From NCBI GenBank assembly GCA_945910425.1, contig CAMDYM010000003.1, positions 1 to 61,586 of the forward strand: DNA of 61,586 bases, given 5' to 3'. This DNA comes from an uncultured Candidatus Melainabacteria bacterium (lineage in GTDB: Bacteria > Cyanobacteriota > Vampirovibrionia > Gastranaerophilales > Gastranaerophilaceae). Shown here in pieces: positions 1-61,586 of the stretch. Positions within the stretch are counted from its first letter, which is position 1. Every line of letters begins with the position of its first letter. Below the pieces are notes generated by a model that was not told the DNA's origin, did no database searches, and worked only from the letters and a program-made list of their open reading frames with translations. The position numbers and the translations under genes were made by a program.

Positions 1-261
1 TGGGCTATCGGTACAGGCAAATCTTGCGATGCTGAAGAAGCTAACAGAGTAATCAAAATGATTAGAAACGTTGTATCAGAAGTTGCAGGTTCACAAGCTG
101 CTGATTCAATCAGAATCCTTTACGGCGGTTCTGTAAAACCTTCTACTATTGAAGAACAAATGTCAAAATCAGACATCGACGGTGCTTTAATCGGCGGCGC
201 TTCACTAAAAGCTGACAGCTTCAACGAAATCATTGAAAAAACAATGAAAGTTGCTGTATAA
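1..261 (+). CDS. tpiA: Triosephosphate isomerase, C-terminal part (5' end outside window)
   Basis: The frame is open from base 1 to the TAA at 259-261 and gives the last 86 residues. It begins WAIGTGKSC and contains the phosphate-binding segment ILYGGSVKP and the next loop [10 protein letters not shown], both diagnostic of the TIM C-terminal half. The enzyme interconverts dihydroxyacetone phosphate and glyceraldehyde 3-phosphate in glycolysis. The catalytic Lys, His and Glu lie upstream of the window. A rho-independent terminator follows 24 bases after the stop, so this is the end of its transcription unit. Confidence 0.95.
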
Positions 262-284
262 GAAAAATTTGATTGACAGTCGAA

Positions 285-320
285 AAAAAGACTCGGATTT
301 TTAATTCGGGTCTTTTTATT
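285..320 (+). terminator. Rho-independent terminator after tpiA
   Basis: An A-run, the arm AGACTCGGAT, a short T-rich loop, the complementary arm ATTCGGGTCT and a T-run form a hairpin with two non-canonical pairs. It sits between the tpiA stop and the rsmD start. Confidence 0.8.
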
Positions 321-333
321 GTAAAATTTATCT

Positions 334-921
334 ATGAATATAACAGCAGGAAAATACAAAGGTCAAAAAATCAAAGCTCCTGATGAAAATATAACCCGTC
401 CTACACTTTCAAAAGTCCGAATGAGTATATTTAACACATTACAAGCAATGACTAATTTTGAAGGGGCAAGTTTTCTTGATATGTTCGCAGGCTCTGGAAT
501 TATGGGACTTGAAGCATTATCGCGCGGGTTTTCCAAAGTTGTTTCTATTGAAAAAAATAAAAAAGTTTATAATATAATTAAATCTAATTTCAAAAAATAT
601 GAACAGGAAAACGATTTAAAACTTATTTTAGGTGACAGCATAAAAGTTTGCGAAAAATTAAACGAAAAATTTGACATTATCTACATTGACCCACCGTATT
701 TTTCAGGTGTTTATGAACAAAGTCTTAATGTCGTAAAAAAGATTTCAAACAATATTATCATCCTTGAACACGTCACAGATATTGATTTAACAGGATTTGA
801 AGTGTTAAAACAAAAACAGTATGGCAATAAATTTATAACATTTTTAACACCTCATCCGGCTGAGGACAAGAAAAAAGGCGCTGAAATGTATTCAGCACCC
901 AAGATTGATTATGATGGATGA
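334..921 (+). CDS. rsmD: 16S rRNA (guanine(966)-N2)-methyltransferase RsmD
   Basis: This 195-residue protein has the usual RsmD length and plan. The N-terminus shows GKYKGQKIKAP followed by RPTLSKVRMSIFN, the RsmD family opening. The SAM-binding motif is FLDMFAGSGIMGLEALSRG (about residues 47-65) and the catalytic DPPYFSG motif of N2-guanine methyltransferases is near residue 120. It methylates G966 of 16S rRNA during 30S assembly. There is no Shine-Dalgarno: a -10-like TAAAAT (322-327) ends six bases before the ATG, so the transcript may be leaderless. The call is secure. Confidence 0.93.
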   Translation: MNITAGKYKGQKIKAPDENITRPTLSKVRMSIFNTLQAMTNFEGASFLDMFAGSGIMGLEALSRGFSKVVSIEKNKKVYNIIKSNFKKYEQENDLKLILGDSIKVCEKLNEKFDIIYIDPPYFSGVYEQSLNVVKKISNNIIILEHVTDIDLTGFEVLKQKQYGNKFITFLTPHPAEDKKKGAEMYSAPKIDYDG

Positions 922-1078
922 TTCGATTTTATTTTCCCCTAAAAATTTGTCCCCAATTCGTATAAAGTATAATTTTATTTTTGTCTTATCGACTCTTTGT
1001 TTTTCCCGTGTGTTTTAAATATCCCTTACATATATATAAACAATTTTTCTTATTAAAAATTGCCATAATTATTATATA

Positions 1079-1855
1079 CTACTTTACATTACTTAACATA
1101 TCGTTAGAAGTCTTGTCCTGAACGGATTTTACAAGCGCATTGAACAAGAACGGATGAATTTCGCCTGAATTTACTTCGCCGCTGATAATTGTAAGTGCTT
1201 TTTCAGGTGAAAACTCCTCTTTATAAACACGTTTTTCAGTCAATGCAGCATATTTATCGGCAAGATTAAGAACTTGCAAATTAATATCAGGCACAAAACC
1301 GTTTTTATCAGAAATGTTATGGTGATTTCTCACAAGATTTAAAACATCATCATCAACACTTGAATTTTTCAAAAGCTGATAACCAAGTTCTGAATGCAAA
1401 TCCATAATTTTATGTTCATCAGGCGTTAGTGAACTGTTTTTGTTCAAAACTTCTGTCGGAATAAGTACTTTACCAAAGTCATGAAGCAACGCGCCGTCTT
1501 TTAAGGTTTTTATGTCAACTTTTTGTTTTAGAGCAGGCGGCAAATATTTTACAATATCCATTGCCACATTTTGGGTATCTTGGCAGTGTCCGTTTTTCAA
1601 TTCTTGAAGTTCTTTCATATTCAAGCGAAGCGGGATATTATGTTCTGATAGAATCTTTTTAACTTCAGAATTAGAAGAAATCATATTTTTGATTTCGGTT
1701 TCATCAAAGAATTTTGTAACGGAATGATTTTGAAAAGCATCTTCTTTTAGCAAATTATAACCAAAAGTTACTTTTCCGTTTTTTCTGTTATTAAATTGTA
1801 TATTTGGAACGAACGACGTTAAGCGCAGTCCGTTGTTAATCGCGTTAATTTCCAC
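1079..1855 (-). CDS. HD-domain phosphohydrolase-like protein with lineage-type N-terminal leader
   Basis: The 258-residue protein carries an HD/HD-GYP-like helical domain. Candidate metal ligands are His90 (NGHCQDT), the HD pair at 125-126 in LLHDFGK, HH near 178-179 (RNHHN) and an Asp in LNLADKYAAL. It lacks the full GYP signature, so cyclic di-GMP cleavage cannot be assumed; nucleotide or cyclic nucleotide hydrolysis is more generally possible. The first 34 residues (MEINAINNGLRL...) are low-complexity and resemble the start of the unrelated protein at 42712-43278 (MEINSVNNAQSFTGF). There is no signal peptide or membrane segment. It stands alone between two plus-strand genes. Confidence 0.7.
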   Translation of the reverse strand: MEINAINNGLRLTSFVPNIQFNNRKNGKVTFGYNLLKEDAFQNHSVTKFFDETEIKNMISSNSEVKKILSEHNIPLRLNMKELQELKNGHCQDTQNVAMDIVKYLPPALKQKVDIKTLKDGALLHDFGKVLIPTEVLNKNSSLTPDEHKIMDLHSELGYQLLKNSSVDDDVLNLVRNHHNISDKNGFVPDINLQVLNLADKYAALTEKRVYKEEFSPEKALTIISGEVNSGEIHPFLFNALVKSVQDKTSNDMLSNVK

Positions 1856-1989
1856 TAACTAACCACACATCAAAATAATCTACTACTACGTATTCTTATA
1901 AAGTAATTTTTTTAGTAAAAATTGCTTGAAATTAAAAAATTGTAAAAAAAGTTAATATAAAATTTTTCACGTGCTAAAATAATTTTGTT

Positions 1990-2901
1990 ATGAAAGAAAT
2001 AAAAAATATACTAATCTGTGGAATAGGCGCAGTTGGAGCCATTTATGCCAACAAAATTCATGAATACGACAGCAAGTCTTTAAAAATCTTAGTTGATAAA
2101 AAAAGATTGGAAAATTATACAAAAAACCCGAAAACTTTTAATGGAAAAGTTTTAAATTTTGATTATATTTTGCCTGAAAATACCGATTTTCAAGCTGATT
2201 TAATAATAATTGCCACAAAATTTGACGGGCTTAACGAGGTAGTTAAAAACATCAAAAACTTTGTAAAAGAAGACACAATAATTATGTCACTGCTAAACGG
2301 CGTGACAAGTGAAGAAATTATTGCTGAAAAATACGGTTGGAAACACACGCTTATTTCATATTTTATCGGTCACAGCGCAATGCGAAACGGCAACATAATA
2401 ACGCATGACGGAATAGGTGATATAGTATTTGGAATTAACCCTTCAAACGGAACCGACAAAAATGATATTAAACTTGTCAAAGAATTTTTCGACAAAGTAA
2501 AAATTGCGTACAGAACTCCTGACGATATGATGAGAGCTTATTGGTTAAAATTTATGCTAAATGTTTCGGCAAACCAATTATCAGCGATTATGCACCTGAC
2601 TTTTGGTGATATGCAGTCTAATCCGAAATTTGTTGAATTACTAAAAAAGGTTATGAATGAAGTTTTACAAATTGCAAAGGCACAAGGGATTAAAAACACA
2701 AACACAATGATTGAAGAGGCAATGGTCGGGTTTAACAGTATGATACCAAACGGAAAAACATCAATGCTGCAAGACATTGAAGCAGGCAGAAAAACCGAAG
2801 TTGAAATGTTTGCGGGAACAATAGTTAAGCTTGGCAAGAAACATAATATCCCGACACCTTATAACCTGGTTCTAAAAGATATGATTAACATTATTGAATA
2901 A
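1990..2901 (+). CDS. panE: 2-dehydropantoate 2-reductase family protein (ketopantoate reductase)
   Basis: The 303-residue protein has the ApbA/PanE plan. An N-terminal Rossmann fold with ILICGIGAVGAIYANKI (residues 6-22) binds NADPH. The C-terminal helical domain contains YWLKFMLNVSANQLSAI, the conserved Lys/Asn region of the family. PanE reduces ketopantoate to pantoate for coenzyme A synthesis. Other pantothenate genes are not adjacent, so a related 2-oxoacid reductase role is possible. The start follows TAAAAT (1975-1980) by nine bases with no Shine-Dalgarno, which suggests a very short leader. Confidence 0.82.
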   Translation: MKEIKNILICGIGAVGAIYANKIHEYDSKSLKILVDKKRLENYTKNPKTFNGKVLNFDYILPENTDFQADLIIIATKFDGLNEVVKNIKNFVKEDTIIMSLLNGVTSEEIIAEKYGWKHTLISYFIGHSAMRNGNIITHDGIGDIVFGINPSNGTDKNDIKLVKEFFDKVKIAYRTPDDMMRAYWLKFMLNVSANQLSAIMHLTFGDMQSNPKFVELLKKVMNEVLQIAKAQGIKNTNTMIEEAMVGFNSMIPNGKTSMLQDIEAGRKTEVEMFAGTIVKLGKKHNIPTPYNLVLKDMINIIE

Positions 2902-2952
2902 CATTTTCAATCCTGCCATTCAGAGATATAATTATAGTCATAAGTAGTAATA

Positions 2953-2973
2953 TTTACCCCTTTATGTTATACT
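2953..2973 (+). promoter_or_regulatory. Promoter of leuS with extended -10 and TTTACCCC element
   Basis: TTTACCCC (2953-2960) lies seven bases before TATACT (2968-2973), which is preceded by TG at 2965-2966 (extended -10). No good -35 is seen. The same TTTACCCC block lies nine bases upstream of the -10 of hisS and fabD. Confidence 0.5.
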
Positions 2974-3008
2974 CAAAAGCACAAGGATAAATGGAGAAAA
3001 TTATAAAT

Positions 3009-5507
3009 ATGAAAGAAAGTTATTTTCCGCAAGAAATAGAAAAGAAATGGCAAAAAGTTTGGGAAGAAACTAAAACATTCAAAACTTTAGACGAGTCTGA
3101 CAAACCAAAATATTACGCACTTTCCATGTTCCCGTATCCGTCAGGAAAACTTCATATGGGACATGTGAGAAATTACACGATTACAGACGTTATTGCAAGA
3201 TTTAAAAAAGCAAACGGATTTAACGTATTACACCCAATCGGCTGGGACAGTTTCGGACTGCCTGCCGAAAACGCTGCAATGAAACATAACGCTGACCCTG
3301 AAACCTGGACAGATGAAAACATTGCATATATGACAAAACAGTTAAAAATGTTAGGTCTTTCTTACGATTGGGACAGAGAAGTTACAACCTGTAAACCCGA
3401 TTATTATAAATGGACCCAGTGGCTGTTTTTACAACTTTATAAAAAAGGTTTGGTATATAAAAAAGAAGCAGCCGTAAATTGGTGTAATGAATGTGGAACA
3501 GTACTTGCTAACGAACAGGTAATCGACGGCAAATGCTGGAGATGCGACAGCGTTGTTGAGAAAAAATACCTATCACAGTGGTTTATCAAGATTACTGATT
3601 ACGCTGATGTTTTGTTAGAAGACCTTGACAAATTACCTGGCTGGGGCGATAACGTAAAAACAATGCAGGCAAACTGGATTGGTAAATCGAAAGGTGCGAT
3701 TTTTAAATTCCCTGTAATTGATGCTCCAAATGGCGAAGAAATGTATGTTCCTGTTTATACAACAAGACCTGACACAGTATTTGGTATAACATACCTTGTT
3801 GTAGCGCCTGAATATAAAGATATTGAAAAACTTACAACTTCAGACAATAAAGACGCGGTTGAAGAATACAGAGCAAACGCCCGCAAAATGACTGAAATTG
3901 AACGTCTTTCAACAGACAGGGTTAAAACAGGAGTACCTCTTGGCACTCATTGTCGTAACCCGTTTAACGGTGAAATCTTCCCTCTTTGGACAGCGGATTA
4001 TGCTTTAGTTGAATACGGAACAGGTGCAGTTATGGCAGTTCCGACACATGATGAACGCGACTTTGATTTTGCTAAAAAATATAATATGCCGATGAAAGTC
4101 GTTATACAAGCAGCTCAGCAGCCTGGCAACTCAGCAGCTCAGGAATTGACAGAAGCTTATACTGAACCCGGTGTTCTTGTAAATTCAGGCGAATTTAGCG
4201 GAATGAAAAACAACGAAGCGAAAAAAGCTATCACAAAATGGGCTGTAGACAAAGGTTTTGGAGAATTTAAAACACAATACAGACTTCGTGACTGGTTAAT
4301 TTCACGTCAAAGATACTGGGGTGCTCCAATTCCTGTTGTATACTGTGACAAATGCGGGATTCAACCTGTTCCTGAAGACCAATTACCTGTAATGTTACCA
4401 AAAGATGTTGATTTTTCAGTTGCAGGAAAATCACCGATTACAACATCAAAAACATTCAAAGATACTGTTTGCCCGATTTGTGGCGGACACGCAGTACGTG
4501 AAACCGATACAATGGATACGTTTATGTGTTCAAGCTGGTATTATTTAAGATACGCAGATGCAAGAAATTCCGAAAAATGTTTTGATAAAGACAAAGTAAA
4601 TCACTGGCTGCCTGTTGACCAATACGTCGGCGGTATTGAACATGCGATTTTACACTTGTTATATTCAAGATTTTTCACAAAAGCATTGCGTGACTGCGGA
4701 CTATTAGACTTTGACGAACCGTTCAAAAATCTTCTAACCCAAGGTATGGTATTAAAAGACGGTGCTAAAATGTCAAAATCCAAAGGCAACACCGTTGACC
4801 CTGATGAAATCTTTGAAAACTACGGAGCAGATACGGCAAGATTATTTATCCTGTCAGATTCACCTCCTGCAAGAGATTTTGACTGGTCAGATGCAGGCGT
4901 TGAAGGATGTTACAAATTCCTAAACAGAGTTTGGCGACTCATTTCAACAAACGCTGATAATATCAATCTTGATTACAAATTGAACTTCCCGCTGGAAAAA
5001 TCAAACGATGATTTAGTAAGAACGGTTCATATTGCAATTAAAGGTATTACAAACGATATATCAAATGACTTCCAGTTTAATACAGTAATTTCGAAATATC
5101 GTGAACTTACTAATGCCATTTATGATTGGTGCGGTAAGAAATCCAATTTGAATGATGAAGATAAGCAGGTCTTGAGTTTTGCAATAGTATCATTGGTGAA
5201 ACTTATGTCACCTGTTGCAGTTCACTTAACCGAAGAAGCTTGGAGTGAACTTGGCGGAATCGGTTCAATCCACGACCAGCCGTGGTGCAAGTGGGACGAA
5301 AACCTTGCAAAATCAAGTTCAATAACTTTAGTTGTTCAGGTTAACGGAAAGGTTAAGGATAAAATTGAAGTTGACGCGGGGTTAAACCAAGACGATATGA
5401 AACAAACCGCTCTTGACAGTCCGAAAATCAAAGCTCAAGTTGAAGGTAAAACAGTTGTGAAAACAATCGTAGTTCCCGGTAAACTTGTTAATATCGTAGT
5501 TAAATAA
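3009..5507 (+). CDS. leuS: Leucyl-tRNA synthetase
   Basis: This class I aminoacyl-tRNA synthetase charges tRNA-Leu in the cytoplasm. The sequence shows YPSGKLHMGH (HIGH-class motif), paired CNEC/CWRC cysteines of the zinc insert, the CP1 editing domain with TTRPDTVFG and GTGAVMAVPTHDERDF, and KMSKSKGNTVDP. The ATG at 3009 is chosen over the in-frame ATG at 2991 because GGAG (2993-2996) precedes it at a workable distance and bacterial LeuRS typically starts just before YxPxxIExKWQ. That gives 832 residues, close to family length. A terminator follows directly. Confidence 0.96.
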   Translation: MKESYFPQEIEKKWQKVWEETKTFKTLDESDKPKYYALSMFPYPSGKLHMGHVRNYTITDVIARFKKANGFNVLHPIGWDSFGLPAENAAMKHNADPETWTDENIAYMTKQLKMLGLSYDWDREVTTCKPDYYKWTQWLFLQLYKKGLVYKKEAAVNWCNECGTVLANEQVIDGKCWRCDSVVEKKYLSQWFIKITDYADVLLEDLDKLPGWGDNVKTMQANWIGKSKGAIFKFPVIDAPNGEEMYVPVYTTRPDTVFGITYLVVAPEYKDIEKLTTSDNKDAVEEYRANARKMTEIERLSTDRVKTGVPLGTHCRNPFNGEIFPLWTADYALVEYGTGAVMAVPTHDERDFDFAKKYNMPMKVVIQAAQQPGNSAAQELTEAYTEPGVLVNSGEFSGMKNNEAKKAITKWAVDKGFGEFKTQYRLRDWLISRQRYWGAPIPVVYCDKCGIQPVPEDQLPVMLPKDVDFSVAGKSPITTSKTFKDTVCPICGGHAVRETDTMDTFMCSSWYYLRYADARNSEKCFDKDKVNHWLPVDQYVGGIEHAILHLLYSRFFTKALRDCGLLDFDEPFKNLLTQGMVLKDGAKMSKSKGNTVDPDEIFENYGADTARLFILSDSPPARDFDWSDAGVEGCYKFLNRVWRLISTNADNINLDYKLNFPLEKSNDDLVRTVHIAIKGITNDISNDFQFNTVISKYRELTNAIYDWCGKKSNLNDEDKQVLSFAIVSLVKLMSPVAVHLTEEAWSELGGIGSIHDQPWCKWDENLAKSSSITLVVQVNGKVKDKIEVDAGLNQDDMKQTALDSPKIKAQVEGKTVVKTIVVPGKLVNIVVK

Positions 5508-5521
5508 AATAACCAACATAT

Positions 5522-5560
5522 AAAAAAGACCTTGAGATTTTATCTTAGGGTCTTTTTTTA
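5522..5560 (+). terminator. Rho-independent terminator after leuS
   Basis: AAAAGACCTTGAGA and TCTTAGGGTCTTTT form a long stem with few mismatches, ending in a T-run. Confidence 0.88.
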
Positions 5561-5563
5561 TAA

Positions 5564-5659
5564 TTATTCGGCTTGAAACCATTTTTCAGGTAATTCTTTT
5601 ATAACAAGACTCATAAATTCTTCAGGGGTTTTGTAAAACGCTTCTGCAAGATTACAAAA
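5564..5659 (-). pseudogene. C-terminal remnant of an unidentified gene
   Basis: The minus strand reads about 32 residues of ordinary protein (NLAEAFYKTPEEFMSLVIKE, then LPEKWFQAE) to a TAA at 5564-5566. No credible start precedes it: the frame stays open only to a TGA near 5700. The fragment meets the plus-strand remnant 5656-5739 almost exactly, so both look cut at one junction. I do not recognise the parent family. Confidence 0.5.
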
Positions 5660-5739
5660 AGTTGACAACTGCAGGTACAGGTTATTGGTGCACAACACTT
5701 GTCAAAAACAGCGACTGGAAAATTCCTAAGATAAAATAA
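5656..5739 (+). pseudogene. C-terminal remnant, possibly of a prepilin-like gene
   Basis: The plus strand reads KKLTTAGTGYWCTTLVKNSD then WKIPKIK and a TAA at 5737-5739, with no usable start. The single Cys followed by a short KN/SD/K tail resembles the end of the intact prepilin-like protein at 47315-47980 (ITCAHKAKNDSDYFKWVIKN). This likeness is weak. The rest of the 330-base gap between leuS and murC holds only the leuS terminator, the opposing remnant and the murC promoter (TATAAT near 5793). Confidence 0.4.
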
Positions 5740-5837
5740 CTCTGCTTTGTAAAAAAATAATAATATTAAAACCCGCCGTTTATTTTGTATTATAATTAGA
5801 AAAGAAGTAGAAATTATAAATAGTTAGGGATAAGACT

Positions 5838-7247
5838 TTGAAAAACAAATATCATTTTATAGCCATAGGCGGCGTTGGAATGAGCGGACTTGCAAAATTC
5901 TTATTACAAAAGGGTTTTGAAGTATCAGGCTCAGATATTAATGACAGTAAATATGTACAAAAATTAAAAAAACTTGGAGCAAAAGTTTTCATTGGGCACG
6001 ATGAAAACAATTTACCTGATGATTGTATAGTAATTGCAAGTACAGCAATTCGCGACAACAATCCGGAAATAAAAAAAGCAAAAAGATTAGGGTTAAAAAT
6101 CTGGCACAGGTCGGATTTGTTAGCCGAAATTTCTCAAAATGAAGAGTTTTTCATAGGATACTCGGGAACCCACGGGAAAACAACCACAAGCGGACTTTGC
6201 TCTTATGTTTTATCAAAAGCGGGTTTAAAACCGTCTTATGTTGTCGGAGGAACAATTCCTGAGCTTGATACAAACGCGGATTGCGCTAACGATAAATTCT
6301 TTATCGCAGAACTTGACGAATCTGACGGAACAATCGTTAAATACAGCGCAAACATTGTTGTTGTAAATAACTTAGAACCTGACCATCTGGATTTTTACAA
6401 AAACGGTTTGGATTCTATCTTAGAAACATTTGAAAAATTCTTATCAAACATTCGCGAAAACGGAATTGTTTTAGCTAATACCGATAATGAAGGTGTTAAA
6501 AGACTTGTAAAATATTATACCGAACACGAACTTGCGCATAACGCTAAATTTGTAACATATTCAATCGGCGGTAACACTGATTATTGTGCGAAAAACATCG
6601 TTTACAGTGAAGATTTTACCAACTTTGATATTTTATATAAAGGTAAATTTCAAACAAATCTTAAAATTTGCTTAAAAGGTGTACATAGCGTTTATAATTC
6701 ACTTGCAGTTTGGGCAAGTCTGCATACATCAGGCGTTGATATGAACCTTGTTAACCCACATTTTGCAACATTTACAGGCATGGGCAGAAGGTTTCAAAAA
6801 GTTGGTGAATTTAACGGAATAACAATTTATGATGATTATGCACATCACCCTACAGAAATTAAAGCAACTTTATCATCATCAAAATCGTTCAAAAACAGAA
6901 ACGTAATCGCCGTATTCCAACCACACAGATACACAAGATTACAGAACCTTTGGAACGAATTTATGGGCGCATTTTCTGATGTAGATAGAGTCGTTGTAAC
7001 TGATGTTTACGCAGCCTCAGAAGACCCGATTGAAGGGGTTAATTCAGAAGCTTTCACAAACGAATTAAAGGAAAAAATTGACATCCCTTGTGAAAATATC
7101 ACAGGAAGCATTCAAGATGTTGCCAAAAAGCTTTTCCCGACACTAAAATCAGGCGATATTGTTATCGGGCTTGGAGCAGGCACTATCACAAACCTTGGTA
7201 AAGAATTATTGACTCTAAGTAAGGAGCAGACTAAAGTTGGCAGTTAG
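5838..7247 (+). CDS. murC: UDP-N-acetylmuramate--L-alanine ligase
   Basis: MurC adds L-Ala to UDP-MurNAc, the first step of the peptidoglycan stem peptide. The 469-residue protein shows the N-terminal FIAIGGVGMSGLAKFLL fold, the ATP-binding loop GYSGTHGKTTTS (about residues 109-120), the ELDESDGT metal site and DDYAHHPTEI of the C-terminal domain. The start is TTG at 5838, with AGGGA seven bases upstream and TATAAT further up. It heads a six-gene operon and overlaps murB by 11 bases. Confidence 0.96.
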   Translation: MKNKYHFIAIGGVGMSGLAKFLLQKGFEVSGSDINDSKYVQKLKKLGAKVFIGHDENNLPDDCIVIASTAIRDNNPEIKKAKRLGLKIWHRSDLLAEISQNEEFFIGYSGTHGKTTTSGLCSYVLSKAGLKPSYVVGGTIPELDTNADCANDKFFIAELDESDGTIVKYSANIVVVNNLEPDHLDFYKNGLDSILETFEKFLSNIRENGIVLANTDNEGVKRLVKYYTEHELAHNAKFVTYSIGGNTDYCAKNIVYSEDFTNFDILYKGKFQTNLKICLKGVHSVYNSLAVWASLHTSGVDMNLVNPHFATFTGMGRRFQKVGEFNGITIYDDYAHHPTEIKATLSSSKSFKNRNVIAVFQPHRYTRLQNLWNEFMGAFSDVDRVVVTDVYAASEDPIEGVNSEAFTNELKEKIDIPCENITGSIQDVAKKLFPTLKSGDIVIGLGAGTITNLGKELLTLSKEQTKVGS

Positions 7248-8136
7248 CAGTGTAAAAAACTTTGATATAAAAAATCTTACTTCATTCAAAATCGGCGGAA
7301 AAATCAGTGAAGTATTTTTTCCTGAAAATATTGAAGAATTTACACAAATTTTAAACGAAAACCCTGAAATAAGAGTATTTGGAAACCTTTCAAATACCTT
7401 AATTTCAAGCCTTGGTTATGAGGGAAAAATTATTCTCACAACAAAAATGAACTCCGTTCAAATTGACGGAACACGTATAATTGCAGATTGCGGGGTTAAG
7501 GGTCCGAAATTATCACAAATTGCTTGTGAAGCGGGTTTGTCAGGGTTTGAGTTTATGATAGGTTTCCCCGGTTCGGTTGGCGGAGAAATATATATGAACG
7601 CTTCAGCCCACGGTCAATCTATAAGCGACAACTTGGTTTCCGTAACTTGTTTAACGCAAGAAGGTAAAATCGTTAAATATTCAAAAGAAGAAATGAATTT
7701 TGAATATCGCAAATCCCGTTGTTCAAAAGATAATTTAATTGTTTTACAGACAGAATTTGAACTTGAAACAAAACCTCAAGCAGAAATTAAGGCAAAAATG
7801 AATGAAAATCTTGAGTTTCGCAAATCTCACCAACCGCTTTTAAATCTTCCAAATTGCGGAAGTATTTTCAAAAACCCACAAAACAAATCTGCAGGTATGC
7901 TTTTAGATTCAATCGGTGCTAAAAACTTCTCAATTGGCGGAGCTAGAGTCTGGGAAAACCACGCAAACTTTATAGTAAACAATAACAACGGAACTTCAAC
8001 TGATGTTTTGGAATTAATGTTTAAAATGTATACAGAAGTAAAAAATAAGTATAATATAAAATTAAGCCCTGAAATAATTTTCTTAGGCGGGGCAGATGAA
8101 AAGGAAAATGAATTATGGCAAATCATGAAAAAATAA
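7237..8136 (+). CDS. murB: UDP-N-acetylenolpyruvoylglucosamine reductase
   Basis: MurB uses FAD and NADPH to make UDP-MurNAc, the substrate of MurC. The 299-residue protein shows the FAD-binding segment GFEFMIGFPGSVGGEIYMNA (about 109-128), the catalytic region CGSIFKNP and LSPEIIFLG near the end. It starts at TTG 7237 inside the end of murC, with AAGGAG at 7221-7226, and overlaps ddl by 22 bases. This implies translational coupling. Confidence 0.95.
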   Translation: MAVSSVKNFDIKNLTSFKIGGKISEVFFPENIEEFTQILNENPEIRVFGNLSNTLISSLGYEGKIILTTKMNSVQIDGTRIIADCGVKGPKLSQIACEAGLSGFEFMIGFPGSVGGEIYMNASAHGQSISDNLVSVTCLTQEGKIVKYSKEEMNFEYRKSRCSKDNLIVLQTEFELETKPQAEIKAKMNENLEFRKSHQPLLNLPNCGSIFKNPQNKSAGMLLDSIGAKNFSIGGARVWENHANFIVNNNNGTSTDVLELMFKMYTEVKNKYNIKLSPEIIFLGGADEKENELWQIMKK

Positions 8137-9062
8137 ATAAAAACTCAAAAATAGCAGTATTATGCGGAGGATTATCATCAGAAGCGGAAATTTCAAGACG
8201 TTCAGGCAAAGGTTGTTTTGAAGCATTAAAAAGACTCGGCTACATTAACGCTGAAATCGTTGAAGTTGATAAAAATATTGCTCAAAAATTAAAAGAAGGT
8301 AAATATGATTATGCTTACAACGCGCTTCATGGTAAATACGGAGAAGACGGTTGTATTCAAGGAATTTTGGAACTTCTGCAAATCCCATATACAGGTTGCG
8401 GGGTTATGGCATCTTCTGTTTGTATGAACAAAGAATATACAAAACGTATTCTTTCAACCTGTCCTGATATACCTTTGATTAAATCAGTTTTTGTACAAAA
8501 AGGCAATGACGTTAAAGAAAAAACCAAAGACTTAAAATATCCGCTAATCACAAAACCTGTTTGTGAAGGCTCAAGTTTTGGTATGACAAAAGTTAACACG
8601 CCTGACGAACTTGAAAAAGCTTATCTTGATGCGGTAAAATACAATGACGACGTTCTTATTGAAGAATACTTAGTCGGAACAGCAGCAACTGTCGGGGTTT
8701 TAGAGGGCGAAGACGGACTTTTTGCAACAGAAATTCTTGAAATGCGCCCAAAACACGAATGGTATGATTATGAATGCAAATATACAAAAGGAATGACAGA
8801 ATTTATCGTTCCAGCAGAACTGTCTGAAGAAATGATAAAAAAAGTTAAAGAAATTGCCGTAAAAGCATTCCGCACAGCAGGCTGTAAAGGCGTTTCAAGA
8901 GTAGATTTCCATATAGTAAACGGTATTCCGTACGTACTTGAAATAAATACATCTCCAGGGATGACAGAAACAAGCGACCTACCGGCTCAATCAAGCGCTA
9001 TGGGTATAACTTATGATAATTTGGTAGAAATAATTCTAAACGGAGCAGGGTTAAATAAATAA
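8115..9062 (+). CDS. ddl: D-alanine--D-alanine ligase
   Basis: Ddl joins two D-Ala for the stem peptide terminus and is an ATP-grasp enzyme. The 315-residue protein opens with IAVLCGGLSSEAEISRRSG, has the ALHGKYGEDG substrate loop, KPVCEGSSFGM of the ATP-grasp region and CKGVSRVDFH plus YVLEINTSPGMT, the Mg/ATP site. The start inside murB and the stop sharing bases with the next ATG place it firmly in the operon. Confidence 0.96.
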   Translation: MANHEKINKNSKIAVLCGGLSSEAEISRRSGKGCFEALKRLGYINAEIVEVDKNIAQKLKEGKYDYAYNALHGKYGEDGCIQGILELLQIPYTGCGVMASSVCMNKEYTKRILSTCPDIPLIKSVFVQKGNDVKEKTKDLKYPLITKPVCEGSSFGMTKVNTPDELEKAYLDAVKYNDDVLIEEYLVGTAATVGVLEGEDGLFATEILEMRPKHEWYDYECKYTKGMTEFIVPAELSEEMIKKVKEIAVKAFRTAGCKGVSRVDFHIVNGIPYVLEINTSPGMTETSDLPAQSSAMGITYDNLVEIILNGAGLNK

Positions 9063-9931
9063 TGACCGATAACAGCCAAACACAAAAAGATGAATACGAA
9101 AATCCTAAATATTCCATAAAGCACAAACAAATCGAAAGAAAAATCAGAAAAAAACGTAAAAAAATTAATAATATGAAATCTTTTCTAAGGTTTGTGACAC
9201 TTGTTTTGCTGTTATTTTTAAGCTATCAGATTTTTAAAATGCCTCAATGGTACCTAAGTCAAGACACATTTAAAAAGCCTGACGGTAATACCGTTGAAAT
9301 CGTTAATAACAAAATTATTCCAACAAATATTATCAATCAATCATTAAAAGATGTTAAAGTTCCGCATTTGCCGATTTTTCTGATGAAAGTCAAACCGATA
9401 AAACAAGAACTTTATAAACTCCCTATGATAAAAAATATCTACGTAAGACGTTATGGTTTTCCGGCAAGAATACAAATTATAATAAAAGAAAGAATACCTA
9501 TTGCAGTTATTAAAACGGATTTAAAAGCAAAACCCACAGCAATTTTCACCTCTGATGGCATACTAATTCCCGCAAAACCATACATGATTTTGCCAAATAA
9601 CTCAAATATACTCAAAATTCTAACCAGTGCAACCAACCTTAATAAAGACTGGTCAGTAAAAAAAGTTCAAGAAATTGAAGAAATAGTAAAAGCTGTTGAA
9701 TCATACTCAAATGAAAGGGTTGAATACATTGACATTCGTAACCCTAACGATGTTTATGTCAAAATTAAAACAACAAGCATACGACTGGGGACATTAGACA
9801 GCACGGTATTTGATAGGATAAAAAGAATCTATACGATTCTGCCGCAAATTAAAGAAGTTGACAGCCAAATCAGGTATATTGATTTAGGGTGGGACAAGGT
9901 AAACTATTTAAAACTTGAAAAAAACAAATAA
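9062..9931 (+). CDS. ftsQ: FtsQ-type cell division protein (POTRA domain)
   Basis: The 289-residue protein has a basic, Lys/Arg-rich cytoplasmic start (about 1-38), one membrane segment (about 39-58, FLRFVTLVLLLFLSYQIF) and a periplasmic domain with POTRA/FtsQ character (PMIKNIYVRRYGFPARIQII). FtsQ links divisome assembly to septal wall synthesis. The ATG shares a base with the ddl stop. Sequence identity in this family is low, so the name relies on topology, the POTRA-like segment and the murC-murB-ddl context. Confidence 0.82.
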   Translation: MTDNSQTQKDEYENPKYSIKHKQIERKIRKKRKKINNMKSFLRFVTLVLLLFLSYQIFKMPQWYLSQDTFKKPDGNTVEIVNNKIIPTNIINQSLKDVKVPHLPIFLMKVKPIKQELYKLPMIKNIYVRRYGFPARIQIIIKERIPIAVIKTDLKAKPTAIFTSDGILIPAKPYMILPNNSNILKILTSATNLNKDWSVKKVQEIEEIVKAVESYSNERVEYIDIRNPNDVYVKIKTTSIRLGTLDSTVFDRIKRIYTILPQIKEVDSQIRYIDLGWDKVNYLKLEKNK

Positions 9932-9932
9932 T

Positions 9933-10811
9933 ATGAATTTCAGCGAAAAATATTCAAAAATAAAACAACTTGCTCAAAAAGAGTTAGATATAATTGAAGA
10001 AAAAATGGTTTCTGTAATAAACACGAAAGAACCGTTAAATTCATATTTGAAAGATTTTTTAACCAACCCGTCAAAACGAATCCGCCCGCTTTTGGGAATT
10101 TTATATACAAAAGCGAAAGGAAAAGAGGTTACGGATAAACAATTAGAACTTTTAACAGCAATAGAACTTGTACATAACGCATCATTGATTCATGACGATA
10201 TAATTGATGAAAGCAAGCTAAGACGCGGACATAAAACGCTTAGTGCTGAGTTTGACAATAAACTTGCGGTAATATCGGGAGATTATCTGCTTTCTTGTAC
10301 AATGGAAATCTTAACAAACCTTGAAAATATCGAAATTATAAAAAAAATTACAAAAACGATTAAACAAATGTGTATCGGTGAAATTAACCAAAACTTTGAC
10401 AGGTTCAAAATCGGTACAATTGAAGACTATATCGAAAAAACAAAGAACAAAACCGCGTATCTTTTTGAAACCGTACTTGTATGCTGTGAAATGCTTGAAA
10501 ATAAAGAAGATTTGACCAAAATCAGCAAACTTGGATTAGATATAGGAATCGCGTTTCAAATCCGAGATGATATACTAAATCTTACCTCAAATGATAAGCA
10601 AAAACCTGTTAATAATGATATCGAAGACGGAATTTACAATGCGCCTGTGATTTTTTCTCAAAGCACAACAGATTACTCGGTCGGTATTGAAAAAACAAAG
10701 GTTTTGTTGAATAATTATATAAAAAGTGCAAAAGAAAAAATTGATGATTTACCTGAAAACACCTACAAAACAGCGCTTTTTGAGTTTTTGGAGCTTTTAA
10801 ATAATGTTTAA
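9933..10811 (+). CDS. Polyprenyl diphosphate synthase (trans-type)
   Basis: The protein (292 residues from the ATG at 9933) is a trans-isoprenyl diphosphate synthase. The first Asp-rich motif is LIHDDIIDE with the following RRGHKTL, preceded by KRIRPLLGILYTKA; the second is FQIRDDILNLT. The last Asp of the usual second DDxxD is Asn. These enzymes build C15-C50 prenyl diphosphates; a long-chain quinone side-chain product is plausible but chain length cannot be read here. A TTG six codons upstream (9915) is an alternative start overlapping ftsQ. It overlaps lepB by 8 bases. Confidence 0.85.
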   Translation: MNFSEKYSKIKQLAQKELDIIEEKMVSVINTKEPLNSYLKDFLTNPSKRIRPLLGILYTKAKGKEVTDKQLELLTAIELVHNASLIHDDIIDESKLRRGHKTLSAEFDNKLAVISGDYLLSCTMEILTNLENIEIIKKITKTIKQMCIGEINQNFDRFKIGTIEDYIEKTKNKTAYLFETVLVCCEMLENKEDLTKISKLGLDIGIAFQIRDDILNLTSNDKQKPVNNDIEDGIYNAPVIFSQSTTDYSVGIEKTKVLLNNYIKSAKEKIDDLPENTYKTALFEFLELLNNV

Positions 10812-11607
10812 AAAAATAACCGACACATACGATGCGTATAAATCAAAATTAAAAGAAAAACGGGATGCTTATTGGCTTGAGTTTAAGTCAAAACTTCCTG
10901 AAAACACTCAAATTAAGCTTGAAAAAATCGAAGACGGTTGGAGAAAATATAAAGAAAGCGCTTTGTGTGAAATCATAGAAACAATTGTTTTTGTTTTGGT
11001 AATGGTTATTATCATAAGGTTTTACGTTGGAGAAATCCGTTGGATACCGTCAGGGTCTATGAAACCGACTCTGGTTGAAGGCGATAGAATCGTTGTCGAA
11101 AGGTTTTCAAGATTTTTTTCTGACCCTCAGCGCGGAGATATAATGGTATTTTACCCGCCGTCTACCGAGCTTTCAAGAAAACCCATCCCGCTACTATCAA
11201 GACTTACAGGTATAATGTGCAAAGATATTGCATACATTAAACGTGTTGTTGGACTTCCCGGAGATAAAGTCGAAATTAAAATCAACAAAAACGGTGCAGG
11301 ATACGTTTATATCAACGATAAAAAATATGAAGAAGATTATATCAAAAGCGTTTACGAATACACTCCATGCCCGAAAGGAGAACTGTCTGAAGCTTATCTA
11401 AATGATGATAATGCCATAAAATGCGGACCGTTTTATTTAGATGAAGACAGCTACTTTATGATGGGTGATAATCGCGGAAATTCTCAAGACAGCCGTTACT
11501 GGGGTACATTAAAACGCGACCGTTTTGTCGGACGCGCTGTTAATGTTTTCTGGCCTTTAAACAGAATGAAAATTCTGCACAGACTAAAAGAAACTAATAT
11601 TGATTAA
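10804..11607 (+). CDS. lepB: Signal peptidase I
   Basis: LepB cleaves Sec and Tat signal peptides at the outer face of the inner membrane. The 267-residue protein has one clear membrane segment (about 57-72) and the catalytic Ser85 in IPSGSMKPTL. The Lys general base is Lys146 in YIKRVVGLPGDKVE, and the closing box is GDNRGNSQDSRYWG. The long soluble N-terminal stretch before the membrane span is somewhat unusual. It is the last gene of the murC operon and ends convergently with the next minus-strand gene, overlapping it by 4 bases. Confidence 0.95.
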   Translation: MFKKITDTYDAYKSKLKEKRDAYWLEFKSKLPENTQIKLEKIEDGWRKYKESALCEIIETIVFVLVMVIIIRFYVGEIRWIPSGSMKPTLVEGDRIVVERFSRFFSDPQRGDIMVFYPPSTELSRKPIPLLSRLTGIMCKDIAYIKRVVGLPGDKVEIKINKNGAGYVYINDKKYEEDYIKSVYEYTPCPKGELSEAYLNDDNAIKCGPFYLDEDSYFMMGDNRGNSQDSRYWGTLKRDRFVGRAVNVFWPLNRMKILHRLKETNID

Positions 11608-11984
11608 AGTAAGTGATAATATTTCATATAATTTGACATAATATCAGAACTTACGCCGTTGGCAACATTTGCTTTTACAACCTGTTCTTTATCTTGAGCG
11701 GTTTTATTATCAATTTTTGATGATTCGTCATTAACAGGTTTTAATTCCTGCTGTTTTTGGGCTTCCTGAGCTTCTTCAACAAAGGCTTCAAGTTTTGCCA
11801 TAACTTCGGAATGTAGCCTAACATCACCTTCATATGATCCTGTAGATTCTATTCCCGCAGTGTCAAAGTCTTCTAATATATTTTCCCATTGAGAATAATT
11901 TGTTATATTTGAACCTTGAGCCTGCGCAGCAGCCTGTGCCTTACGCAATTCGTCAATCGATTTGATATCTTCTACATTTGCCAT
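11604..11984 (-). CDS. Small Cys-free protein of unknown function
   Basis: This 126-residue acidic, Gln/Ala/Glu-rich protein has no Cys, no signal peptide and no membrane segment. A helical Ala/Gln/Glu stretch lies at about 65-85. The tail contains KANVANGVSSDIMSNYMKY; the VANGV piece recurs in the orphan protein at 18084-18497 (ASVANGVNNVV). The ATG is preceded by AAGGAG at good spacing. The upstream DNA (12042-12057) resembles DNA upstream of the 18084-18497 gene. I recognise no family; a lineage-restricted protein is the best description. Confidence 0.6.
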   Translation of the reverse strand: MANVEDIKSIDELRKAQAAAQAQGSNITNYSQWENILEDFDTAGIESTGSYEGDVRLHSEVMAKLEAFVEEAQEAQKQQELKPVNDESSKIDNKTAQDKEQVVKANVANGVSSDIMSNYMKYYHLL

Positions 11985-12113
11985 AATTCGCTCTCCTTAT
12001 TTATATATATAAAAAGATTTTTTAAGTATGGATTTCACTGCCTTAGTTTTTTGTAACAAATGTTAATACAAATATAGGATTACCGATTCATTTTAATTTC
12101 CTATACTTATAAA

Positions 12114-12674
12114 ATGAATGAAAAATTAAAACAACAGCTTAAAATCAAAGTAAATAAAAAATATAAAGATATAGAAACCGCAAACGAATTATACAGATTA
12201 ATAGATAATACTAATGATTTGCAAGGACTTAAAACTATAGAAAGAATTGTAAACGGCAATCCTGATACTACTGATTTAAAATCAAAAATATCACTGATTA
12301 TAATAATACTATTAATAATCATCAGTATTCTTTTATGTATTGCAATTACAGATATACCTACATTAACTTGCAGTAAATCCGAAAATTTTTGCAGATTATA
12401 CACAAAAACACTTTTCACTCCAGAATATCAAAAAAATGCATTTAAAATCACTGATATAAAAAATTACACTATAGAAGAATATCACCATACAGGAAGAGGA
12501 AACCATTATACTTCATATGAACCTGTATTATTCTTAAAAAATGATGATTATGTTTATTTATCATTTAATTCAAGAACACATGAAGGTGCGGAAAATATAA
12601 TATACGGCATTTTTAATAATGAACAATATACTAAAAAAGGCAGCTTATTTAAAAGTTTCTTTGACACTTATTAG
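12114..12674 (+). CDS. Hypothetical single-span membrane protein
   Basis: The 186-residue protein has a Lys-rich N-terminal helix region (1-60), one strongly hydrophobic span rich in Ile/Leu (about 60-82) and a soluble C-terminal part with CSKSENFC and aromatic residues, probably outside the cytoplasm. No family is recognised. There is no Shine-Dalgarno: TATACT (12102-12107) ends six bases before the ATG and a weak -35 (TTACCG, 12080-12085) lies 16 bases upstream, so the mRNA may be leaderless. It ends one base from the convergent gene, with no terminator between them. Confidence 0.55.
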   Translation: MNEKLKQQLKIKVNKKYKDIETANELYRLIDNTNDLQGLKTIERIVNGNPDTTDLKSKISLIIIILLIIISILLCIAITDIPTLTCSKSENFCRLYTKTLFTPEYQKNAFKITDIKNYTIEEYHHTGRGNHYTSYEPVLFLKNDDYVYLSFNSRTHEGAENIIYGIFNNEQYTKKGSLFKSFFDTY

Positions 12675-12675
12675 T

Positions 12676-13443
12676 TTACAAAATCTCACGCAGTGCAGTA
12701 ATCATATCGTCAAGAATCTGTAAGGTATTTTCCTTTGGCTGAGTGAGCAATTTTTCAAGATTTTGTTCAAAATCGCGCGGAAGAGTTTTGCAGTTATTCT
12801 GCGCAAATTTAACCAAGCGTTTTTCACCGGGATGTAAAAGTTCGTTTTGAGCAAAAATTATATCAAAATAACTTGATAATAACGCAGAAATCCTATGGTT
12901 TACACTTACCAAATCCCCGCGAGTGAGTGCTTTTTGTATTTGTTCATAATATGACGCAAACGGTTTATCTTTTATCAGCATTAAGTTACGTTTTATGATG
13001 TTTTCTTTCAACTTTTTAGGATAAGGTGTTTTTATTTTTTCCTGTAAAATTTTAAGCCAGCCGTTTTTGTCATACAAGATTTGAAAATTGTTTAGGGTAT
13101 ACAAAAACGCCGTAGTGTAACCGTTTGACGGGTAATTCTTCTCCCAAACGTTTTCAACAACACCGAAAAACCAGTTTTTGTCCCAAAACATTACATCAAA
13201 CTGAACCCCAAGAGAATTAACAAAATACTCATCACCAGGTCCGAAATACTCTCCTCCGACTTCGTATTTATCAGAATATTTCTTTACAATTTCTTCTCTT
13301 GCTGAAACAGGAATTTCTTTTGTTGTAAAAACATAAATATCATAATCGGAAACTTTATCTGAGGTTTTCGCAGCAGACGAACCACCCAGCGCTATTGCTT
13401 CAACTCCGTCAAGTTTTTTGTATTCATCAATAATTTTATCCAT
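12676..13443 (-). CDS. Nucleotidyltransferase-fold protein (DUF4037-like)
   Basis: The 255-residue protein opens with a polymerase-beta-type nucleotidyltransferase signature: AIALGGSSAAKTSDKVSDYD followed by IYVF, i.e. GGS, a spacer and DxD. A third acidic position is probably in QFDVMFW. The rest is helical (LLSSYFDIIFAQNELLHPG), as in DUF4037 and aminoglycoside-adenylyltransferase-like proteins. The substrate is unknown. It overlaps ispD by 8 bases and is the last gene of the minus-strand operon that includes thiL and ispD. Confidence 0.7.
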   Translation of the reverse strand: MDKIIDEYKKLDGVEAIALGGSSAAKTSDKVSDYDIYVFTTKEIPVSAREEIVKKYSDKYEVGGEYFGPGDEYFVNSLGVQFDVMFWDKNWFFGVVENVWEKNYPSNGYTTAFLYTLNNFQILYDKNGWLKILQEKIKTPYPKKLKENIIKRNLMLIKDKPFASYYEQIQKALTRGDLVSVNHRISALLSSYFDIIFAQNELLHPGEKRLVKFAQNNCKTLPRDFEQNLEKLLTQPKENTLQILDDMITALREIL

Positions 13444-14080
13444 TTAGGTACTCTCTTGCGATTGTTAAATCAGATTTTGTCGTAATCTTGATATTTTTGT
13501 AATCTCCTTCGACCGTATAAACATTATACCCTAAATGTTCAGCCATGCCCGCATCATCAGTGAAACTTTGACCTTTCAGTTTTTCATGAACTTCTTTTAT
13601 AAGATTATACTCAAAAGCCTGCGGAGTCTGAGTATTATAAAGTTTTGAACGATCAATCGTTTTAATTATTTTACCGTTTTCATCAACTTCTTTTATTGTA
13701 TCAATAGTTTTTGTCGTAACAGATACGGCTTTTTTTTCAACCACGACTTGCATTGTATTTTTAATAATATCATGTGAAATTAAAGGTCTGGCTCCATCAT
13801 GAATTAAAATATAATCACAATTTGCGACAATTAAACCATTATAAACAGACTCTTGACGGGTTTTACCGCCTTCAACTATTCTAACACCATTCAAAATTGA
13901 GTTGAGTTCAGGAATAATCGATTTATTTGCACAAACAATTATTTCATCAAACCCGCAGTTTGAAAAAGCCTCAACGGTATACTTTATGACCTCTTTACCA
14001 TTAATTTTTTCCAACAGCTTATTTGTATTACCAAACCTTGATGATGTACCGCCTGCTGTTATAATTACGCTAAATTTCAT
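13436..14080 (-). CDS. ispD: 2-C-methyl-D-erythritol 4-phosphate cytidylyltransferase
   Basis: IspD couples CTP to MEP in the non-mevalonate isoprenoid pathway. The protein starts MKFSVIITAGGTSSRFG, the nucleotide-binding loop of the family, and later shows LIHDGARPLI and QTPQAFEYNLI, all diagnostic. The open frame extends 25 codons further upstream, but the ATG at 14080 has GAGGG eight bases before it and matches the family start. That gives 214 residues and an 11-base overlap with thiL. The route supplies precursors for the polyprenyl synthase at 9933-10811. Confidence 0.93.
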   Translation of the reverse strand: MKFSVIITAGGTSSRFGNTNKLLEKINGKEVIKYTVEAFSNCGFDEIIVCANKSIIPELNSILNGVRIVEGGKTRQESVYNGLIVANCDYILIHDGARPLISHDIIKNTMQVVVEKKAVSVTTKTIDTIKEVDENGKIIKTIDRSKLYNTQTPQAFEYNLIKEVHEKLKGQSFTDDAGMAEHLGYNVYTVEGDYKNIKITTKSDLTIAREYLNG

Positions 14081-14981
14081 TATTAACGCCCTCAAAATGA
14101 TTAAATATACTACTTTCGACATCCTGTTTTGAGTAGTGAACCGTTTTCCCATCAATGTTTAAATCAACGCCTAAACCTTCAACAACTTCACCAACCACAA
14201 CACCGCCGCAATCAAAACTTTTTGGCACAACTGCAACTATTCCGTAATCCTCTCCGCCAAAAAGCACCAAATTCTTATCAACACCTTTTTCGCGCGGAAT
14301 TTTGTCATAATCAACTTTTAATAATACTCCGCTATCATTAGCAATTGTTGACAATGCGTCCATTAACCCGTCAGATGTATCCATCATAGCGTAATCCGAG
14401 TTGATATTTTTACTAACTTGTGAGCAAAACTCAACTTGCGGAGTCGGTTCTAAATGAGCTTTAATAAAGCTTTCCGGCGCTTTTTTACCTGAAGTAAGCA
14501 GTTTAAGCCCCATAGCAGATGAACCGTGCACTCCTGAAACCACAACTTTATAACCGATTTTAGCATTCTTTCTTGACGAAATTTTTCGTCCTTTACTTGA
14601 CCCGATTGCGCAAACTGATACAAAAACCTTATCCGCCCCCGTTATATCCCCGCCAACAATCTCAACACCATTTTGGCAAACTGATTTTGCACCTTTATAA
14701 AACTTTTTAATAAAATTTTCATCAATATAAGACGGCAAAGACAGAGCAATCGTTAAATATGCAGGCTCAGCTCCGCTTGCGCAAACATCCGAAATATTAA
14801 CAGCAACTGATTTAACCCCAAGTTGAAACGCACTCATATATTTTAGACAAAAGTGAACATCTTCAACCAAATTATCTTGTGTTACAACTATTCCCAAATC
14901 TTTTAAATACGCACAATCATCACCGATATAATCTGAATTAAGCGTATTTTTTATGATTGATATAAAATCTTTTTCTCTCAT
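14070..14981 (-). CDS. thiL: Thiamine-monophosphate kinase
   Basis: ThiL phosphorylates thiamine monophosphate to thiamine diphosphate. The 303-residue protein has the PurM-like fold signatures: IGDDCAYLKD near the start, EIVGGDITGA for metal and nucleotide binding, MMDTSDGLMDAL and LFGGEDYGIVAVVP. No other thiamine genes or THI-box leader are visible nearby. It lies in a minus-strand operon directly after the GGDEF/HD-GYP gene (5-base gap). Confidence 0.92.
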   Translation of the reverse strand: MREKDFISIIKNTLNSDYIGDDCAYLKDLGIVVTQDNLVEDVHFCLKYMSAFQLGVKSVAVNISDVCASGAEPAYLTIALSLPSYIDENFIKKFYKGAKSVCQNGVEIVGGDITGADKVFVSVCAIGSSKGRKISSRKNAKIGYKVVVSGVHGSSAMGLKLLTSGKKAPESFIKAHLEPTPQVEFCSQVSKNINSDYAMMDTSDGLMDALSTIANDSGVLLKVDYDKIPREKGVDKNLVLFGGEDYGIVAVVPKSFDCGGVVVGEVVEGLGVDLNIDGKTVHYSKQDVESSIFNHFEGVNNEI

Positions 14982-14986
14982 AACAA

Positions 14987-16888
14987 CTAAACTATATCAT
15001 GCTCAATAAGTGAAATAAATTCACTGACAAGATTTTCGTTCCATTTTTTGCCCGCATCAGCTTTAATAATCTCAATAGCATCACGAGAGGACATTTTTGA
15101 ACGATACGGACGATGTTCAATTAATGCAAAATACTGATCAACAATAAGTATAATTTGAGAAGTCAAAGGAATTTCTTCTTTAGAAATTTTATTAGGATAC
15201 CCTGAACCGTCCCAATTTTCGTGATGATGTTCAATTATCGGTAACACATCTTGAATATAAGATATCGGCTGTAAAATTTCTTTTACGGCAATTACAGGGT
15301 GATGTTTAATCTCATCACGCTCTTTATCCGTTAACGGTGAAGCCTTTTGCAATAAATTTGAAGGAAGCATTAAGTTACCGATATCGTAAAGTAATACGGC
15401 TATTCTCAGATTATCAATATCTTCTTTCGGTAAATCAAACCTTTTCGCAAGATTTACTGCCATAATAACCTTATTTTTAATAGAACCTTGCGCATGCATA
15501 GGGTTATAAAGTTTTGTCAGCATATCAGCAACAGAATATAAAGACTCTTTTGTAATTTCATTATCAGAATTTTTCAATTTTTTGCAAAGTTCTTTAGATA
15601 AATGTTTAAGTTTCGGAATTTTATTTTTAGACAGAATATCAATAAACGTATTAACGGCGATTTCCTGCCAGTAAGTTTCAGAAACTGCTTTAGCAAGTGT
15701 AACTCTGTTACGACCTTCGCGTTTTGAAGTATACATAGCCTGGTCTGTTAATTCCATAAGTTCTTCAATATTTTCGCTGTGCTCAAAATAAGTTGCAACA
15801 CCCAAACTTCCCGTAATATGTCCGATTGTGTCAATTTCAACGGATTCAATAGATTTACGGATTCTTTCTGCGGCTATCATTGCACCATCAGATGATATAC
15901 CCGGTAAAAGTACATTAAATTCTTCTCCGCCGATTCTTGCAGGAACATCGACAGAACGAGCATTTGATTTTAAAACATCAGCTATTGTTTTTATTGCTAA
16001 ATCACCAAAATTATGACCGTATGTATCATTAATTTTTTTCAAATAGTCTAAATCAATTCCGATAACAGAGAACGGCTGTTTTTGACGTTTTGCACGCTGA
16101 ACTTCTTTTTCCAAAGCTTCTTCAAAATACCGTCTGTTATATAACCCTGTTAATGCATCTGTTACAGCCTGATTTCTTACAACCTGGAACAAATCAGCAA
16201 TAGTAATTGCCATTTCAATTTGTTTTGCAAACAGGGCAAGAAAATCCATCTCGGCACCCGCAAGTTCTTCACGGGCTGAAAATACGCAAAACCAGCCAAA
16301 TTCTTTTTTTTGAGCTGTCAAAGGAACAACTATAACAGATTTTACAGGCTGGTTTGATACTACTTTTTCAACAACTTCAGGTGATAAATCAGGCAAAACG
16401 GCACTAAGTGATAAGTCTATTGATTTTGTTTGAACAATGGTTCTGCGCTTCATAGTATCTGCAAAAACACTTTCTTCCGAATAATTTAACCGTCTTGTCT
16501 GAATACCTGCTCCGCCGATAATATCATTTAATCGTTCAATCAAATTATCATGAGATTGAGCGACAACATGCATATAATCGCCTTCTTCATCATGACATTT
16601 GCGAATAATAGCGCAATGCATATAACCAAGTTCACCTTGAGTACTGTTTACAATAGCTTCCAAAACATTTTCTAACGGAGTAGAAGAGTTCATCATATCC
16701 CAAATATGTTGAAGCGTAAACATACGTTTGTTGGCATCATTTAATTCTTCCGTACGTTCGGCAATTTCACGCTCTAATTCAAGGTTGCGTTCATAAATCT
16801 CCAAATAATCACGTTTTTCGTGGTAAATATTATATTCAACTTCCGAAACTTTACGTGTAACTTCTCTTATTTTATCAAATAGCCCCAT
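14987..16888 (-). CDS. GAF-GGDEF-HD-GYP-type signalling protein
   Basis: This protein (633 residues from ATG 16888) combines an N-terminal coiled coil, a GAF-like sensor region, a GGDEF domain and a C-terminal HD-GYP-like domain. GGDEF: TDALTGLYNRRYF and RIGGEEFNVLLPG, with RSVD five residues upstream as a product-inhibition I-site. In the HD-GYP domain the HD dyad is changed to YD (LLYDIGNLMLP) while HHENWDGSGYP is kept, so the hydrolase may be impaired. It probably makes cyclic di-GMP under sensory control. ATG 16888 is chosen because AAAGG precedes it; an in-frame TTG at 16912 is possible. Confidence 0.85.
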   Translation of the reverse strand: MGLFDKIREVTRKVSEVEYNIYHEKRDYLEIYERNLELEREIAERTEELNDANKRMFTLQHIWDMMNSSTPLENVLEAIVNSTQGELGYMHCAIIRKCHDEEGDYMHVVAQSHDNLIERLNDIIGGAGIQTRRLNYSEESVFADTMKRRTIVQTKSIDLSLSAVLPDLSPEVVEKVVSNQPVKSVIVVPLTAQKKEFGWFCVFSAREELAGAEMDFLALFAKQIEMAITIADLFQVVRNQAVTDALTGLYNRRYFEEALEKEVQRAKRQKQPFSVIGIDLDYLKKINDTYGHNFGDLAIKTIADVLKSNARSVDVPARIGGEEFNVLLPGISSDGAMIAAERIRKSIESVEIDTIGHITGSLGVATYFEHSENIEELMELTDQAMYTSKREGRNRVTLAKAVSETYWQEIAVNTFIDILSKNKIPKLKHLSKELCKKLKNSDNEITKESLYSVADMLTKLYNPMHAQGSIKNKVIMAVNLAKRFDLPKEDIDNLRIAVLLYDIGNLMLPSNLLQKASPLTDKERDEIKHHPVIAVKEILQPISYIQDVLPIIEHHHENWDGSGYPNKISKEEIPLTSQIILIVDQYFALIEHRPYRSKMSSRDAIEIIKADAGKKWNENLVSEFISLIEHDIV

Positions 16889-16937
16889 AGTGCCTTTCAA
16901 TATTGAATACAAGTACTTTAATTATACAACTTTTTGT

Positions 16938-17984
16938 CTAAAATATCAAGCTTTTTACGACAGCCATAACATCACGAGGATTAGGAAAACAAGTACAAGC
17001 ATCAGGATTTTTACGTAATTTACAATGTTTTTTAAAACAAGGCTGGCATGGTAGCCCTTCTCCGCCAAGCGCTATATACTTTTTACTGTCACCAATCGGC
17101 GCAAAAAGTGTCTTAGGAGTACAGGTAAAAATCGTTACAACAGCAGGTATTCCCGTAGCCCAAGCCAAATGAGCACTTCCACTGTCAGGTGTTACTACAA
17201 CATTTGCTCTTGAAAAGACTTCGGCAAGTTCAAGAATATCAGTCTTACCCGCCAGATTTAAAAACCTTCCGCAATTAATGTACTCAATAAGTTCAACATT
17301 ATCAGGACCGCCCGTAAAAACTATATTGCAACTGTCACAAAGATTATCAACTACAATTTTCCAATTATCTTTTTTCCAGTGTTTAGGTCCCCAAGTTGTC
17401 CCAGGTGCTATAACAACAAGAGGTTTTGTTTTATCAAGTCCTGATAATAAATTATCAACTTTTTCTACTTTTTCTTTTGTGCGCGCAGGTAGTGAAAGCT
17501 TTAATTTGCCAGGATTAATACCCAAATGTTTTGCATACTGTAAGTAATTTAAAACAACAGATGTTTCAGGAATATAAGAAACATTTTTTACCCACTCATT
17601 TCCGCCAAGAAAAGATAATTCACGCCCTTGCCTTGATACAAGTTTTCTTTTTGCTCCGCAAAATAACATCCAATAAAGACTTTTAAACATCATTTGACAA
17701 TCAATGGCAACATCAAATTTTTTAGCTCGTAATTGTTTTAATATCGATAAATATTCTTTAAAATTTTCTAAAGAAAACCCTCTTTTTCTCCATTTATATA
17801 AAGGAACAAATACCGTTTTATCAACGCACGGATTATTTTCAACAACTTGAAGTCCCTTTTCAGAAACAAGCCATGTAACTTCATACCCGGCATCTTTTAG
17901 CGCGTTTGCAAGCGGTATGTTAAACACAACATCGCCTAATGATGATAACCTTATAACTAAAGCTTTTTTCTTATCTTCTTTCAT
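16938..17984 (-). CDS. Glycosyltransferase family 9 (heptosyltransferase-like)
   Basis: The 348-residue protein begins KALVIRLSSLGDVVFNIPLA, the classic start of ADP-heptose:LPS heptosyltransferases. It continues with VIAPGTTWGPKHW of the C-terminal Rossmann domain and VVTPDSGSAHLAWATGIP of the sugar-nucleotide site. A Cys-rich tail (CQPCFKKHCKLRKNPDACTC) is typical of this subgroup. The enzyme probably adds a heptose or similar sugar to lipid A-core at the inner membrane, consistent with the Lpt genes elsewhere in the window. Donor and acceptor cannot be read from sequence. Confidence 0.85.
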   Translation of the reverse strand: MKEDKKKALVIRLSSLGDVVFNIPLANALKDAGYEVTWLVSEKGLQVVENNPCVDKTVFVPLYKWRKRGFSLENFKEYLSILKQLRAKKFDVAIDCQMMFKSLYWMLFCGAKRKLVSRQGRELSFLGGNEWVKNVSYIPETSVVLNYLQYAKHLGINPGKLKLSLPARTKEKVEKVDNLLSGLDKTKPLVVIAPGTTWGPKHWKKDNWKIVVDNLCDSCNIVFTGGPDNVELIEYINCGRFLNLAGKTDILELAEVFSRANVVVTPDSGSAHLAWATGIPAVVTIFTCTPKTLFAPIGDSKKYIALGGEGLPCQPCFKKHCKLRKNPDACTCFPNPRDVMAVVKSLIF

Positions 17985-18011
17985 ATTGTAGAATTATAAA
18001 CTAAAACATAA

Positions 18012-18048
18012 AAAATTAAAAGGCTGATTTTTTACTTAAAACCAGCCT
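18012..18048 (-). terminator. Terminator after the orphan gene 18084-18497
   Basis: Read on the minus strand, AGGCTG, a loop of 16 bases, CAGCCT and then a T-rich run form a rho-independent terminator. Confidence 0.7.
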
Positions 18049-18056
18049 GAAAAATG

Positions 18057-18524
18057 TGTGAGTAAGTATATTTATAAGTCTTCTTATGCAAATAAATCCG
18101 CAAACGGCCCGTTTTTGTCAGCAATACGGGCCGCCACAGCACCGTTTACTGCAAGCTCTAAACCCGGCTTAACGACATTATTTACACCATTTGCCACACT
18201 TGCAACCTGTGCTGCTGAAACCTTGTAATTATATCCCAGACTTGCCAAAATTTTATTTGTTTCGTCTGCAATATTTTTATCTTCTACATTATATTTACCA
18301 AATTCTGTTCTATATAAATTTTGAGCATTTTTTGTCAATAAATCCGTATCGTTTTCTAAACCGATAAACTCTTGTGTTGATACTTTATCAGCTTCTTTAG
18401 TTTCTTCTTTTTTTTCTACCTGTTTTGAAGCACCTGCACCAACTAAGATATTATAGTTGTTATAGCTATTATTGAATTTGTTAAATTCGATTGCCATTTC
18501 ATTTCTCCTTATGTTTTACTCACA
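18057..18524. repeat. Short inverted pair TGTGAGTAA flanking the orphan gene
   Basis: TGTGAGTAA lies at 18057-18065 and its exact complement TTACTCACA at 18516-18524. The two copies lie just outside the stop and just upstream of the Shine-Dalgarno of the gene between them. The neighbouring orphan gene has the same arrangement. Confidence 0.6.
18084..18497 (-). CDS. Orphan Cys-free protein of unknown function (1)
   Basis: The 137-residue protein has an Asn/Tyr-rich start (MAIEFNKFNNSYNNYN), a Lys/Glu-rich linker and a C-terminal region with Ala/Val-rich helices ending DKNGPFADLFA. There is no Cys, signal peptide or membrane span. The VANGV piece is shared with the 11604-11984 protein. The ATG has AAGGAG at good spacing. 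The gene is a self-contained unit: TGTGAGTA, Shine-Dalgarno, CDS, TTACTCACA, terminator. No known family is recognised; the N-terminus is like those of other lineage proteins here. Confidence 0.6.
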   Translation of the reverse strand: MAIEFNKFNNSYNNYNILVGAGASKQVEKKEETKEADKVSTQEFIGLENDTDLLTKNAQNLYRTEFGKYNVEDKNIADETNKILASLGYNYKVSAAQVASVANGVNNVVKPGLELAVNGAVAARIADKNGPFADLFA

Positions 18525-18604
18525 TTACAAGTTACGGCATATTGTTTAAGAATCTTTAGTAATTTGGCTAAAAATCTTTGTTTTTTGTTACATTGCTTAA
18601 CAAA

Positions 18605-18631
18605 ATAAAAGAGCCGATAAATTATCGGCTC
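18605..18631 (-). terminator. Terminator after the orphan gene 18667-19131
   Basis: GAGCCGAT and ATCGGCTC (18611-18631) form a perfect 8-bp stem, followed on the minus strand by TTTTATTTTG. Confidence 0.85.
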
Positions 18632-18642
18632 TAAATTTTATA

Positions 18643-19156
18643 TGTGAGTAAATTTTTTATTCGATATTATGCTAATTGGTTTTGAGCAAAATTTGCTTCG
18701 AATGCTTCATCTAAGAAATTTGCATATTTAGCGAAATTATTTTCAATCATTGGACGATTAGTATGTTGCTCTGCATAAGATGCAATTGCCTCATCAGATG
18801 TTCCAATTGTATTTAAAAGTAAATCTGCCAAATCATAATTTGCTTCTTTTACATCTCCGATTACATGAGTCGGAGCATTTGGAAACATTGCTTGTGTTTC
18901 TGTAAGTGCCAATTCTTCTACACTTACTTTAGGTGAAATTTTAACACCCATAGAAGCATAAGGACTCATTTTATCTAAGTCAGCTCTATCAATTTGGGCT
19001 GTATCACGAACTAAATCTATCGGTTGTGAAGTTTTAACTTCATTTGATTTACCAACATTGTTTGCTTTTCCGGCTTGATTAAAATTAAAAATCGGACTGT
19101 TTCCGCCAATTCTTCCATCAAATGATACCATAATCGAATCTCCTTTTGTACTCACA
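18643..19156. repeat. Second TGTGAGTA inverted pair flanking an orphan gene
   Basis: TGTGAGTAA at 18643-18651 and GTACTCACA at 19148-19156 flank the gene as in the neighbouring unit; eight of nine bases are complementary. Confidence 0.6.
18667..19131 (-). CDS. Orphan Cys-free protein of unknown function (2)
   Basis: The protein (154 residues from the ATG at 19131) starts MVSFDGRIGGNSPIFNFNQ, is acidic and Asn/Ala-rich, and has helical C-terminal segments ending FAQNQLA. It has no Cys, signal peptide or membrane span. The ATG at 19131 is chosen because AAAGGAG lies just upstream; an in-frame start eight codons earlier is less likely. It has its own terminator and the same flanking 8-9 base repeats as the neighbouring orphan gene, although the two proteins are not obviously homologous. 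Function unknown. Confidence 0.6.
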   Translation of the reverse strand: MVSFDGRIGGNSPIFNFNQAGKANNVGKSNEVKTSQPIDLVRDTAQIDRADLDKMSPYASMGVKISPKVSVEELALTETQAMFPNAPTHVIGDVKEANYDLADLLLNTIGTSDEAIASYAEQHTNRPMIENNFAKYANFLDEAFEANFAQNQLA

Positions 19157-19314
19157 TACTATTTAGTTTTTCTTAAATCATCCTATTAAGATTTTCCATC
19201 TCGTATATATATAAAGTATTTCATCATGAAATAATTGCGCAAAAGGATTGAATTGTTAAGATTTCTTAATAATTTTAACAAAAAACATCTTTATAAAGGA
19301 TTTTACCCCTACCC

Positions 19315-21117
19315 CTAATCTTCATCAAGGCTCAATACAGCCATAAATGCTTCTTGCGGAACTTCTACACTTCCGACAGATTTCATACGTTTTTTACCTT
19401 TTTTCTGTTTTTCAAGAAGCTTACGTTTACGGGAAATATCACCGCCGTAACATTTAGCAAGTACGTTTTTACGCATTGCCTTAATCGTTGTTCTTGCAAT
19501 AACTCTGCCGCCGATTGCCGCCTGTACGGGAACTTCAAACAACTGACGCGGAATAATTTCTTTTAATTTGGTTGTCAGTTTTTGACCTATATAGAATGCA
19601 CTGTCCTCGTGACAAATTACGGATAACGCGTCAACAACTTCGCCTGAAAGCATTATATCAAGTTTTACAAGTTTTGAACGTTTGTACTCGCTAAACTCAT
19701 AATCCAAACTTGCATAACCTTTTGTTCTTGATTTTAATTGGTCATAAAAGTCTGTAATAACTTCACTTAACGGAATTTCATAAGCTAAATCAACACGAAC
19801 TTTATCAAGATAAGTCATATTAATAAATATACCGCGTTTAGTTTGAGCCAAATCCATTAATGTTCCGACAAACTCATTCGGTGTGATAATTTGAACTTTT
19901 ACATAAGGTTCTTCAATATACTCTCGATATTGAGCAGACGGAAGGTTTGCAGGGTTATCGATTTCAACGACTTCACCGTTTGTTTTATGAACCTTGTAAA
20001 CTACAGAAGGCGCCGTTGTAACAAGCGATAAATTATACTCGCGCTCCAATCGTTCTTGAGCAATTTCCATATGGAGCATTCCCAAAAATCCGCAGCGGAA
20101 ACCAAATCCAAGTGCGCTTGATGTTTCAGGTTCAAAAGTTATACTGCTGTCGTTTAGTTTTAACTTTTCCAAAGCCTCTTTTAAATCGCCGTAATCCTCG
20201 TTATCAACGGGATACATGCCTGAAAACACCATTGGTAAAGCTTCTTTGTACCCAGGTAATGCTTCTGTTGCAGGATTTGCAATATTTGTAACAGTATCAC
20301 CTACAAATCTTGTTAATTCTTTAATTGAACCCGCAAAATAACCTACGTCACCACAAGTTAACTTTTTAACGGGAACCCTTGACGGTGTTTGATAACCAAG
20401 TTCAACAACTTCGTATTCCTTACCTGATGCCATAAATCTGATTTTATCACCTAACGAGATACTTCCGTCAACAACCTTAAAATAACAAACCGTTCCCAAA
20501 TATTGGTCATAAACACTGTCAAAAACAAGTGCTCTAAGTGGTTTATCGGAATTATCTACAGGAGCAGGAATATAATTTACAACAGCTTCCAAAACATCTT
20601 CTATTCCTTCGCCTGTTTTTGCACTGACAGGAATTGCCATAGACGCATCAATTCCCAAAATTTCTTCAATTTCCTGTCTTACACGTTCAACATCAGCCGA
20701 GGGAAGGTCGATTTTATTGATTACAGGAATAATTTCCAAATCCTGCTCAATCGCAAGATAAACATTTGCTAATGTTTGGGCTTCAACCCCCTGAGTGGCG
20801 TCAACAATAAGTAAAGCACCTTCGCAAGCAGCTAAAGAACGTGAAACCTCGTAAGAAAAATCCACGTGTCCCGGGGTATCAATCAGGTTAAGTTCGTAAT
20901 TTTTACCGTCAGATGCTGTATAATTCATTCTTGCAGCATTTAATTTAATAGTAATACCGCGTTCGCGTTCGATATCCATTGAATCCAACAACTGTTCCTG
21001 CATATCACGCTGAGCAACAGTTCCTGTTTTTTCCAAAAGTCTGTCGGCTAAAGTTGATTTTCCGTGGTCAATGTGGGCAATTATACAAAAATTTCTTACG
21101 TTATCTCTTGTTTTCAT
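19315..21117 (-). CDS. lepA: Elongation factor 4 (LepA)
   Basis: LepA is a ribosomal GTPase that acts on stalled or mistranslocated ribosomes. The 600-residue protein has the G1 loop [16 protein letters not shown], switch region RERGITIK, G3 [12 protein letters not shown] and G4 NKIDLPSA. The LepA-specific C-terminal domain contains [20 protein letters not shown]. Length and domain order are normal. The gene is monocistronic as far as can be seen. Confidence 0.97.
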
Positions 21118-21220
21118 AACTATGATTATATATGAAAAATATCTGTTGTAAATTCTTAACGGGGAAAGAACATTTAAGTCGGTAAATTCATTACAGAGGG
21201 AATAGGAAACTAATTAACGG

Positions 21221-21249
21221 TAAAGAACTTATTGACTTATTCACTTTTT
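21221..21249. repeat. Dispersed GATAAG-type repeat, copy 1
   Basis: On the minus strand this reads AGTGAATAAGTCAATAAG followed by TTCTTTA. It is close to 35730-35770 and, more distantly, to the minus strand of 31729-31758. Confidence 0.35.
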
Positions 21250-21263
21250 AATACTATTTACCC

Positions 21264-22310
21264 CTAAAAATGCTTGTTGATATAATTATCTGCTCTAACC
21301 CGCGTTTCTAAGTATTTTGTTAATTCCTTATCAATCGGGTCGTTATCATCTTTCAGGTTTTGGTAAGTTAAAAGTGACACTCCCATATTCAAAAACTCTG
21401 ATTGCGGTATTACAATTTTTCGCGCAGAATCATACGGGTTTGAGATAATTATATTACCGCCAAAGGTTCCTTCTACCGCATATTCATGATGTGGGGTAAA
21501 TCTGCAATCTTTACCGGTTAAAGTTTTAACAGATATTTCCTTATCTACCCCAAAAGAGGCTGCGTATTTTTTGTTATCAAGTGAATATTTCTCCAAAAAT
21601 TCGGTGAGTTTCTCTTTATTATCTTTAAAAAGAACTTCGCCTGTTTGAGGATTTTTTGCACCTGTTGCAGAAATTCCGCAAGCTTCTTTACCTGTCAAAA
21701 GGTAATATAACTGTGCACCTGCTCCGCCTTCTGTCGGAGAGTTTTTATTAACAAGAATTTTTGCATAATTCGGTAAATCTTTTCCTGTTTTTCCTTCCGC
21801 GATTTCATTTTTAAGCTTTTTCATTGCTATTTCAAACAACAAAACATCCGCATCACCTGTTGCATATTTCTTTTCCTGAACCCCGTCAGGGCTTGTAATT
21901 GTTTCATTAGCTGCTTTATTAAATTCTTCTTCTGTTATTGTATATGATTTATTTGCACCTTTAAACTTAACGGTAACTGTTCCGTCTTCGTTTTTGGTAA
22001 TTGCGTTTTTTATAATATCAGTACCAATCGGAGTCACCGCAAGCGATTTTAATCCTGATAATAACCAGCAATCCCCTACTGCTCCTTGTTTAAAATCACC
22101 TATAAATCCGTTAGAATTGGACATTTTAACGGTATAACTGCCCAAAAACGGTCGGTTCATACTTGATAAGACATCAAGTGATGCCCAAATTCTTTCAGGA
22201 TTTTGCTGTATCGGTATATTAAAAGGCGCTGTTACAGGCTGCTCAAGAGCGCTTAACTGCCTTCTGCGCCGTAAAGCTTCAATATTATTGAAACCGACAT
22301 TATTTTGCAT
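21264..22310 (-). CDS. Calpain-like (family C2) cysteine protease
   Basis: The protein (348 residues from ATG 22310) has a papain-fold calpain catalytic triad. Cys81 lies in GAVGDCWLLSGLKSL, His275 in TPHHEYAVEG and Asn291 in IISNPYDSARK. These match the calpain C, H and N motifs. No EF-hand or C2 domain follows, and there is no signal peptide. The N-terminus MQNNVGFNNIEALRRRR resembles other short Asn-rich starts in this window. The start is uncertain: an ATG at 22370 adds 20 residues, and neither has a strong Shine-Dalgarno. It is divergent from a GGDEF gene. Substrate unknown. Confidence 0.8.
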   Translation of the reverse strand: MQNNVGFNNIEALRRRRQLSALEQPVTAPFNIPIQQNPERIWASLDVLSSMNRPFLGSYTVKMSNSNGFIGDFKQGAVGDCWLLSGLKSLAVTPIGTDIIKNAITKNEDGTVTVKFKGANKSYTITEEEFNKAANETITSPDGVQEKKYATGDADVLLFEIAMKKLKNEIAEGKTGKDLPNYAKILVNKNSPTEGGAGAQLYYLLTGKEACGISATGAKNPQTGEVLFKDNKEKLTEFLEKYSLDNKKYAASFGVDKEISVKTLTGKDCRFTPHHEYAVEGTFGGNIIISNPYDSARKIVIPQSEFLNMGVSLLTYQNLKDDNDPIDKELTKYLETRVRADNYINKHF

Positions 22311-22471
22311 ACAACTATACCTACAATTACCTACATATTTATAAACAAATTTTTTCAGTAATAATTGCATATTTTTAAATTTTTATTGAGTTTTGTAAAT
22401 AAACTCTTTAAATCTTAAAGTTTTAGAATTATATTGTCGAATATAATCTTGTGAAGAGAAAGAGAGCTTTT

Positions 22472-23131
22472 ATGGTCGAAGATTTGGAAGAAATGTCATT
22501 TACCATTCCTGACAATGTTTTAGACGAAATTCAACAAAACATTCAGGATATTATAAATAATTTTGATATTCCGAAAGAAAATAAACTGGAAGTTATCAAA
22601 CAAATTAATTTTATGTATACAAGATCAAAATATCTTTCTTCAACCGATGAATTAACGGGGCTTTTTAACAGAAGAAGTTTTGACAGTACTTTTGAAAAAG
22701 AATTTCAAAGGACTCAACGATACAAAAACAACTTAACTCTTGTAATTTTTGATATTGATTATTTCAAAAAAGTAAATGACACATACGGGCATCAATGCGG
22801 TGATTATATTTTAAAAGAAATATCTAACGCTGCATTACAAACATTTAGAAAAACAGACACCGTTTTCCGTATCGGAGGGGAAGAATTTGCGGTAATTTTA
22901 ACAGAAACAGATATAAATCAGTCTAAAATTCCATTAGAAAGATTTAGAAAAACCGTTGAAACACTTGATTTAACTTATCAAAACGAAAAAATAAATGTTA
23001 CGGTAAGCCTTGGAGCTTGTCAATATAAAGAAGGTTTTACAAATAAAAGTAAGTTTATGGAGTTAACAGATAAAGCCTTATATGAAGCTAAAAACACAGG
23101 CAGAAACAAATGTGTTTTTACCACTCTTTAA
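22472..23131 (+). CDS. Diguanylate cyclase (GGDEF domain)
   Basis: The protein (219 residues from ATG 22472) has a short helical N-terminal region (about 1-55) and one GGDEF domain. Motifs are TDELTGLFNRRSFD, FDIDYFKKVNDTYGHQCGD for metal and substrate binding, and FRIGGEEFAVILTE. RKTD sits five residues before GGEEF and is a canonical I-site. It should make cyclic di-GMP from two GTP. No sensor domain is present, so input probably comes through a partner. A GTG at 22451 would add seven residues, but only the ATG has a purine-rich GAGAG upstream. Its end overlaps the next, convergent gene by 14 bases. Confidence 0.88.
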   Translation: MVEDLEEMSFTIPDNVLDEIQQNIQDIINNFDIPKENKLEVIKQINFMYTRSKYLSSTDELTGLFNRRSFDSTFEKEFQRTQRYKNNLTLVIFDIDYFKKVNDTYGHQCGDYILKEISNAALQTFRKTDTVFRIGGEEFAVILTETDINQSKIPLERFRKTVETLDLTYQNEKINVTVSLGACQYKEGFTNKSKFMELTDKALYEAKNTGRNKCVFTTL

Positions 23132-24335
23132 CGTCAAGAGATAGGATTTTTTGAAACTTTAACCAGCCTGTTACAACATGTTGAACGTTATCAATTCTTA
23201 TAACACTGGCGTTTGGTGTAACTCCTGCTTTAACCCAGTTAGCTGAATTTGGCAGACCGCCTGCCTGTTCTCCTGTTTTTACCTGAACTTTACTTAAAAA
23301 CATACACCCAATTGAAAGTGATTTATATATAATCTTTTTCAAAGCATCACTTGTAGTACAAAAATAAATTGAAGCTAAGCCTTCCATATAAGTTCCCAGA
23401 CTGCAAGGCATAATATTATCCTGAAAAGCTCCGCAGTAACTGTTATTTACGTTTGTAATCTGTTTACTTAACAACGGTATCGCCATTTGCTCGGCATAAC
23501 TTTCATATAAAGATTTTTCTTCCATACTTACAAGGTTATTTTTGATAAGTTTCTCCATTGCAAGCACAGACCAATGATCAAAAGGGATTTCAAAATCAAG
23601 TTTTTTTCTGGTTTTTGCAATATATTCTAAAGTTTTTTTAGCTCCGTCAAGCCATTTTTGCTGAGGGTCTGCTTCATATAAATATACAAGTCCTGCTGCG
23701 GCTTCCCCCGGATAAAATATTGCCTGCGCTTCTTTATCAATTTGTTTGGTTTTTAAATCTAAATAAGCATAAATATTACCGTCTTCATTTTGCAAAGATA
23801 ATATAAATTCACCTAAACCCTGTAAAACCTCTAACTTTATCTCACCGTCTTTATAAAGGTTAGATAACGCGCATAATGCAACTCCGGCACTTCCTGATTT
23901 TGCTATAGGAAATTTTATTTTTTCTTCCTCAGGTATAGATATTACAACGTATTTATTTTGACCGAGTTTTTTTACATAACGTTCTATAAAATATTTGGAA
24001 GATTTTACACGTTCTTCGTAATATTTTTTGACTAACCCGTATTTTTCATACATATACATTGAATAAAGAGTTCCTGCATGGCGCAAAGAGTTGTATAAAG
24101 TATTATCGTATGTTATATCAGAGTTAATATTTTTTCTATATTCAAATCTGCCGTCTTCTAAAATGCATCGATTAATATAACCCATAGACATACTGATTTC
24201 GTGATAATACGGCAAATCTTTAGTATTTTCATGAGTATTTTTCTTTGCATCTTTGTATAGTATCGATACAAAAATAGCAATTAACGTTAAAAATATTGTC
24301 GGAATGTATACTGTCGGTGTTGATATATCAAACAT
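23118..24335 (-). CDS. Membrane-anchored alpha/alpha-toroid protein, glycosidase-like fold
   Basis: The 405-residue protein has one N-terminal membrane segment (about 10-26) and a large helical domain. Repeated helix pairs with aromatic and Gly/Ala turns (YPGEAAAGLVYLYEADPQQK, HWSVLAMEKL, SGSAGVALCALSNLY) suggest a six-hairpin or terpenoid-cyclase-like toroid, as in some glycoside hydrolases and polysaccharide lyases. I cannot assign a catalytic pair with confidence. It would face the periplasm. It lies downstream of, but separated from, the emr genes. Confidence 0.55.
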   Translation of the reverse strand: MFDISTPTVYIPTIFLTLIAIFVSILYKDAKKNTHENTKDLPYYHEISMSMGYINRCILEDGRFEYRKNINSDITYDNTLYNSLRHAGTLYSMYMYEKYGLVKKYYEERVKSSKYFIERYVKKLGQNKYVVISIPEEEKIKFPIAKSGSAGVALCALSNLYKDGEIKLEVLQGLGEFILSLQNEDGNIYAYLDLKTKQIDKEAQAIFYPGEAAAGLVYLYEADPQQKWLDGAKKTLEYIAKTRKKLDFEIPFDHWSVLAMEKLIKNNLVSMEEKSLYESYAEQMAIPLLSKQITNVNNSYCGAFQDNIMPCSLGTYMEGLASIYFCTTSDALKKIIYKSLSIGCMFLSKVQVKTGEQAGGLPNSANWVKAGVTPNASVIRIDNVQHVVTGWLKFQKILSLDVKEW

Positions 24336-24388
24336 AGTAAAATTATACCAAACTAATTAAAATTAATAATAAAGCATTTGTATGATTT

Positions 24389-25963
24389 TTAAGCTTCTTT
24401 ATTCTTTTTGAACAAGAATAACAGCGGAATAAGCATAAAACATAACACCCCAAAAATTCTGAATGAATCCATAAACGCCCATAAGCTTGATTGTTTTAAA
24501 AGTGTTCCGTATTGAGAATATTCAGCCATGTGTTTAGCGACTGTTATATGAGTATATTGAGATAATGCCGCAGTTGTGGTTTGAACTCTTTCAACAAAAA
24601 TCGGGTTTAAATCATTTAGCTTTCCAACCATCATATATTGGTGAACTTGTGAAAATCTTGTTATCATAGTTGCAACTAAAGATGTTCCGATTGCACTACC
24701 GATGTTTTTTAGTAAGTTTTGAAGCCCTGTAGCATTTGTCATTTGAACATTTGATATTGTTTCCATTGAAAGATTAATAATAGGAACAAAAGATAATCCC
24801 ATACCAAGCCCCATAATAAAGTTTGGAATCATAATATTGATATTAGATATTTGCAGGTTCAAAAATCCTAAGATAACACCCGCAACTCCAAGGAAAAATA
24901 ATCCGACAGCTACAAGTATTCTTTTATCGACTTTATCGGCAATAAACGCGCAAATAACAGTTGCAGTCATACACCCAACACCTCTTGGCATCATGGAAAA
25001 TCCGCTTAAAAACGCCGTATAACCCATCATACTTTGCAAAAACTGAGGTAAAATAGCTAAAGAAGCGTACAATACCGCCTGCATAACAACCTGAATTATT
25101 GTCCCGATAACAAAATTTCTATCTTTAAAAACACTTAAATCTACAAGAGTATTTTTTCTTACAATTTGAGAAACAAAAAAACAAATTCCCGAAATACAGG
25201 AAATGCCAAACAACCAACAAATCCAAGTTGCATTGAACCAATCCGCATTGTTACCCTTATCAAAAAATACCTGCAAACATAATAACCAAACAGCCAGGAA
25301 GAAAAATCCCAAACCATCAATTTTTACACCTTTTTGACGGTGAGAATACGGCGGATTAAACAAAAGTTTTTGAGATAAAACAGCCGCAACACAACCAAAA
25401 GGTACGTTAATATAGAAAATCCACGGCCAAGTCCAGTTATCGGTAATCCAACCGCCTAAAACAGGTCCCACAATTGGTGCGACAATGATACCCATACCAA
25501 AAATTGCCATTGCCGTTCCGCGTTTTTCTTTCGGAAAACTTTCCATCATAACAGCTTGCGAGATAGGTAAAATTCCACCTCCGCCTGCACCTTGTAATAT
25601 TCTGAAAAGAACCATTTGACCAAGGTTTTGCGCCATACCACAAAGCATTGATGCTAACGTAAATAATAATATACTGATTACAAAAAAGTTTTTACGTCCG
25701 AAAAGTTTACTAAAAAAGTCAACAGACGGAATTACAATTCCGCTGGCAATCAAGTAACTTGTTAATATCCACATACTCTCGTCACGCGTAGCAGAAAAGC
25801 TTCCTGCCATATGCGGTAAAGCTACGTTTGCAATAGTACCGTCAAGTACGTAGATAAATACAGCTAACATTGTCGGGATTGCTGATATCCACGGATTTTC
25901 AGGTAAATACTTATTCTCATCATCCATAGCTTGAGAATCTTGTTTTATAACTTCTTCTGACAT
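24389..25963 (-). CDS. emrB: EmrB-type multidrug efflux MFS transporter (DHA2, 14 spans)
   Basis: The 524-residue protein has about 14 hydrophobic spans. DHA2 features include VLDGTIANVALPHMAGSF in span 1, WILTSYLIASGIVIPSVDFF, the motif-A-like loop KLFGRKNFFV and the motif-C region GMGIIVAPIVGPVLGGWIT. It exports hydrophobic drugs, driven by protons. It lies 12 bases downstream of emrA in the marR-emrA-emrB operon. A TolC-type gene is divergent, so a tripartite pump across both membranes is expected. Confidence 0.92.
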   Translation of the reverse strand: MSEEVIKQDSQAMDDENKYLPENPWISAIPTMLAVFIYVLDGTIANVALPHMAGSFSATRDESMWILTSYLIASGIVIPSVDFFSKLFGRKNFFVISILLFTLASMLCGMAQNLGQMVLFRILQGAGGGGILPISQAVMMESFPKEKRGTAMAIFGMGIIVAPIVGPVLGGWITDNWTWPWIFYINVPFGCVAAVLSQKLLFNPPYSHRQKGVKIDGLGFFFLAVWLLCLQVFFDKGNNADWFNATWICWLFGISCISGICFFVSQIVRKNTLVDLSVFKDRNFVIGTIIQVVMQAVLYASLAILPQFLQSMMGYTAFLSGFSMMPRGVGCMTATVICAFIADKVDKRILVAVGLFFLGVAGVILGFLNLQISNINIMIPNFIMGLGMGLSFVPIINLSMETISNVQMTNATGLQNLLKNIGSAIGTSLVATMITRFSQVHQYMMVGKLNDLNPIFVERVQTTTAALSQYTHITVAKHMAEYSQYGTLLKQSSLWAFMDSFRIFGVLCFMLIPLLFLFKKNKEA

Positions 25964-25975
25964 TCTTTTTATAAC

Positions 25976-26980
25976 CTACTTAACTTTAACTTTCGGAACA
26001 ACAGACATTCCTGGAACTATATTGTATTTTGAAGAATCAATATCTTCTGTGAATACAATTTTTACAGGTATTCTTTGTACGATTTTTACAAATGAACCAA
26101 CTGCATTTTCCGGTGGAAATAAGCTTGATTTAGCGCCTGATGCTCTTTGTATTGAATCAACTTTTCCTTTAAATACTTTACCCGGATATGTATCAATTTT
26201 GATATCAACAATTTGTCCCGGTTTCATATTAGTTAATTGGTTTTCTTTAAAATTAGCTACAACCCAAACATTTTCAGGTACTAATGTAAATAACGGAGCG
26301 CCTGCTGTTACATACATTCCTTTCTCTACTCTGCGGGAAGATACTGTTCCTGATTGAGGTGCGTAAATTTTTGTATATGATAAATCTAATGCCGCTTTGT
26401 CTTTTACAGCTTTTGCTGTTCTTAAGTTAGCATCAGCAACTGTTTTTCCGCTTTTATCGGAAAATAAAGCCTGATTTGCCTGAGTTAAATTAGCTTGAGC
26501 ACTATCGTATTTTACAACAGCGGCATCATAAGTTTGTTTTGACACTGCACCTTGTTCATAAAGATTTTTATATCTTTCTAAATCTTTTCTGGCTAAATCA
26601 ATATTTGATTGAGCAGCATTTAAGTTAGCTTTTGCATTAGATTGGTCAAGTTTTAATTTTTCATAATTTGAATCAGCTTGCTCCAATTTTATTTTATAAT
26701 CCTCAGGATCAATTACAGCAACCAAATCACCTTCTTTTACAAATTGATTATCTGTAACATAAACTTCTTCAATCTGTCCTGAAACTCGCGGTGCTACATT
26801 TACCATAGTTGTTTCTACGTAAGCATCATCCGTTGATTGATATTGCATTTCTTGGTGAATATATATGCCGGAAAAAATTGCAACAACACTAATAATTACA
26901 GCGAAAATTGCTCTTTTTCTTCCTTTTGGTTTTTGAGTTTTTTCAGTATCTTGTTGTTCCTGAATTTCTTTTTCTTCCAT
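25976..26980 (-). CDS. emrA: EmrA-type membrane fusion protein (HlyD family)
   Basis: The 334-residue periplasmic adaptor has one N-terminal span (about 24-42), a lipoyl half-motif VAPRVSGQIEEVYVTDNQFV, a coiled-coil hairpin (about 100-200, rich in Ala/Asn/Gln/Lys) and the second lipoyl half KIYAPQSGTVSSRRVEKG. A beta-barrel domain with WVVANFKENQLTNMKPGQ follows. It bridges EmrB to an outer-membrane channel. It sits 11 bases after the marR stop and 12 before emrB. Confidence 0.92.
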   Translation of the reverse strand: MEEKEIQEQQDTEKTQKPKGRKRAIFAVIISVVAIFSGIYIHQEMQYQSTDDAYVETTMVNVAPRVSGQIEEVYVTDNQFVKEGDLVAVIDPEDYKIKLEQADSNYEKLKLDQSNAKANLNAAQSNIDLARKDLERYKNLYEQGAVSKQTYDAAVVKYDSAQANLTQANQALFSDKSGKTVADANLRTAKAVKDKAALDLSYTKIYAPQSGTVSSRRVEKGMYVTAGAPLFTLVPENVWVVANFKENQLTNMKPGQIVDIKIDTYPGKVFKGKVDSIQRASGAKSSLFPPENAVGSFVKIVQRIPVKIVFTEDIDSSKYNIVPGMSVVPKVKVK

Positions 26981-26991
26981 GTTTTAACCTC

Positions 26992-27453
26992 TTATATTTT
27001 CATCTCTACTTCTTGTTCTAAACTTTCTCTAAACCTTATGATTAAATCTTTTAATTTTTCTTTGTCTTCATCAGAAAAAACCTTTGGCAAATGACTTATA
27101 TAATCACGCAGTTTATTTGAAGTATCTTCTGTAACAGTTTTACCGATATCAGTCAATTTTACCCGTCTTACTAATCTGTTATTTTTCGTATCAACAAATC
27201 TTTCCACATAACCTTTTTTCTCTAAAGAATCCAATATTCTGCCTGTTGACGGTCTGTCTTTTAATATTATTTTAGCCAATTCTCTTTGGCAAATTCCCTC
27301 ATTTAACATTATAACATCAAGTGCTGAAAATTCGTCAGGCGTTACCGACATGTTTAATTTTTGAAAAACTTGTACACCCAAATACCTGCAATACTTTGCA
27401 GTTTGCTCAAATTGGTAAAATATTGATTCTGTGTAATGTTGACATTTATACAT
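26992..27453 (-). CDS. MarR-family transcriptional regulator
   Basis: The 153-residue protein has the winged-helix plan: dimerisation helices at both ends and DNA-binding residues in LAKIILKDRPSTGRILDSLEKKGYVERF, with the wing KNNRLVRRVKLT. It is the first gene of the marR-emrA-emrB operon and divergent from the TolC-type gene. A perfect 16-base palindrome lies between the two starts, so it probably represses both sides and responds to a pump substrate. Confidence 0.9.
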   Translation of the reverse strand: MYKCQHYTESIFYQFEQTAKYCRYLGVQVFQKLNMSVTPDEFSALDVIMLNEGICQRELAKIILKDRPSTGRILDSLEKKGYVERFVDTKNNRLVRRVKLTDIGKTVTEDTSNKLRDYISHLPKVFSDEDKEKLKDLIIRFRESLEQEVEMKI

Positions 27454-27492
27454 CTTTATATTTAGAATTTTCTCTATGTTGTAAAAATTATG

Positions 27493-27508
27493 TGTTGCAT
27501 TTGCAACA
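27493..27508. promoter_or_regulatory. Palindromic operator between marR-emrAB and the TolC-type gene
   Basis: TGTTGCATTTGCAACA is a 16-base palindrome with a two-base centre. It lies 40 bases upstream of the marR start and 64 upstream of the outer-membrane factor start, where promoters for both directions must sit. MarR proteins bind such sites. Confidence 0.65.
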
Positions 27509-27571
27509 ATATTATGTTATCATACTGTTATAGAAATTGCAAGTAATTATTTTAAAAGAGGATATAAAACA

Positions 27572-28975
27572 TTGAAAAAGAGTATTATTACATTGATTTT
27601 GGCAAGTTTTGTTTTAACAAACATTTCACCTATAGCAACATTTGCAATTGGCGATAAAAATAAAACCAAAGAACCAAAAAAAATTTCTATTTCAAAATCC
27701 CATAAATTAAGAGCAAAAAGTGATGCTTTTAAATATGAATATGTTAATTTAGACTGGTGGAATAACTTTAATGACAGCATTTTAACAGGTTATATAAATA
27801 AAGCAATTCAAAATAATTACGACCTGAAATCTGCAACAATTACAGTTGATGAATATTATCAAGCAGTAAAAATGCAATTTGCAGATCAATTACCGTCTGC
27901 AACTGTAGGTTTTGGACCCGGATTTTCAAAAATGCCTTATACATCAAGTTCTGATTGGGCTTTTTCTGCTCCGGCTTTTGCAAGTTATGAACTTGATTTA
28001 TTCTTAAAAAACAAAAATAAAACCGATGCAACAAAAAAACAATATGAAGCGTCATTACAAGATGAACGCGCGGCTTACATTTCTATCGCATCAGCTGTCG
28101 GTACAACTTATCTAAATATAGTTAAACTTGATAAAATGATTGAACTTCAAGAACAGATTGTTGCTGATAGAAAAACTATTTATGATTTGATGCTTTTAAG
28201 AAATAAAGAAGGTTTAACATCAACTTCTGATACTGTTAAAGCTAATAAATCTTATATTGCAGGTAATACGGATTTAACCGAATATAAAAAACAACGTTCA
28301 AAATTATTAAACCAATTAGCTGTTTTGATAGGTGAAAACCCTAACAATTCAGAACAATTAACAAGAACAAGCTATAATAATATTGATTTTTCGGGTGTAA
28401 TTCCTTCTGAAATTTCTTCAGAAGTTATTATGGGACGTCCTGACTATTTAAAAGCAGAAAAAATGGTTGAAAAAGCAGGAATAGATGTAAGAATTGCCAG
28501 AAAAGAATTTTTACCGACAATAAATATTTTAGGTATTGCAATGTTTTTAGCAAACGATTTCGGCAGCCTTTGGACAACCAAAAACATGCTTGCTGCAATT
28601 GGCGGAGGACTTAACTTGCCAATATTTACAGGCGGTAAAAGAGTAGCTAATTTAAAACTTAAAAAAGATGTTTACGAAAGAGTTTTAAATAATTATTACC
28701 AAACAAATTTAACTGCTATTCAGGAAGTTAACGACGCAATGGTATCAATAAAACTTGATGAACAAAAGTTAAGCGACACAAAAAAACAAGCAAAACTTGA
28801 GCGCGAAGATTTCGGTTACAGCACAAATAAGTATAACCAAGGTACAATTTCTAAACTTGATTTAATTCAAGTAAAAGAAAATGTATTATTTACAGATAAA
28901 ATGGTTGTTAACGATAAAGTAAACTGCCTTGTAAATTACATAGGACTTTACAAAGCAACAGGCAGTCAATTATAA
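27572..28975 (+). CDS. TolC/NodT-type outer-membrane efflux protein
   Basis: The 467-residue protein begins with a Sec signal peptide (KSIITLILASFVLTNISPIA). It has the two repeats of outer-membrane factors: long Ala/Gln/Lys-rich helices, WWNNFNDSILTGYINKAIQN near the start and a second set with GRPDYLKAEKMVEKAGIDVR and GLNLPIFTGGKRVANLK. No lipobox Cys is visible. The start is TTG at 27572, with AGAGGA nine bases upstream. It supplies the outer-membrane channel for the divergent EmrAB pump. A terminator follows. Confidence 0.9.
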   Translation: MKKSIITLILASFVLTNISPIATFAIGDKNKTKEPKKISISKSHKLRAKSDAFKYEYVNLDWWNNFNDSILTGYINKAIQNNYDLKSATITVDEYYQAVKMQFADQLPSATVGFGPGFSKMPYTSSSDWAFSAPAFASYELDLFLKNKNKTDATKKQYEASLQDERAAYISIASAVGTTYLNIVKLDKMIELQEQIVADRKTIYDLMLLRNKEGLTSTSDTVKANKSYIAGNTDLTEYKKQRSKLLNQLAVLIGENPNNSEQLTRTSYNNIDFSGVIPSEISSEVIMGRPDYLKAEKMVEKAGIDVRIARKEFLPTINILGIAMFLANDFGSLWTTKNMLAAIGGGLNLPIFTGGKRVANLKLKKDVYERVLNNYYQTNLTAIQEVNDAMVSIKLDEQKLSDTKKQAKLEREDFGYSTNKYNQGTISKLDLIQVKENVLFTDKMVVNDKVNCLVNYIGLYKATGSQL

Positions 28976-29032
28976 ACCTAAAAAACATACTAACTCAAAA
29001 TCTTAATCATATTTTTACTTACTAAGCCGATA

Positions 29033-29053
29033 TTTTTATATCGGTTTCTTTTT
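29033..29053 (+). terminator. Terminator after the TolC-type gene
   Basis: AAGCCGATAT and ATATCGGTTT pair with one G-T, followed by CTTTTT. Confidence 0.8.
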
Positions 29054-29085
29054 ACCTTTCAGTATAACAAAAAAATAGTGGAATC

Positions 29086-29179
29086 ATCCTGAACTGAATT
29101 CAGGATCTATCCATGCCAATAGTAACCCTAACGGGACAAATCGACATTGATAGATTCTGACATAGTAAATGTTTAGGAT
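29086..29179. repeat. Nested inverted-repeat element (MITE- or REP-like)
   Basis: The outer ends ATCCTGAAC and GTTTAGGAT are complementary with one mismatch. Inside are ATCCTGAA/TTCAGGAT and CAGGATCTATC/GATAGATTCTG. There is no coding sequence. The CCTGAACT...TTCA...ATCT core recurs at 44637-44660. Confidence 0.5.
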
Positions 29180-29207
29180 AACAATAGCTAAGCTGCCGAA
29201 CTACTAT

Positions 29208-29235
29208 TTGACTTTACCCCTTGAAATTATATAAT
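29208..29235 (+). promoter_or_regulatory. Strong promoter of hisS, apparently leaderless
   Basis: TTGACT (29208-29213), a 16-base spacer containing most of TTTACCCC (29213-29220), and TATAAT (29230-29235). The hisS ATG is only six bases downstream, so transcription should start at or next to the start codon. Confidence 0.7.
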
Positions 29236-29241
29236 TTTTTT

Positions 29242-30483
29242 ATGGCTGAGATTTTAAAAGTTTTAAAAGGAACAAAAGATATATTGCCGCAAGATATTGA
29301 TATGTGGCACTTTGTAGAAAAAAAAGCTGATGAAGTTTTTTCTCAATACGGATTCAAAGAAATAAGAACACCGATTATTGAAGTAACAGAACTTTTTTCA
29401 CGCGGTGTCGGCGATACAACTGATATCGTTAACAAAGAAATGTACACCTTTGAAAAAAGCGACCGTTCAATAACACTTCGTCCTGAAAACACAGCAGGTG
29501 TCGTACGTTCTTATATCGAAAACGGTATGTCAAGATTATCAGCACCCGTAAAACTTTGGTATCACGGTCCGATGTTTCGTTATGAAAGACCTCAAGCCGG
29601 CAGACAAAGACAATTCCACCAGGTTGGTGTTGAAATGTTCGGTATTAAACAACCGACAGCTGATGCTGAGGTTATTTTAACAGCGGTAAACTTTTTGAAA
29701 AGTTTAGGACTTAACGATTTGGAAGTTGAAATAAATTCGCTCGGATGCCCAAAATGTCGTGAAGAATTTAAAACTAAATTAAAGTCAGTTTTAAAACCTT
29801 ATTTAAATGAGCTTTGCGAAGATTGTCAAAACAGATATGAAAAAAATCCTCTAAGATTACTTGATTGTAAAGTAGTTTCTTGTCAGGAAATTTTTGAAAG
29901 ACCTGAAATTCAAGAGGTCATTCATTCTGATTTTATATGTGATGAATGCGCTGAACATTATACAGAATTAAAATTATACCTTGACAGAATGGATGTAAAG
30001 TATGTTGAAAACAAACTTCTTGTAAGAGGTTTAGACTATTACAACAGAACAGTTTTTGAAATAAAATCAAACAATTTAGGTTCTCAAAATGCGGTAGCAG
30101 GCGGAGGAAGATACGACAGTTTAGTAAATCAACTTGGCGGAGAACCTACTCCTGCAATAGGTTTTGCTATGGGTATGGAGCGATTAATTTCTCTTTTACC
30201 TAAAAAAGAACCTAAAAAATTGGACGGTTATATTGTTTCTAACTTTACAACTGATGCGTTTATTTTTGCAGAAGAATTAAGACATCACGGTTTAAGAGTT
30301 GAAATTGATTTAACTAATAAAAAGTTCACAAAACAACTTGAAAAAGCTTCAAAAGTTGCAAAATATGCATTTATCTTAGGTGAAGATGAAATCCTTAAAC
30401 ATCAGATTTCTATTAAAAACCTTGAAAAAGGAACTCAAATTACCGTTGATAGAGCAAATTGCATTAAAATGCTTGATTTATAA
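29242..30483 (+). CDS. hisS: Histidyl-tRNA synthetase
   Basis: The protein (413 residues from the ATG at 29242) starts MAEILKVLKGTKDILP, the typical HisRS opening. It contains class II motif 2 (WYHGPMFRYERPQAGRQRQF), the HisA motif LLVRGLDYYNRTVFE, the GGGRYD motif and motif 3 GFAMGMERLI. It charges tRNA-His. A TTG at 29221 is in frame, but it lies within the promoter. Its 3' end overlaps the LicD remnant on the other strand. Confidence 0.96.
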   Translation: MAEILKVLKGTKDILPQDIDMWHFVEKKADEVFSQYGFKEIRTPIIEVTELFSRGVGDTTDIVNKEMYTFEKSDRSITLRPENTAGVVRSYIENGMSRLSAPVKLWYHGPMFRYERPQAGRQRQFHQVGVEMFGIKQPTADAEVILTAVNFLKSLGLNDLEVEINSLGCPKCREEFKTKLKSVLKPYLNELCEDCQNRYEKNPLRLLDCKVVSCQEIFERPEIQEVIHSDFICDECAEHYTELKLYLDRMDVKYVENKLLVRGLDYYNRTVFEIKSNNLGSQNAVAGGGRYDSLVNQLGGEPTPAIGFAMGMERLISLLPKKEPKKLDGYIVSNFTTDAFIFAEELRHHGLRVEIDLTNKKFTKQLEKASKVAKYAFILGEDEILKHQISIKNLEKGTQITVDRANCIKMLDL

Positions 30484-30775
30484 ATTCATCTAACAATTTT
30501 TCTTCATTTTCTTTTGATTTGTTATAAGTATGTTTTGGAAAACAGTCATTTGGTAATTTCATATATTTACCAAAAATAGTAGTTAAATGACTATCAAAAT
30601 CTTTAACACAAGAGAAATTTAACCCTTCAAAATTTATTTGTTTTAAAGGAAAAATTGTTTCGTAATCAAAAACTAAATTTTTATGCAAATGCGGATAATC
30701 AATTGATGCAAACAATGCAGGTTTTAAAGTTTTATCGACGATTTTACCTTTTAAAATCTTTTTATCACGAATTTT
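30464..30775 (-). pseudogene. C-terminal remnant of a LicD-family gene
   Basis: The minus strand reads FDYETIFPLKQINFEGLNFS and then GKYMKLPNDCFP, the C-terminal signature of LicD/FKTN-like phosphocholine or sugar-phosphate transferases. Upstream the frame runs into the end of the HTH gene and stops at a TAA near 30829, so the catalytic N-terminal domain is missing. The 3' end also overlaps hisS by 20 bases. I read it as the remains of a surface-glycan gene, cut when the neighbouring HTH gene or a deletion joined here. Confidence 0.65.
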
Positions 30776-31098
30776 TATAAATTTTCTTTCAATGTTTTTA
30801 TAACTTTCAAGTACAGATTTATTTCTTTATCAGTAGATGAATAAATTAATTTCAGTAATTCTTTTTTATTATTGTTTTCAATTTTATTTAAGCTAAAACC
30901 AAATTCTGAAATATCAATATTCAAAACTTCCAGTATATTTAAAAAATTACCAAACCCCGGTAAATATTTACCTGCTTCAATTCTGCCGATATGCTTATCA
31001 GATAAACCTACCTTTTCAGCGAGTTCAGCTTGTGATAAATTCGATTTCTTTCGAAATTGTTTTATTTTTTCTCCAATAAATTTTTTATCATTATACAT
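30775..31098 (-). CDS. XRE-family HTH regulator
   Basis: The 107-residue protein has an N-terminal helix-turn-helix (IGEKIKQFRKKSNLSQAELA then EKVGLSDKHIGRIEAGKYLP) and a helical C-terminal half. Two others of nearly the same size and plan lie at 35890-36213 and 46814-47140. It lies between the LicD tail and the GT2 head, so it may be a newcomer in a decayed glycan locus. Its target is unknown. Confidence 0.85.
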   Translation of the reverse strand: MYNDKKFIGEKIKQFRKKSNLSQAELAEKVGLSDKHIGRIEAGKYLPGFGNFLNILEVLNIDISEFGFSLNKIENNNKKELLKLIYSSTDKEINLYLKVIKTLKENL

Positions 31099-31267
31099 AT
31101 CTGTACCCTTTACTGAAATTAGTACAATTATGTTGACTTTTAAACTTCGTTTCTATAACATTATTATTAATTTGTGATAAAAACATAACCTAATAAAATT
31201 TAAATTGCCGACTTGGCTAATTGTTTAGGATATTCAAATAAACTATAAAAAATAAAAAGGAATATAA

Positions 31268-31372
31268 ATGAAAGTTAGTATAATAGTACCTGTATATAAT
31301 GTAGAAAAGTATTTAAGAAGATGTTTAGATTCACTTATTTCTAATATAATAAGATTTTCCAAAAATGTTTAA
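31268..31372 (+). pseudogene. Truncated family 2 glycosyltransferase (N-terminus only)
   Basis: AAAGGAA then ATG starts MKVSIIVPVYNVEKYLRRCL DSLI, the opening of GT-A glycosyltransferases. After DSLI the sequence changes to SNIIRFSKNV and stops: 34 residues against about 300 for a real enzyme. The start signals are intact but the DXD motif and the rest are absent. In the 346-base gap 31099-31444 nothing else is coding; it also holds the promoter at 31381-31409. Confidence 0.75.
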
Positions 31373-31380
31373 AACAATAC

Positions 31381-31409
31381 TTGATTTTTAACTGTTTATA
31401 CGTTATAAT
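31381..31409 (+). promoter_or_regulatory. Sigma70-type promoter for the 63-residue gene
   Basis: TTGATT (31381-31386), 17 bases, TATAAT (31404-31409), 35 bases before the ATG at 31445. Confidence 0.7.
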
Positions 31410-31444
31410 AGCTTACTGTAACCGATACTTTAAGGGGTAAATTT

Positions 31445-31636
31445 ATGGTAGAAAAAATCACTATTCGTTCAGACAGAGCAACAGATTACAAATTTATGTA
31501 CAAAGGAGAAGAAGTTGTTCTTGGCGCAGGAAAAATTATTGGTATAGCTGATGGGTTAGAACACGTTGTTCTTCCGACTTGTGCTATGAAAATTATGAAT
31601 AATTTAATTGTTATTAAAGACGATGTAAAAAAATAA
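31445..31636 (+). CDS. Small protein of unknown function (63 residues)
   Basis: The protein has predicted beta-strands (KITIRSDRATDYKFMYKGEE) with a Gly-containing middle and a basic tail. It has one Cys, no signal peptide and no membrane span. It has a good promoter, AAGGGG Shine-Dalgarno and its own terminator, so it is very likely expressed. No family is recognised. It is the last gene before the proposed origin. Confidence 0.7.
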   Translation: MVEKITIRSDRATDYKFMYKGEEVVLGAGKIIGIADGLEHVVLPTCAMKIMNNLIVIKDDVKK

Positions 31637-31673
31637 AATATTTAACATAAAACATAATAAAAGCAATTATATG

Positions 31674-31702
31674 AGATCGAAAATTAATATTTTCGGTCTT
31701 TT
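31674..31702 (+). terminator. Terminator after the 63-residue gene
   Basis: AGATCGAAAAT and ATTTTCGGTCT form an 11-bp stem with one G-T, followed by TTTTC. Confidence 0.85.
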
Positions 31703-31705
31703 CAT

Positions 31706-32020
31706 TTTTAATAAAATTATCAGTAACAAACTTATCGACTTATCAATTTATTGACTTTTATTAATATATAACAATATAAATATATAAATAAATTATATTA
31801 ATATTAATCATGATAGTAGTGTCAAAATATTTGTAGAAAACTCTCAAAACTATGATTATTATTTAATAACAAATTGTTTAAATTTTGTAGAAAACTTTTT
31901 ATAAATTCTATAAAAAATGTTTAAAACTTATAATAATATCAATATTAAAATAAATAATGTAGAAAACTAAAACTTTTCTACAAAAAATTAACAATCTTTT
32001 CTACAATTTATAGTATAATA
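31706..32020. other. oriC: Candidate chromosomal replication origin (oriC)
   Basis: This very AT-rich gap has five copies of TTTTCTACA: inverted at 31832-31840, 31886-31894 and 31958-31966, direct at 31974-31982 and 31997-32005. The three inverted copies extend to TGTAGAAAACT. The box differs by one base from TTTTCCACA, the cyanobacterial DnaA box. The left part (31740-31820) is nearly pure A/T, like an unwinding element. dnaN lies 2.6 kb downstream, and base skew on the plus strand changes here. The gap (31637-32052) contains no credible gene. The origin call is an inference; a multi-site operator is the alternative. Confidence 0.5.
31729..31758. repeat. Dispersed GATAAG-type repeat, copy 2
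   Basis: The minus strand reads AAGTCAATAAATTGATAAGT then CGATAAGTTTG. TTGATAAG-CGATAAGTT matches 35751-35768 with one change. It lies at the left edge of the proposed origin. Confidence 0.4.
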
Positions 32021-32052
32021 ATCCTGTTAAAATTATAGGAGAATTTATATAA

Positions 32053-33774
32053 ATGGAATTAAGTCAGAAATTTATAAATATTGTAGAGAATATAAAAAAC
32101 TTTTGCAAAAAACATTCTGAAGGTTTGACTATACTTGGACTTGCGGTAGTATTTTATTTTATATTTTTTCACGGAATTGGAACATATTCACTGATGGATG
32201 TTGATGAAACAAGATATGTTTCAATGTCAAGAGATATGTTTTTGTCAAAAGATTTTATGACTTTATATTTAAACGGTGAATATTTCTTTGAAAAACCTCC
32301 GTTATATTTTTGGCAGGAATGTTTGTCATTTTTTATATTTGGCGGAAAGATTAATGAATTTACCGCAAGATTTCCTGTTGCGTTACTCGGATTTTTGTTT
32401 TCTTTTATTGTTTATTTTACGTCAAGAAAAAGAATTAACAGAAGATTTGGGGTATTTACGTCTTTAATTTTAGCAACATCTTTAGAATTTATAATGCTTG
32501 CAAGATATGCAATACTTGATATTGTTTTAACATTTTATATAGGTTTGGCATTGATTTGCTATTTTCAGGTATATTTTTGTCAGGAACATCATAAAAAATA
32601 TTACTGGTGGGCATTTTATGCTTTCTCAGGGCTTGCGGTTATGGCAAAAGGTATTCCGGGATTTGTAATTCCGTTTGGTACCGTATTTTTTACTTCTATT
32701 ATGGCTAAGAGATTTAAAGAAATTTTTAAACCTGTTTTTATGCTGCCCGGGATAATTTTATTTTCTTTAATAGTTTTGCCGTGGCATATTATAATGTTAA
32801 AAATTCATAATCCGTTATTTTTTAACGAATATATAATGAAACATCATATTCATAGATTTTTCCATGTTGCAAATGATGATATAGGAAGAAAACAACCGTT
32901 TTATTATTATTTTCTTGTTGTTTTATGGGGATTTATTCCTTGGGTATTTTCAATGATTGGAGTGTTTATTGATAAATTGAAAAACTTAGAAAAACAGCAT
33001 TATATTGAAAAGATTAAAAACTTTGATTTTTATTCACTTGATAATGTACATAAACAACTTGCTCTTTGCTGGGTTTGCGCTGCGTGGATAATGTTGTTTT
33101 TCTCATCTTCAAGTACAAAACTTGTAACATATATTCTTCCGATTTATTATCCGCTGTCGCTTATTGTCGGGTTAATGTGGATAGATTATGTTGATAGGAA
33201 AAAGCATGAAAAACCTATAAATTTATCAGTTCAAATTTTTGGATGGTTTTGTGTAATTTTTGGTTTTGCTGCAATGTTTACTCCGTTATATTTGCCTGTT
33301 CAATTAGAAGACGATATAGCCGAGATGAGATGGTTTGCTTTAATATGTGTTTTAATTCTCGGTATTGGAACATTGTTATTTGTAAAATATAAAAAATATA
33401 TGGGAGTTTTTGTATTTTATGTTTTATTTATGACAGTTGTTTCAGCGTTTATAACAGAAGAACTTTACGAAGTTGATTACAGATTCGGTCAGGCTGATTT
33501 GGTAGAATTTGCAACTTATGCTAAAAATAAAGACTATACGATTTCAACAGTAGGATTAAACAGAAAATATTCACTTCTTTATTATAACGATGAAAAAGTT
33601 GATTTTGGTAAAGATTTGACAAAAAATCCAAAATTAATAAAAGATGTAAATGCAGATTTAAAAAAGAAAAATAACGTTGTTATTATAAAAAATAAAGAAA
33701 TGGATTTAATAAATAAACTGGATTATGAGGTTGTGAAAGCCGGCAGACGATACACAATGATAAAGGGGAAATAA
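32053..33774 (+). CDS. ArnT/PMT-family membrane glycosyltransferase
   Basis: The 573-residue protein has about 11-12 hydrophobic spans. The first periplasmic loop has MDVDETRYVSMSRDMFLS, the catalytic Asp/Glu region of ArnT-like lipid A transferases, followed by LNGEYFFEKPPLYFW. It would move a sugar from a lipid carrier to lipid A or another envelope acceptor at the periplasmic face. Whether the sugar is 4-amino-4-deoxyarabinose cannot be told: no arn sugar genes are nearby. It follows the proposed origin and starts after AGGAG. Confidence 0.85.
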   Translation: MELSQKFINIVENIKNFCKKHSEGLTILGLAVVFYFIFFHGIGTYSLMDVDETRYVSMSRDMFLSKDFMTLYLNGEYFFEKPPLYFWQECLSFFIFGGKINEFTARFPVALLGFLFSFIVYFTSRKRINRRFGVFTSLILATSLEFIMLARYAILDIVLTFYIGLALICYFQVYFCQEHHKKYYWWAFYAFSGLAVMAKGIPGFVIPFGTVFFTSIMAKRFKEIFKPVFMLPGIILFSLIVLPWHIIMLKIHNPLFFNEYIMKHHIHRFFHVANDDIGRKQPFYYYFLVVLWGFIPWVFSMIGVFIDKLKNLEKQHYIEKIKNFDFYSLDNVHKQLALCWVCAAWIMLFFSSSSTKLVTYILPIYYPLSLIVGLMWIDYVDRKKHEKPINLSVQIFGWFCVIFGFAAMFTPLYLPVQLEDDIAEMRWFALICVLILGIGTLLFVKYKKYMGVFVFYVLFMTVVSAFITEELYEVDYRFGQADLVEFATYAKNKDYTISTVGLNRKYSLLYYNDEKVDFGKDLTKNPKLIKDVNADLKKKNNVVIIKNKEMDLINKLDYEVVKAGRRYTMIKGK

Positions 33775-33929
33775 CAAAAACTAAATTATTAAGAAATGTA
33801 AAAACAGATTTTAAAATGGCTAAAACCCGGTTATAATGCCAGATATGATATAATATGATAGGTGAGGTGCGCTAAAGTCTTTAAAAAAGTTGCCGTAAGC
33901 ACATATACAAAGCATGTGAATGAGACATA

Positions 33930-34504
33930 ATGTCAGAAAAGATTAATTTTGGTCAGGCTTCCGGAATAAATCTAAGCGGTTTAAAAGGCGGTTTGAAGCG
34001 TGAAAATCTTAAATCAGATGAAATGAAATCTATCTTTGATAAGGTAGATACTGATAAAATGGCATTTTAGACGATAATGAAGTAAATCAATTTGCACAGA
34101 ATATTGATAATAAAAAACAAAATAATTTTCTTGATAAAGACGAGGCAAAGGATTTTATAACAAATTTTGGTTTAACTTTTGGTATTGGTCGATATGTTAA
34201 ATCTTTGACAAGTTTAAATAATTTAGGAAAAGCAGGAATTGAAATAACAGGAAAAACTGTTGTTGGTTCAGGAAAAGATTTAATAACAAAAGGTCAGGTT
34301 TCTATTGAAGGTGTATTATTCAACGTTGTTTATTCTTCTGCCGGTAAATTAGTATCATTAAAACCTGTATTATCAAAAGTGGGTATAAACGGTAATACTG
34401 CTACTGTAGTAAATCAAACTGCAATGAATACTGCAAAAACAGAGCTTAAAGATAGTATAGGTGTAAATACATCAGAAACAGTAGAAGTTGATGCTGACAG
34501 TTAA
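33930..34504 (+). pseudogene. EF-hand protein interrupted by a frameshift
   Basis: The first frame begins MSEKINFGQASGINLSGLKG and stops at TAG 34068-34070 after 46 residues. Moving one frame at AAAAT (34056-34060) gives a perfect calcium loop (DTDKNGILDDNE) and continues as EVNQFAQNIDNK, a second weaker EF-like loop (NFLDKDEAKDF), Gly/Val/Ser-rich sequence and a stop at 34504. Restoring one A makes about 191 residues. No signal peptide is visible. The INFGQ start resembles other lineage proteins here. A sequencing error, recent mutation or slippage are all possible. Confidence 0.7.
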
Positions 34505-34604
34505 ATATTTTCACATTAAGTTTTATGTCTAAGACCCTTGTAATTATTTCCTTTTATAAGCTTTTATTCTATACTTTTAGTAAAAGAATTAAGGAGTAAA
34601 GGGT

Positions 34605-35726
34605 ATGAAGTTCATAATTAGAAAAGAAGATTTATTTAACGGAATTAAGATTGTTGAACGTGCAACTTCTCAAAAAGCTGTTCAACCGGTTTTATATAAC
34701 ATTTTAATTGAAGCTTTAGAAAATAATACAGTACGATTAACTGCAACTGATTTGGTTTTAACTGTTGTTACAACTGTTGAAGCTCAAGTGGACGAGGTCG
34801 GTAAAATTACATTACCTGCTAAAAAACTTAACGAAATTGTTTCTAAATTAGGTAACGAACTTGTTACTTTTGAACTTGAACCAAACGGTACAAGTGTTAA
34901 TATTACTTGTAAAAAATCAAAATTTGATATTATAGGTATTTCAGCTTCTGAATTTCCGCCTGAAGTTTCTAATTATGAAATTGATGAAACAAAATGTTTT
35001 GATGTTGAATTAAAACCTTTCTTAAAAGCTATTAAACAAGCAGGTTTTGCTGCTGCTAATTATGAAGTAAGCAATCTTTTATCAGGTATTGTTTGTGATT
35101 TTTCTAACGGAGTCTTAGAAATTGCATCAACTGACGGTAACAGACTTGCAAGGGTTAGAGAAAAACTTACTAATGATATAGCTGAACAAATTCAACTTAT
35201 TATTCCGTCAAGAACTTTGAATGAATTTATGAAAATGGGCGGATTTATTGATGATGAAACAATCAAAATCTGCAAAGATAAATCTACAATCGTTCTAAAA
35301 ACAGAAAAAACTTTAACAATATCAAGACTTTTGGAAGGTCAATTCCCTAAATACAATCAGTTAATCCCGTCAGAAAGTCCAAAACAGGCAATAGTTAATG
35401 TTTCACAACTTATTTCAGCATTAGAAAGAGTTTCTGTAATGGTTAATGATAAAACAAGTATTGTTAAGATGTTGTTTGCCGATAATGAATTAACCTTGTC
35501 TGCTGATACTCCTGATTCAGGTAAATCAGAAGATAAGATTGATATTCAATACACAGCAGAAGAACTTTTGATTGCATTTAACTACAAATTTGTACTTGAC
35601 GCACTAAGAATTATCGAAAGTGATGAAGTTATAATCGGACTGAATGCAAGTTTATCAGCAACCGTTCTAAAACCAAACAGTGAAGATGATTTTATTTGCT
35701 TGATTATGCCTGTACAAATTAGATAG
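34605..35726 (+). CDS. dnaN: DNA polymerase III beta subunit (sliding clamp)
   Basis: DnaN forms the ring clamp that tethers the replicative polymerase. The 373-residue protein starts MKFIIRKEDLFNGIKIVERA and has the three clamp repeats, with TDLVLTVVTTVEAQV, ASTDGNRLARVREKL and a family-type end CLIMPVQIR that forms the partner-binding pocket edge. The start has AAGGAG. dnaA and recF are not adjacent. In some cyanobacteria the origin lies next to dnaN, which gives weight to the box cluster at 31.8-32.0 kb. Confidence 0.97.
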   Translation: MKFIIRKEDLFNGIKIVERATSQKAVQPVLYNILIEALENNTVRLTATDLVLTVVTTVEAQVDEVGKITLPAKKLNEIVSKLGNELVTFELEPNGTSVNITCKKSKFDIIGISASEFPPEVSNYEIDETKCFDVELKPFLKAIKQAGFAAANYEVSNLLSGIVCDFSNGVLEIASTDGNRLARVREKLTNDIAEQIQLIIPSRTLNEFMKMGGFIDDETIKICKDKSTIVLKTEKTLTISRLLEGQFPKYNQLIPSESPKQAIVNVSQLISALERVSVMVNDKTSIVKMLFADNELTLSADTPDSGKSEDKIDIQYTAEELLIAFNYKFVLDALRIIESDEVIIGLNASLSATVLKPNSEDDFICLIMPVQIR

Positions 35727-35729
35727 TAT

Positions 35730-35770
35730 AAAGTCGATAAATCTATGAGTTGATAAGACGATAAGTTCTT
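35730..35770. repeat. Dispersed GATAAG-type repeat, copy 3
   Basis: AAAGTCGATAAATCTATGAG then TTGATAAGACGATAAGTTC follows the dnaN stop directly. Related copies are at 31729-31758 and 21221-21249, both on the minus strand. Confidence 0.4.
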
Positions 35771-35889
35771 TAATGTTCTATAGTCCCTCCTTATTTAATT
35801 TTACGTATTAAAAGCGTGAAAGTCAATATAAAAACATTTTTAAGTTTATTAAAAAGTTTAAAATACTTCTGTAATATAAAAGAGGTATT

Positions 35890-36213
35890 ATGAACGTAAA
35901 AACAAATTTTGGAAAACAAATAAAAAAATATAGACAGCTCAAAAATATGTCGCAGGAAGAATTGGCAGAAAAGCTTGAGATTTCACAGCAAACATTGAGT
36001 AAAATTGAGTGTGGAAAAAACTTTCTTACTGCTGATACGCTGGAAAAAATTCCAAGCATTTTAGGCGTAAATATTAGTGAACTTTTTACTTTTGAGGAAT
36101 ATTCTTCAAAAAATATGTTAACTGAAATCGAACAATATTTGCAGTTAATAAAGTCTAACCCTAAAAAACTTGCTTGCGTTCATAAATTTATAAAAGAAAT
36201 AACATTTTTATAG
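35890..36213 (+). CDS. XRE-family HTH regulator
   Basis: The 107-residue protein has an N-terminal helix-turn-helix (FGKQIKKYRQLKNMSQEELA, then EISQQTLSKIECGKNF) and a helical tail with ELFTFEEYSSKNMLTEIEQY. It matches the plan and size of the regulators at 30775-31098 and 46814-47140. AGAGG precedes the ATG. It lies between dnaN and ilvE; its target is unknown. Confidence 0.85.
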   Translation: MNVKTNFGKQIKKYRQLKNMSQEELAEKLEISQQTLSKIECGKNFLTADTLEKIPSILGVNISELFTFEEYSSKNMLTEIEQYLQLIKSNPKKLACVHKFIKEITFL

Positions 36214-36270
36214 TTTAGTTTTTATGCTAAAATGTTTTTATTATATTTTTAGGTTTAAAAGGAGTAGCTT

Positions 36271-37305
36271 ATGACAACAATAGAAAAAGCTGATATAGAT
36301 TGGAAAAATTTAGGTTTTGGGTATTACAAAACAGATAAAAGATACGTTTCAAATTTCAAAGACGGAAAATGGGATGAAGGCGTGCTTGTTGAAGATGAAA
36401 ACATTGTCTTAAATGAAAGCGCAGGAGTATTACAGTATGCTCAAACTTGTTTTGAAGGTATGAAAGCTTATACAACAGTTGACGGGCATGTTGTTGTATT
36501 CAGACCTGATTTGAATGCAAAAAGAATGTATGATACGGCGCAAAGGCTTGAAATGCCTCCGTTTCCGCAAGATAAATTTATAGAAGCCGTTAAACATGTT
36601 GTAAAAGCTAACTTAAAATATGTTCCGCCTTACGGAACAGGTGCTTCTTTGTATTTAAGACCTTTTATGTTTGGTTCATCACCTGTTATGGGTGTAAAAC
36701 CTGCTGAAGAATATCAATTTAGAATTTTTGCTTCCCCTGTCGGACCTTATTTTAAAGGCGGTGCTAAACCTATTACTTTAAAAATAAGTGATTTTGACAG
36801 AGCTGCTCCAAACGGAACAGGTCATGTTAAGGCAGGATTAAACTATGCAATGAGTTTACACGCAATTGTAACAGCTCACAAGGAAGGTTTTGATGAAAAC
36901 CTTTACCCTGATGCTTTAACTCGTACAAAAGTTGAGGAAACAGGCGGAGCTAACTTCTTCTTCGTAACTAAAGATAATAAAATTGTAACTCCAAAATCAA
37001 ATACTATTTTGCCATCAATCACAAGACGCTCTTTAATGTATGTAGCAAAAGAATACTTAGGATTGGAAACAGAGGAAAGAGAAATTTATTTAACAGAGTT
37101 AAAAGATTTTGCAGAATGCGGATTATGCGGAACTGCTGCTGTAATTTCTCCTGTTGGTAAGATTGTTGACCATGGTAAAGAAATTTGTTTCCCTTCAGGC
37201 ATGGAAGAAATGGGACCTGTTTCTAAGAAATTATATGATACCTTAACAGGTATCCAATCAGGCAGAATAGAAGCTCCTGAAGGCTGGATTGTCAGAATAG
37301 ATTAA
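36271..37305 (+). CDS. ilvE: Branched-chain amino acid aminotransferase
   Basis: IlvE is a PLP fold-type IV enzyme for the last step of Leu, Ile and Val synthesis, or the first step of breakdown. The 344-residue protein matches the longer, eukaryote-like BCAT class: LQYAQTCFEGMKAYTT, LYLRPFMFGSSP, the PLP lysine in GTGHVKAGLNYAMSLHA and EETGGANFFFV. A CGLCGTAAVISPV segment near the end is typical. AAAGGAG lies upstream. No other ilv or leu genes are adjacent. Confidence 0.94.
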   Translation: MTTIEKADIDWKNLGFGYYKTDKRYVSNFKDGKWDEGVLVEDENIVLNESAGVLQYAQTCFEGMKAYTTVDGHVVVFRPDLNAKRMYDTAQRLEMPPFPQDKFIEAVKHVVKANLKYVPPYGTGASLYLRPFMFGSSPVMGVKPAEEYQFRIFASPVGPYFKGGAKPITLKISDFDRAAPNGTGHVKAGLNYAMSLHAIVTAHKEGFDENLYPDALTRTKVEETGGANFFFVTKDNKIVTPKSNTILPSITRRSLMYVAKEYLGLETEEREIYLTELKDFAECGLCGTAAVISPVGKIVDHGKEICFPSGMEEMGPVSKKLYDTLTGIQSGRIEAPEGWIVRID

Positions 37306-37334
37306 TAAAGGGGATAAGTGCCTTTTCACTTCCG

Positions 37335-37368
37335 CTGACACACACGATTATACAAAGAAATCGGTCAG
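37335..37368 (+). ncRNA. Leader hairpin just upstream of a perfect Shine-Dalgarno
   Basis: CTGAC (37335-37339) and CGATT (45-49) pair with AATCG (59-63) and GTCAG (64-68), leaving a five-base bulge and a nine-base loop. AAGGAGGTGA begins three bases later. This is a leader structure of the small ORF, not a proven separate RNA. Confidence 0.5.
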
Positions 37369-37385
37369 AGAAGGAGGTGAGAGTT

Positions 37386-37481
37386 ATGATATTGCTTGAA
37401 TATTTTTTGTATATTTTTGCAAAGATATACAAAAAAACAGTTCCAATACTGGAATTACTGGAACTGTTTTTAAAACAATAA
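37386..37481 (+). CDS. 31-residue hydrophobic peptide, possible type I toxin
   Basis: The peptide reads MILLEYFLYIFAKIYKK then TVPILELLELFLKQ: a hydrophobic N-terminal helix, a Lys cluster and a second Leu-rich helix. AAGGAGGTGA (37371-37380), complementary to the whole anti-Shine-Dalgarno, ends five bases before the ATG. A hairpin precedes it, and a terminator hairpin overlaps the 3' part of the CDS. These features resemble small membrane toxins of type I toxin-antitoxin loci, but no known family match is claimed and no antitoxin RNA promoter is clear. It could also be an unrelated small membrane peptide. Confidence 0.5.
   Translation: MILLEYFLYIFAKIYKKTVPILELLELFLKQ
37436..37471 (+). terminator. 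Terminator overlapping the small peptide gene
   Basis: AACAGTTCCA (37436-37445) and TGGAACTGTT (37459-37468) form a perfect 10-bp stem followed by TTT. It lies within the coding sequence, whose stop is at 37479-37481. Confidence 0.65.
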
Positions 37482-37611
37482 CATATAGGGTACAAAGATC
37501 AAGCTCTAAGGAAGAAACATTTCTTTAGGGCTTGCCCCTATATTCACATTATTTACTATTTTGAAATATTTGTCAAGAGTTATGATATAATAAACCTATC
37601 AAGGAGAAATT

Positions 37612-37995
37612 ATGAAACTTTTACATACAATGATTAGAGTTAAAAATGCTAAAGAAAGCATTAGATTTTATACCAAACTTTTGAATATGAAATTAAATCA
37701 TCAAAAAAGATTGGATGATTGTACGCTTTATTTTTTAGATGATGAAAACGGAAATGTTCAATTAGAATTGACAGAAAATGATGAAACGCCTGAAAACGGA
37801 TATAATATCGGTTCAGGGTTTGGGCATTTAGCTTTTTCTGTTGAATCATTGGATAAGTTTACCAAAAAACTTAACGATTTAGGGTATGAATATCTATACG
37901 AACCGTTTGATTTAAACGGAAAAGGTACAAAAATCGCGTTTGTGAAAGACCCTGACGGTTATGAAATTGAGCTTATAGAAAAAGTAATCTGGTGA
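37612..37995 (+). CDS. gloA: Glyoxalase I-type protein (lactoylglutathione lyase family)
   Basis: The 127-residue protein is a single VOC module pair. Metal ligand candidates are His5 (LLHTMIRV), Glu in VQLELTEN, His in GFGHLAFSV and Glu in PDGYEIELIE, the full HEHE pattern of GloA. RFYTKLLNMKL is the usual N-terminal signature. It would detoxify methylglyoxal through a thiol adduct. AAGGAG precedes the ATG. It is convergent with the next gene. Confidence 0.88.
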   Translation: MKLLHTMIRVKNAKESIRFYTKLLNMKLNHQKRLDDCTLYFLDDENGNVQLELTENDETPENGYNIGSGFGHLAFSVESLDKFTKKLNDLGYEYLYEPFDLNGKGTKIAFVKDPDGYEIELIEKVIW

Positions 37996-38020
37996 TGCTC
38001 GTCACTTTAAATTGCTCAGC

Positions 38021-38869
38021 TTACAAACTCATATAATAATCTTTTAAAAGCTTTGCATCAGTTTCAATATTAGGGCTTTCACATACAAGCGCACCTTTTA
38101 CGTCAAACTTTTTCAATGCTTTTAATAAATCTTTGTAGTTCATATCAGAATTTTCTAAATTCAAATGACACTTTTCGCCTTTTTTTGTATACTCAATTCC
38201 AGCAAGGTGTGCGTGGAAGTTATTAAGGGCAAAATTACCCAGTTCTGTGCCAATTCTATCAAGAATTTTGCAAAATTCATCATAAGTATTATATTCACCG
38301 GCTGTTCTGGCATGGATATGTGAAAAATCTATACAAGGAAGAACCTGTTCAAACTCTTTTGAAAGCCTGATAATTTCTTCGTAATCTCCCCATTGAGTGG
38401 CTTTTCCTGTAGTTTCAGGACGAATCCAAATTTTTATGTTATTTTCTTCCAAAACATCTAAGATTTTTCTTGTCTGTGTTTTTACCTGTTCAAAAACGGT
38501 TTCTTTATCTTTACCCATATAAAAAGCTGCGTGATAAGTTATACTGTATCCGCCAAAAGCGCTTGCTGTTTGAGCTGTATCTATTATTCTTTGAACACTT
38601 GCATCTATTTTATCCGGTTCTTTGGAGTTTAAATTAATATAAAACGGTCCGTGAGCTGTTAAAACCAAATTTTTTTCCTGCTGAATTTTATTAACAAGCG
38701 CTCTTGTTTCATCTGACATCCTAACGCCGTGGACAAACTCAACTTCCATACCGTCAAGTCCCATTTCTTCTATTATTTCAAAAGCTCTCGGGTATCCGCC
38801 TTTGGCTGTAGCTAAAGGCATTCCGGCAGTCAGAAAATTTAATTTATCTATTTTATAAAAATTTTTCAT
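38021..38869 (-). CDS. Endonuclease IV-like TIM-barrel protein
   Basis: The 282-residue protein is of the AP endonuclease 2 / endonuclease IV type. Metal-ligand candidates in order are TAHGPFY, TYHAAFY, RPETTG, CIDFSHIHA, NFHAHLAG, KCHLNL and LVCESPN, which follow the spacing of Nfo (His, His, Glu, Asp, His, His, His, Glu). Nfo cuts at abasic sites. The protein could also be a related sugar isomerase, but the ligand set favours endonuclease IV. It starts directly after the stop of the next upstream gene. Confidence 0.75.
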   Translation of the reverse strand: MKNFYKIDKLNFLTAGMPLATAKGGYPRAFEIIEEMGLDGMEVEFVHGVRMSDETRALVNKIQQEKNLVLTAHGPFYINLNSKEPDKIDASVQRIIDTAQTASAFGGYSITYHAAFYMGKDKETVFEQVKTQTRKILDVLEENNIKIWIRPETTGKATQWGDYEEIIRLSKEFEQVLPCIDFSHIHARTAGEYNTYDEFCKILDRIGTELGNFALNNFHAHLAGIEYTKKGEKCHLNLENSDMNYKDLLKALKKFDVKGALVCESPNIETDAKLLKDYYMSL

Positions 38870-39268
38870 CTATACTTTAACCTTAATCAACTCTTCCAAA
38901 ATATCACAAGCATCAGCAACAAATTTTTGACAATGTTGTTTTTTTGCGCTGCCTTCATATCCTGCTGAAAGAACTCTGCAACAGGTTACTTTGTTTTTAT
39001 TTTTAAATTCTTCGACAAAATTAGCTGCTTTTTCTCTGGCTGAAGCCTGATTTCCGAATTTGTTGTTTCTTCCGAAAAGGTATCCTAAAACTATTTGAGA
39101 AGAAGCAACCGTTCCGCAAACACAACCTGAAGACATTCCTGCTGAAAAAGTTGTTGCACATGGCAGCATATCTGATGGGCACAAACCTTCTTCTATACAC
39201 GCTTGTACTATACTTTCCGAGCATGAATAACCGTTTTTAAATAATTCTAAAGCTTTATCTTTTAACAT
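38870..39268 (-). CDS. C_GCAxxG_C_C family protein
   Basis: The 132-residue protein belongs to the family named for its Cys pattern. Visible Cys-bearing motifs are YSCSESIVQACIEEG, LPCATTFSAGMSSGCVCGTV, KVTCCRVLSAG and KKQHCQKFV. Such proteins are thought to bind metal or to have redox roles; function is not established. It is translated just upstream of the endonuclease IV-like gene with no gap. Confidence 0.8.
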   Translation of the reverse strand: MLKDKALELFKNGYSCSESIVQACIEEGLCPSDMLPCATTFSAGMSSGCVCGTVASSQIVLGYLFGRNNKFGNQASAREKAANFVEEFKNKNKVTCCRVLSAGYEGSAKKQHCQKFVADACDILEELIKVKV

Positions 39269-39290
39269 TTTTATTTCCTTTTTCTTACTT

Positions 39291-39710
39291 TTAATTCTTC
39301 ACATAAAAATTAGCGCTTGTCAAAATTTTTGTCGGATTATCACGTGAATAAACTTTCATAACATAGTTTCCGCTGTTGTTTAGTACTATATAATCCGTGT
39401 AATAAAAAACCTGTTCCTGTCTTAATTTAACTCTCTTTCCCCAGACAATATCATAACCCAGGCGCTCATCTTTATCACCGCCAAGTTTGAAAATCTGTAT
39501 TAAAGCCATTTTAGATTGTGATTTTTCAGGAAAAGTTACAATATAATAAATTCTTTCTCCCGGTTTAAACAAATTAGTATTACTTGTTGAGGTTATTGTT
39601 TCTTTTGAAAACGGGTATTTGTTGAATAAAATATAAGCTTTTTCGCTATTGCAAGCGCAAGCAAATATTGATACAAATATAATAGTAATAAAAAGAATAA
39701 ATTTTTTCAT
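39291..39710 (-). CDS. Putative lipoprotein of unknown function
   Basis: The 139-residue protein has an N-terminal signal MKKFILFITIIFVSIFACAC, with IFAC as the best lipobox. The mature part is beta-rich, with ERIYYIVTFPE and NSGNYVMKVYSRDNPTKI, an Ig-like or beta-sandwich pattern. It ends 22 bases before the C_GCAxxG_C_C gene start. The large TPR gene lies just upstream (8-base gap), so the two secreted proteins are probably co-expressed. Confidence 0.65.
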   Translation of the reverse strand: MKKFILFITIIFVSIFACACNSEKAYILFNKYPFSKETITSTSNTNLFKPGERIYYIVTFPEKSQSKMALIQIFKLGGDKDERLGYDIVWGKRVKLRQEQVFYYTDYIVLNNSGNYVMKVYSRDNPTKILTSANFYVKN

Positions 39711-39718
39711 AATATTTT

Positions 39719-41797
39719 CTATTGAAGCTGTTTAATTTTCTCTTGAACCGAATTTATCATATCTTTATCGTTGTTATGTTTGATAAATAATTTGTAATTT
39801 TTAACGGCTTCGGCATTTTTTCCCTGATATTCCAAGGCTGTTGCAAGCGCATAATATGCATAACCAAAGTTATAATTAGAATCAAGAGAAATAACTTTCT
39901 CAAAACTTTTTTGTGATTCAATAAAATTATTTTCATTAGCATAAGCCAAGCCTAAATTAAACCAACCGTCGGTATAATCAGGATTAACAATAATAGCTTT
40001 TTGATAGTAATTAATTGCTTTTGTATTATCTTCTTTGAGCTTGTAAATATAACCTAATTTTAAAAGTGTAACCGCGTCATTTGGAACAAGCTGTAATGCA
40101 TCCTGGTAATTTTTAACAGCTGCATCATAGTTATTTTCTTTGCAATTTTTATCACCTTCTGCGATTAAGTCTTCGTTTTGTTTAATTGTAACAGGTGAAG
40201 AGTTAACTACAGGCTGTTTAACTTCTTTGTTATTAGCAGGTTTTTCAAATTCATCAATTGCAATTACATGAATTTCTTCATTGTCAAATGATGTGCCGGG
40301 GTTAGATTTTGGTTTGTACATTGATGAAATAAAATCGCTGTATTCTGCTGAATATATTGTTTTATCAGGGTCAATAGAAATAGCTTTTTCGTAATTTTCA
40401 CTTGCTTTTGTATTGTCGCCTTGTGCTCTATACGCTTTTGCTAAACCAAAATAAACATAACCGTCAGTGTAACCGTTTTTGATGGCTGTTTTAAAATTTT
40501 CAATAGCTTTTTCATAATTTTGAACCGCAATAAGTTCATGACCGCGCGAAACAAGAGCGTTGTTTAAATTATCTTTAACAACTTTGTCATTTTTTTCAAC
40601 TTGTAATTCTTGATATAAAACAATAGCTTTTTCATATTCGTTAATTGCATGAAGCGCTAAAGCTTTGTTAAATTTAACATTATAATCATTTGGTGTAACT
40701 TCAAGAATTTGGTCATAATATTTAATTGCTGAATCATAATCTTTTTTGTTATGGTAACAAAGAGCTATGTCTTTTTTAGTATTAATATCTTTAGGGTCTT
40801 TAGTTTCGACGATTAAAAAGTTTTCTAAAGCTTTATCATAATTATTCAGTGTTTTATAAACCTGTGCAATGTTTTTGTAGCCGTTAACATCGTTTGGAAA
40901 AGCTTTAATATACATATTATACTGAGTAATAGCTTCGGTGTTTTTGTTCATATCAGCAAGAAGATTTGCGTAATCAAGTCTTACAGTGTTAAGATTTGAA
41001 ACATTAGCCAAAACTACCTGATACTGTTCATAAGACATATCATTTTTGCCTAAATCCTGATAAGCTTGAGCTAAACCAAGATGAGCAGAATAATTTTCAG
41101 AGTCAATTTCTATTGCTTTTTCAAGCATTTCAACAGCTTTTTCAGGTTCTTCGGTATTTAATAAAGCAATCCCGTAATTTGAAAAGTTTTTGAACGCGTC
41201 AGGATTTTTATCATAAAGTTTTCTGTAATGTTTTGAAGCGTTTTTATAATCTTTTATTGCAATATAAGAAGCCGCAAGATTTTCGCGGGATTCTGTATGT
41301 TGTGAATAGGTTTCTAAGAATGTATTATAATTTTTTATTGCACCGTTATAATCTTTTAATTGATATTGAACATTTGCGATATTGTAATAATTATATTTAT
41401 ACTCAGGGAAAATATCTAAAGCTTTTTCATAAGAACTAAGAGCTTCTTTATATTTACCTTGAGTTTCATAAATACTTCCGATACTAATATAAACAAAAGC
41501 ATCATCAGGTTTTAGTTCAATAACTTTTTTATAGGTTTCTAAAGCTTTATCGTTAGCATCGATTTCAGAGTAAAGTCCTGCAAGTTTTGTATAAAGCATA
41601 GAATCACCGCCTGAAACGGTAATAGCTTGTTCAAGTTTAGCAATAGCACCTTTCAAATCTTGTTGATGTTCGGCAGAACAAGCTTCCTGATAAAGAGCAC
41701 TTGCTTCAGGAGTCATTTGAGCTAAAACAGGAGCACCTCCAAGAGCTAAAGTTGAAATCAAGACAGTTGTTAATAAAAGCTTTTTATTTTTCATCAT
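39719..41797 (-). CDS. Secreted TPR-repeat protein
   Basis: The 692-residue protein has a signal peptide (KKLLLTTVLISTLALGGAPV, cut after VLAQ) and then tandem 34-residue TPR units almost throughout (e.g. SIYETQGKYKEALSSYEKAL). A low-complexity break lies at about 505-545. Such proteins scaffold periplasmic or outer-membrane complexes; the partner is unknown. AAGGA lies directly before ATG-ATG, so the second Met (41794) may be used. It is co-directional with the lipoprotein gene 8 bases downstream. Confidence 0.85.
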   Translation of the reverse strand: MMKNKKLLLTTVLISTLALGGAPVLAQMTPEASALYQEACSAEHQQDLKGAIAKLEQAITVSGGDSMLYTKLAGLYSEIDANDKALETYKKVIELKPDDAFVYISIGSIYETQGKYKEALSSYEKALDIFPEYKYNYYNIANVQYQLKDYNGAIKNYNTFLETYSQHTESRENLAASYIAIKDYKNASKHYRKLYDKNPDAFKNFSNYGIALLNTEEPEKAVEMLEKAIEIDSENYSAHLGLAQAYQDLGKNDMSYEQYQVVLANVSNLNTVRLDYANLLADMNKNTEAITQYNMYIKAFPNDVNGYKNIAQVYKTLNNYDKALENFLIVETKDPKDINTKKDIALCYHNKKDYDSAIKYYDQILEVTPNDYNVKFNKALALHAINEYEKAIVLYQELQVEKNDKVVKDNLNNALVSRGHELIAVQNYEKAIENFKTAIKNGYTDGYVYFGLAKAYRAQGDNTKASENYEKAISIDPDKTIYSAEYSDFISSMYKPKSNPGTSFDNEEIHVIAIDEFEKPANNKEVKQPVVNSSPVTIKQNEDLIAEGDKNCKENNYDAAVKNYQDALQLVPNDAVTLLKLGYIYKLKEDNTKAINYYQKAIIVNPDYTDGWFNLGLAYANENNFIESQKSFEKVISLDSNYNFGYAYYALATALEYQGKNAEAVKNYKLFIKHNNDKDMINSVQEKIKQLQ

Positions 41798-42020
41798 TCC
41801 TTAAAAACCTTCTTACCTGAATTTTATCATAAGTTCGAAAATATTTCAACTTAATAAATAAATATTTAGAAAAACAAATTTACTTAATAAAATTTTACAA
41901 AATAAACCCTCTGAAACTAACAAAAAATTCTTAAATTTGGTTTTATAACTGGTAAACCCATGTTTTTTATGTTATAATTAATAGGGTTCTCAATTTAAAA
42001 TGTGTAAAGGAGTAGGTTTT

Positions 42021-42179
42021 ATGACAACAACAGTTTCTGAAAAAGAAGTGAAAAAGGTAAAATCTAAATTTAACGATGAGTTTGAAAACTATTTGAAAGC
42101 TCAATGTACCAAAACAACTTTTAATGGTACGGAATTAGAATCATTTTCTTGGTACAAAAAAGTGCTTGGATTAGCATAA
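42021..42179 (+). CDS. Small soluble protein of unknown function (52 residues)
   Basis: The frame reads MTTTVSEKEVKKVKSKFNDE and continues with FENYLKAQC to KKVLGLA. AAAGGAG (42006-42012) precedes the ATG by eight bases, an extended -10 TGTTATAAT (41970-41978) lies upstream, and a strong terminator follows. Together these make it a credible monocistronic gene. The peptide is charged and helical with one Cys. No family is recognised. Confidence 0.7.
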   Translation: MTTTVSEKEVKKVKSKFNDEFENYLKAQCTKTTFNGTELESFSWYKKVLGLA

Positions 42180-42211
42180 CTTTTATCAATGAATTTAGTG
42201 AAAAAATAAAT

Positions 42212-42236
42212 ACCGACCTATTATGGTCGGTTTTTT
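42212..42236 (+). terminator. Terminator after the 52-residue gene
   Basis: ACCGACC and GGTCGGT form a 7-bp stem, followed by six T. Confidence 0.88.
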
Positions 42237-42256
42237 AAGTGCTTTATAATATTTTG

Positions 42257-42610
42257 TTAAACTCTGCCGTACATATCCTCATAACGAGTGATGTCATCTT
42301 CTAAAAGAATATCTCCTTTTTGGACTTCCAGAACTTCTAAATCTTCTTTAAACGGGTTTTGAAGAGAATGAATTGCTTTTACGCCAATATCAATACTGTG
42401 ACCCGGAGAAAGAATATATTCTTTACCCTCTAAAACAACTTTTGCCGTACCTGAAAGTACAACCCAATGCTCACTTCTATGGTTGTGTGATTGGACAGAA
42501 AGTTTTTGGTCGATATTCACATGAAGAATTTTTACCTGAAATCCTTTACCTTTTGCTAAGACCCTGTAGTGCCCCCATGGACGGTTGATGCTCTCGTTGT
42601 TTGCAGACAT
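42257..42610 (-). CDS. Stand-alone mannose-6-phosphate isomerase-type cupin
   Basis: The 117-residue protein matches the C-terminal cupin of type II phosphomannose isomerases: NRPWGHYRVLAKGKGFQVK, then SVQSHNHRSEHWVVLSGTAK with the metal His pair and Glu, and a third His in KAIHSLQNP. The nucleotidylyltransferase half of the usual bifunctional enzyme is absent. It may isomerise mannose 6-phosphate and fructose 6-phosphate for sugar nucleotides. It is monocistronic. Confidence 0.85.
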   Translation of the reverse strand: MSANNESINRPWGHYRVLAKGKGFQVKILHVNIDQKLSVQSHNHRSEHWVVLSGTAKVVLEGKEYILSPGHSIDIGVKAIHSLQNPFKEDLEVLEVQKGDILLEDDITRYEDMYGRV

Positions 42611-42660
42611 TCTATATTCCTTATTTTCTACTTCTTAAATTTATTATAATACAAAAAAAT

Positions 42661-42693
42661 AAAAACTCTCAAACTGTTGTTTGAGAGTTTTTT
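42661..42693. terminator. Bidirectional terminator
   Basis: AACTCTCAAAC and GTTTGAGAGTT form an 11-bp stem with A/T runs on both sides. It can stop the minus-strand gene 42712-43278. Confidence 0.82.
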
Positions 42694-42711
42694 CTATATG
42701 TATGAATGAAA

Positions 42712-43278
42712 TTAATCAAGTGAACCTAATAAATTATCGGCAAGTGAGTCAAGTCCTTTTTGATATTCTGTTCTTGCAGTTTCTGATGCCAGTTTTTTTG
42801 CATCAATATTGTCAAAATGTCTAGCAATTTCTCTTGCTTTTAATAAATCGCTGAAAGGTCCTTGTAATTGAATATTTTCTGCCATTTTTCTTGCTTCGTC
42901 GCGAGTTCCGTAATCAGCTTTTATACATACTTCTTCACCTTTTATAGGATATTGAACGACTGTATATTCTTGCGGGTGTAATGGCGCAACTTTACCTCTG
43001 TCTAATTCAACAGTTCTTGTTCCGTCTGCGTTTCTTACAAAAATTCTTCCGTCATTATATTCTACTTCTGCTTTCACTTTTTTTAACGGTTCAATAACTT
43101 CTTCTTTTAATCTTTCGCAAACTTCTGCTTGATGTTTTCTGAAAAGATCAGCACGTCTTTCTTTATCTACAAAATTGCTTGTCAAATCTTCAATAAGTTT
43201 TGCTGCGCCTTGTCTTGTTTTATTTGTGATTTTAAAACCTGTAAATGATTGTGCGTTGTTTACTGAATTAATTTCCAT
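42712..43278 (-). CDS. Lineage-type protein of unknown function
   Basis: The 188-residue protein starts MEINSVNNAQSFTGFKI, like the HD protein at 1079-1855. The rest is mainly helical and charged (ERLKEEVIEPLKKVKAEVEY) with a small beta region, RIFVRNADGTRTVELDRG. It has no signal peptide. The shared N-terminal tag on otherwise unrelated proteins suggests a common targeting or expression leader. AAAGGA lies upstream. No domain is recognised. Confidence 0.6.
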   Translation of the reverse strand: MEINSVNNAQSFTGFKITNKTRQGAAKLIEDLTSNFVDKERRADLFRKHQAEVCERLKEEVIEPLKKVKAEVEYNDGRIFVRNADGTRTVELDRGKVAPLHPQEYTVVQYPIKGEEVCIKADYGTRDEARKMAENIQLQGPFSDLLKAREIARHFDNIDAKKLASETARTEYQKGLDSLADNLLGSLD

Positions 43279-43464
43279 AAAAGTAAATCCTTTCTTTTTT
43301 TTACTAACCTACGACTTCGTTAAAACTTATGAAAATAGAAAATTGCTAAATTTGGCGCTTTTGCTTAATATTTGTTTATAAACCCTTAAAACCCTTGTTA
43401 TCATGGGCTTGATTTTATGTGTTTTTCTTAGTAGAATAATTGTACTTGAAAAAGGAGATAATTT

Positions 43465-43731
43465 ATGGCACAACAATTCAATCCGCAAGGTATGAACGCT
43501 CAAAATATCAAAAAACGTTACGCTGTTTTGGTATTTATAAAAGGCTCAACAGCACCTTTAGTGCTTTATGTAAAAGATGCACAAAGTCTTTATGATGAAT
43601 TGACTGCTAAAATGCAATCTCCGTCAGCTTCTTTGATTGAAAAAGAAACCGAAGGACCTTTGAAAAAAGTTTGTTTCATTTCTAATCAAATTGCAGCACT
43701 GGCAATTCAAGAAGAACAAATTATTCAGTAA
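43465..43731 (+). CDS. Conserved small protein ahead of the DUF177-rpmF-plsX-fabH genes
   Basis: The 88-residue protein has KRYAVLVFIKGSTAPLVLYV (beta) followed by helices. It has no signal peptide. AAAGGAG precedes the ATG. It is 11 bases ahead of the DUF177 gene and co-directional, so it probably belongs to the ribosome/lipid operon. Function unknown. Confidence 0.6.
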   Translation: MAQQFNPQGMNAQNIKKRYAVLVFIKGSTAPLVLYVKDAQSLYDELTAKMQSPSASLIEKETEGPLKKVCFISNQIAALAIQEEQIIQ

Positions 43732-43742
43732 ATAACAAAACC

Positions 43743-44243
43743 ATGGAAAAGATTTTATTACTAGAAGATTTAGAAAACGCCGAAAATAAAACACTATATT
43801 GTACATTCGATGAAAAAATTGAAGGTCTGGATTGTGTTACTCCGATTCATGCAGATTTATGTGCAAAGTCTTTGGGTGATTTTGTTCAAATTACAGGTCA
43901 TGTAACTGGAACCTTAACTTTAGAATGTGATTTGTGTCTTGAAAAATTTAATCACGAACTCGATTTTGATATTGACGAATTATATTCTAAAAATTCACTT
44001 CTTGGCGAATACGAGGAGTCAGGACAGGAATTTGAACTCAAAGACGGGCAGTTTGTAACTGATTTAAATGGCGAAAATGAGATTGATATTTATGACTTAT
44101 TGTATCAATCTGTAATATTAAACCTTCCAAATAAAAAAGTTTGTGGTATTAATTGTAAAGGAAAGAACTTTTTATCGGAAGATGAAATGACTGATCCAAG
44201 ATTGGATATATTCAAAGATATTCAAATTAACCCAAAAAAATAG
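43743..44243 (+). CDS. DUF177 (YceD-like) protein
   Basis: The 166-residue protein has CDLCLEKFNHELDFDIDELY (paired Cys, then an acidic strand) and a C-terminal DPRLDIFKDI, which match DUF177/YceD proteins. They are linked to 23S rRNA processing in plants and commonly precede rpmF in bacteria; here rpmF follows 32 bases downstream. Other Cys lie in CGINCKGK. The DPRLD box is the usual family end. Confidence 0.85.
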   Translation: MEKILLLEDLENAENKTLYCTFDEKIEGLDCVTPIHADLCAKSLGDFVQITGHVTGTLTLECDLCLEKFNHELDFDIDELYSKNSLLGEYEESGQEFELKDGQFVTDLNGENEIDIYDLLYQSVILNLPNKKVCGINCKGKNFLSEDEMTDPRLDIFKDIQINPKK

Positions 44244-44275
44244 TTAGTAAGTACAAAAAATAAAGGAAAGACAAA

Positions 44276-44605
44276 ATGGCAGTACCTAAGAAAAGAACGG
44301 GACATGCGGCTCAAGGCAGCAGAAGAGCTAATTGGAAAGCTACTAAGCCGGAAACAACAAAATGTCCTAACTGTGGAGAAACAGTTTTAACACATACAGT
44401 ATGTACAGCATGCGGCACCTATAAAGGTCAACCCGTAAAATTAGCAGATAAAGCAGCAGCAGCGGCTGCCGCAGCACCTGCAAAGAAAACAGCTAAAAAA
44501 TCAACAAAAAAAGCTGCTCCAAAAGCTGAAGAAGCAAAGGTAGAAGAAACTAAAGTTGAAGAAAAGGCTGAAGAAGTTAAATCTGAAGAATCTACAGAAG
44601 AATAA
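44276..44605 (+). CDS. rpmF: 50S ribosomal protein L32 with an unusual C-terminal tail
   Basis: The first 57 residues are L32: MAVPKKRTGHAAQGSRRANW and zinc-type CPNC...CTAC. Normal L32 ends there. Here about 50 more residues follow: an Ala run (about 60-67), a Lys/Ala-rich stretch resembling histone H1 tails, then a Glu-rich tail. The frame is continuous to its stop, so the tail is encoded and not a frameshift product. AAAGGAAAG lies upstream. A tail rich in Lys then Glu might contact rRNA or proteins; this is speculation. Confidence 0.93.
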   Translation: MAVPKKRTGHAAQGSRRANWKATKPETTKCPNCGETVLTHTVCTACGTYKGQPVKLADKAAAAAAAAPAKKTAKKSTKKAAPKAEEAKVEETKVEEKAEEVKSEESTEE

Positions 44606-44618
44606 TTTAAAAGTCAGA

Positions 44619-44686
44619 GGTGACAATTTTTATTGTCACCCTGAACTTATTTCAAAATCTCAGTAAGGGTGTTGTAATAAGTTCAG
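44619..44686. repeat. Palindromic repeat between rpmF and plsX
   Basis: GGTGACAAT and ATTGTCACC form a hairpin (44619-44640). CTGAACTTATT (44641-44651) and AATAAGTTCAG (44676-44686) form an 11-bp pair. Its CCTGAACT...TTCA...ATCT core resembles 29086-29179. Confidence 0.5.
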
Positions 44687-44715
44687 ATAAACCCAAACAT
44701 TGGAGAGAGAAGGAT

Positions 44716-45780
44716 ATGTCAAGAATAGCAATAGATGCAATGGGTGGAGATTATGCACCGCGAGCAATCGTAGAAGGTTCTTTATGGGCTGCACAAGAAT
44801 ACGGTGTAGGCTTAGAGCTTGTCGGAAGAGAAGATGAAATTAATAAAGAACTTGAAAGAATAAGAAAAATTGGTTATATTCTTTCAGATTGCGGTACAAA
44901 AGGTCATAAAAGAAGAATTAAAATAGATTTAGATAAAATTGATTATACAATTACTAATGCTTCAGAAGTTATTGGAATGGGAGAAGCTGTCGGACAATCA
45001 ATCCGTAAGAAAAAAGATTCATCAATTGTAGCATCAGTCAGAGCAGTAGCAGAAGGTAGATGTGAAGCTGTTGTTTCAGCCGGTTCAACAGGTGCTGCTA
45101 TGGCTGCAAGTTTGTTCGGTCTGGGCAGAATCCACGGCGTTACAAGACCTGCTATTGCAGTTACTTTGCCGACAATGAAAGATCCTGTTGTTTTAATTGA
45201 TGGTGGTGCTAACAGTGATTGTACACCTGAAATGCTTGCGCAGTTTGCTGAAATGGGTAAAGCTTATGCTGAGCATATTGTTGGAATTGAAAACCCTAAA
45301 GTTGGTATTTTAAGTATCGGTGAAGAAGAAGGTAAAGGTAATGCTTTAGTTAAAGAAACTTATCCGATATTAAAAGAAATGGGTGAACAGGGTAAAATTC
45401 AATTTGTAGGTAATATTGAAGGAAAAGAACTTTTTATAAACAAATGTGATGTTGTTGTGTGTGACGGTTTTGCAGGAAACGTTGCATTAAAAGTTACCGA
45501 AGGTACAGCGTCAATGCTGTTAAAAATGATTTCAACCGAATTCAAATCTGACTTTGTTGGTTGTTTGATTGGATTAATGGCAAAACCTTTCTTAAGACGT
45601 ATTTTAAAACGTATTAATTGGGAAGTTTTTGGCGGTATGTTATTATTAGGAGTAAAAGGAATCTCTGTTATTGCTCACGGACGCAGTTCGTCTTATGCAA
45701 TGAAAAATGCTGTAAGGGCTGCTGTCAGAGTACTTAACAAAGATATTAATTCTAAGATAGCAGAAAATATAAACAGATAG
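44716..45780 (+). CDS. plsX: Phosphate acyltransferase PlsX
   Basis: PlsX makes acyl-phosphate from acyl-ACP for phospholipid synthesis. The protein (354 residues from ATG 44716) starts MSRIAIDAMGGDYAPRAIVE, the family opening, and has VSAGSTGAAMAA, LIDGGANSDC and CDGFAGNVALKVTEG. The open frame extends upstream to 44620 through a palindromic repeat; the ATG at 44716 has GGAGAGAGAAGG before it. It is followed closely by fabH, the standard bacterial order. Confidence 0.95.
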   Translation: MSRIAIDAMGGDYAPRAIVEGSLWAAQEYGVGLELVGREDEINKELERIRKIGYILSDCGTKGHKRRIKIDLDKIDYTITNASEVIGMGEAVGQSIRKKKDSSIVASVRAVAEGRCEAVVSAGSTGAAMAASLFGLGRIHGVTRPAIAVTLPTMKDPVVLIDGGANSDCTPEMLAQFAEMGKAYAEHIVGIENPKVGILSIGEEEGKGNALVKETYPILKEMGEQGKIQFVGNIEGKELFINKCDVVVCDGFAGNVALKVTEGTASMLLKMISTEFKSDFVGCLIGLMAKPFLRRILKRINWEVFGGMLLLGVKGISVIAHGRSSSYAMKNAVRAAVRVLNKDINSKIAENINR

Positions 45781-45789
45781 GAATTAATT

Positions 45790-46800
45790 ATGACAAAAAA
45801 TATTAAACCGCTTAGGATTGCAGGTATCGGATATAGTGTTCCGAAAACTGTTTTAACTAACGATGATTTAACAAAACTATACGAAACCTCTGATGAATGG
45901 ATTTATACAAGAACGGGTATAAAAGAACGCAGAGTTGTTTCAGGTAATGAAAATGCTGTTGATTTAGGTTATGAGGCAGCAAAAAAAGCGATAGAAAAAT
46001 CAGGTTTTAAAATCGAAGAGATAGATTGTGTAATTGCAGCATCTTCAGCTCCACCTCAATTATATCCGGCGTTAGCTTGTGATATTCAGGCAAGACTTGG
46101 TATTCCTAATTATGTACCTTCATTTGATTTGACTGCGGCTTGTACCGGTTTAATTTATGCATTGCAAGTTGCAAGAGGCTTAATTGGTGCAGGTTTATAC
46201 AAAAATATTTTGCTTGTTGCATCTGATAACAATTCCCGTTTAGTGGATTGGGAAGATAGAGGAACATCAATTCTTTTTGGTGACGGTGCTGGCGCAATGG
46301 TTGTAACAGAAGCGAAAGACGGTATTGATGATATTTTATCACTTGATGTAAGAGCTGATGGTTCTATTGGTCAATATATTTCCCTTAATACACCGGGTAA
46401 AAACTGTCCGCTTGTTGAACCTTGTGAAGAGCATGACTCTAAAATTCATATGGCAGGACGTGATGTTTACAAGTTTGTTGTAACAACTTTACCTAAATAT
46501 GTTGATAAATGTATTGAAGATGCAGGAATGACTCCGGCTGATATTGATTATTTGATACCACATCAGGCAAACCAAAGAATTATTGAAGCCCTGCAACAAA
46601 GACTTGAATATTCTGATGAGAAAGTTATTTCAAATATTAAATATTACGGAAACACATCAGCCGCGTCTATTCCGATAGCATTAGTCGAAGGTGTTGAACA
46701 AGGTAAAATTAAACTTGGTTCAACAGCAATTCTTTGCGGATTTGGTGCGGGTATGACCTGGGGTGCCGCTGTTGTAAGACTTCGCGAAGGTATTTGCTAA
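45790..46800 (+). CDS. fabH: 3-oxoacyl-ACP synthase III
   Basis: FabH condenses acetyl-CoA with malonyl-ACP to start fatty acid chains. The 336-residue protein has the Cys nucleophile in DLTAACTGLIYAL, His in DYLIPHQANQRII and Asn in YYGNTSAASIPIA, i.e. the complete Cys-His-Asn triad, plus GFGAGMTWGAAVV at the end. It lies nine bases after plsX. A convergent HTH gene ends 13 bases downstream. Confidence 0.96.
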   Translation: MTKNIKPLRIAGIGYSVPKTVLTNDDLTKLYETSDEWIYTRTGIKERRVVSGNENAVDLGYEAAKKAIEKSGFKIEEIDCVIAASSAPPQLYPALACDIQARLGIPNYVPSFDLTAACTGLIYALQVARGLIGAGLYKNILLVASDNNSRLVDWEDRGTSILFGDGAGAMVVTEAKDGIDDILSLDVRADGSIGQYISLNTPGKNCPLVEPCEEHDSKIHMAGRDVYKFVVTTLPKYVDKCIEDAGMTPADIDYLIPHQANQRIIEALQQRLEYSDEKVISNIKYYGNTSAASIPIALVEGVEQGKIKLGSTAILCGFGAGMTWGAAVVRLREGIC

Positions 46801-46813
46801 GGGTAAATAATTT

Positions 46814-47140
46814 TTACTTTTTCAAATCTTTGATATTTAAAATTGTTTTATAAATATACTCAATTTCATTTTGCGATGCTAAATTTAACCAATCGGTTAT
46901 TTTTTGTTTAATCTGCTGCGGGGATTGTTTGTGTTCGTAATTAAAAAGTTCCATTACGGGAACATTGAAAACTTTTGCGATTAAATCAAGTTTATCTGAT
47001 TGCGGAAAATGAACTCCTGATTCGATTTTTGATATATGATTTGGTTCAAGCCCTATAAGTTCAGACATTTGTTCCTGAGTAAAATGATTTCTTTTTCTCA
47101 GTTCTTTAATTCTTTTTCCCAATTGTTCTTTGCAAGTCAT
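46814..47140 (-). CDS. XRE-family HTH regulator, divergent from the prepilin gene
   Basis: The protein (108 residues from ATG 47140) starts MTCKEQLGKRIKELRKRNHF and has the helix-turn-helix TQEQMSELIGLEPNHISKIE. A longer frame reaches 47263, but GAGGAG is seven bases before the ATG at 47140. Upstream, in the gap before the divergent prepilin, are two operator-like palindromes with spacing ATA. It probably controls itself and the prepilin gene. Confidence 0.85.
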   Translation of the reverse strand: MTCKEQLGKRIKELRKRNHFTQEQMSELIGLEPNHISKIESGVHFPQSDKLDLIAKVFNVPVMELFNYEHKQSPQQIKQKITDWLNLASQNEIEYIYKTILNIKDLKK

Positions 47141-47218
47141 TTTCAGCTCCTCTATATCAAAATAATACATTTTCAGTTGCTGTAAAATGTTGATATGCGA
47201 TTGTAAATTGTAAAAAAT

Positions 47219-47233
47219 AATCGTATAACGATT
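47219..47233. promoter_or_regulatory. Operator-like palindrome 1 (HTH/prepilin gap)
   Basis: AATCGT-ATA-ACGATT is a perfect inverted repeat. It lies 79 bases upstream of the HTH start. Confidence 0.6.
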
Positions 47234-47262
47234 AAAAATACTGTAAATAGTCGATGTAAACA

Positions 47263-47278
47263 TTAAGTTTTAACTTAA
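47263..47278. promoter_or_regulatory. Palindrome TTAAGTT-TT-AACTTAA
   Basis: A perfect 16-base inverted repeat in the same gap, four bases before operator-like palindrome 2; possibly a third binding site. Confidence 0.4.
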
Positions 47279-47281
47279 AAT

Positions 47282-47296
47282 AGTTGTATAACGATA
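47282..47296. promoter_or_regulatory. Operator-like palindrome 2 (HTH/prepilin gap)
   Basis: AGTTGT-ATA-ACGATA repeats palindrome 1 with a few changes (GTATAACGAT is identical) and lies 19 bases before the prepilin ATG, next to its Shine-Dalgarno (GGAGG). Confidence 0.55.
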
Positions 47297-47314
47297 AGTT
47301 TTGGAGGAAAGAAA

Positions 47315-47980
47315 ATGAAAAAATCAGGGTTTACATTGGCAGAAGTATTAATTACTCTTGGAATTATCGGGGTTGTTGCGGCAATTACTATTCCGTCACT
47401 TATCCAAAATAATAAAGCTGCAAGGTTACGCAGTCAGTTTTTGAAATCCTATTCTACAATTCAACAGGCATTTCGGCAAATGGAAGCTGATGATGTTTCA
47501 ACAGATCCGTCTTCTTATGGCGATAATACTTTTTATAAAACATTTGGACAATATTTAAAAGTTGCTGTTCATTGCGGAAATTATTCGGCAAATAAATCTC
47601 CAGTTTGTTGGACCATAAATGCTCCTTATAAGACTTTAAACAATAAAAATAATGCTTATACTGATTATTTCGATAATGGACAATTCGTTTTAATGGACGG
47701 GACGAATGTTTTAATGGAGAATTATGCTAAGAGATTATATGTTTCTGTTGATTTGAACGGTTACAAAACTAAACCAAACCGGTGGGGGTATGATTTATTT
47801 ACTTTTGAATTTATTGACGGCGAGTTAAGAACAATGGGAAGTCCGGGAACAACACATTCTGCAAATTTAGAAAAATATTGCAGTTTAACAGATAATAGCA
47901 GCCTTAATGGTATCACTTGTGCTCATAAAGCTAAAAATGATAGTGACTATTTCAAATGGGTCATTAAAAATATCAAGTAA
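47315..47980 (+). CDS. Type IV prepilin-like protein
   Basis: The 221-residue protein starts MKKSGFTLAEVLITLGII, a class III leader: KKSG then F at +1 and E at +5 with a hydrophobic helix ending ITIPSLIQNN. PilD-type peptidase should cut after Gly. The soluble part has four or more Cys (VHCGNYSANKSPVCW, KYCSLTDN, GITCAHK), a pseudopilin pattern common in this lineage. GGAGGAAAG precedes the ATG. It is probably controlled by the divergent HTH protein. It may be a pilus subunit or a secretion/DNA-uptake pseudopilin. Confidence 0.88.
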   Translation: MKKSGFTLAEVLITLGIIGVVAAITIPSLIQNNKAARLRSQFLKSYSTIQQAFRQMEADDVSTDPSSYGDNTFYKTFGQYLKVAVHCGNYSANKSPVCWTINAPYKTLNNKNNAYTDYFDNGQFVLMDGTNVLMENYAKRLYVSVDLNGYKTKPNRWGYDLFTFEFIDGELRTMGSPGTTHSANLEKYCSLTDNSSLNGITCAHKAKNDSDYFKWVIKNIK

Positions 47981-47991
47981 ACTTAAAAACC

Positions 47992-48019
47992 TTTACTTTA
48001 CCCCTTTTTATAGTATAAT
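47992..48019 (+). promoter_or_regulatory. Promoter of fabD
   Basis: TTTACT (47992-47997), 16 bases, TATAAT (48014-48019). The TTTACCCC block (47997-48004) ends nine bases before the -10, as at hisS. Confidence 0.6.
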
Positions 48020-48063
48020 TATTTCATTAAGAAGAAAGATAGTTTATTTTGAGGGATATAAGT

Positions 48064-49011
48064 ATGACTAAAAAAATAGCGTTTGTCTTCCCGGGGCAGG
48101 GTTCTCAATCTGTTGGTATGGGAAAAGATTTGTATGAAAACTTTGATGCTGCAAAAAATGTTTTTGATACAGCGGACAAAGTTTTAGAAAAAAGTATTAC
48201 AACAATTTGTTTTGAAGGACCTGATGAGGATTTGAAACAAACAGTTAACACACAACCATCTATTGTTACAATGTCAATTGCGGCATTGGAAGCATTTCGT
48301 TCTCAGTTAAATATTGAGCCTTTTGCAACAGCAGGTCACAGTTTAGGTGAATATTGCGCAATGTATTGTTCAGGTGTAATGGATTTAGAAACTACTCTAA
48401 AAGCTATTCAAAAAAGAGCTGATTTAATGGGAGCAACCAAGGGTGGCACTATGGCAGCTATTTTAAACGCTCCTGAAGGTAGTCTTGAAAACGCATTGAA
48501 AGAAGCTTCAAGTGTTGGTTATGTAGATGTTGCAAACTATAATTCCCCGGCTCAGGTTGTTATAACAGGTGATGAAGATGCAGTTACTAAAGCGGGAGAA
48601 TTATTGTCAGCAGCCGGAGCAAGGAGAGTTGTTCCGCTTGCTGTTTCAGGAGCTTTCCACTCCAGATTTATGGAAGATGCAGGACATGAATTTGCAGATT
48701 TTGTTTCAGGATTAAACTTAAAAGACGCTCAAATTCCTGTATTTACAAATGTTGATGCAGAAAGTACTACATCAGCTGATGATTTTAGAGCAAAAATGCC
48801 TCGTCAAATCTATTCATCGGTTTACTGGACTCAAGCTATTGAGAATATGGTAAATGAAGGTGTTGATACGATTATCGAAATCGGACCGGGCAAAGTTTTA
48901 GCAGGGTTGGTTAAAAAGATTAATCCAAGCATAAAAACTTATAATATTTATGATAAAGAGTCTTTAGAAAACACGCTTAGCACTTTAAAAAAAGAGTTAG
49001 CTTTAGCATAA
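48064..49011 (+). CDS. fabD: Malonyl-CoA:ACP transacylase
   Basis: FabD loads malonyl onto ACP. The protein (315 residues from ATG 48064) starts MTKKIAFVFPGQGSQSVGMG. The catalytic Ser is in TAGHSLGEYCAM, Arg in KAIQKRADLMG, and His in VSGAFHSRFME. A TTG at 48049 is in frame, but the ATG has GAGGG at good spacing and fits the family. It is followed by a palindromic repeat and fabG. Confidence 0.96.
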   Translation: MTKKIAFVFPGQGSQSVGMGKDLYENFDAAKNVFDTADKVLEKSITTICFEGPDEDLKQTVNTQPSIVTMSIAALEAFRSQLNIEPFATAGHSLGEYCAMYCSGVMDLETTLKAIQKRADLMGATKGGTMAAILNAPEGSLENALKEASSVGYVDVANYNSPAQVVITGDEDAVTKAGELLSAAGARRVVPLAVSGAFHSRFMEDAGHEFADFVSGLNLKDAQIPVFTNVDAESTTSADDFRAKMPRQIYSSVYWTQAIENMVNEGVDTIIEIGPGKVLAGLVKKINPSIKTYNIYDKESLENTLSTLKKELALA

Positions 49012-49012
49012 A

Positions 49013-49082
49013 TAGGTTGGGCATTCAGCCCAACAAAGAAAAGAAAATGAAAGAATGTAGGTTAGGGTTTCTACCCCAACAT
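49013..49082. repeat. Palindromic repeat (GTAGGTTGGGG family), site A
   Basis: Two hairpin modules: TAGGTTGGGCATTCAGCCCA ACA (49013-49035) and TGTAGGTTAGGGTTTCTACC CCAAC (49056-49080). The same two modules occur at 54231-54292 in another order. Confidence 0.6.
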
Positions 49083-49098
49083 AATAAGGAGAAAAATT

Positions 49099-49830
49099 AT
49101 GACAGAAAGAAAAATTGCATTAATTACAGGCGGTTCACGCGGTATTGGTTTAGCTTGTGCTAAAGAACTTGCAGTTGCAGGGTGTGATATTATCATTAAC
49201 GATATTTGTGATGCTGAAAAAGCTCAACCGGCTTTAGATGAACTTAAAGCATTAGGAGCTAACGCTTATTTTTATCAATTTGACGTATCAAATGATGAAC
49301 AGGTTCAAGCAGCTGTTGATAAAATGATTGCTGAACACGGCAAAATTGATATCTTATTAAACAATGCAGGTATCACAAAAGACGGTTTATTCATACGTAT
49401 GGATATGGAACAATGGGAAAGAGTTATTAAGATTAATTTAACAAGTGCATATTGCGTAACTCATGCCGTTGTTAAATATATGATGAAAGCTCGTCAAGGT
49501 TCAATTATTAACATGTCAAGTATTGTAGGTCGTCACGGTAACGCAGGTCAAGCAAACTATTCAGCTTCAAAAGCAGGTTTAATCGGTTTAACCCAAACAT
49601 TAGCTAAAGAATTTGGTTCAAGAAATATCAGAGTTAATGCTGTGTGTCCTGGATTTATTCAAACAGCTATGACAGCAGAACTTGCTAATATTGACGATTA
49701 TTTAGCTGCAATTCCGATGAAAAGACTTGGAACACCTGAAGATATTGCTAAAGTTGTTAAATTCTTAGCTTTAGATACAGAATACGTTACAGGTCAAGCA
49801 ATTGAAGTTGCAGGTGGTTTGATGCTGTAA
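49099..49830 (+). CDS. fabG: 3-oxoacyl-ACP reductase
   Basis: FabG reduces 3-oxoacyl-ACP with NADPH. The 243-residue SDR protein has the cofactor loop TGGSRGIGLACA, NNAGITKDG, catalytic Ser in MSSIVGRHG, and Tyr and Lys in NYSASKAGLIGLTQ. AAGGAG precedes the ATG. It lies between fabD and acpP, the normal order for a fab cluster. Confidence 0.96.
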   Translation: MTERKIALITGGSRGIGLACAKELAVAGCDIIINDICDAEKAQPALDELKALGANAYFYQFDVSNDEQVQAAVDKMIAEHGKIDILLNNAGITKDGLFIRMDMEQWERVIKINLTSAYCVTHAVVKYMMKARQGSIINMSSIVGRHGNAGQANYSASKAGLIGLTQTLAKEFGSRNIRVNAVCPGFIQTAMTAELANIDDYLAAIPMKRLGTPEDIAKVVKFLALDTEYVTGQAIEVAGGLML

Positions 49831-49944
49831 TTGTAACAAATAATCGCGGGAATTGTAAATTTCTTGCAAAAAAATATTCTGCAAGTTATAATGTTGTAAG
49901 AAGAGTATTTAGTAGTAATACACAAATAATAAGAGGAAAAAAAA

Positions 49945-50181
49945 ATGAGTACATTAGAAACAGTTAAAAAAGTTGTAGTAGATCAATTAAGTGTTGATGA
50001 AAAATTAGTTACACCTGAAGCTCGTTTTACTGACGATTTAGGCGCTGATTCATTAGACACAGTTGAATTAGTTATGGCTTTAGAAGAAGAATTCAAATGC
50101 GAAATCCCTGATGAAGACGCAGAAAAAATTCAAACAGTTCAAGATGCAGTTTCTTACATCGACAGCAAATTAGGTAAGTAA
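49945..50181 (+). CDS. acpP: Acyl carrier protein
   Basis: The 78-residue acidic helical protein carries the phosphopantetheine Ser in [20 protein letters not shown], the classic DSL motif. It holds growing acyl chains for FabD, FabH, FabF and PlsX. AGAGGAAA precedes the ATG. The 115-base gap to fabF has overlapping hairpins. Confidence 0.97.
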
Positions 50182-50183
50182 TT

Positions 50184-50259
50184 ATCTCACTGATTGAAAT
50201 TTGAATTATTCAAAATATGTTTATATATGCGAGAGTGAGATTTTATATTTCATTCTCGC
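50184..50259 (+). promoter_or_regulatory. Competing stem structures between acpP and fabF
   Basis: ATCTCACT (50184-50191) can pair with AGTGAGAT (50234-50241). GCGAGAGTGA (50229-50238) can instead pair with TCATTCTCGC (50250-50259). The two stems share 50234-50238 and exclude each other. It may be an attenuator or mRNA processing/terminator leader setting the acpP:fabF ratio. Confidence 0.4.
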
Positions 50260-50296
50260 ATTATTTATTGTTAGAAGGAAAAAAGGGATATCTTAA

Positions 50297-51550
50297 ATGA
50301 ATAAAAGAAGAGTAGTAATTACAGGATTGGGAGCTGTAACCCCTTGCGGTATCGGTACTGATAATTTTTGGAATGCTATGTTGGAAGGTAAAAGCGGTAT
50401 TTCTTTAATTGAAAGAATTGATACTGAAAAACAAGCCGTTAAAATAGCTGCTGAAATTAAAGATACAGATTTTAATCCTGAAGATTATATGGATTCAAAA
50501 GATGCAAAAAGAATGGACAGATTTACTCAATTTGCAATGGTAGCAGCTGATGAAGCTATTGCAGATTCAGGAATTGATGAGGCTGACATTGACCCGTATA
50601 GAATCGGTGTTATTGTAAGTTCGGCTGCGGGTGGTTTCCATACATTTGAAAAAAACCACATTGCAATGATTGAAAAAGGACCTACAAAAGCTTCTCCGTT
50701 CACTGTACCTATGTTAATTGTTGACATGGCGTCAGGTCGTATTTCTATGAAACACGGTTATAAAGGCTTAAATAAAGTTGTAGTTTCTGCTTGTGCAACA
50801 GGTACACACTCTATTGGCGATGCGTTCCGTTCTATTCAATACGGAGATGCTGATGTTGTAGTTGCAGGCGGTTGTGAAGCTACTATTACAACTTTAGGTA
50901 TCGGCGCGTTTACCGCATGCCGTGCGTTATCAAAAAGAAATGATGAACCTCAAAAGGCTTCTCGTCCGTATGACAAAGACAGAGACGGTTTTATCATGGG
51001 TGAAGGCGCAGGTGTTTTGGTTCTTGAAGAATATGAACATGCTAAAGCCCGTGGAGCAAAAATTTATGCAGAAATTGCAGGTTATGGCCAAACAGCTGAT
51101 GCTCATGATATGGTTGCTCCTGATCCGGAAGGAAACGGTGCTTATAAAGCAATGGAATTTGCATTAAATGATGCTGATGTAAAACCTGAAGATATTGATT
51201 ATATCAATCCGCACGGAACAAGTACAGGTTTGGGTGATATAGCTGAATCGCAAGCAATTGAAAAAATCTTTGGCGACAAAGATGCAAATCCAAACTTACT
51301 TGTAAGTTCAACAAAGAGTATGCATGGACATATGCTTGGTGCAACAGGTGCTGTTGAAGCTATCGTTTGTGTTAAAGCTATTACTGACGGTAAAGTTCCG
51401 CCGACAATCAATCTTGATAACCAGGATGAACGAGTTGCAAATCTTGATTATGTTCCGCATAAAGCAAGAGATAAAAAAGTTCATGTGGCACTGTCAAATT
51501 CTTTCGGATTTGGCGGTCACAACGCTACTTTAATATTCAAAGAAGTTTAA
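50297..51550 (+). CDS. fabF: 3-oxoacyl-ACP synthase II
   Basis: FabF elongates fatty acids by condensing acyl-ACP with malonyl-ACP. The 417-residue protein begins RRVVITGLGAVTPCGIG. The Cys nucleophile is in VVSACATGTHSIGDAF, the two His are in INPHGTSTGLGD and KSMHGHMLGATG, and the end has ALSNSFGFGGHNATLIF. A rho-independent terminator ends the cluster. Confidence 0.97.
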   Translation: MNKRRVVITGLGAVTPCGIGTDNFWNAMLEGKSGISLIERIDTEKQAVKIAAEIKDTDFNPEDYMDSKDAKRMDRFTQFAMVAADEAIADSGIDEADIDPYRIGVIVSSAAGGFHTFEKNHIAMIEKGPTKASPFTVPMLIVDMASGRISMKHGYKGLNKVVVSACATGTHSIGDAFRSIQYGDADVVVAGGCEATITTLGIGAFTACRALSKRNDEPQKASRPYDKDRDGFIMGEGAGVLVLEEYEHAKARGAKIYAEIAGYGQTADAHDMVAPDPEGNGAYKAMEFALNDADVKPEDIDYINPHGTSTGLGDIAESQAIEKIFGDKDANPNLLVSSTKSMHGHMLGATGAVEAIVCVKAITDGKVPPTINLDNQDERVANLDYVPHKARDKKVHVALSNSFGFGGHNATLIFKEV

Positions 51551-51570
51551 TTTTTGAATAAAATATAATA

Positions 51571-51601
51571 AAGTCCCGTTTAATTTGCGGGGCTTTTTTT
51601 A
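51571..51601 (+). terminator. Terminator after fabF
   Basis: AGTCCCG and CGGGGCT pair with one G-T, followed by a T7 run. Confidence 0.85.
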
Positions 51602-51659
51602 TATGAACTTTTTTTGATTAATCTCGTTATTTAATTATAATAAAAATGTGAGGTGTGAA

Positions 51660-52958
51660 ATGAAAAAGTTTTTAATAAGCTTGGCAATTGTTTCTTTTGT
51701 GGGATTAAGTGCTTATAGTGCTGAGGGTTACGTGTTCACGGCAAACGATAAGTCAACATATTCTCAAAGTTTGCAAATTTCTAACGCACCTTATGGTGAA
51801 TATTTTAAGTATTATAATTTAAACACATCTAAAATCGACGCAGAATTTATTAATCTTTCAAAATCCGAAGAAGAAAAGTTTTTAAAAACCCTAAGTAAAG
51901 AAGAAAAAGAGAATTACAAATACGTGAAAAAAGTTCAAAAGCTTATTGATAAAAACGATTGGAATAAGGTTTTTGAAAAATACCCGAACTTTTTACCTGC
52001 ATATTTGCAATATTATGACCTGAATTTTGAAAGAAATAACTATGGTGAAGCTATAAGAATTTTAACAAAAATCAGGAAACTTGATGCTCGCGGTCAAATT
52101 GTTCCAAAAAGTTTGGTTGATTACTCTTTTGGAATTTTGTATTTTGCATCAGGTCAATATAATATGGCTTTAAACTATTTTATGATGTATGAAAAAACAG
52201 ATGATGATTTTGTTTTAGCAAATATTGCAAACTGTTATTATATGCTTGGTAATAACACTGCTGCAATTGAATATTGTAAGAAATTAAAACATCCGCAATA
52301 TCAGGATAGGGAGCTTTTGTATAATGCGTATTATAATTTGAAAAATAACGTTGAAGCAAACAAATATGCGCGTGAACTTTTGAATGAAAACTATAATTTT
52401 GATAACTTAATACGTTATACAATAACAACATCAAAAGAATCTGAAAAATTATCTTACGTTTACAAAGCCCGTGCTGTTGCGCAAAATGATAATCAAATTA
52501 AAGAAGCAAACAGAATAATTGCAGAAATAGAACAGGCAAAATTAGATAAATCAGCTGCAAAATTAACTCAATTTGTAAAAATTCCAAAGTGGAGCGAATT
52601 TGAAAAACAAATTCCGTCAAATGTAACAGCTGCCGAATTAACCCGAAAACAAGATGAATTTTTTAAAAATGCAAACTTATATTTAACAAAATACACAAAT
52701 CAGCAGCTGACAAATGCGTTTAATTCTCTAAATCAGGATTATACAAACTATGTTCAAAATAAGAAAAACGAATATTACCAGCAACAGCAACTTGAAGCTC
52801 AAAAAGCTCTTGTAATAGAGCAACAGCGCAATAATATGCTTCAACAGGAAATGATTCGCGAACAGCAAATCAGAAATTATCTTGAGCGCCAGCAATTTTA
52901 TTATATGTCACGACCTTACTACTATTATCATTACCGCCCGAGATTTTATGTGTGGTAG
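51660..52958 (+). CDS. Secreted TPR-like protein with Gln-rich coiled coil and Tyr-rich tail
   Basis: The protein (432 residues from ATG 51660) has a signal peptide, MKKFLISLAIVSFVGLSAYS, and a TPR-like helical middle (GILYFASGQYNMALNYFMMY, NIANCYYMLGNNTAAIEYCK). A Gln/Glu-rich coiled coil follows (about 365-410, QQQLEAQKALVIEQQRNNML). The last 20 residues are Tyr/Arg/His-rich (SRPYYYYHYRPRFYVW). GAGGTG lies before the ATG at 51660; the in-frame GTG at 51648 is less likely. The tail might bind glycan or the outer membrane; function unknown. Confidence 0.7.
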   Translation: MKKFLISLAIVSFVGLSAYSAEGYVFTANDKSTYSQSLQISNAPYGEYFKYYNLNTSKIDAEFINLSKSEEEKFLKTLSKEEKENYKYVKKVQKLIDKNDWNKVFEKYPNFLPAYLQYYDLNFERNNYGEAIRILTKIRKLDARGQIVPKSLVDYSFGILYFASGQYNMALNYFMMYEKTDDDFVLANIANCYYMLGNNTAAIEYCKKLKHPQYQDRELLYNAYYNLKNNVEANKYARELLNENYNFDNLIRYTITTSKESEKLSYVYKARAVAQNDNQIKEANRIIAEIEQAKLDKSAAKLTQFVKIPKWSEFEKQIPSNVTAAELTRKQDEFFKNANLYLTKYTNQQLTNAFNSLNQDYTNYVQNKKNEYYQQQQLEAQKALVIEQQRNNMLQQEMIREQQIRNYLERQQFYYMSRPYYYYHYRPRFYVW

Positions 52959-52990
52959 CAAAATTTCTTATTTTTTGATTTAATAATAAT

Positions 52991-53314
52991 ATGAACCTGA
53001 TTGATTCTACGGTATTTAGGCAAAATGTATCAATATTATCAAATTGGGTTGATTCAACCCCTGTTAATCAGATGATTGACTCTGTTACTTATGATTTATA
53101 TGAGAGTAACAATCCGTTTAGAAAAAAATTTGATAAAACAGATATAAGTAATAAAGGTTTGCGAATTGCAGCAAACACAACAACAGCGATTGGAGCAGAG
53201 GTTTTTTCGGCTTTTGCAAATCCGTATTACCTGACGCATAAAGTTACACAGATTCCTGTTTGGTACGGGAATGTTGTTGATGCTTATAAAAAAGTTGTTT
53301 CATCTGAAAAATAA
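52991..53314 (+). CDS. Hypothetical protein (107 residues)
   Basis: The protein has a helical N-terminal half (MNLIDSTVFRQNVSILSNWV) and a Thr/Ala-rich middle (RIAANTTTAIGAEVFSAFAN) that could form a short amphipathic or weak membrane helix. It has no Cys and no signal peptide. An A/T-rich TAATAATAAT runs into the ATG with no Shine-Dalgarno. It ends at a perfect terminator, which supports it as a real transcript end. No family is recognised. Confidence 0.6.
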   Translation: MNLIDSTVFRQNVSILSNWVDSTPVNQMIDSVTYDLYESNNPFRKKFDKTDISNKGLRIAANTTTAIGAEVFSAFANPYYLTHKVTQIPVWYGNVVDAYKKVVSSEK

Positions 53315-53340
53315 AAGGAGGTTTTTGACCTCCTTTTTTT
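53312..53340 (+). terminator. Terminator after the 107-residue gene
   Basis: AAAGGAGGT and ACCTCCTTT pair perfectly, followed by a T-run. It can also act for the convergent speE. Confidence 0.88.
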
Positions 53341-53341
53341 A

Positions 53342-54193
53342 TTATAAAATTTCTTTTAAATAATTTGGCAGAGCAAATCGTGCGTTATGGTATTCTTTAT
53401 TATAAATCTTACAAGTCGGAATAATTTCAGCTGCACGTTCTTCATTATAGTATTCCAAAGGTTTTACATCAACAGAGCAAAAAGCCCAAGCCCAGTATCC
53501 ACCGGGGTATGTCGGGATATTTGATGTATAAGTTGAAACGATAGGGAATACTTTTTTAAGCTGCCTGTACATTTTTTTAATCTCTTCTTTATTTGCAAAC
53601 GGTGATTCTGATTGGGCAACCATGATACCACCTTTTTTAAGAGAATTTTTTACATTGGTGTAAAATTCATCCGTAAACAAACCTTCTCCCGGACCCATTG
53701 GGTCTGTCGAATCAATTAAGATTATATCAAATTCATCTTTTTTATCTTTCATATATTCGATTGCGTCTTGAACAAGGATTTCAACTTTCGGGTTGTCAAG
53801 TTCACAAGAGATTGTCGGAAGGTATTTTTTGCAAGCTTCGATAACCATTCCGTCAATTTCGCAAAGAACAGCACGTTCAACGGTTTTATGTTTCATAACT
53901 TCTCTTATAGTACCGCCGTCGCCGCCGCCTATAACAAGTACGGATTTCGGGCATTTGTGCTGCATCATTGGAATATGAGTTATCATTTCATGATAATGAT
54001 ATTCATCACCTTCTGTTGTCATCATTAAATCATCAAGTGTTAAAACTCTGCCTAAAGTTGAGTTTGTTTCAAACACTTCAACTTTTTGGAACGGAGAATT
54101 GTCTGAAAATAAAACTTTTCCTGCCTTAATTGCAATTCCAAATCCGTTTGGAGTAATCTCGTGATAGTAACCGTTTTCTATACCGTTTTTCAT
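53342..54193 (-). CDS. speE: Spermidine synthase
   Basis: SpeE transfers aminopropyl from decarboxylated SAM to putrescine. The 283-residue protein has DEYHYHEMITHIPMM, the SAM loop VLVIGGGDGGTIREVMKH, CEIDGMVIEACKKYLP and the catalytic Asp region DIILIDSTDPMGPGEGLFT, plus YPGGYWAWAFCS. All key elements are present. speD and speA are not nearby. AAGGGAAAA precedes the ATG. A palindromic repeat lies upstream. Confidence 0.95.
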   Translation of the reverse strand: MKNGIENGYYHEITPNGFGIAIKAGKVLFSDNSPFQKVEVFETNSTLGRVLTLDDLMMTTEGDEYHYHEMITHIPMMQHKCPKSVLVIGGGDGGTIREVMKHKTVERAVLCEIDGMVIEACKKYLPTISCELDNPKVEILVQDAIEYMKDKKDEFDIILIDSTDPMGPGEGLFTDEFYTNVKNSLKKGGIMVAQSESPFANKEEIKKMYRQLKKVFPIVSTYTSNIPTYPGGYWAWAFCSVDVKPLEYYNEERAAEIIPTCKIYNKEYHNARFALPNYLKEIL

Positions 54194-54230
54194 TCTTATT
54201 TTTCCCTTTCAGTCTTTGTGTTATGAGATA

Positions 54231-54292
54231 TGTAGGTTGGGGTTTCCACCCCAACTTGTAATTGTTTTGTTGGGCTGAAAGCCCAACCTACT
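54231..54292. repeat. Palindromic repeat (GTAGGTTGGGG family), site B
   Basis: GTAGGTTGGG (54232-54241) and CCCAACCTAC (54282-54291) are perfect inverted ends. Each half forms its own hairpin: GTTGGGGTTTCCACCCCAAC and GTTGGGCTGAAAGCCCAAC. Site A has the same modules in another arrangement. Confidence 0.65.
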
Positions 54293-54307
54293 ATTCTAAT
54301 TATAAAA

Positions 54308-54339
54308 ATAGAGTTACGCAAATTTTCACGTAACTCTAT
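54308..54339 (-). terminator. Terminator after the phosphodiester glycosidase-like gene
   Basis: ATAGAGTTACG and CGTAACTCTAT form a perfect 11-bp stem with TTTTTAT on the minus strand. A second perfect hairpin, ATAAATATTTG/CAAATATTTAT, lies closer to the gene at 54348-54373. Confidence 0.8.
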
Positions 54340-54396
54340 GCTATCATATAAATATTTGTTTTCAAATATTTATCTATACTTTTACTCGTAAATTGT

Positions 54397-55206
54397 TTAA
54401 TAAACAACCATAAATGATTTTAGCATACGACCTGCTCCATCACCTTTTAGTGACACTACTTCAATGTTGTTTTTATAATTCATAGAAGTTGAGCTTCCGC
54501 CGTCAAATGCCATTGCGCGGTCAAGTTTCAGATCTTTGCATAGTTTTTGAACTTCGTATAAATCCATAGGATTATCGTCTGTAATAATCAGAATATGACA
54601 TTCATCAGTGCCTTTTAAACCTATGATTGTTCTTGAGGTTTTATGAAGAACTGATGCGGCTTCTCTAATTACTTCGCCTTCTGTGTTTTTTACTATAAAC
54701 CCTTCTTCTTCCATGCGTAATTCAGGCAGAATTAATGGTCCGCCTTGTGCTGATGTGATAAGTGAACAGCCAAACGGTACTTCTGCTTTATGTGAAACTA
54801 TTTCATATTGAAATTTGTTTCCGCATTGCATAACCCTAAATTCAGAACGATTTAATACGGTGTTCATATTTTTTCTGAAAAACGGGTTTGCAAGAAGTGC
54901 ACTGTTAAACATAGGGTCAGCCGATGTCATTCTGTCAGTAACAACATAGGATATTGTTTTTCCGTTTTTAGGGTCAAAAAATCCCGCATTAACCGTAAGT
55001 GTAGCTCCTGCTTTAATGTGTGCTTCGCGGTTTGTAATAAGGTCTTCTGAGGCTATAAATTTGATTTTTTTCTTTATTTTTTCACCTTTTAAAGTAATGT
55101 GATAAATTCCGTTATCTTTGTCAATATTTATGTCACCAACAGCAAACGATGGTGATACACATAAAAATAATAAAGCTAAACTTAAAAATAATTTTAATTT
55201 TTTCAT
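54397..55206 (-). CDS. Secreted phosphodiester glycosidase-like protein (NAGPA/DUF2233 domain)
   Basis: The protein (269 residues from ATG 55206) has a signal peptide (MKKLKLFLSLALLFLCVSPS) and a NAGPA-type domain: TVNAGFFDPKNGKTISYVV, SRTIIGLKGTDECHILIITD and ALDRAMAFDGGSSTSMN. Relatives remove GlcNAc from phosphodiesters or act on cell-wall and spore glycans. ATG 55206 has AAAGGA and lies two bases inside the lptF/G stop, so the two are coupled. A periplasmic role near LPS export is suggested by context only. Confidence 0.82.
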   Translation of the reverse strand: MKKLKLFLSLALLFLCVSPSFAVGDINIDKDNGIYHITLKGEKIKKKIKFIASEDLITNREAHIKAGATLTVNAGFFDPKNGKTISYVVTDRMTSADPMFNSALLANPFFRKNMNTVLNRSEFRVMQCGNKFQYEIVSHKAEVPFGCSLITSAQGGPLILPELRMEEEGFIVKNTEGEVIREAASVLHKTSRTIIGLKGTDECHILIITDDNPMDLYEVQKLCKDLKLDRAMAFDGGSSTSMNYKNNIEVVSLKGDGAGRMLKSFMVVY

Positions 55207-55207
55207 A

Positions 55208-56326
55208 TTATAAATCCTTTGATTTGTAGAATGCACAAATAGCAGCTGTGAATGCTAAAATTGGAAAAGTTGAAGTAATATATGGAGATAGAATTTCTTT
55301 TTCTGCCAAAAGGTCAAAAAATGGCAGGGTTATATAATAAACAAATATGCAGCCGATTGCAATTGTAAACCCGACTAAACGTTGTTCTCTCGGTTTGCTG
55401 AAACCTAAAATACAACCTAAGATTGCCAATAATATACATACAAGCGGATGGAAAAATCTTTGTAAGTATTTATTTAATGTTCCGTTGTATTCTTCTGAAA
55501 GTTTTTCTTGTTTTAGCAGTTTTACGTATTTTGCAAGGTCTTTATTATTAATATCACGTTCTTTAACGTTAGAATAACTCATAAGTGTATACGCGTTTGT
55601 TGCCGCTTCTCCGTTTAGAATGTTCATTTTATCAATATGTCTTATGTCAAAATATATTCCGTCATTAGAAATTCTATAGTTTGTAATATCTTCAAGAACC
55701 CATTTATCATCATAAGCAGTTCCTTTTTTAGCGGAATAAATATTGGAAAGCTGGTGAACATCTTGATAAACTTCGTTTGAAAAATCAAGCACCATAACAT
55801 TTTGTAATTCTCTTTCAATAGATTTAGATACCACAACTGCAACCAGCGGATGTCCTGTATCATCTTTTTGAGTATAAATATACTGAGAAGTTTTCAATGC
55901 TCCTCTGATTGCCCTCATTTTCTCAGCAGCCATAGGGGTTCCTTTATCCCCTGTTATAAAGCACAAAAATGTAAAAATAATACTTAACGCAACAACAGGA
56001 GCAATAATTCTCGGGAAAGACATCCCAACGGCTCTAAAAATTGTCAATTCAGAATCCTTACTCATTTTATCAAAAGTAAATAGAGTTCCTAATAATAACC
56101 CTACGGGGAAGGCTTTATCTAAGATTTTTGGCAATTCATAGAACAAAAGCAAAAGTGCGGTTTTTAATCCGTATTCACCTGATAAAGCTCCTCGGATTGT
56201 ACTTAATAAAGTTTCAGGTGCAATCCAGACAATCGTAAACAGTAAAATTGTAACACAAGAAGCAAGTGTTACCTGCTTAAACATATATCTGTCGTAAATA
56301 GTAATTTTAGGTAATTTGAAATTCAT
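55208..56326 (-). CDS. LptF/LptG-family permease of the LPS exporter
   Basis: The 372-residue YjgP/YjgQ-type protein has six membrane spans, three at each end (LASCVTILLFTIVWIAP, ALLLLFYELPKILDKAFPVG with a family-typical Pro/Gly-rich turn; then LVCILLAILGCILGF). The middle 130 residues form the periplasmic beta-jellyroll. Only one such gene is present here; LptF and LptG normally form a pair, so a homodimer or an unlinked partner is expected. It overlaps lptB by one base. Confidence 0.88.
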   Translation of the reverse strand: MNFKLPKITIYDRYMFKQVTLASCVTILLFTIVWIAPETLLSTIRGALSGEYGLKTALLLLFYELPKILDKAFPVGLLLGTLFTFDKMSKDSELTIFRAVGMSFPRIIAPVVALSIIFTFLCFITGDKGTPMAAEKMRAIRGALKTSQYIYTQKDDTGHPLVAVVVSKSIERELQNVMVLDFSNEVYQDVHQLSNIYSAKKGTAYDDKWVLEDITNYRISNDGIYFDIRHIDKMNILNGEAATNAYTLMSYSNVKERDINNKDLAKYVKLLKQEKLSEEYNGTLNKYLQRFFHPLVCILLAILGCILGFSKPREQRLVGFTIAIGCIFVYYITLPFFDLLAEKEILSPYITSTFPILAFTAAICAFYKSKDL

Positions 56327-57051
56327 TATAAAGTGAAATCCTTTCCTAAATAGAACTCTTTAGCGACAGGGTCAACTGCGACTTCTTCGCTTTTACCTTG
56401 AATTTTAATTTTACCGTCAAATATAACGTAAGCTCTATCGGTAATAGATAAAGTAGCTTTCGGGTTGTGGTCAGTGATAAGTACGCCTAAGCCTTTTTCT
56501 TCCGATAGTTTTCTGATATTGTCTTTAATTTCTCCGATTGCAATCGGGTCAATACCTGTAAAAGGTTCATCAAGAAGGATAAAATCAGGGCTTGCCGCAA
56601 GTGCTCTTGCAAGTTCTACACGGCGTCGTTCTCCGCCTGATAATGAAATTGCCAATGCGCTGCGTAATTTTAAAACACCAAATTCTGATAATAATTCTTC
56701 AAGTTTTTTCTTTTTTTCGCATTCGGTTAATTTATCGTTCATTTGCAAAACTAATTTAATATTATCTTCAACCGACAAGCTTCTGAAACTTGATGCTTCT
56801 TGCGGAAGATAACCGATACCTGCTTTTGCTCTTATATGCATCGGCCATGAGGAGATTTCTTCATCGTCAAGAGTAATACTGCCTTTATTAGGCTTAACAA
56901 GTCCGACAACCATATAAAATGTAGTTGTTTTACCTGCTCCGTTCGGTCCTAAAAGACATACAACTTCACCTTTGTTAATGCTGAAAGATACATCATTAAC
57001 AACGCTTCTGTCACCATAGATTTTTATTAAATTCTTTGCCTCTATTCTCAT
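56326..57051 (-). CDS. lptB: LPS export ABC transporter ATPase LptB
   Basis: LptB hydrolyses ATP to extract LPS from the inner membrane through LptFG. The 241-residue protein has Walker A GPNGAGKTTTFYMVVG, Q-loop in YLPQEASSFR, signature LSGGERRRVELARALA, Walker B FILLDEPFTGIDP and H-loop LITDHN. YLPQEASSFRSLSVEDN is LptB-typical. It is the first gene of lptB-lptF/G-glycosidase. It supports a diderm organism with LPS. Confidence 0.95.
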   Translation of the reverse strand: MRIEAKNLIKIYGDRSVVNDVSFSINKGEVVCLLGPNGAGKTTTFYMVVGLVKPNKGSITLDDEEISSWPMHIRAKAGIGYLPQEASSFRSLSVEDNIKLVLQMNDKLTECEKKKKLEELLSEFGVLKLRSALAISLSGGERRRVELARALAASPDFILLDEPFTGIDPIAIGEIKDNIRKLSEEKGLGVLITDHNPKATLSITDRAYVIFDGKIKIQGKSEEVAVDPVAKEFYLGKDFTL

Positions 57052-57262
57052 CTTATCCCCTTACATTCTTAATTTTATTGTACTTGAAAAAACCCATAAT
57101 GCAAACTTTTCAAATATAAGTTATGTATTATTATAAAAACATTAAGAATTGTAAAAGATACCTGAGAAAATGTTATTTTAAAAGAAAATTTGGGTACATA
57201 TAACATGTACACACAAACTTTTTTTCTTTTTCTTTATTTTCTCCTACATAATAACCTTTTTC

Positions 57263-57286
57263 AAAAAAGCCGTCCCCAAAACGGCT
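57263..57286 (-). terminator. Terminator after the prepilin remnant
   Basis: AGCCGT and ACGGCT with a T6 run on the minus strand. It overlaps the remnant's stop codon by two bases. Confidence 0.75.
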
Positions 57287-57540
57287 ATTTATTTTTGCAG
57301 TTGGTATTAACGGTGTCATCTGAAAATTTATACCTGTAAGGTTTTACTCTGTCATCGTCTTATTGTACATGGGTTAATATAAATAAATCCTTCCCCATCA
57401 TGTTTTGTTCGTTTTCGCTATTGATATCTACATAAATATTATAATTAGGTTGAGTTTGATTACACATTGTCGTAAATATAACGTATAAAATTTCGTCTAT
57501 TGAAATACTGTAAAAATTTGCCGAGACATTAAATATCGAG
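57285..57540 (-). pseudogene. Prepilin-like gene remnant (frameshifted, N-terminus lost)
   Basis: The minus strand reads YNIYVDINSENEQNMMGKDL FILTHVQ and stops at 57360-57362; a second frame then reads DDDRVKPYRYKFSDDTVNTN CKNK to a TAG at 57285-57287. The order (IYVDIN..., MMGKDLF, then a short charged tail with Cys) parallels the 47315-47980 protein (LYVSVDLNGYKT, RWGYDLFTFEF). The leader and N-terminal helix are missing. This is a decayed prepilin-like gene that keeps its terminator. Confidence 0.6.
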
Positions 57541-57555
57541 GTTTACGAGCTTTAA

Positions 57556-57669
57556 ATTTATCAACTGTTTAAACCTGCAAAAGAAATCAAAGAAAAACTT
57601 ATTACTGTTATAAGTTCAGACGAAAAACCTCTCAGAATGTTTTATAGGTTTTATGTGAGTGTTAAATAA
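57556..57669 (+). pseudogene. C-terminal remnant of an unidentified gene
   Basis: The plus strand reads LFKPAKEIKEKLITVISSDE KPLRMFYRFYVSVK to TAA 57667-57669, with a stop upstream at 57553 and no start. The parent is not certain; a short-chain dehydrogenase tail is one weak possibility. It directly abuts the recJ stop. Between lptB and recJ (618 bases) there is otherwise only the prepilin remnant, its terminator and the promoter-side DNA of lptB. Confidence 0.45.
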
Positions 57670-60024
57670 TTACACCAAAATCTGTGTTAAATCATCCTCT
57701 AACAAGCTTTTTTGGAACTCTTCGCATTCGATTATCAGTTCAAAAATCTGCGCGTATTTTTCGCTGTGCAGAACCTTTGTAATATCATCAATTCCCAAAA
57801 ATTCTATCATATAAAACGAAGAATTACTTTCCAAAATTCTTATAAATCCGACCTCTTCATAAAGTGATAACAGCATTTCAAACACTTTGACAGATTTACC
57901 CAAAAAGCTTGAACATCTTACCAGTTCAACTTTTCCGCCGTTATTATGAGCTGCAAATTTTAGCATTCCGTTAAAAGTTTTCAAAAACTCGACTTCATCA
58001 AGAATTTTCGGCTCATAATTCATAAAATGAACCCCTTTTGGCTGAGCTTTTTCCAGTATTAAATCCAAAGTTTTTCTATCTGACGGGTAATCAAAAAACA
58101 TTACAACGTCACACATCGGAATATCCTGACGGGTAAAGACTTTTGAGCTTATTTCACTGTATGGTTTTATGGTATCTAAAATATACTTACTTTCCGCAAA
58201 AACTTTTATATTTAATTTTGAAGATTTAATATAATCGTTTACGTTAGGTAAAATCCCTGTTTTGTTGCGGTTATCATAGATTTTATACGAACTTTGCAAT
58301 GCCGGCTCTTCATCAGGAATAGCATCTGAATGAACATCATCAATGATTAGTTGTACAGAGATGTTTCCGTTATATTCATTAATTTGCGGGTGAAAAGCCA
58401 AATCAAGTGTATCTCCGTTTGATAACGGCGCACTGCTCATCTTCCACCAGATTGCGGTTAATTCTATCGCCCCGTTTGTTACTGTCAGGCGCAGGTGTGA
58501 TTTATCTGAACCCATTATGCGTTTTTCCGAAATTTTCATATTGTTCATCGCAAAAACAGGACTCGGGTTTGATGCCCCGAACGGTTCAAGCTGTGAAATC
58601 TCTTCAACAAGTTCAGGTGTAATATCTTGCGGCTCAACCATTAAATCTATTTTTACAAACGGTTTCAGTTCTTTTTGTGAAGTATATTCTTTTACGGTTT
58701 CATTTAGTGCTTTTTTAACAACCTCAAACGGTGTTACAGAACCTGTAAAACTTAAGCCTGCCGCTAATGTATGACCGCCAAATCCGTCAAATAAAGGTGC
58801 ATTCGCATTTATTACATCATAAAGCGGAACCCCTTCAATACTTCTTGCAGAACAGCGGAATTGGTCTTTTTCTTTAACGTAAGACATTAAAAACACAGGC
58901 TTGTAGTATTTTTCGACAAGTTTTGAGGCGACAATCCCGATAATTCCGATATGCCAAGCATCACTAAACAAAACAATCGCAGGATTTTTATTTCCTTCTT
59001 TTTGAACCATTTTGTCTGCTTGTTCAAAAATTTCAGCACAAAGCGTCTGGCGAACTTTATTTAATTCATTCAAAGTTGTTACAGCCATTTCAACTTCTTG
59101 CGGATTATCGGAAATCAAAACTTTTAACGCCGCATCAACGGTATCAAGTCTTCCTGATGCGTTAATTCGCGGAGCAATCCCAAATGCTATATTTTCAGAG
59201 GTTATTCCGTTTGCAATATTATATCCTGCGCTTTCTAACAATCTTGTTAAGCCGTTATGTTTTCCTCTTGAGATTAACTCTAATCCTTTTGTTACGAGAT
59301 ATCTGTTTTCACCCAATAACGGTACAACATCAGCTACTGTACCGACAGCTACAAACGGTAAAATCTCATATACAAACTCTGTTTTTTCGTATTTTGTAAG
59401 TAGTGCCTGTGCAACTTTAAACGCAACTCCGCAGCCTGCAAGATATGTTAAATACTCAATCTGCTTTGCGCTTAGTTTATCATCTAATGCGTTAGGAGCT
59501 TTCGGATTAATTATCGCGTAAGCTTCAGGTAAAACCTCAGGTGCTTCGTGGTGATCTGTTATAATTACGTCAATAACCTTGAAACTATTGATAAATTTTA
59601 CCGCATCCACATCAGAAATACCGCAGTCAACAGAGATTAGAACTTTAGGTTTAACAGTTGTCATAAGCTTTATTAAAGCCTTTTTGTCAAATCCGTGCCC
59701 TTCGTTTTCTCTATCGGGAATAAAATAATGAACGTTAGCGCCTAAAAATTTCAGAGTTTTATACAGAACAGAAGTTGATGTAACTCCGTCAGCATCAAAG
59801 TCCCCATAGATAATAATAACTTCGTTATTTTCAATTGCACGGCAAATTCTTTCAACCGTTTTTTCCATATCGCAAAATGCGTTAGGTGAAGTTAATTCTG
59901 TTTCAAGCGGGTGAAGAAATTCGTAAATTTCTTTGCCCGTTTTAATTCCGCGTGATATTAAAAGCCTTTTTATAAGCGACTTTTCACCTGTCGCAGTACT
60001 ATCTAAAACCCATTCTTTTTTCAT
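57670..60024 (-). CDS. recJ: Single-stranded-DNA-specific exonuclease RecJ
   Basis: RecJ degrades ssDNA 5' to 3' in recombination and repair. The 784-residue DHH/DHHA1 protein has VIIIYGDFDADGVTSTSVLY, VLISVDCGISDVDAV, VIITDHHEAPEVLPEAYAI and APRINASGRLDTVDAAL. The DHHA1 region has FGGHTLAAGLSF. An OB-fold domain follows and the C-terminal about 180 residues are a longer extension seen in some phyla. Metal ligands in motifs I-IV are intact. Confidence 0.94.
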   Translation of the reverse strand: MKKEWVLDSTATGEKSLIKRLLISRGIKTGKEIYEFLHPLETELTSPNAFCDMEKTVERICRAIENNEVIIIYGDFDADGVTSTSVLYKTLKFLGANVHYFIPDRENEGHGFDKKALIKLMTTVKPKVLISVDCGISDVDAVKFINSFKVIDVIITDHHEAPEVLPEAYAIINPKAPNALDDKLSAKQIEYLTYLAGCGVAFKVAQALLTKYEKTEFVYEILPFVAVGTVADVVPLLGENRYLVTKGLELISRGKHNGLTRLLESAGYNIANGITSENIAFGIAPRINASGRLDTVDAALKVLISDNPQEVEMAVTTLNELNKVRQTLCAEIFEQADKMVQKEGNKNPAIVLFSDAWHIGIIGIVASKLVEKYYKPVFLMSYVKEKDQFRCSARSIEGVPLYDVINANAPLFDGFGGHTLAAGLSFTGSVTPFEVVKKALNETVKEYTSQKELKPFVKIDLMVEPQDITPELVEEISQLEPFGASNPSPVFAMNNMKISEKRIMGSDKSHLRLTVTNGAIELTAIWWKMSSAPLSNGDTLDLAFHPQINEYNGNISVQLIIDDVHSDAIPDEEPALQSSYKIYDNRNKTGILPNVNDYIKSSKLNIKVFAESKYILDTIKPYSEISSKVFTRQDIPMCDVVMFFDYPSDRKTLDLILEKAQPKGVHFMNYEPKILDEVEFLKTFNGMLKFAAHNNGGKVELVRCSSFLGKSVKVFEMLLSLYEEVGFIRILESNSSFYMIEFLGIDDITKVLHSEKYAQIFELIIECEEFQKSLLEDDLTQILV

Positions 60025-60151
60025 TTTCCCAAGTCCTTTATAAAAATAATAACATAGAAATACGTAAACATATGTAAACTTCTTTTTCTTTCCTAAAAAA
60101 TAAATTAAAATGTTTTAATAAAGTTGGCAACTATACTTGTGGAGGAAAATT

Positions 60152-60586
60152 ATGAAAAAAATATTAAAGATTTTTGCAGGAACACTTTGTGCGATGGTAA
60201 TTTCAATGGGTACAGCTATGGCAGAACCAACATTTACACCGTTAAATTTTGACGACAGTTCTGCGGTTAAACCGGCAACAACTAAAACAACAACTTCAAC
60301 TTCTGCAACACCTAAGGGTACTGATTTATTGTCACCAAGTCAGGTTGTGGCAGGACAAAAAATGCATAATTCTATTTTAGATATTGATAATGCTCAAATA
60401 GAATTGAGAAATAAACTGTTAAATTATAAAACCCAATACGCAGAAGTCGACAGCCGTTATCAGTCAACAAAAGAAGAACGAAAAGCTGCTAAAAAACAAG
60501 TAAAATATGCTGAAAAGAAAATTAAAAATTTAGATAACGCGAAGAAAAAAATAAGAAAAAATTTCCAAAGAAATATGAATATTTAA
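60152..60586 (+). CDS. Secreted coiled-coil protein of unknown function
   Basis: The protein (144 residues from ATG 60152) has a signal peptide (MKKILKIFAGTLCAMVISMG, AMA cut site), a Thr/Ser/Pro-rich linker (about 45-65) and a Lys-rich coiled coil (about 90-144, EERKAAKKQVKYAEKKIKNL). GGAGG lies six bases before the ATG; an in-frame TTG at 60137 is less likely. It may link envelope layers, like small coiled-coil lipoproteins, but it has no lipobox. A terminator follows. Confidence 0.65.
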   Translation: MKKILKIFAGTLCAMVISMGTAMAEPTFTPLNFDDSSAVKPATTKTTTSTSATPKGTDLLSPSQVVAGQKMHNSILDIDNAQIELRNKLLNYKTQYAEVDSRYQSTKEERKAAKKQVKYAEKKIKNLDNAKKKIRKNFQRNMNI

Positions 60587-60611
60587 TAAAAATTTTTATT
60601 TAAAGGAAGGT

Positions 60612-60647
60612 AAACTGTCTGTTTATAATAAGCAGGCAGTTTTTTTA
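60612..60647 (+). terminator. Terminator after the coiled-coil gene
   Basis: AACTGTCTG and CAGGCAGTT pair with one G-T, followed by a T7 run. Confidence 0.83.
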
Positions 60648-60657
60648 TAAAAAAGAC

Positions 60658-60686
60658 TTGATTTTAAAAAATGTTTATAGTACATT
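60658..60686 (+). promoter_or_regulatory. Promoter of tRNA-Ile
   Basis: TTGATT (60658-60663), 17 bases, TACATT (60681-60686). The tRNA 5' end is 38 bases downstream. Confidence 0.6.
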
Positions 60687-60724
60687 TGTTCATGCGGAAG
60701 TTAGTTCCGTGCCGAAAAACATAA

Positions 60725-60798
<74 letters not shown>

Positions 60799-60806
60799 GA
60801 TTAAAG

Positions 60807-60831
60807 AAGGTTCCCCTCGGGAACCTTTTTT
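60807..60831 (+). terminator. Terminator after tRNA-Ile
   Basis: AAGGTTCCC and GGGAACCTT with a CTC loop and a T-run. Confidence 0.92.
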
Positions 60832-60866
60832 AATATTAATAGTTAGAAAGTATAAAAGGGATTTTT

Positions 60867-61472
60867 ATGAATGATTTTTTCAAAAAATATGTAAATTTTA
60901 ATTTCAAATCGACCGCAATACTTATTGTGCTTACAGTTGCTGTAATTTTTGTTTTGAAGCTTTGCGGAATAAATGAAATCCCTGAAAACAGTTTACTTGA
61001 AAATACCCAAATAATTGTATTAGCGGGGGGGGGACTTTATTGTTTATTTTCTAAAATCAACAAAGAATATAAACCGATAAATATATTCTTTGCATTGATA
61101 ATTTTCTTGCTTGCAATGCGGGAAATAAGTTATGGAAGAGTGTTTTTTGCACAAATTCCGGGAACAAATGATTTTTATCACTGGTCACATTACAAATACG
61201 GGTATTTAGCGCATATAATTATTGGACTTTATATTGCGGGAACTTTTGTTTATGCATTGTTAAAGAAAGTTTTTATAAAAATATGGGAAGTTTTACAAAA
61301 AACACAGGTTCCGTTTTGGAATGTGTTGTTATTATTAACTGCAATACCTGTTCAAATGCTTGCCGAAAAACGTTTTCATTCTACTTTGGTAGAGGAAATG
61401 ACAGAATTATTGATGTATTGTTTAATTGTGTATATGGTGGTTTTTTATAATAAGTCATTGCAGAAAGGATAA
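60867..61472 (+). CDS. Hypothetical multi-span membrane protein with a poly-G tract
   Basis: The 201-residue protein has about five hydrophobic spans (about 15-32, 45-58, 70-85, 115-135, 150-165 and a last near 180). A charged segment REISYGRVFF is followed by GTNDFYHWSH, giving His and Trp residues on one side. No family is recognised. A run of nine G (61025-61033) codes for AGGG at the second span; GGG codons are otherwise rare in these genes. Loss or gain of one G would truncate the protein. AAAGGGA precedes the ATG. Confidence 0.65.
   Translation: MNDFFKKYVNFNFKSTAILIVLTVAVIFVLKLCGINEIPENSLLENTQIIVLAGGGLYCLFSKINKEYKPINIFFALIIFLLAMREISYGRVFFAQIPGTNDFYHWSHYKYGYLAHIIIGLYIAGTFVYALLKKVFIKIWEVLQKTQVPFWNVLLLLTAIPVQMLAEKRFHSTLVEEMTELLMYCLIVYMVVFYNKSLQKG
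61025..61033 (+). repeat. G9 homopolymer inside the membrane-protein gene
   Basis: Nine G in a row in a very AT-rich genome. With nine the frame is intact. Confidence 0.8.
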
Positions 61473-61512
61473 TATTCGGACAGGATTTATTGATTGTGGT
61501 AAAATAATAGTT

Positions 61513-61585
61513 GGGGCGTTAGCGCAGTTGGTAGCGCACGACACTGGCAGTGTCGGGGTCAGGGGTTCGAATCCCCTACGCTCCA
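61513..61585 (+). tRNA. tRNA-Ala (anticodon GGC)
   Basis: A complete 73-base cloverleaf: acceptor GGGGCGT/ACGCTCC with the G3-U70 alanine identity pair, D-arm AGCGCAGTTGGTAGCGC, anticodon loop CTGGCAG and T-arm GGTTCGAATCC. The window ends one base after it. Confidence 0.97.
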
Positions 61586-61586
61586 A

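Follow-up and report, generated by a model that had tools for sequence, protein, structure and literature searches.

Where chromosome replication starts in the Gastranaerophilales (Melainabacteria) is the question raised by a short gap in the DNA studied here. The window (the whole stretch of DNA that was analysed, 61,586 bp) is the complete contig C3 of a 1.76 Mb assembly of 96 contigs, and it belongs to this group, whose members carry the names Candidatus Gastranaerophilales or Melainabacteria. In Synechococcus elongatus, Anabaena 7120 and Cyanothece 51142, oriC lies beside dnaN and contains TTTTCCACA boxes (PMC4674748). A sequence-only reading of the window had proposed a candidate oriC in an AT-rich gap near dnaN, with TTTTCTACA as the DnaA box. 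Comparison with related genomes indicates that this gap is very probably the chromosomal replication start of this Gastranaerophilales bacterium. Among the open-access papers searched, none gave an earlier account of an oriC from Gastranaerophilales or Melainabacteria.

The box cluster and its surroundings

The region between the 63-aa ORF, which ends at 31636, and the ArnT-like ORF, which starts at 32053, was confirmed to be free of genes (31637-32052). It contains five copies of TTTTCTACA in both orientations within 174 bp (31832-32005), exactly as had been reported (Table 1). The full window has seven copies compared with 1.6 expected, and 100 shuffles reached at most four. Genome-wide, 54 copies are scattered over the 1.76 Mb assembly and the group in the window is the sole cluster; even scatter predicts about 2e-9 clusters as large as this one. 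Three or more clustered 9-mers resembling DnaA boxes are expected in the intergenic region of an origin, and the gap has five. The cyanobacterial box type, TTTTCCACA, is not present in the gap, and the 37 classical boxes (TTTTCCACA or TTATCCACA) counted across the genome show no clustering. When the clustering of all 9-mers was scanned, TTTTCTACA or 9-mers overlapping it ranked at the top in most stretches, with the exception of genome G031, in which repeats at 257 kb ranked above TTTTCTACA.

Table 1. Features of the putative origin and its flanks (window coordinates).
Feature	Position	Strand	Remark
63-aa ORF upstream of origin	31445..31636	+	without family match
Intrinsic-terminator-like stem-loop	31673..31700	+	closes 63-aa ORF; left limit of origin gap
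AT-rich duplex unwinding element (DUE, predicted)	31741..31804	.	AT-rich in aligned relatives too
DnaA-trio-like tract TAA TCA TGA TAG TAG	31805..31819	+	trios read 3'-GAT GAT ... away from box
Spacer between trio and box 1, 12 nt	31820..31831	.	equal length in aligned relatives
DnaA box 1 (predicted), TTTTCTACA	31832..31840	-	offset 0; unwinding-proximal, faces trio
DnaA box 2 (predicted), TTTTCTACA	31886..31894	-	offset +54, kept in relatives
DnaA box 3 (predicted), TTTTCTACA	31958..31966	-	offset +126
DnaA box 4 (predicted), TTTTCTACA, inverted	31974..31982	+	offset +142
DnaA box 5 (predicted), TTTTCTACA, inverted	31997..32005	+	offset +165
ArnT-like GT-C glycosyltransferase	32053..33774	+	neighbour only
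dnaN, DNA polymerase III beta subunit	34605..35726	+	TIGR00663, E 5e-82

An AT-rich stretch of about 80 bases does lie next to the boxes, but its description as almost pure A/T was slightly strong, since 31741-31820 is 90% A/T; it ranks among the top two 80-mers of the window for A/T content, and its AT-richness is conserved in relatives, as expected of an unwinding element. The distance from the cluster to dnaN is 2.6 kb, as had been stated. The gap is linked to dnaN, and dnaA is found elsewhere, on contig C77. In genera g2, g3, g10, g11 and g26 and at locus L034, the cluster adjoins dnaN or is at most about 2 kb away. In the window's own genus the neighbours of the cluster vary, and an ArnT-like gene is often on its right. 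The intergenic gap resembles the cyanobacterial oriC in being AT-rich and in having a cluster of DnaA boxes that adjoins dnaN in most genera, whereas the ArnT-like and other genes between origin and dnaN in the window's genus do not.

Some other features of the flanks were observed. The 63-aa ORF shows 95-96% identity in relatives, compared with 70-90% for its neighbours. The GATAAG repeat that had been noted is a GATAAG-NN-GATAAG pair at 31731-31744 on the minus strand; a second pair at 35752-35765 on the plus strand completes a flank around the ArnT-like/dnaN block. The window holds no further copy and nearly all loci of relatives lack it, and it may be a small repeat tied to local rearrangement. 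Positions 31000-35000 matched no Rfam RNA family.

Conserved spacing and strand skew

Using the window's dnaN as query, 43 loci of relatives were retrieved, and about 14 of these have the same cluster no more than a few kb from dnaN. When about 26 loci were aligned on the DUE-side box, the box offsets were almost fixed, at 0, 43 or 54, 86 and 126 on the minus strand and at 142 and 165 on the plus strand; the pairing of the two plus boxes, 23 bp apart (31974 and 31997), is conserved in relatives. Of 286 genomes from the order, 84 had close pairs of TTTTCTACA (12-16 nt between boxes) compared with 3 for the reversed pattern used as a control, and 152 had wider pairs compared with about 26. The matches are usually confined to one site per genome, so the concern that the boxes might be scattered evenly did not hold: the cluster is single in the window's genome and recurs across the order. 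Families f2, f3 and f4, and possibly f7, also have such pairs, and therefore the TTTTCTACA word is at least nearly order-wide.

The sequence between the proximal box and the DUE is also constrained. TARTAR stands exactly at positions -18 to -13 from the proximal box in 24 of 30 loci (shuffles gave a mean of 0.35 and a maximum of 3). In the aligned relatives, T is kept at every third base (-27, -24, -21, -18 and -15), with TA[A/G] at -18 and -15. In the oriC of Bacillus subtilis, the basal unwinding system (BUS) consists of DnaA-boxes #6 and #7 and DnaA-trios (PMC6669920, PMC8287927), and the orientation of the box matters (PMC6669920). Published spacer lengths peak at 10-13 bp, and the trios have the consensus 3'-GAT-5' (PMC8287927). 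The order of the predicted box, spacer, trio and DUE matches that of this system: a box faces a track of 3'-GAT-5'-type trinucleotides over a 12-nt spacer and AT-rich DNA follows. The alignment fits the BUS rule (trios at most 16 bp from the box, at least three NAN motifs and a box facing the trio), and the window taken alone has just two perfect consecutive trios, fewer than its relatives and short of the three motifs that the strict rule asks for. Unlike the BUS, the window has the TTTTCTACA word, a single clear proximal box and only these two perfect trios.

The local shift in base skew described for the window was reproduced, with a sign change of GC skew from minus to plus close to the gap. 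Because the genome of the window is split into 96 contigs, a long contig of a relative was used for cumulative skew (G031, contig C1, 740 kb). There, the cluster is at 313,844 and the minimum of the combined (keto) skew at 306,746, about 7 kb apart, so the proposed skew test came out in favour of the cluster. GC and TA skew are -0.066 and -0.042 to the left of the cluster, and +0.045 and +0.048 to the right. The combined-skew excursion is 17,511, and none of 5000 block shuffles went beyond 7998. TA and combined skew place the minimum at 303-307 kb, whereas GC skew alone gives 490 kb because of a 60-kb block of opposite GC sign. GC skew is greater on the right of the cluster in 13 of 13 loci longer than 6 kb from the window's genus and its kin. 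For 60-kb flanks in ten further genomes and the window, it is greater on the right in nine of 11 and opposite in G150 and G151. Skew across the shorter flanks of other genera is therefore mixed, mostly in the same sense, and GC skew alone is not conclusive for every genus.

DnaA residue 433 and the box word

As the sequence-only reading had pointed out, TTTTCTACA is one base from the cyanobacterial box, with T and not C at position 6 of TTTTCCACA. E. coli D433 is listed among the residues with specific box contacts (PMC7561715). This residue is D in the solved DnaA structures of E. coli, B. subtilis, M. tuberculosis and Aquifex, and in all Cyanobacteriia and other outgroups of the phylum that were read; in the sampled Cyanobacteriia genomes, TTTTCCACA is clustered. 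DnaA was found in 279 of the 286 genomes of the order. The window's own DnaA lacks the standard recognition helix (GGRD-HTT, with Asp at E. coli position 433) and has K, as have nearly all Gastranaerophilales DnaAs read, with R in a few. Box position 6 (T not C) and DnaA residue 433 (K not D) thus both set the window apart from cyanobacterial oriC. A tree of DnaA domain III, from which residue 433 itself was excluded, shows that D/K splits the order from the outgroups once and that K changed to N once inside the order.

A shift of the box from TTTTCCACA to TTTTCTACA across the order is strongly supported by these comparisons, and the proposal that the DnaA box of this lineage had drifted to TTTTCTACA gains a counterpart in a changed residue of the DNA-reading helix of DnaA. 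The box has apparently drifted together with its initiator. Residue 433 may be the cause of the box change; the evidence that ties it to the box is correlative, because D to K and K to N are just two evolutionary events.

The second of these events is found in genera g17, g18 and g22, in which residue 433 is N (once T). Wider TTTTCTACA pairs occur in 0 of 34 genomes of these genera compared with 152 of 252 others (Fisher 5e-13, uncorrected for kinship). Immediately before dnaN they have TTTTGMACA-type boxes in the same layout. The boxes are TTTTGCACA or TTTTGAACA in g18 and g22, with TTATGAACA in one g18, and TTTTAAACA, TTTTACACA, TTTTGCACA or TTTTGAACA in g17; g22 keeps the exact 12-nt spacer and an exact TTATTACTATTATTA trio. 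We therefore regard as somewhat better than even the possibility that the code switched twice, with D433K accompanying TTTTCCACA to TTTTCTACA at the base of the order and K433N accompanying TTTTCTACA to the TTTTGCACA/TTTTGAACA type in g17, g18 and g22. One helix residue would then largely set the DnaA box, and its co-evolution with the box would be visible in natural origins.

Two other lineages differ at the same helix. In genus g19 the DnaA motif is (K/R)HQT, and at locus L263, upstream of dnaN, a repeated TTTTCTGCATGTTT-like word lies near a TACTTACTACTATAA track; g19 is possibly a further case of box change. In family f8 of the same class (L211-L213), the recognition motif of DnaA is NRTHSS, with T at residue 433, and the loci read showed neither a box nor an origin-like gap before dnaN.

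To our knowledge, the DnaA box is near-universal in bacteria and lineages with a changed word are few. In Thermotoga maritima, the box is AAACCTACCACC and domain IV carries substitutions (Ozaki 2006, cited in PMC6669920). Thermotoga is a precedent for a DnaA box altered along with domain IV residues, and it is a large change in one lineage, whereas in the Gastranaerophilales a single base and about one residue have changed throughout the order, within which a second shift is nested.

The origin reading and its alternatives

Independent lines of evidence make an oriC in this gap near-certain, and we give a probability of about 0.92 to the joint reading that 31741-32005 is oriC, where five TTTTCTACA boxes would be bound by DnaA, with extension over the trios, opening of the DUE and a box changed through an altered recognition helix. 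The candidate oriC claim is supported by the single cluster, the fixed spacing, the link to dnaN and the skew turn of the relative. DnaA would load on the five boxes and spread from box 1 over the spacer onto the trio tract. It would then open the DUE so that the helicase can be loaded, and the inverted far boxes probably serve in folding or in loading additional DnaA. TTTTCTACA would differ from TTTTCCACA because the DnaA of the order reads with K (rarely R) at position 433 and not with D.

The boxes could instead be operators of a transcription factor for the ArnT-like gene or dnaN, with no origin present. In favour of this, a promoter-like match at 31988-32016, immediately ahead of the ArnT-like ORF, overlaps or borders the two boxes on the right, and such an ORF is on the right in many loci of the genus. 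However, loci L007, L010 and L044 have the cluster without an ArnT-like gene at its right, as do the other genera read, where it can stand directly beside dnaN. Since its neighbour is dnaN in other genera and differs from locus to locus in the genus of the window, the cluster is not an ArnT operator, and that candidate, which the earlier reading had itself asked to be checked, was dropped. The conserved box orientation, 12-nt spacer and trio phase and the skew turn at the cluster in G031 also argue against operators of either kind, which we consider extremely improbable. Clusters of DnaA boxes with roles in titration or in the control of initiation exist in other bacteria, and the boxes by themselves would look identical at a datA- or DARS-like site that binds DnaA and is not the start site. 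Against such a site, the genome has no other cluster, trio and DUE are present, and the cluster adjoins dnaN in other genera and, in a relative, lies where the skew turns; this explanation has very little probability.

A third alternative is a true origin at which TTTTCTACA is bound by another initiator, with the residue change in DnaA unrelated to it. Binding of TTTTCTACA by DnaA is a prediction, dnaA is unlinked to the cluster (C77), and some sampled cyanobacterial genomes had no DnaA match. On the other side, nearly all genomes of the order have DnaA, TTTTCTACA differs by a single base from the DnaA box of cyanobacteria, the proximal box faces the DnaA-trio track as in known origins, and residue 433 changes where the box changes. 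We regard another initiator as very unlikely, and DnaA acting at 31741-32005 remains the preferred reading.

With this reading, a large group of uncultured bacteria from the gut gains an origin, whose position is needed when growth rates are estimated from the coverage of metagenomes. Origin finders keyed to TTATCCACA or TTTTCCACA could miss that of the Gastranaerophilales. With an order-wide change of box and residue followed by a second change, the switching of the code between initiator and origin becomes a simple swap experiment.
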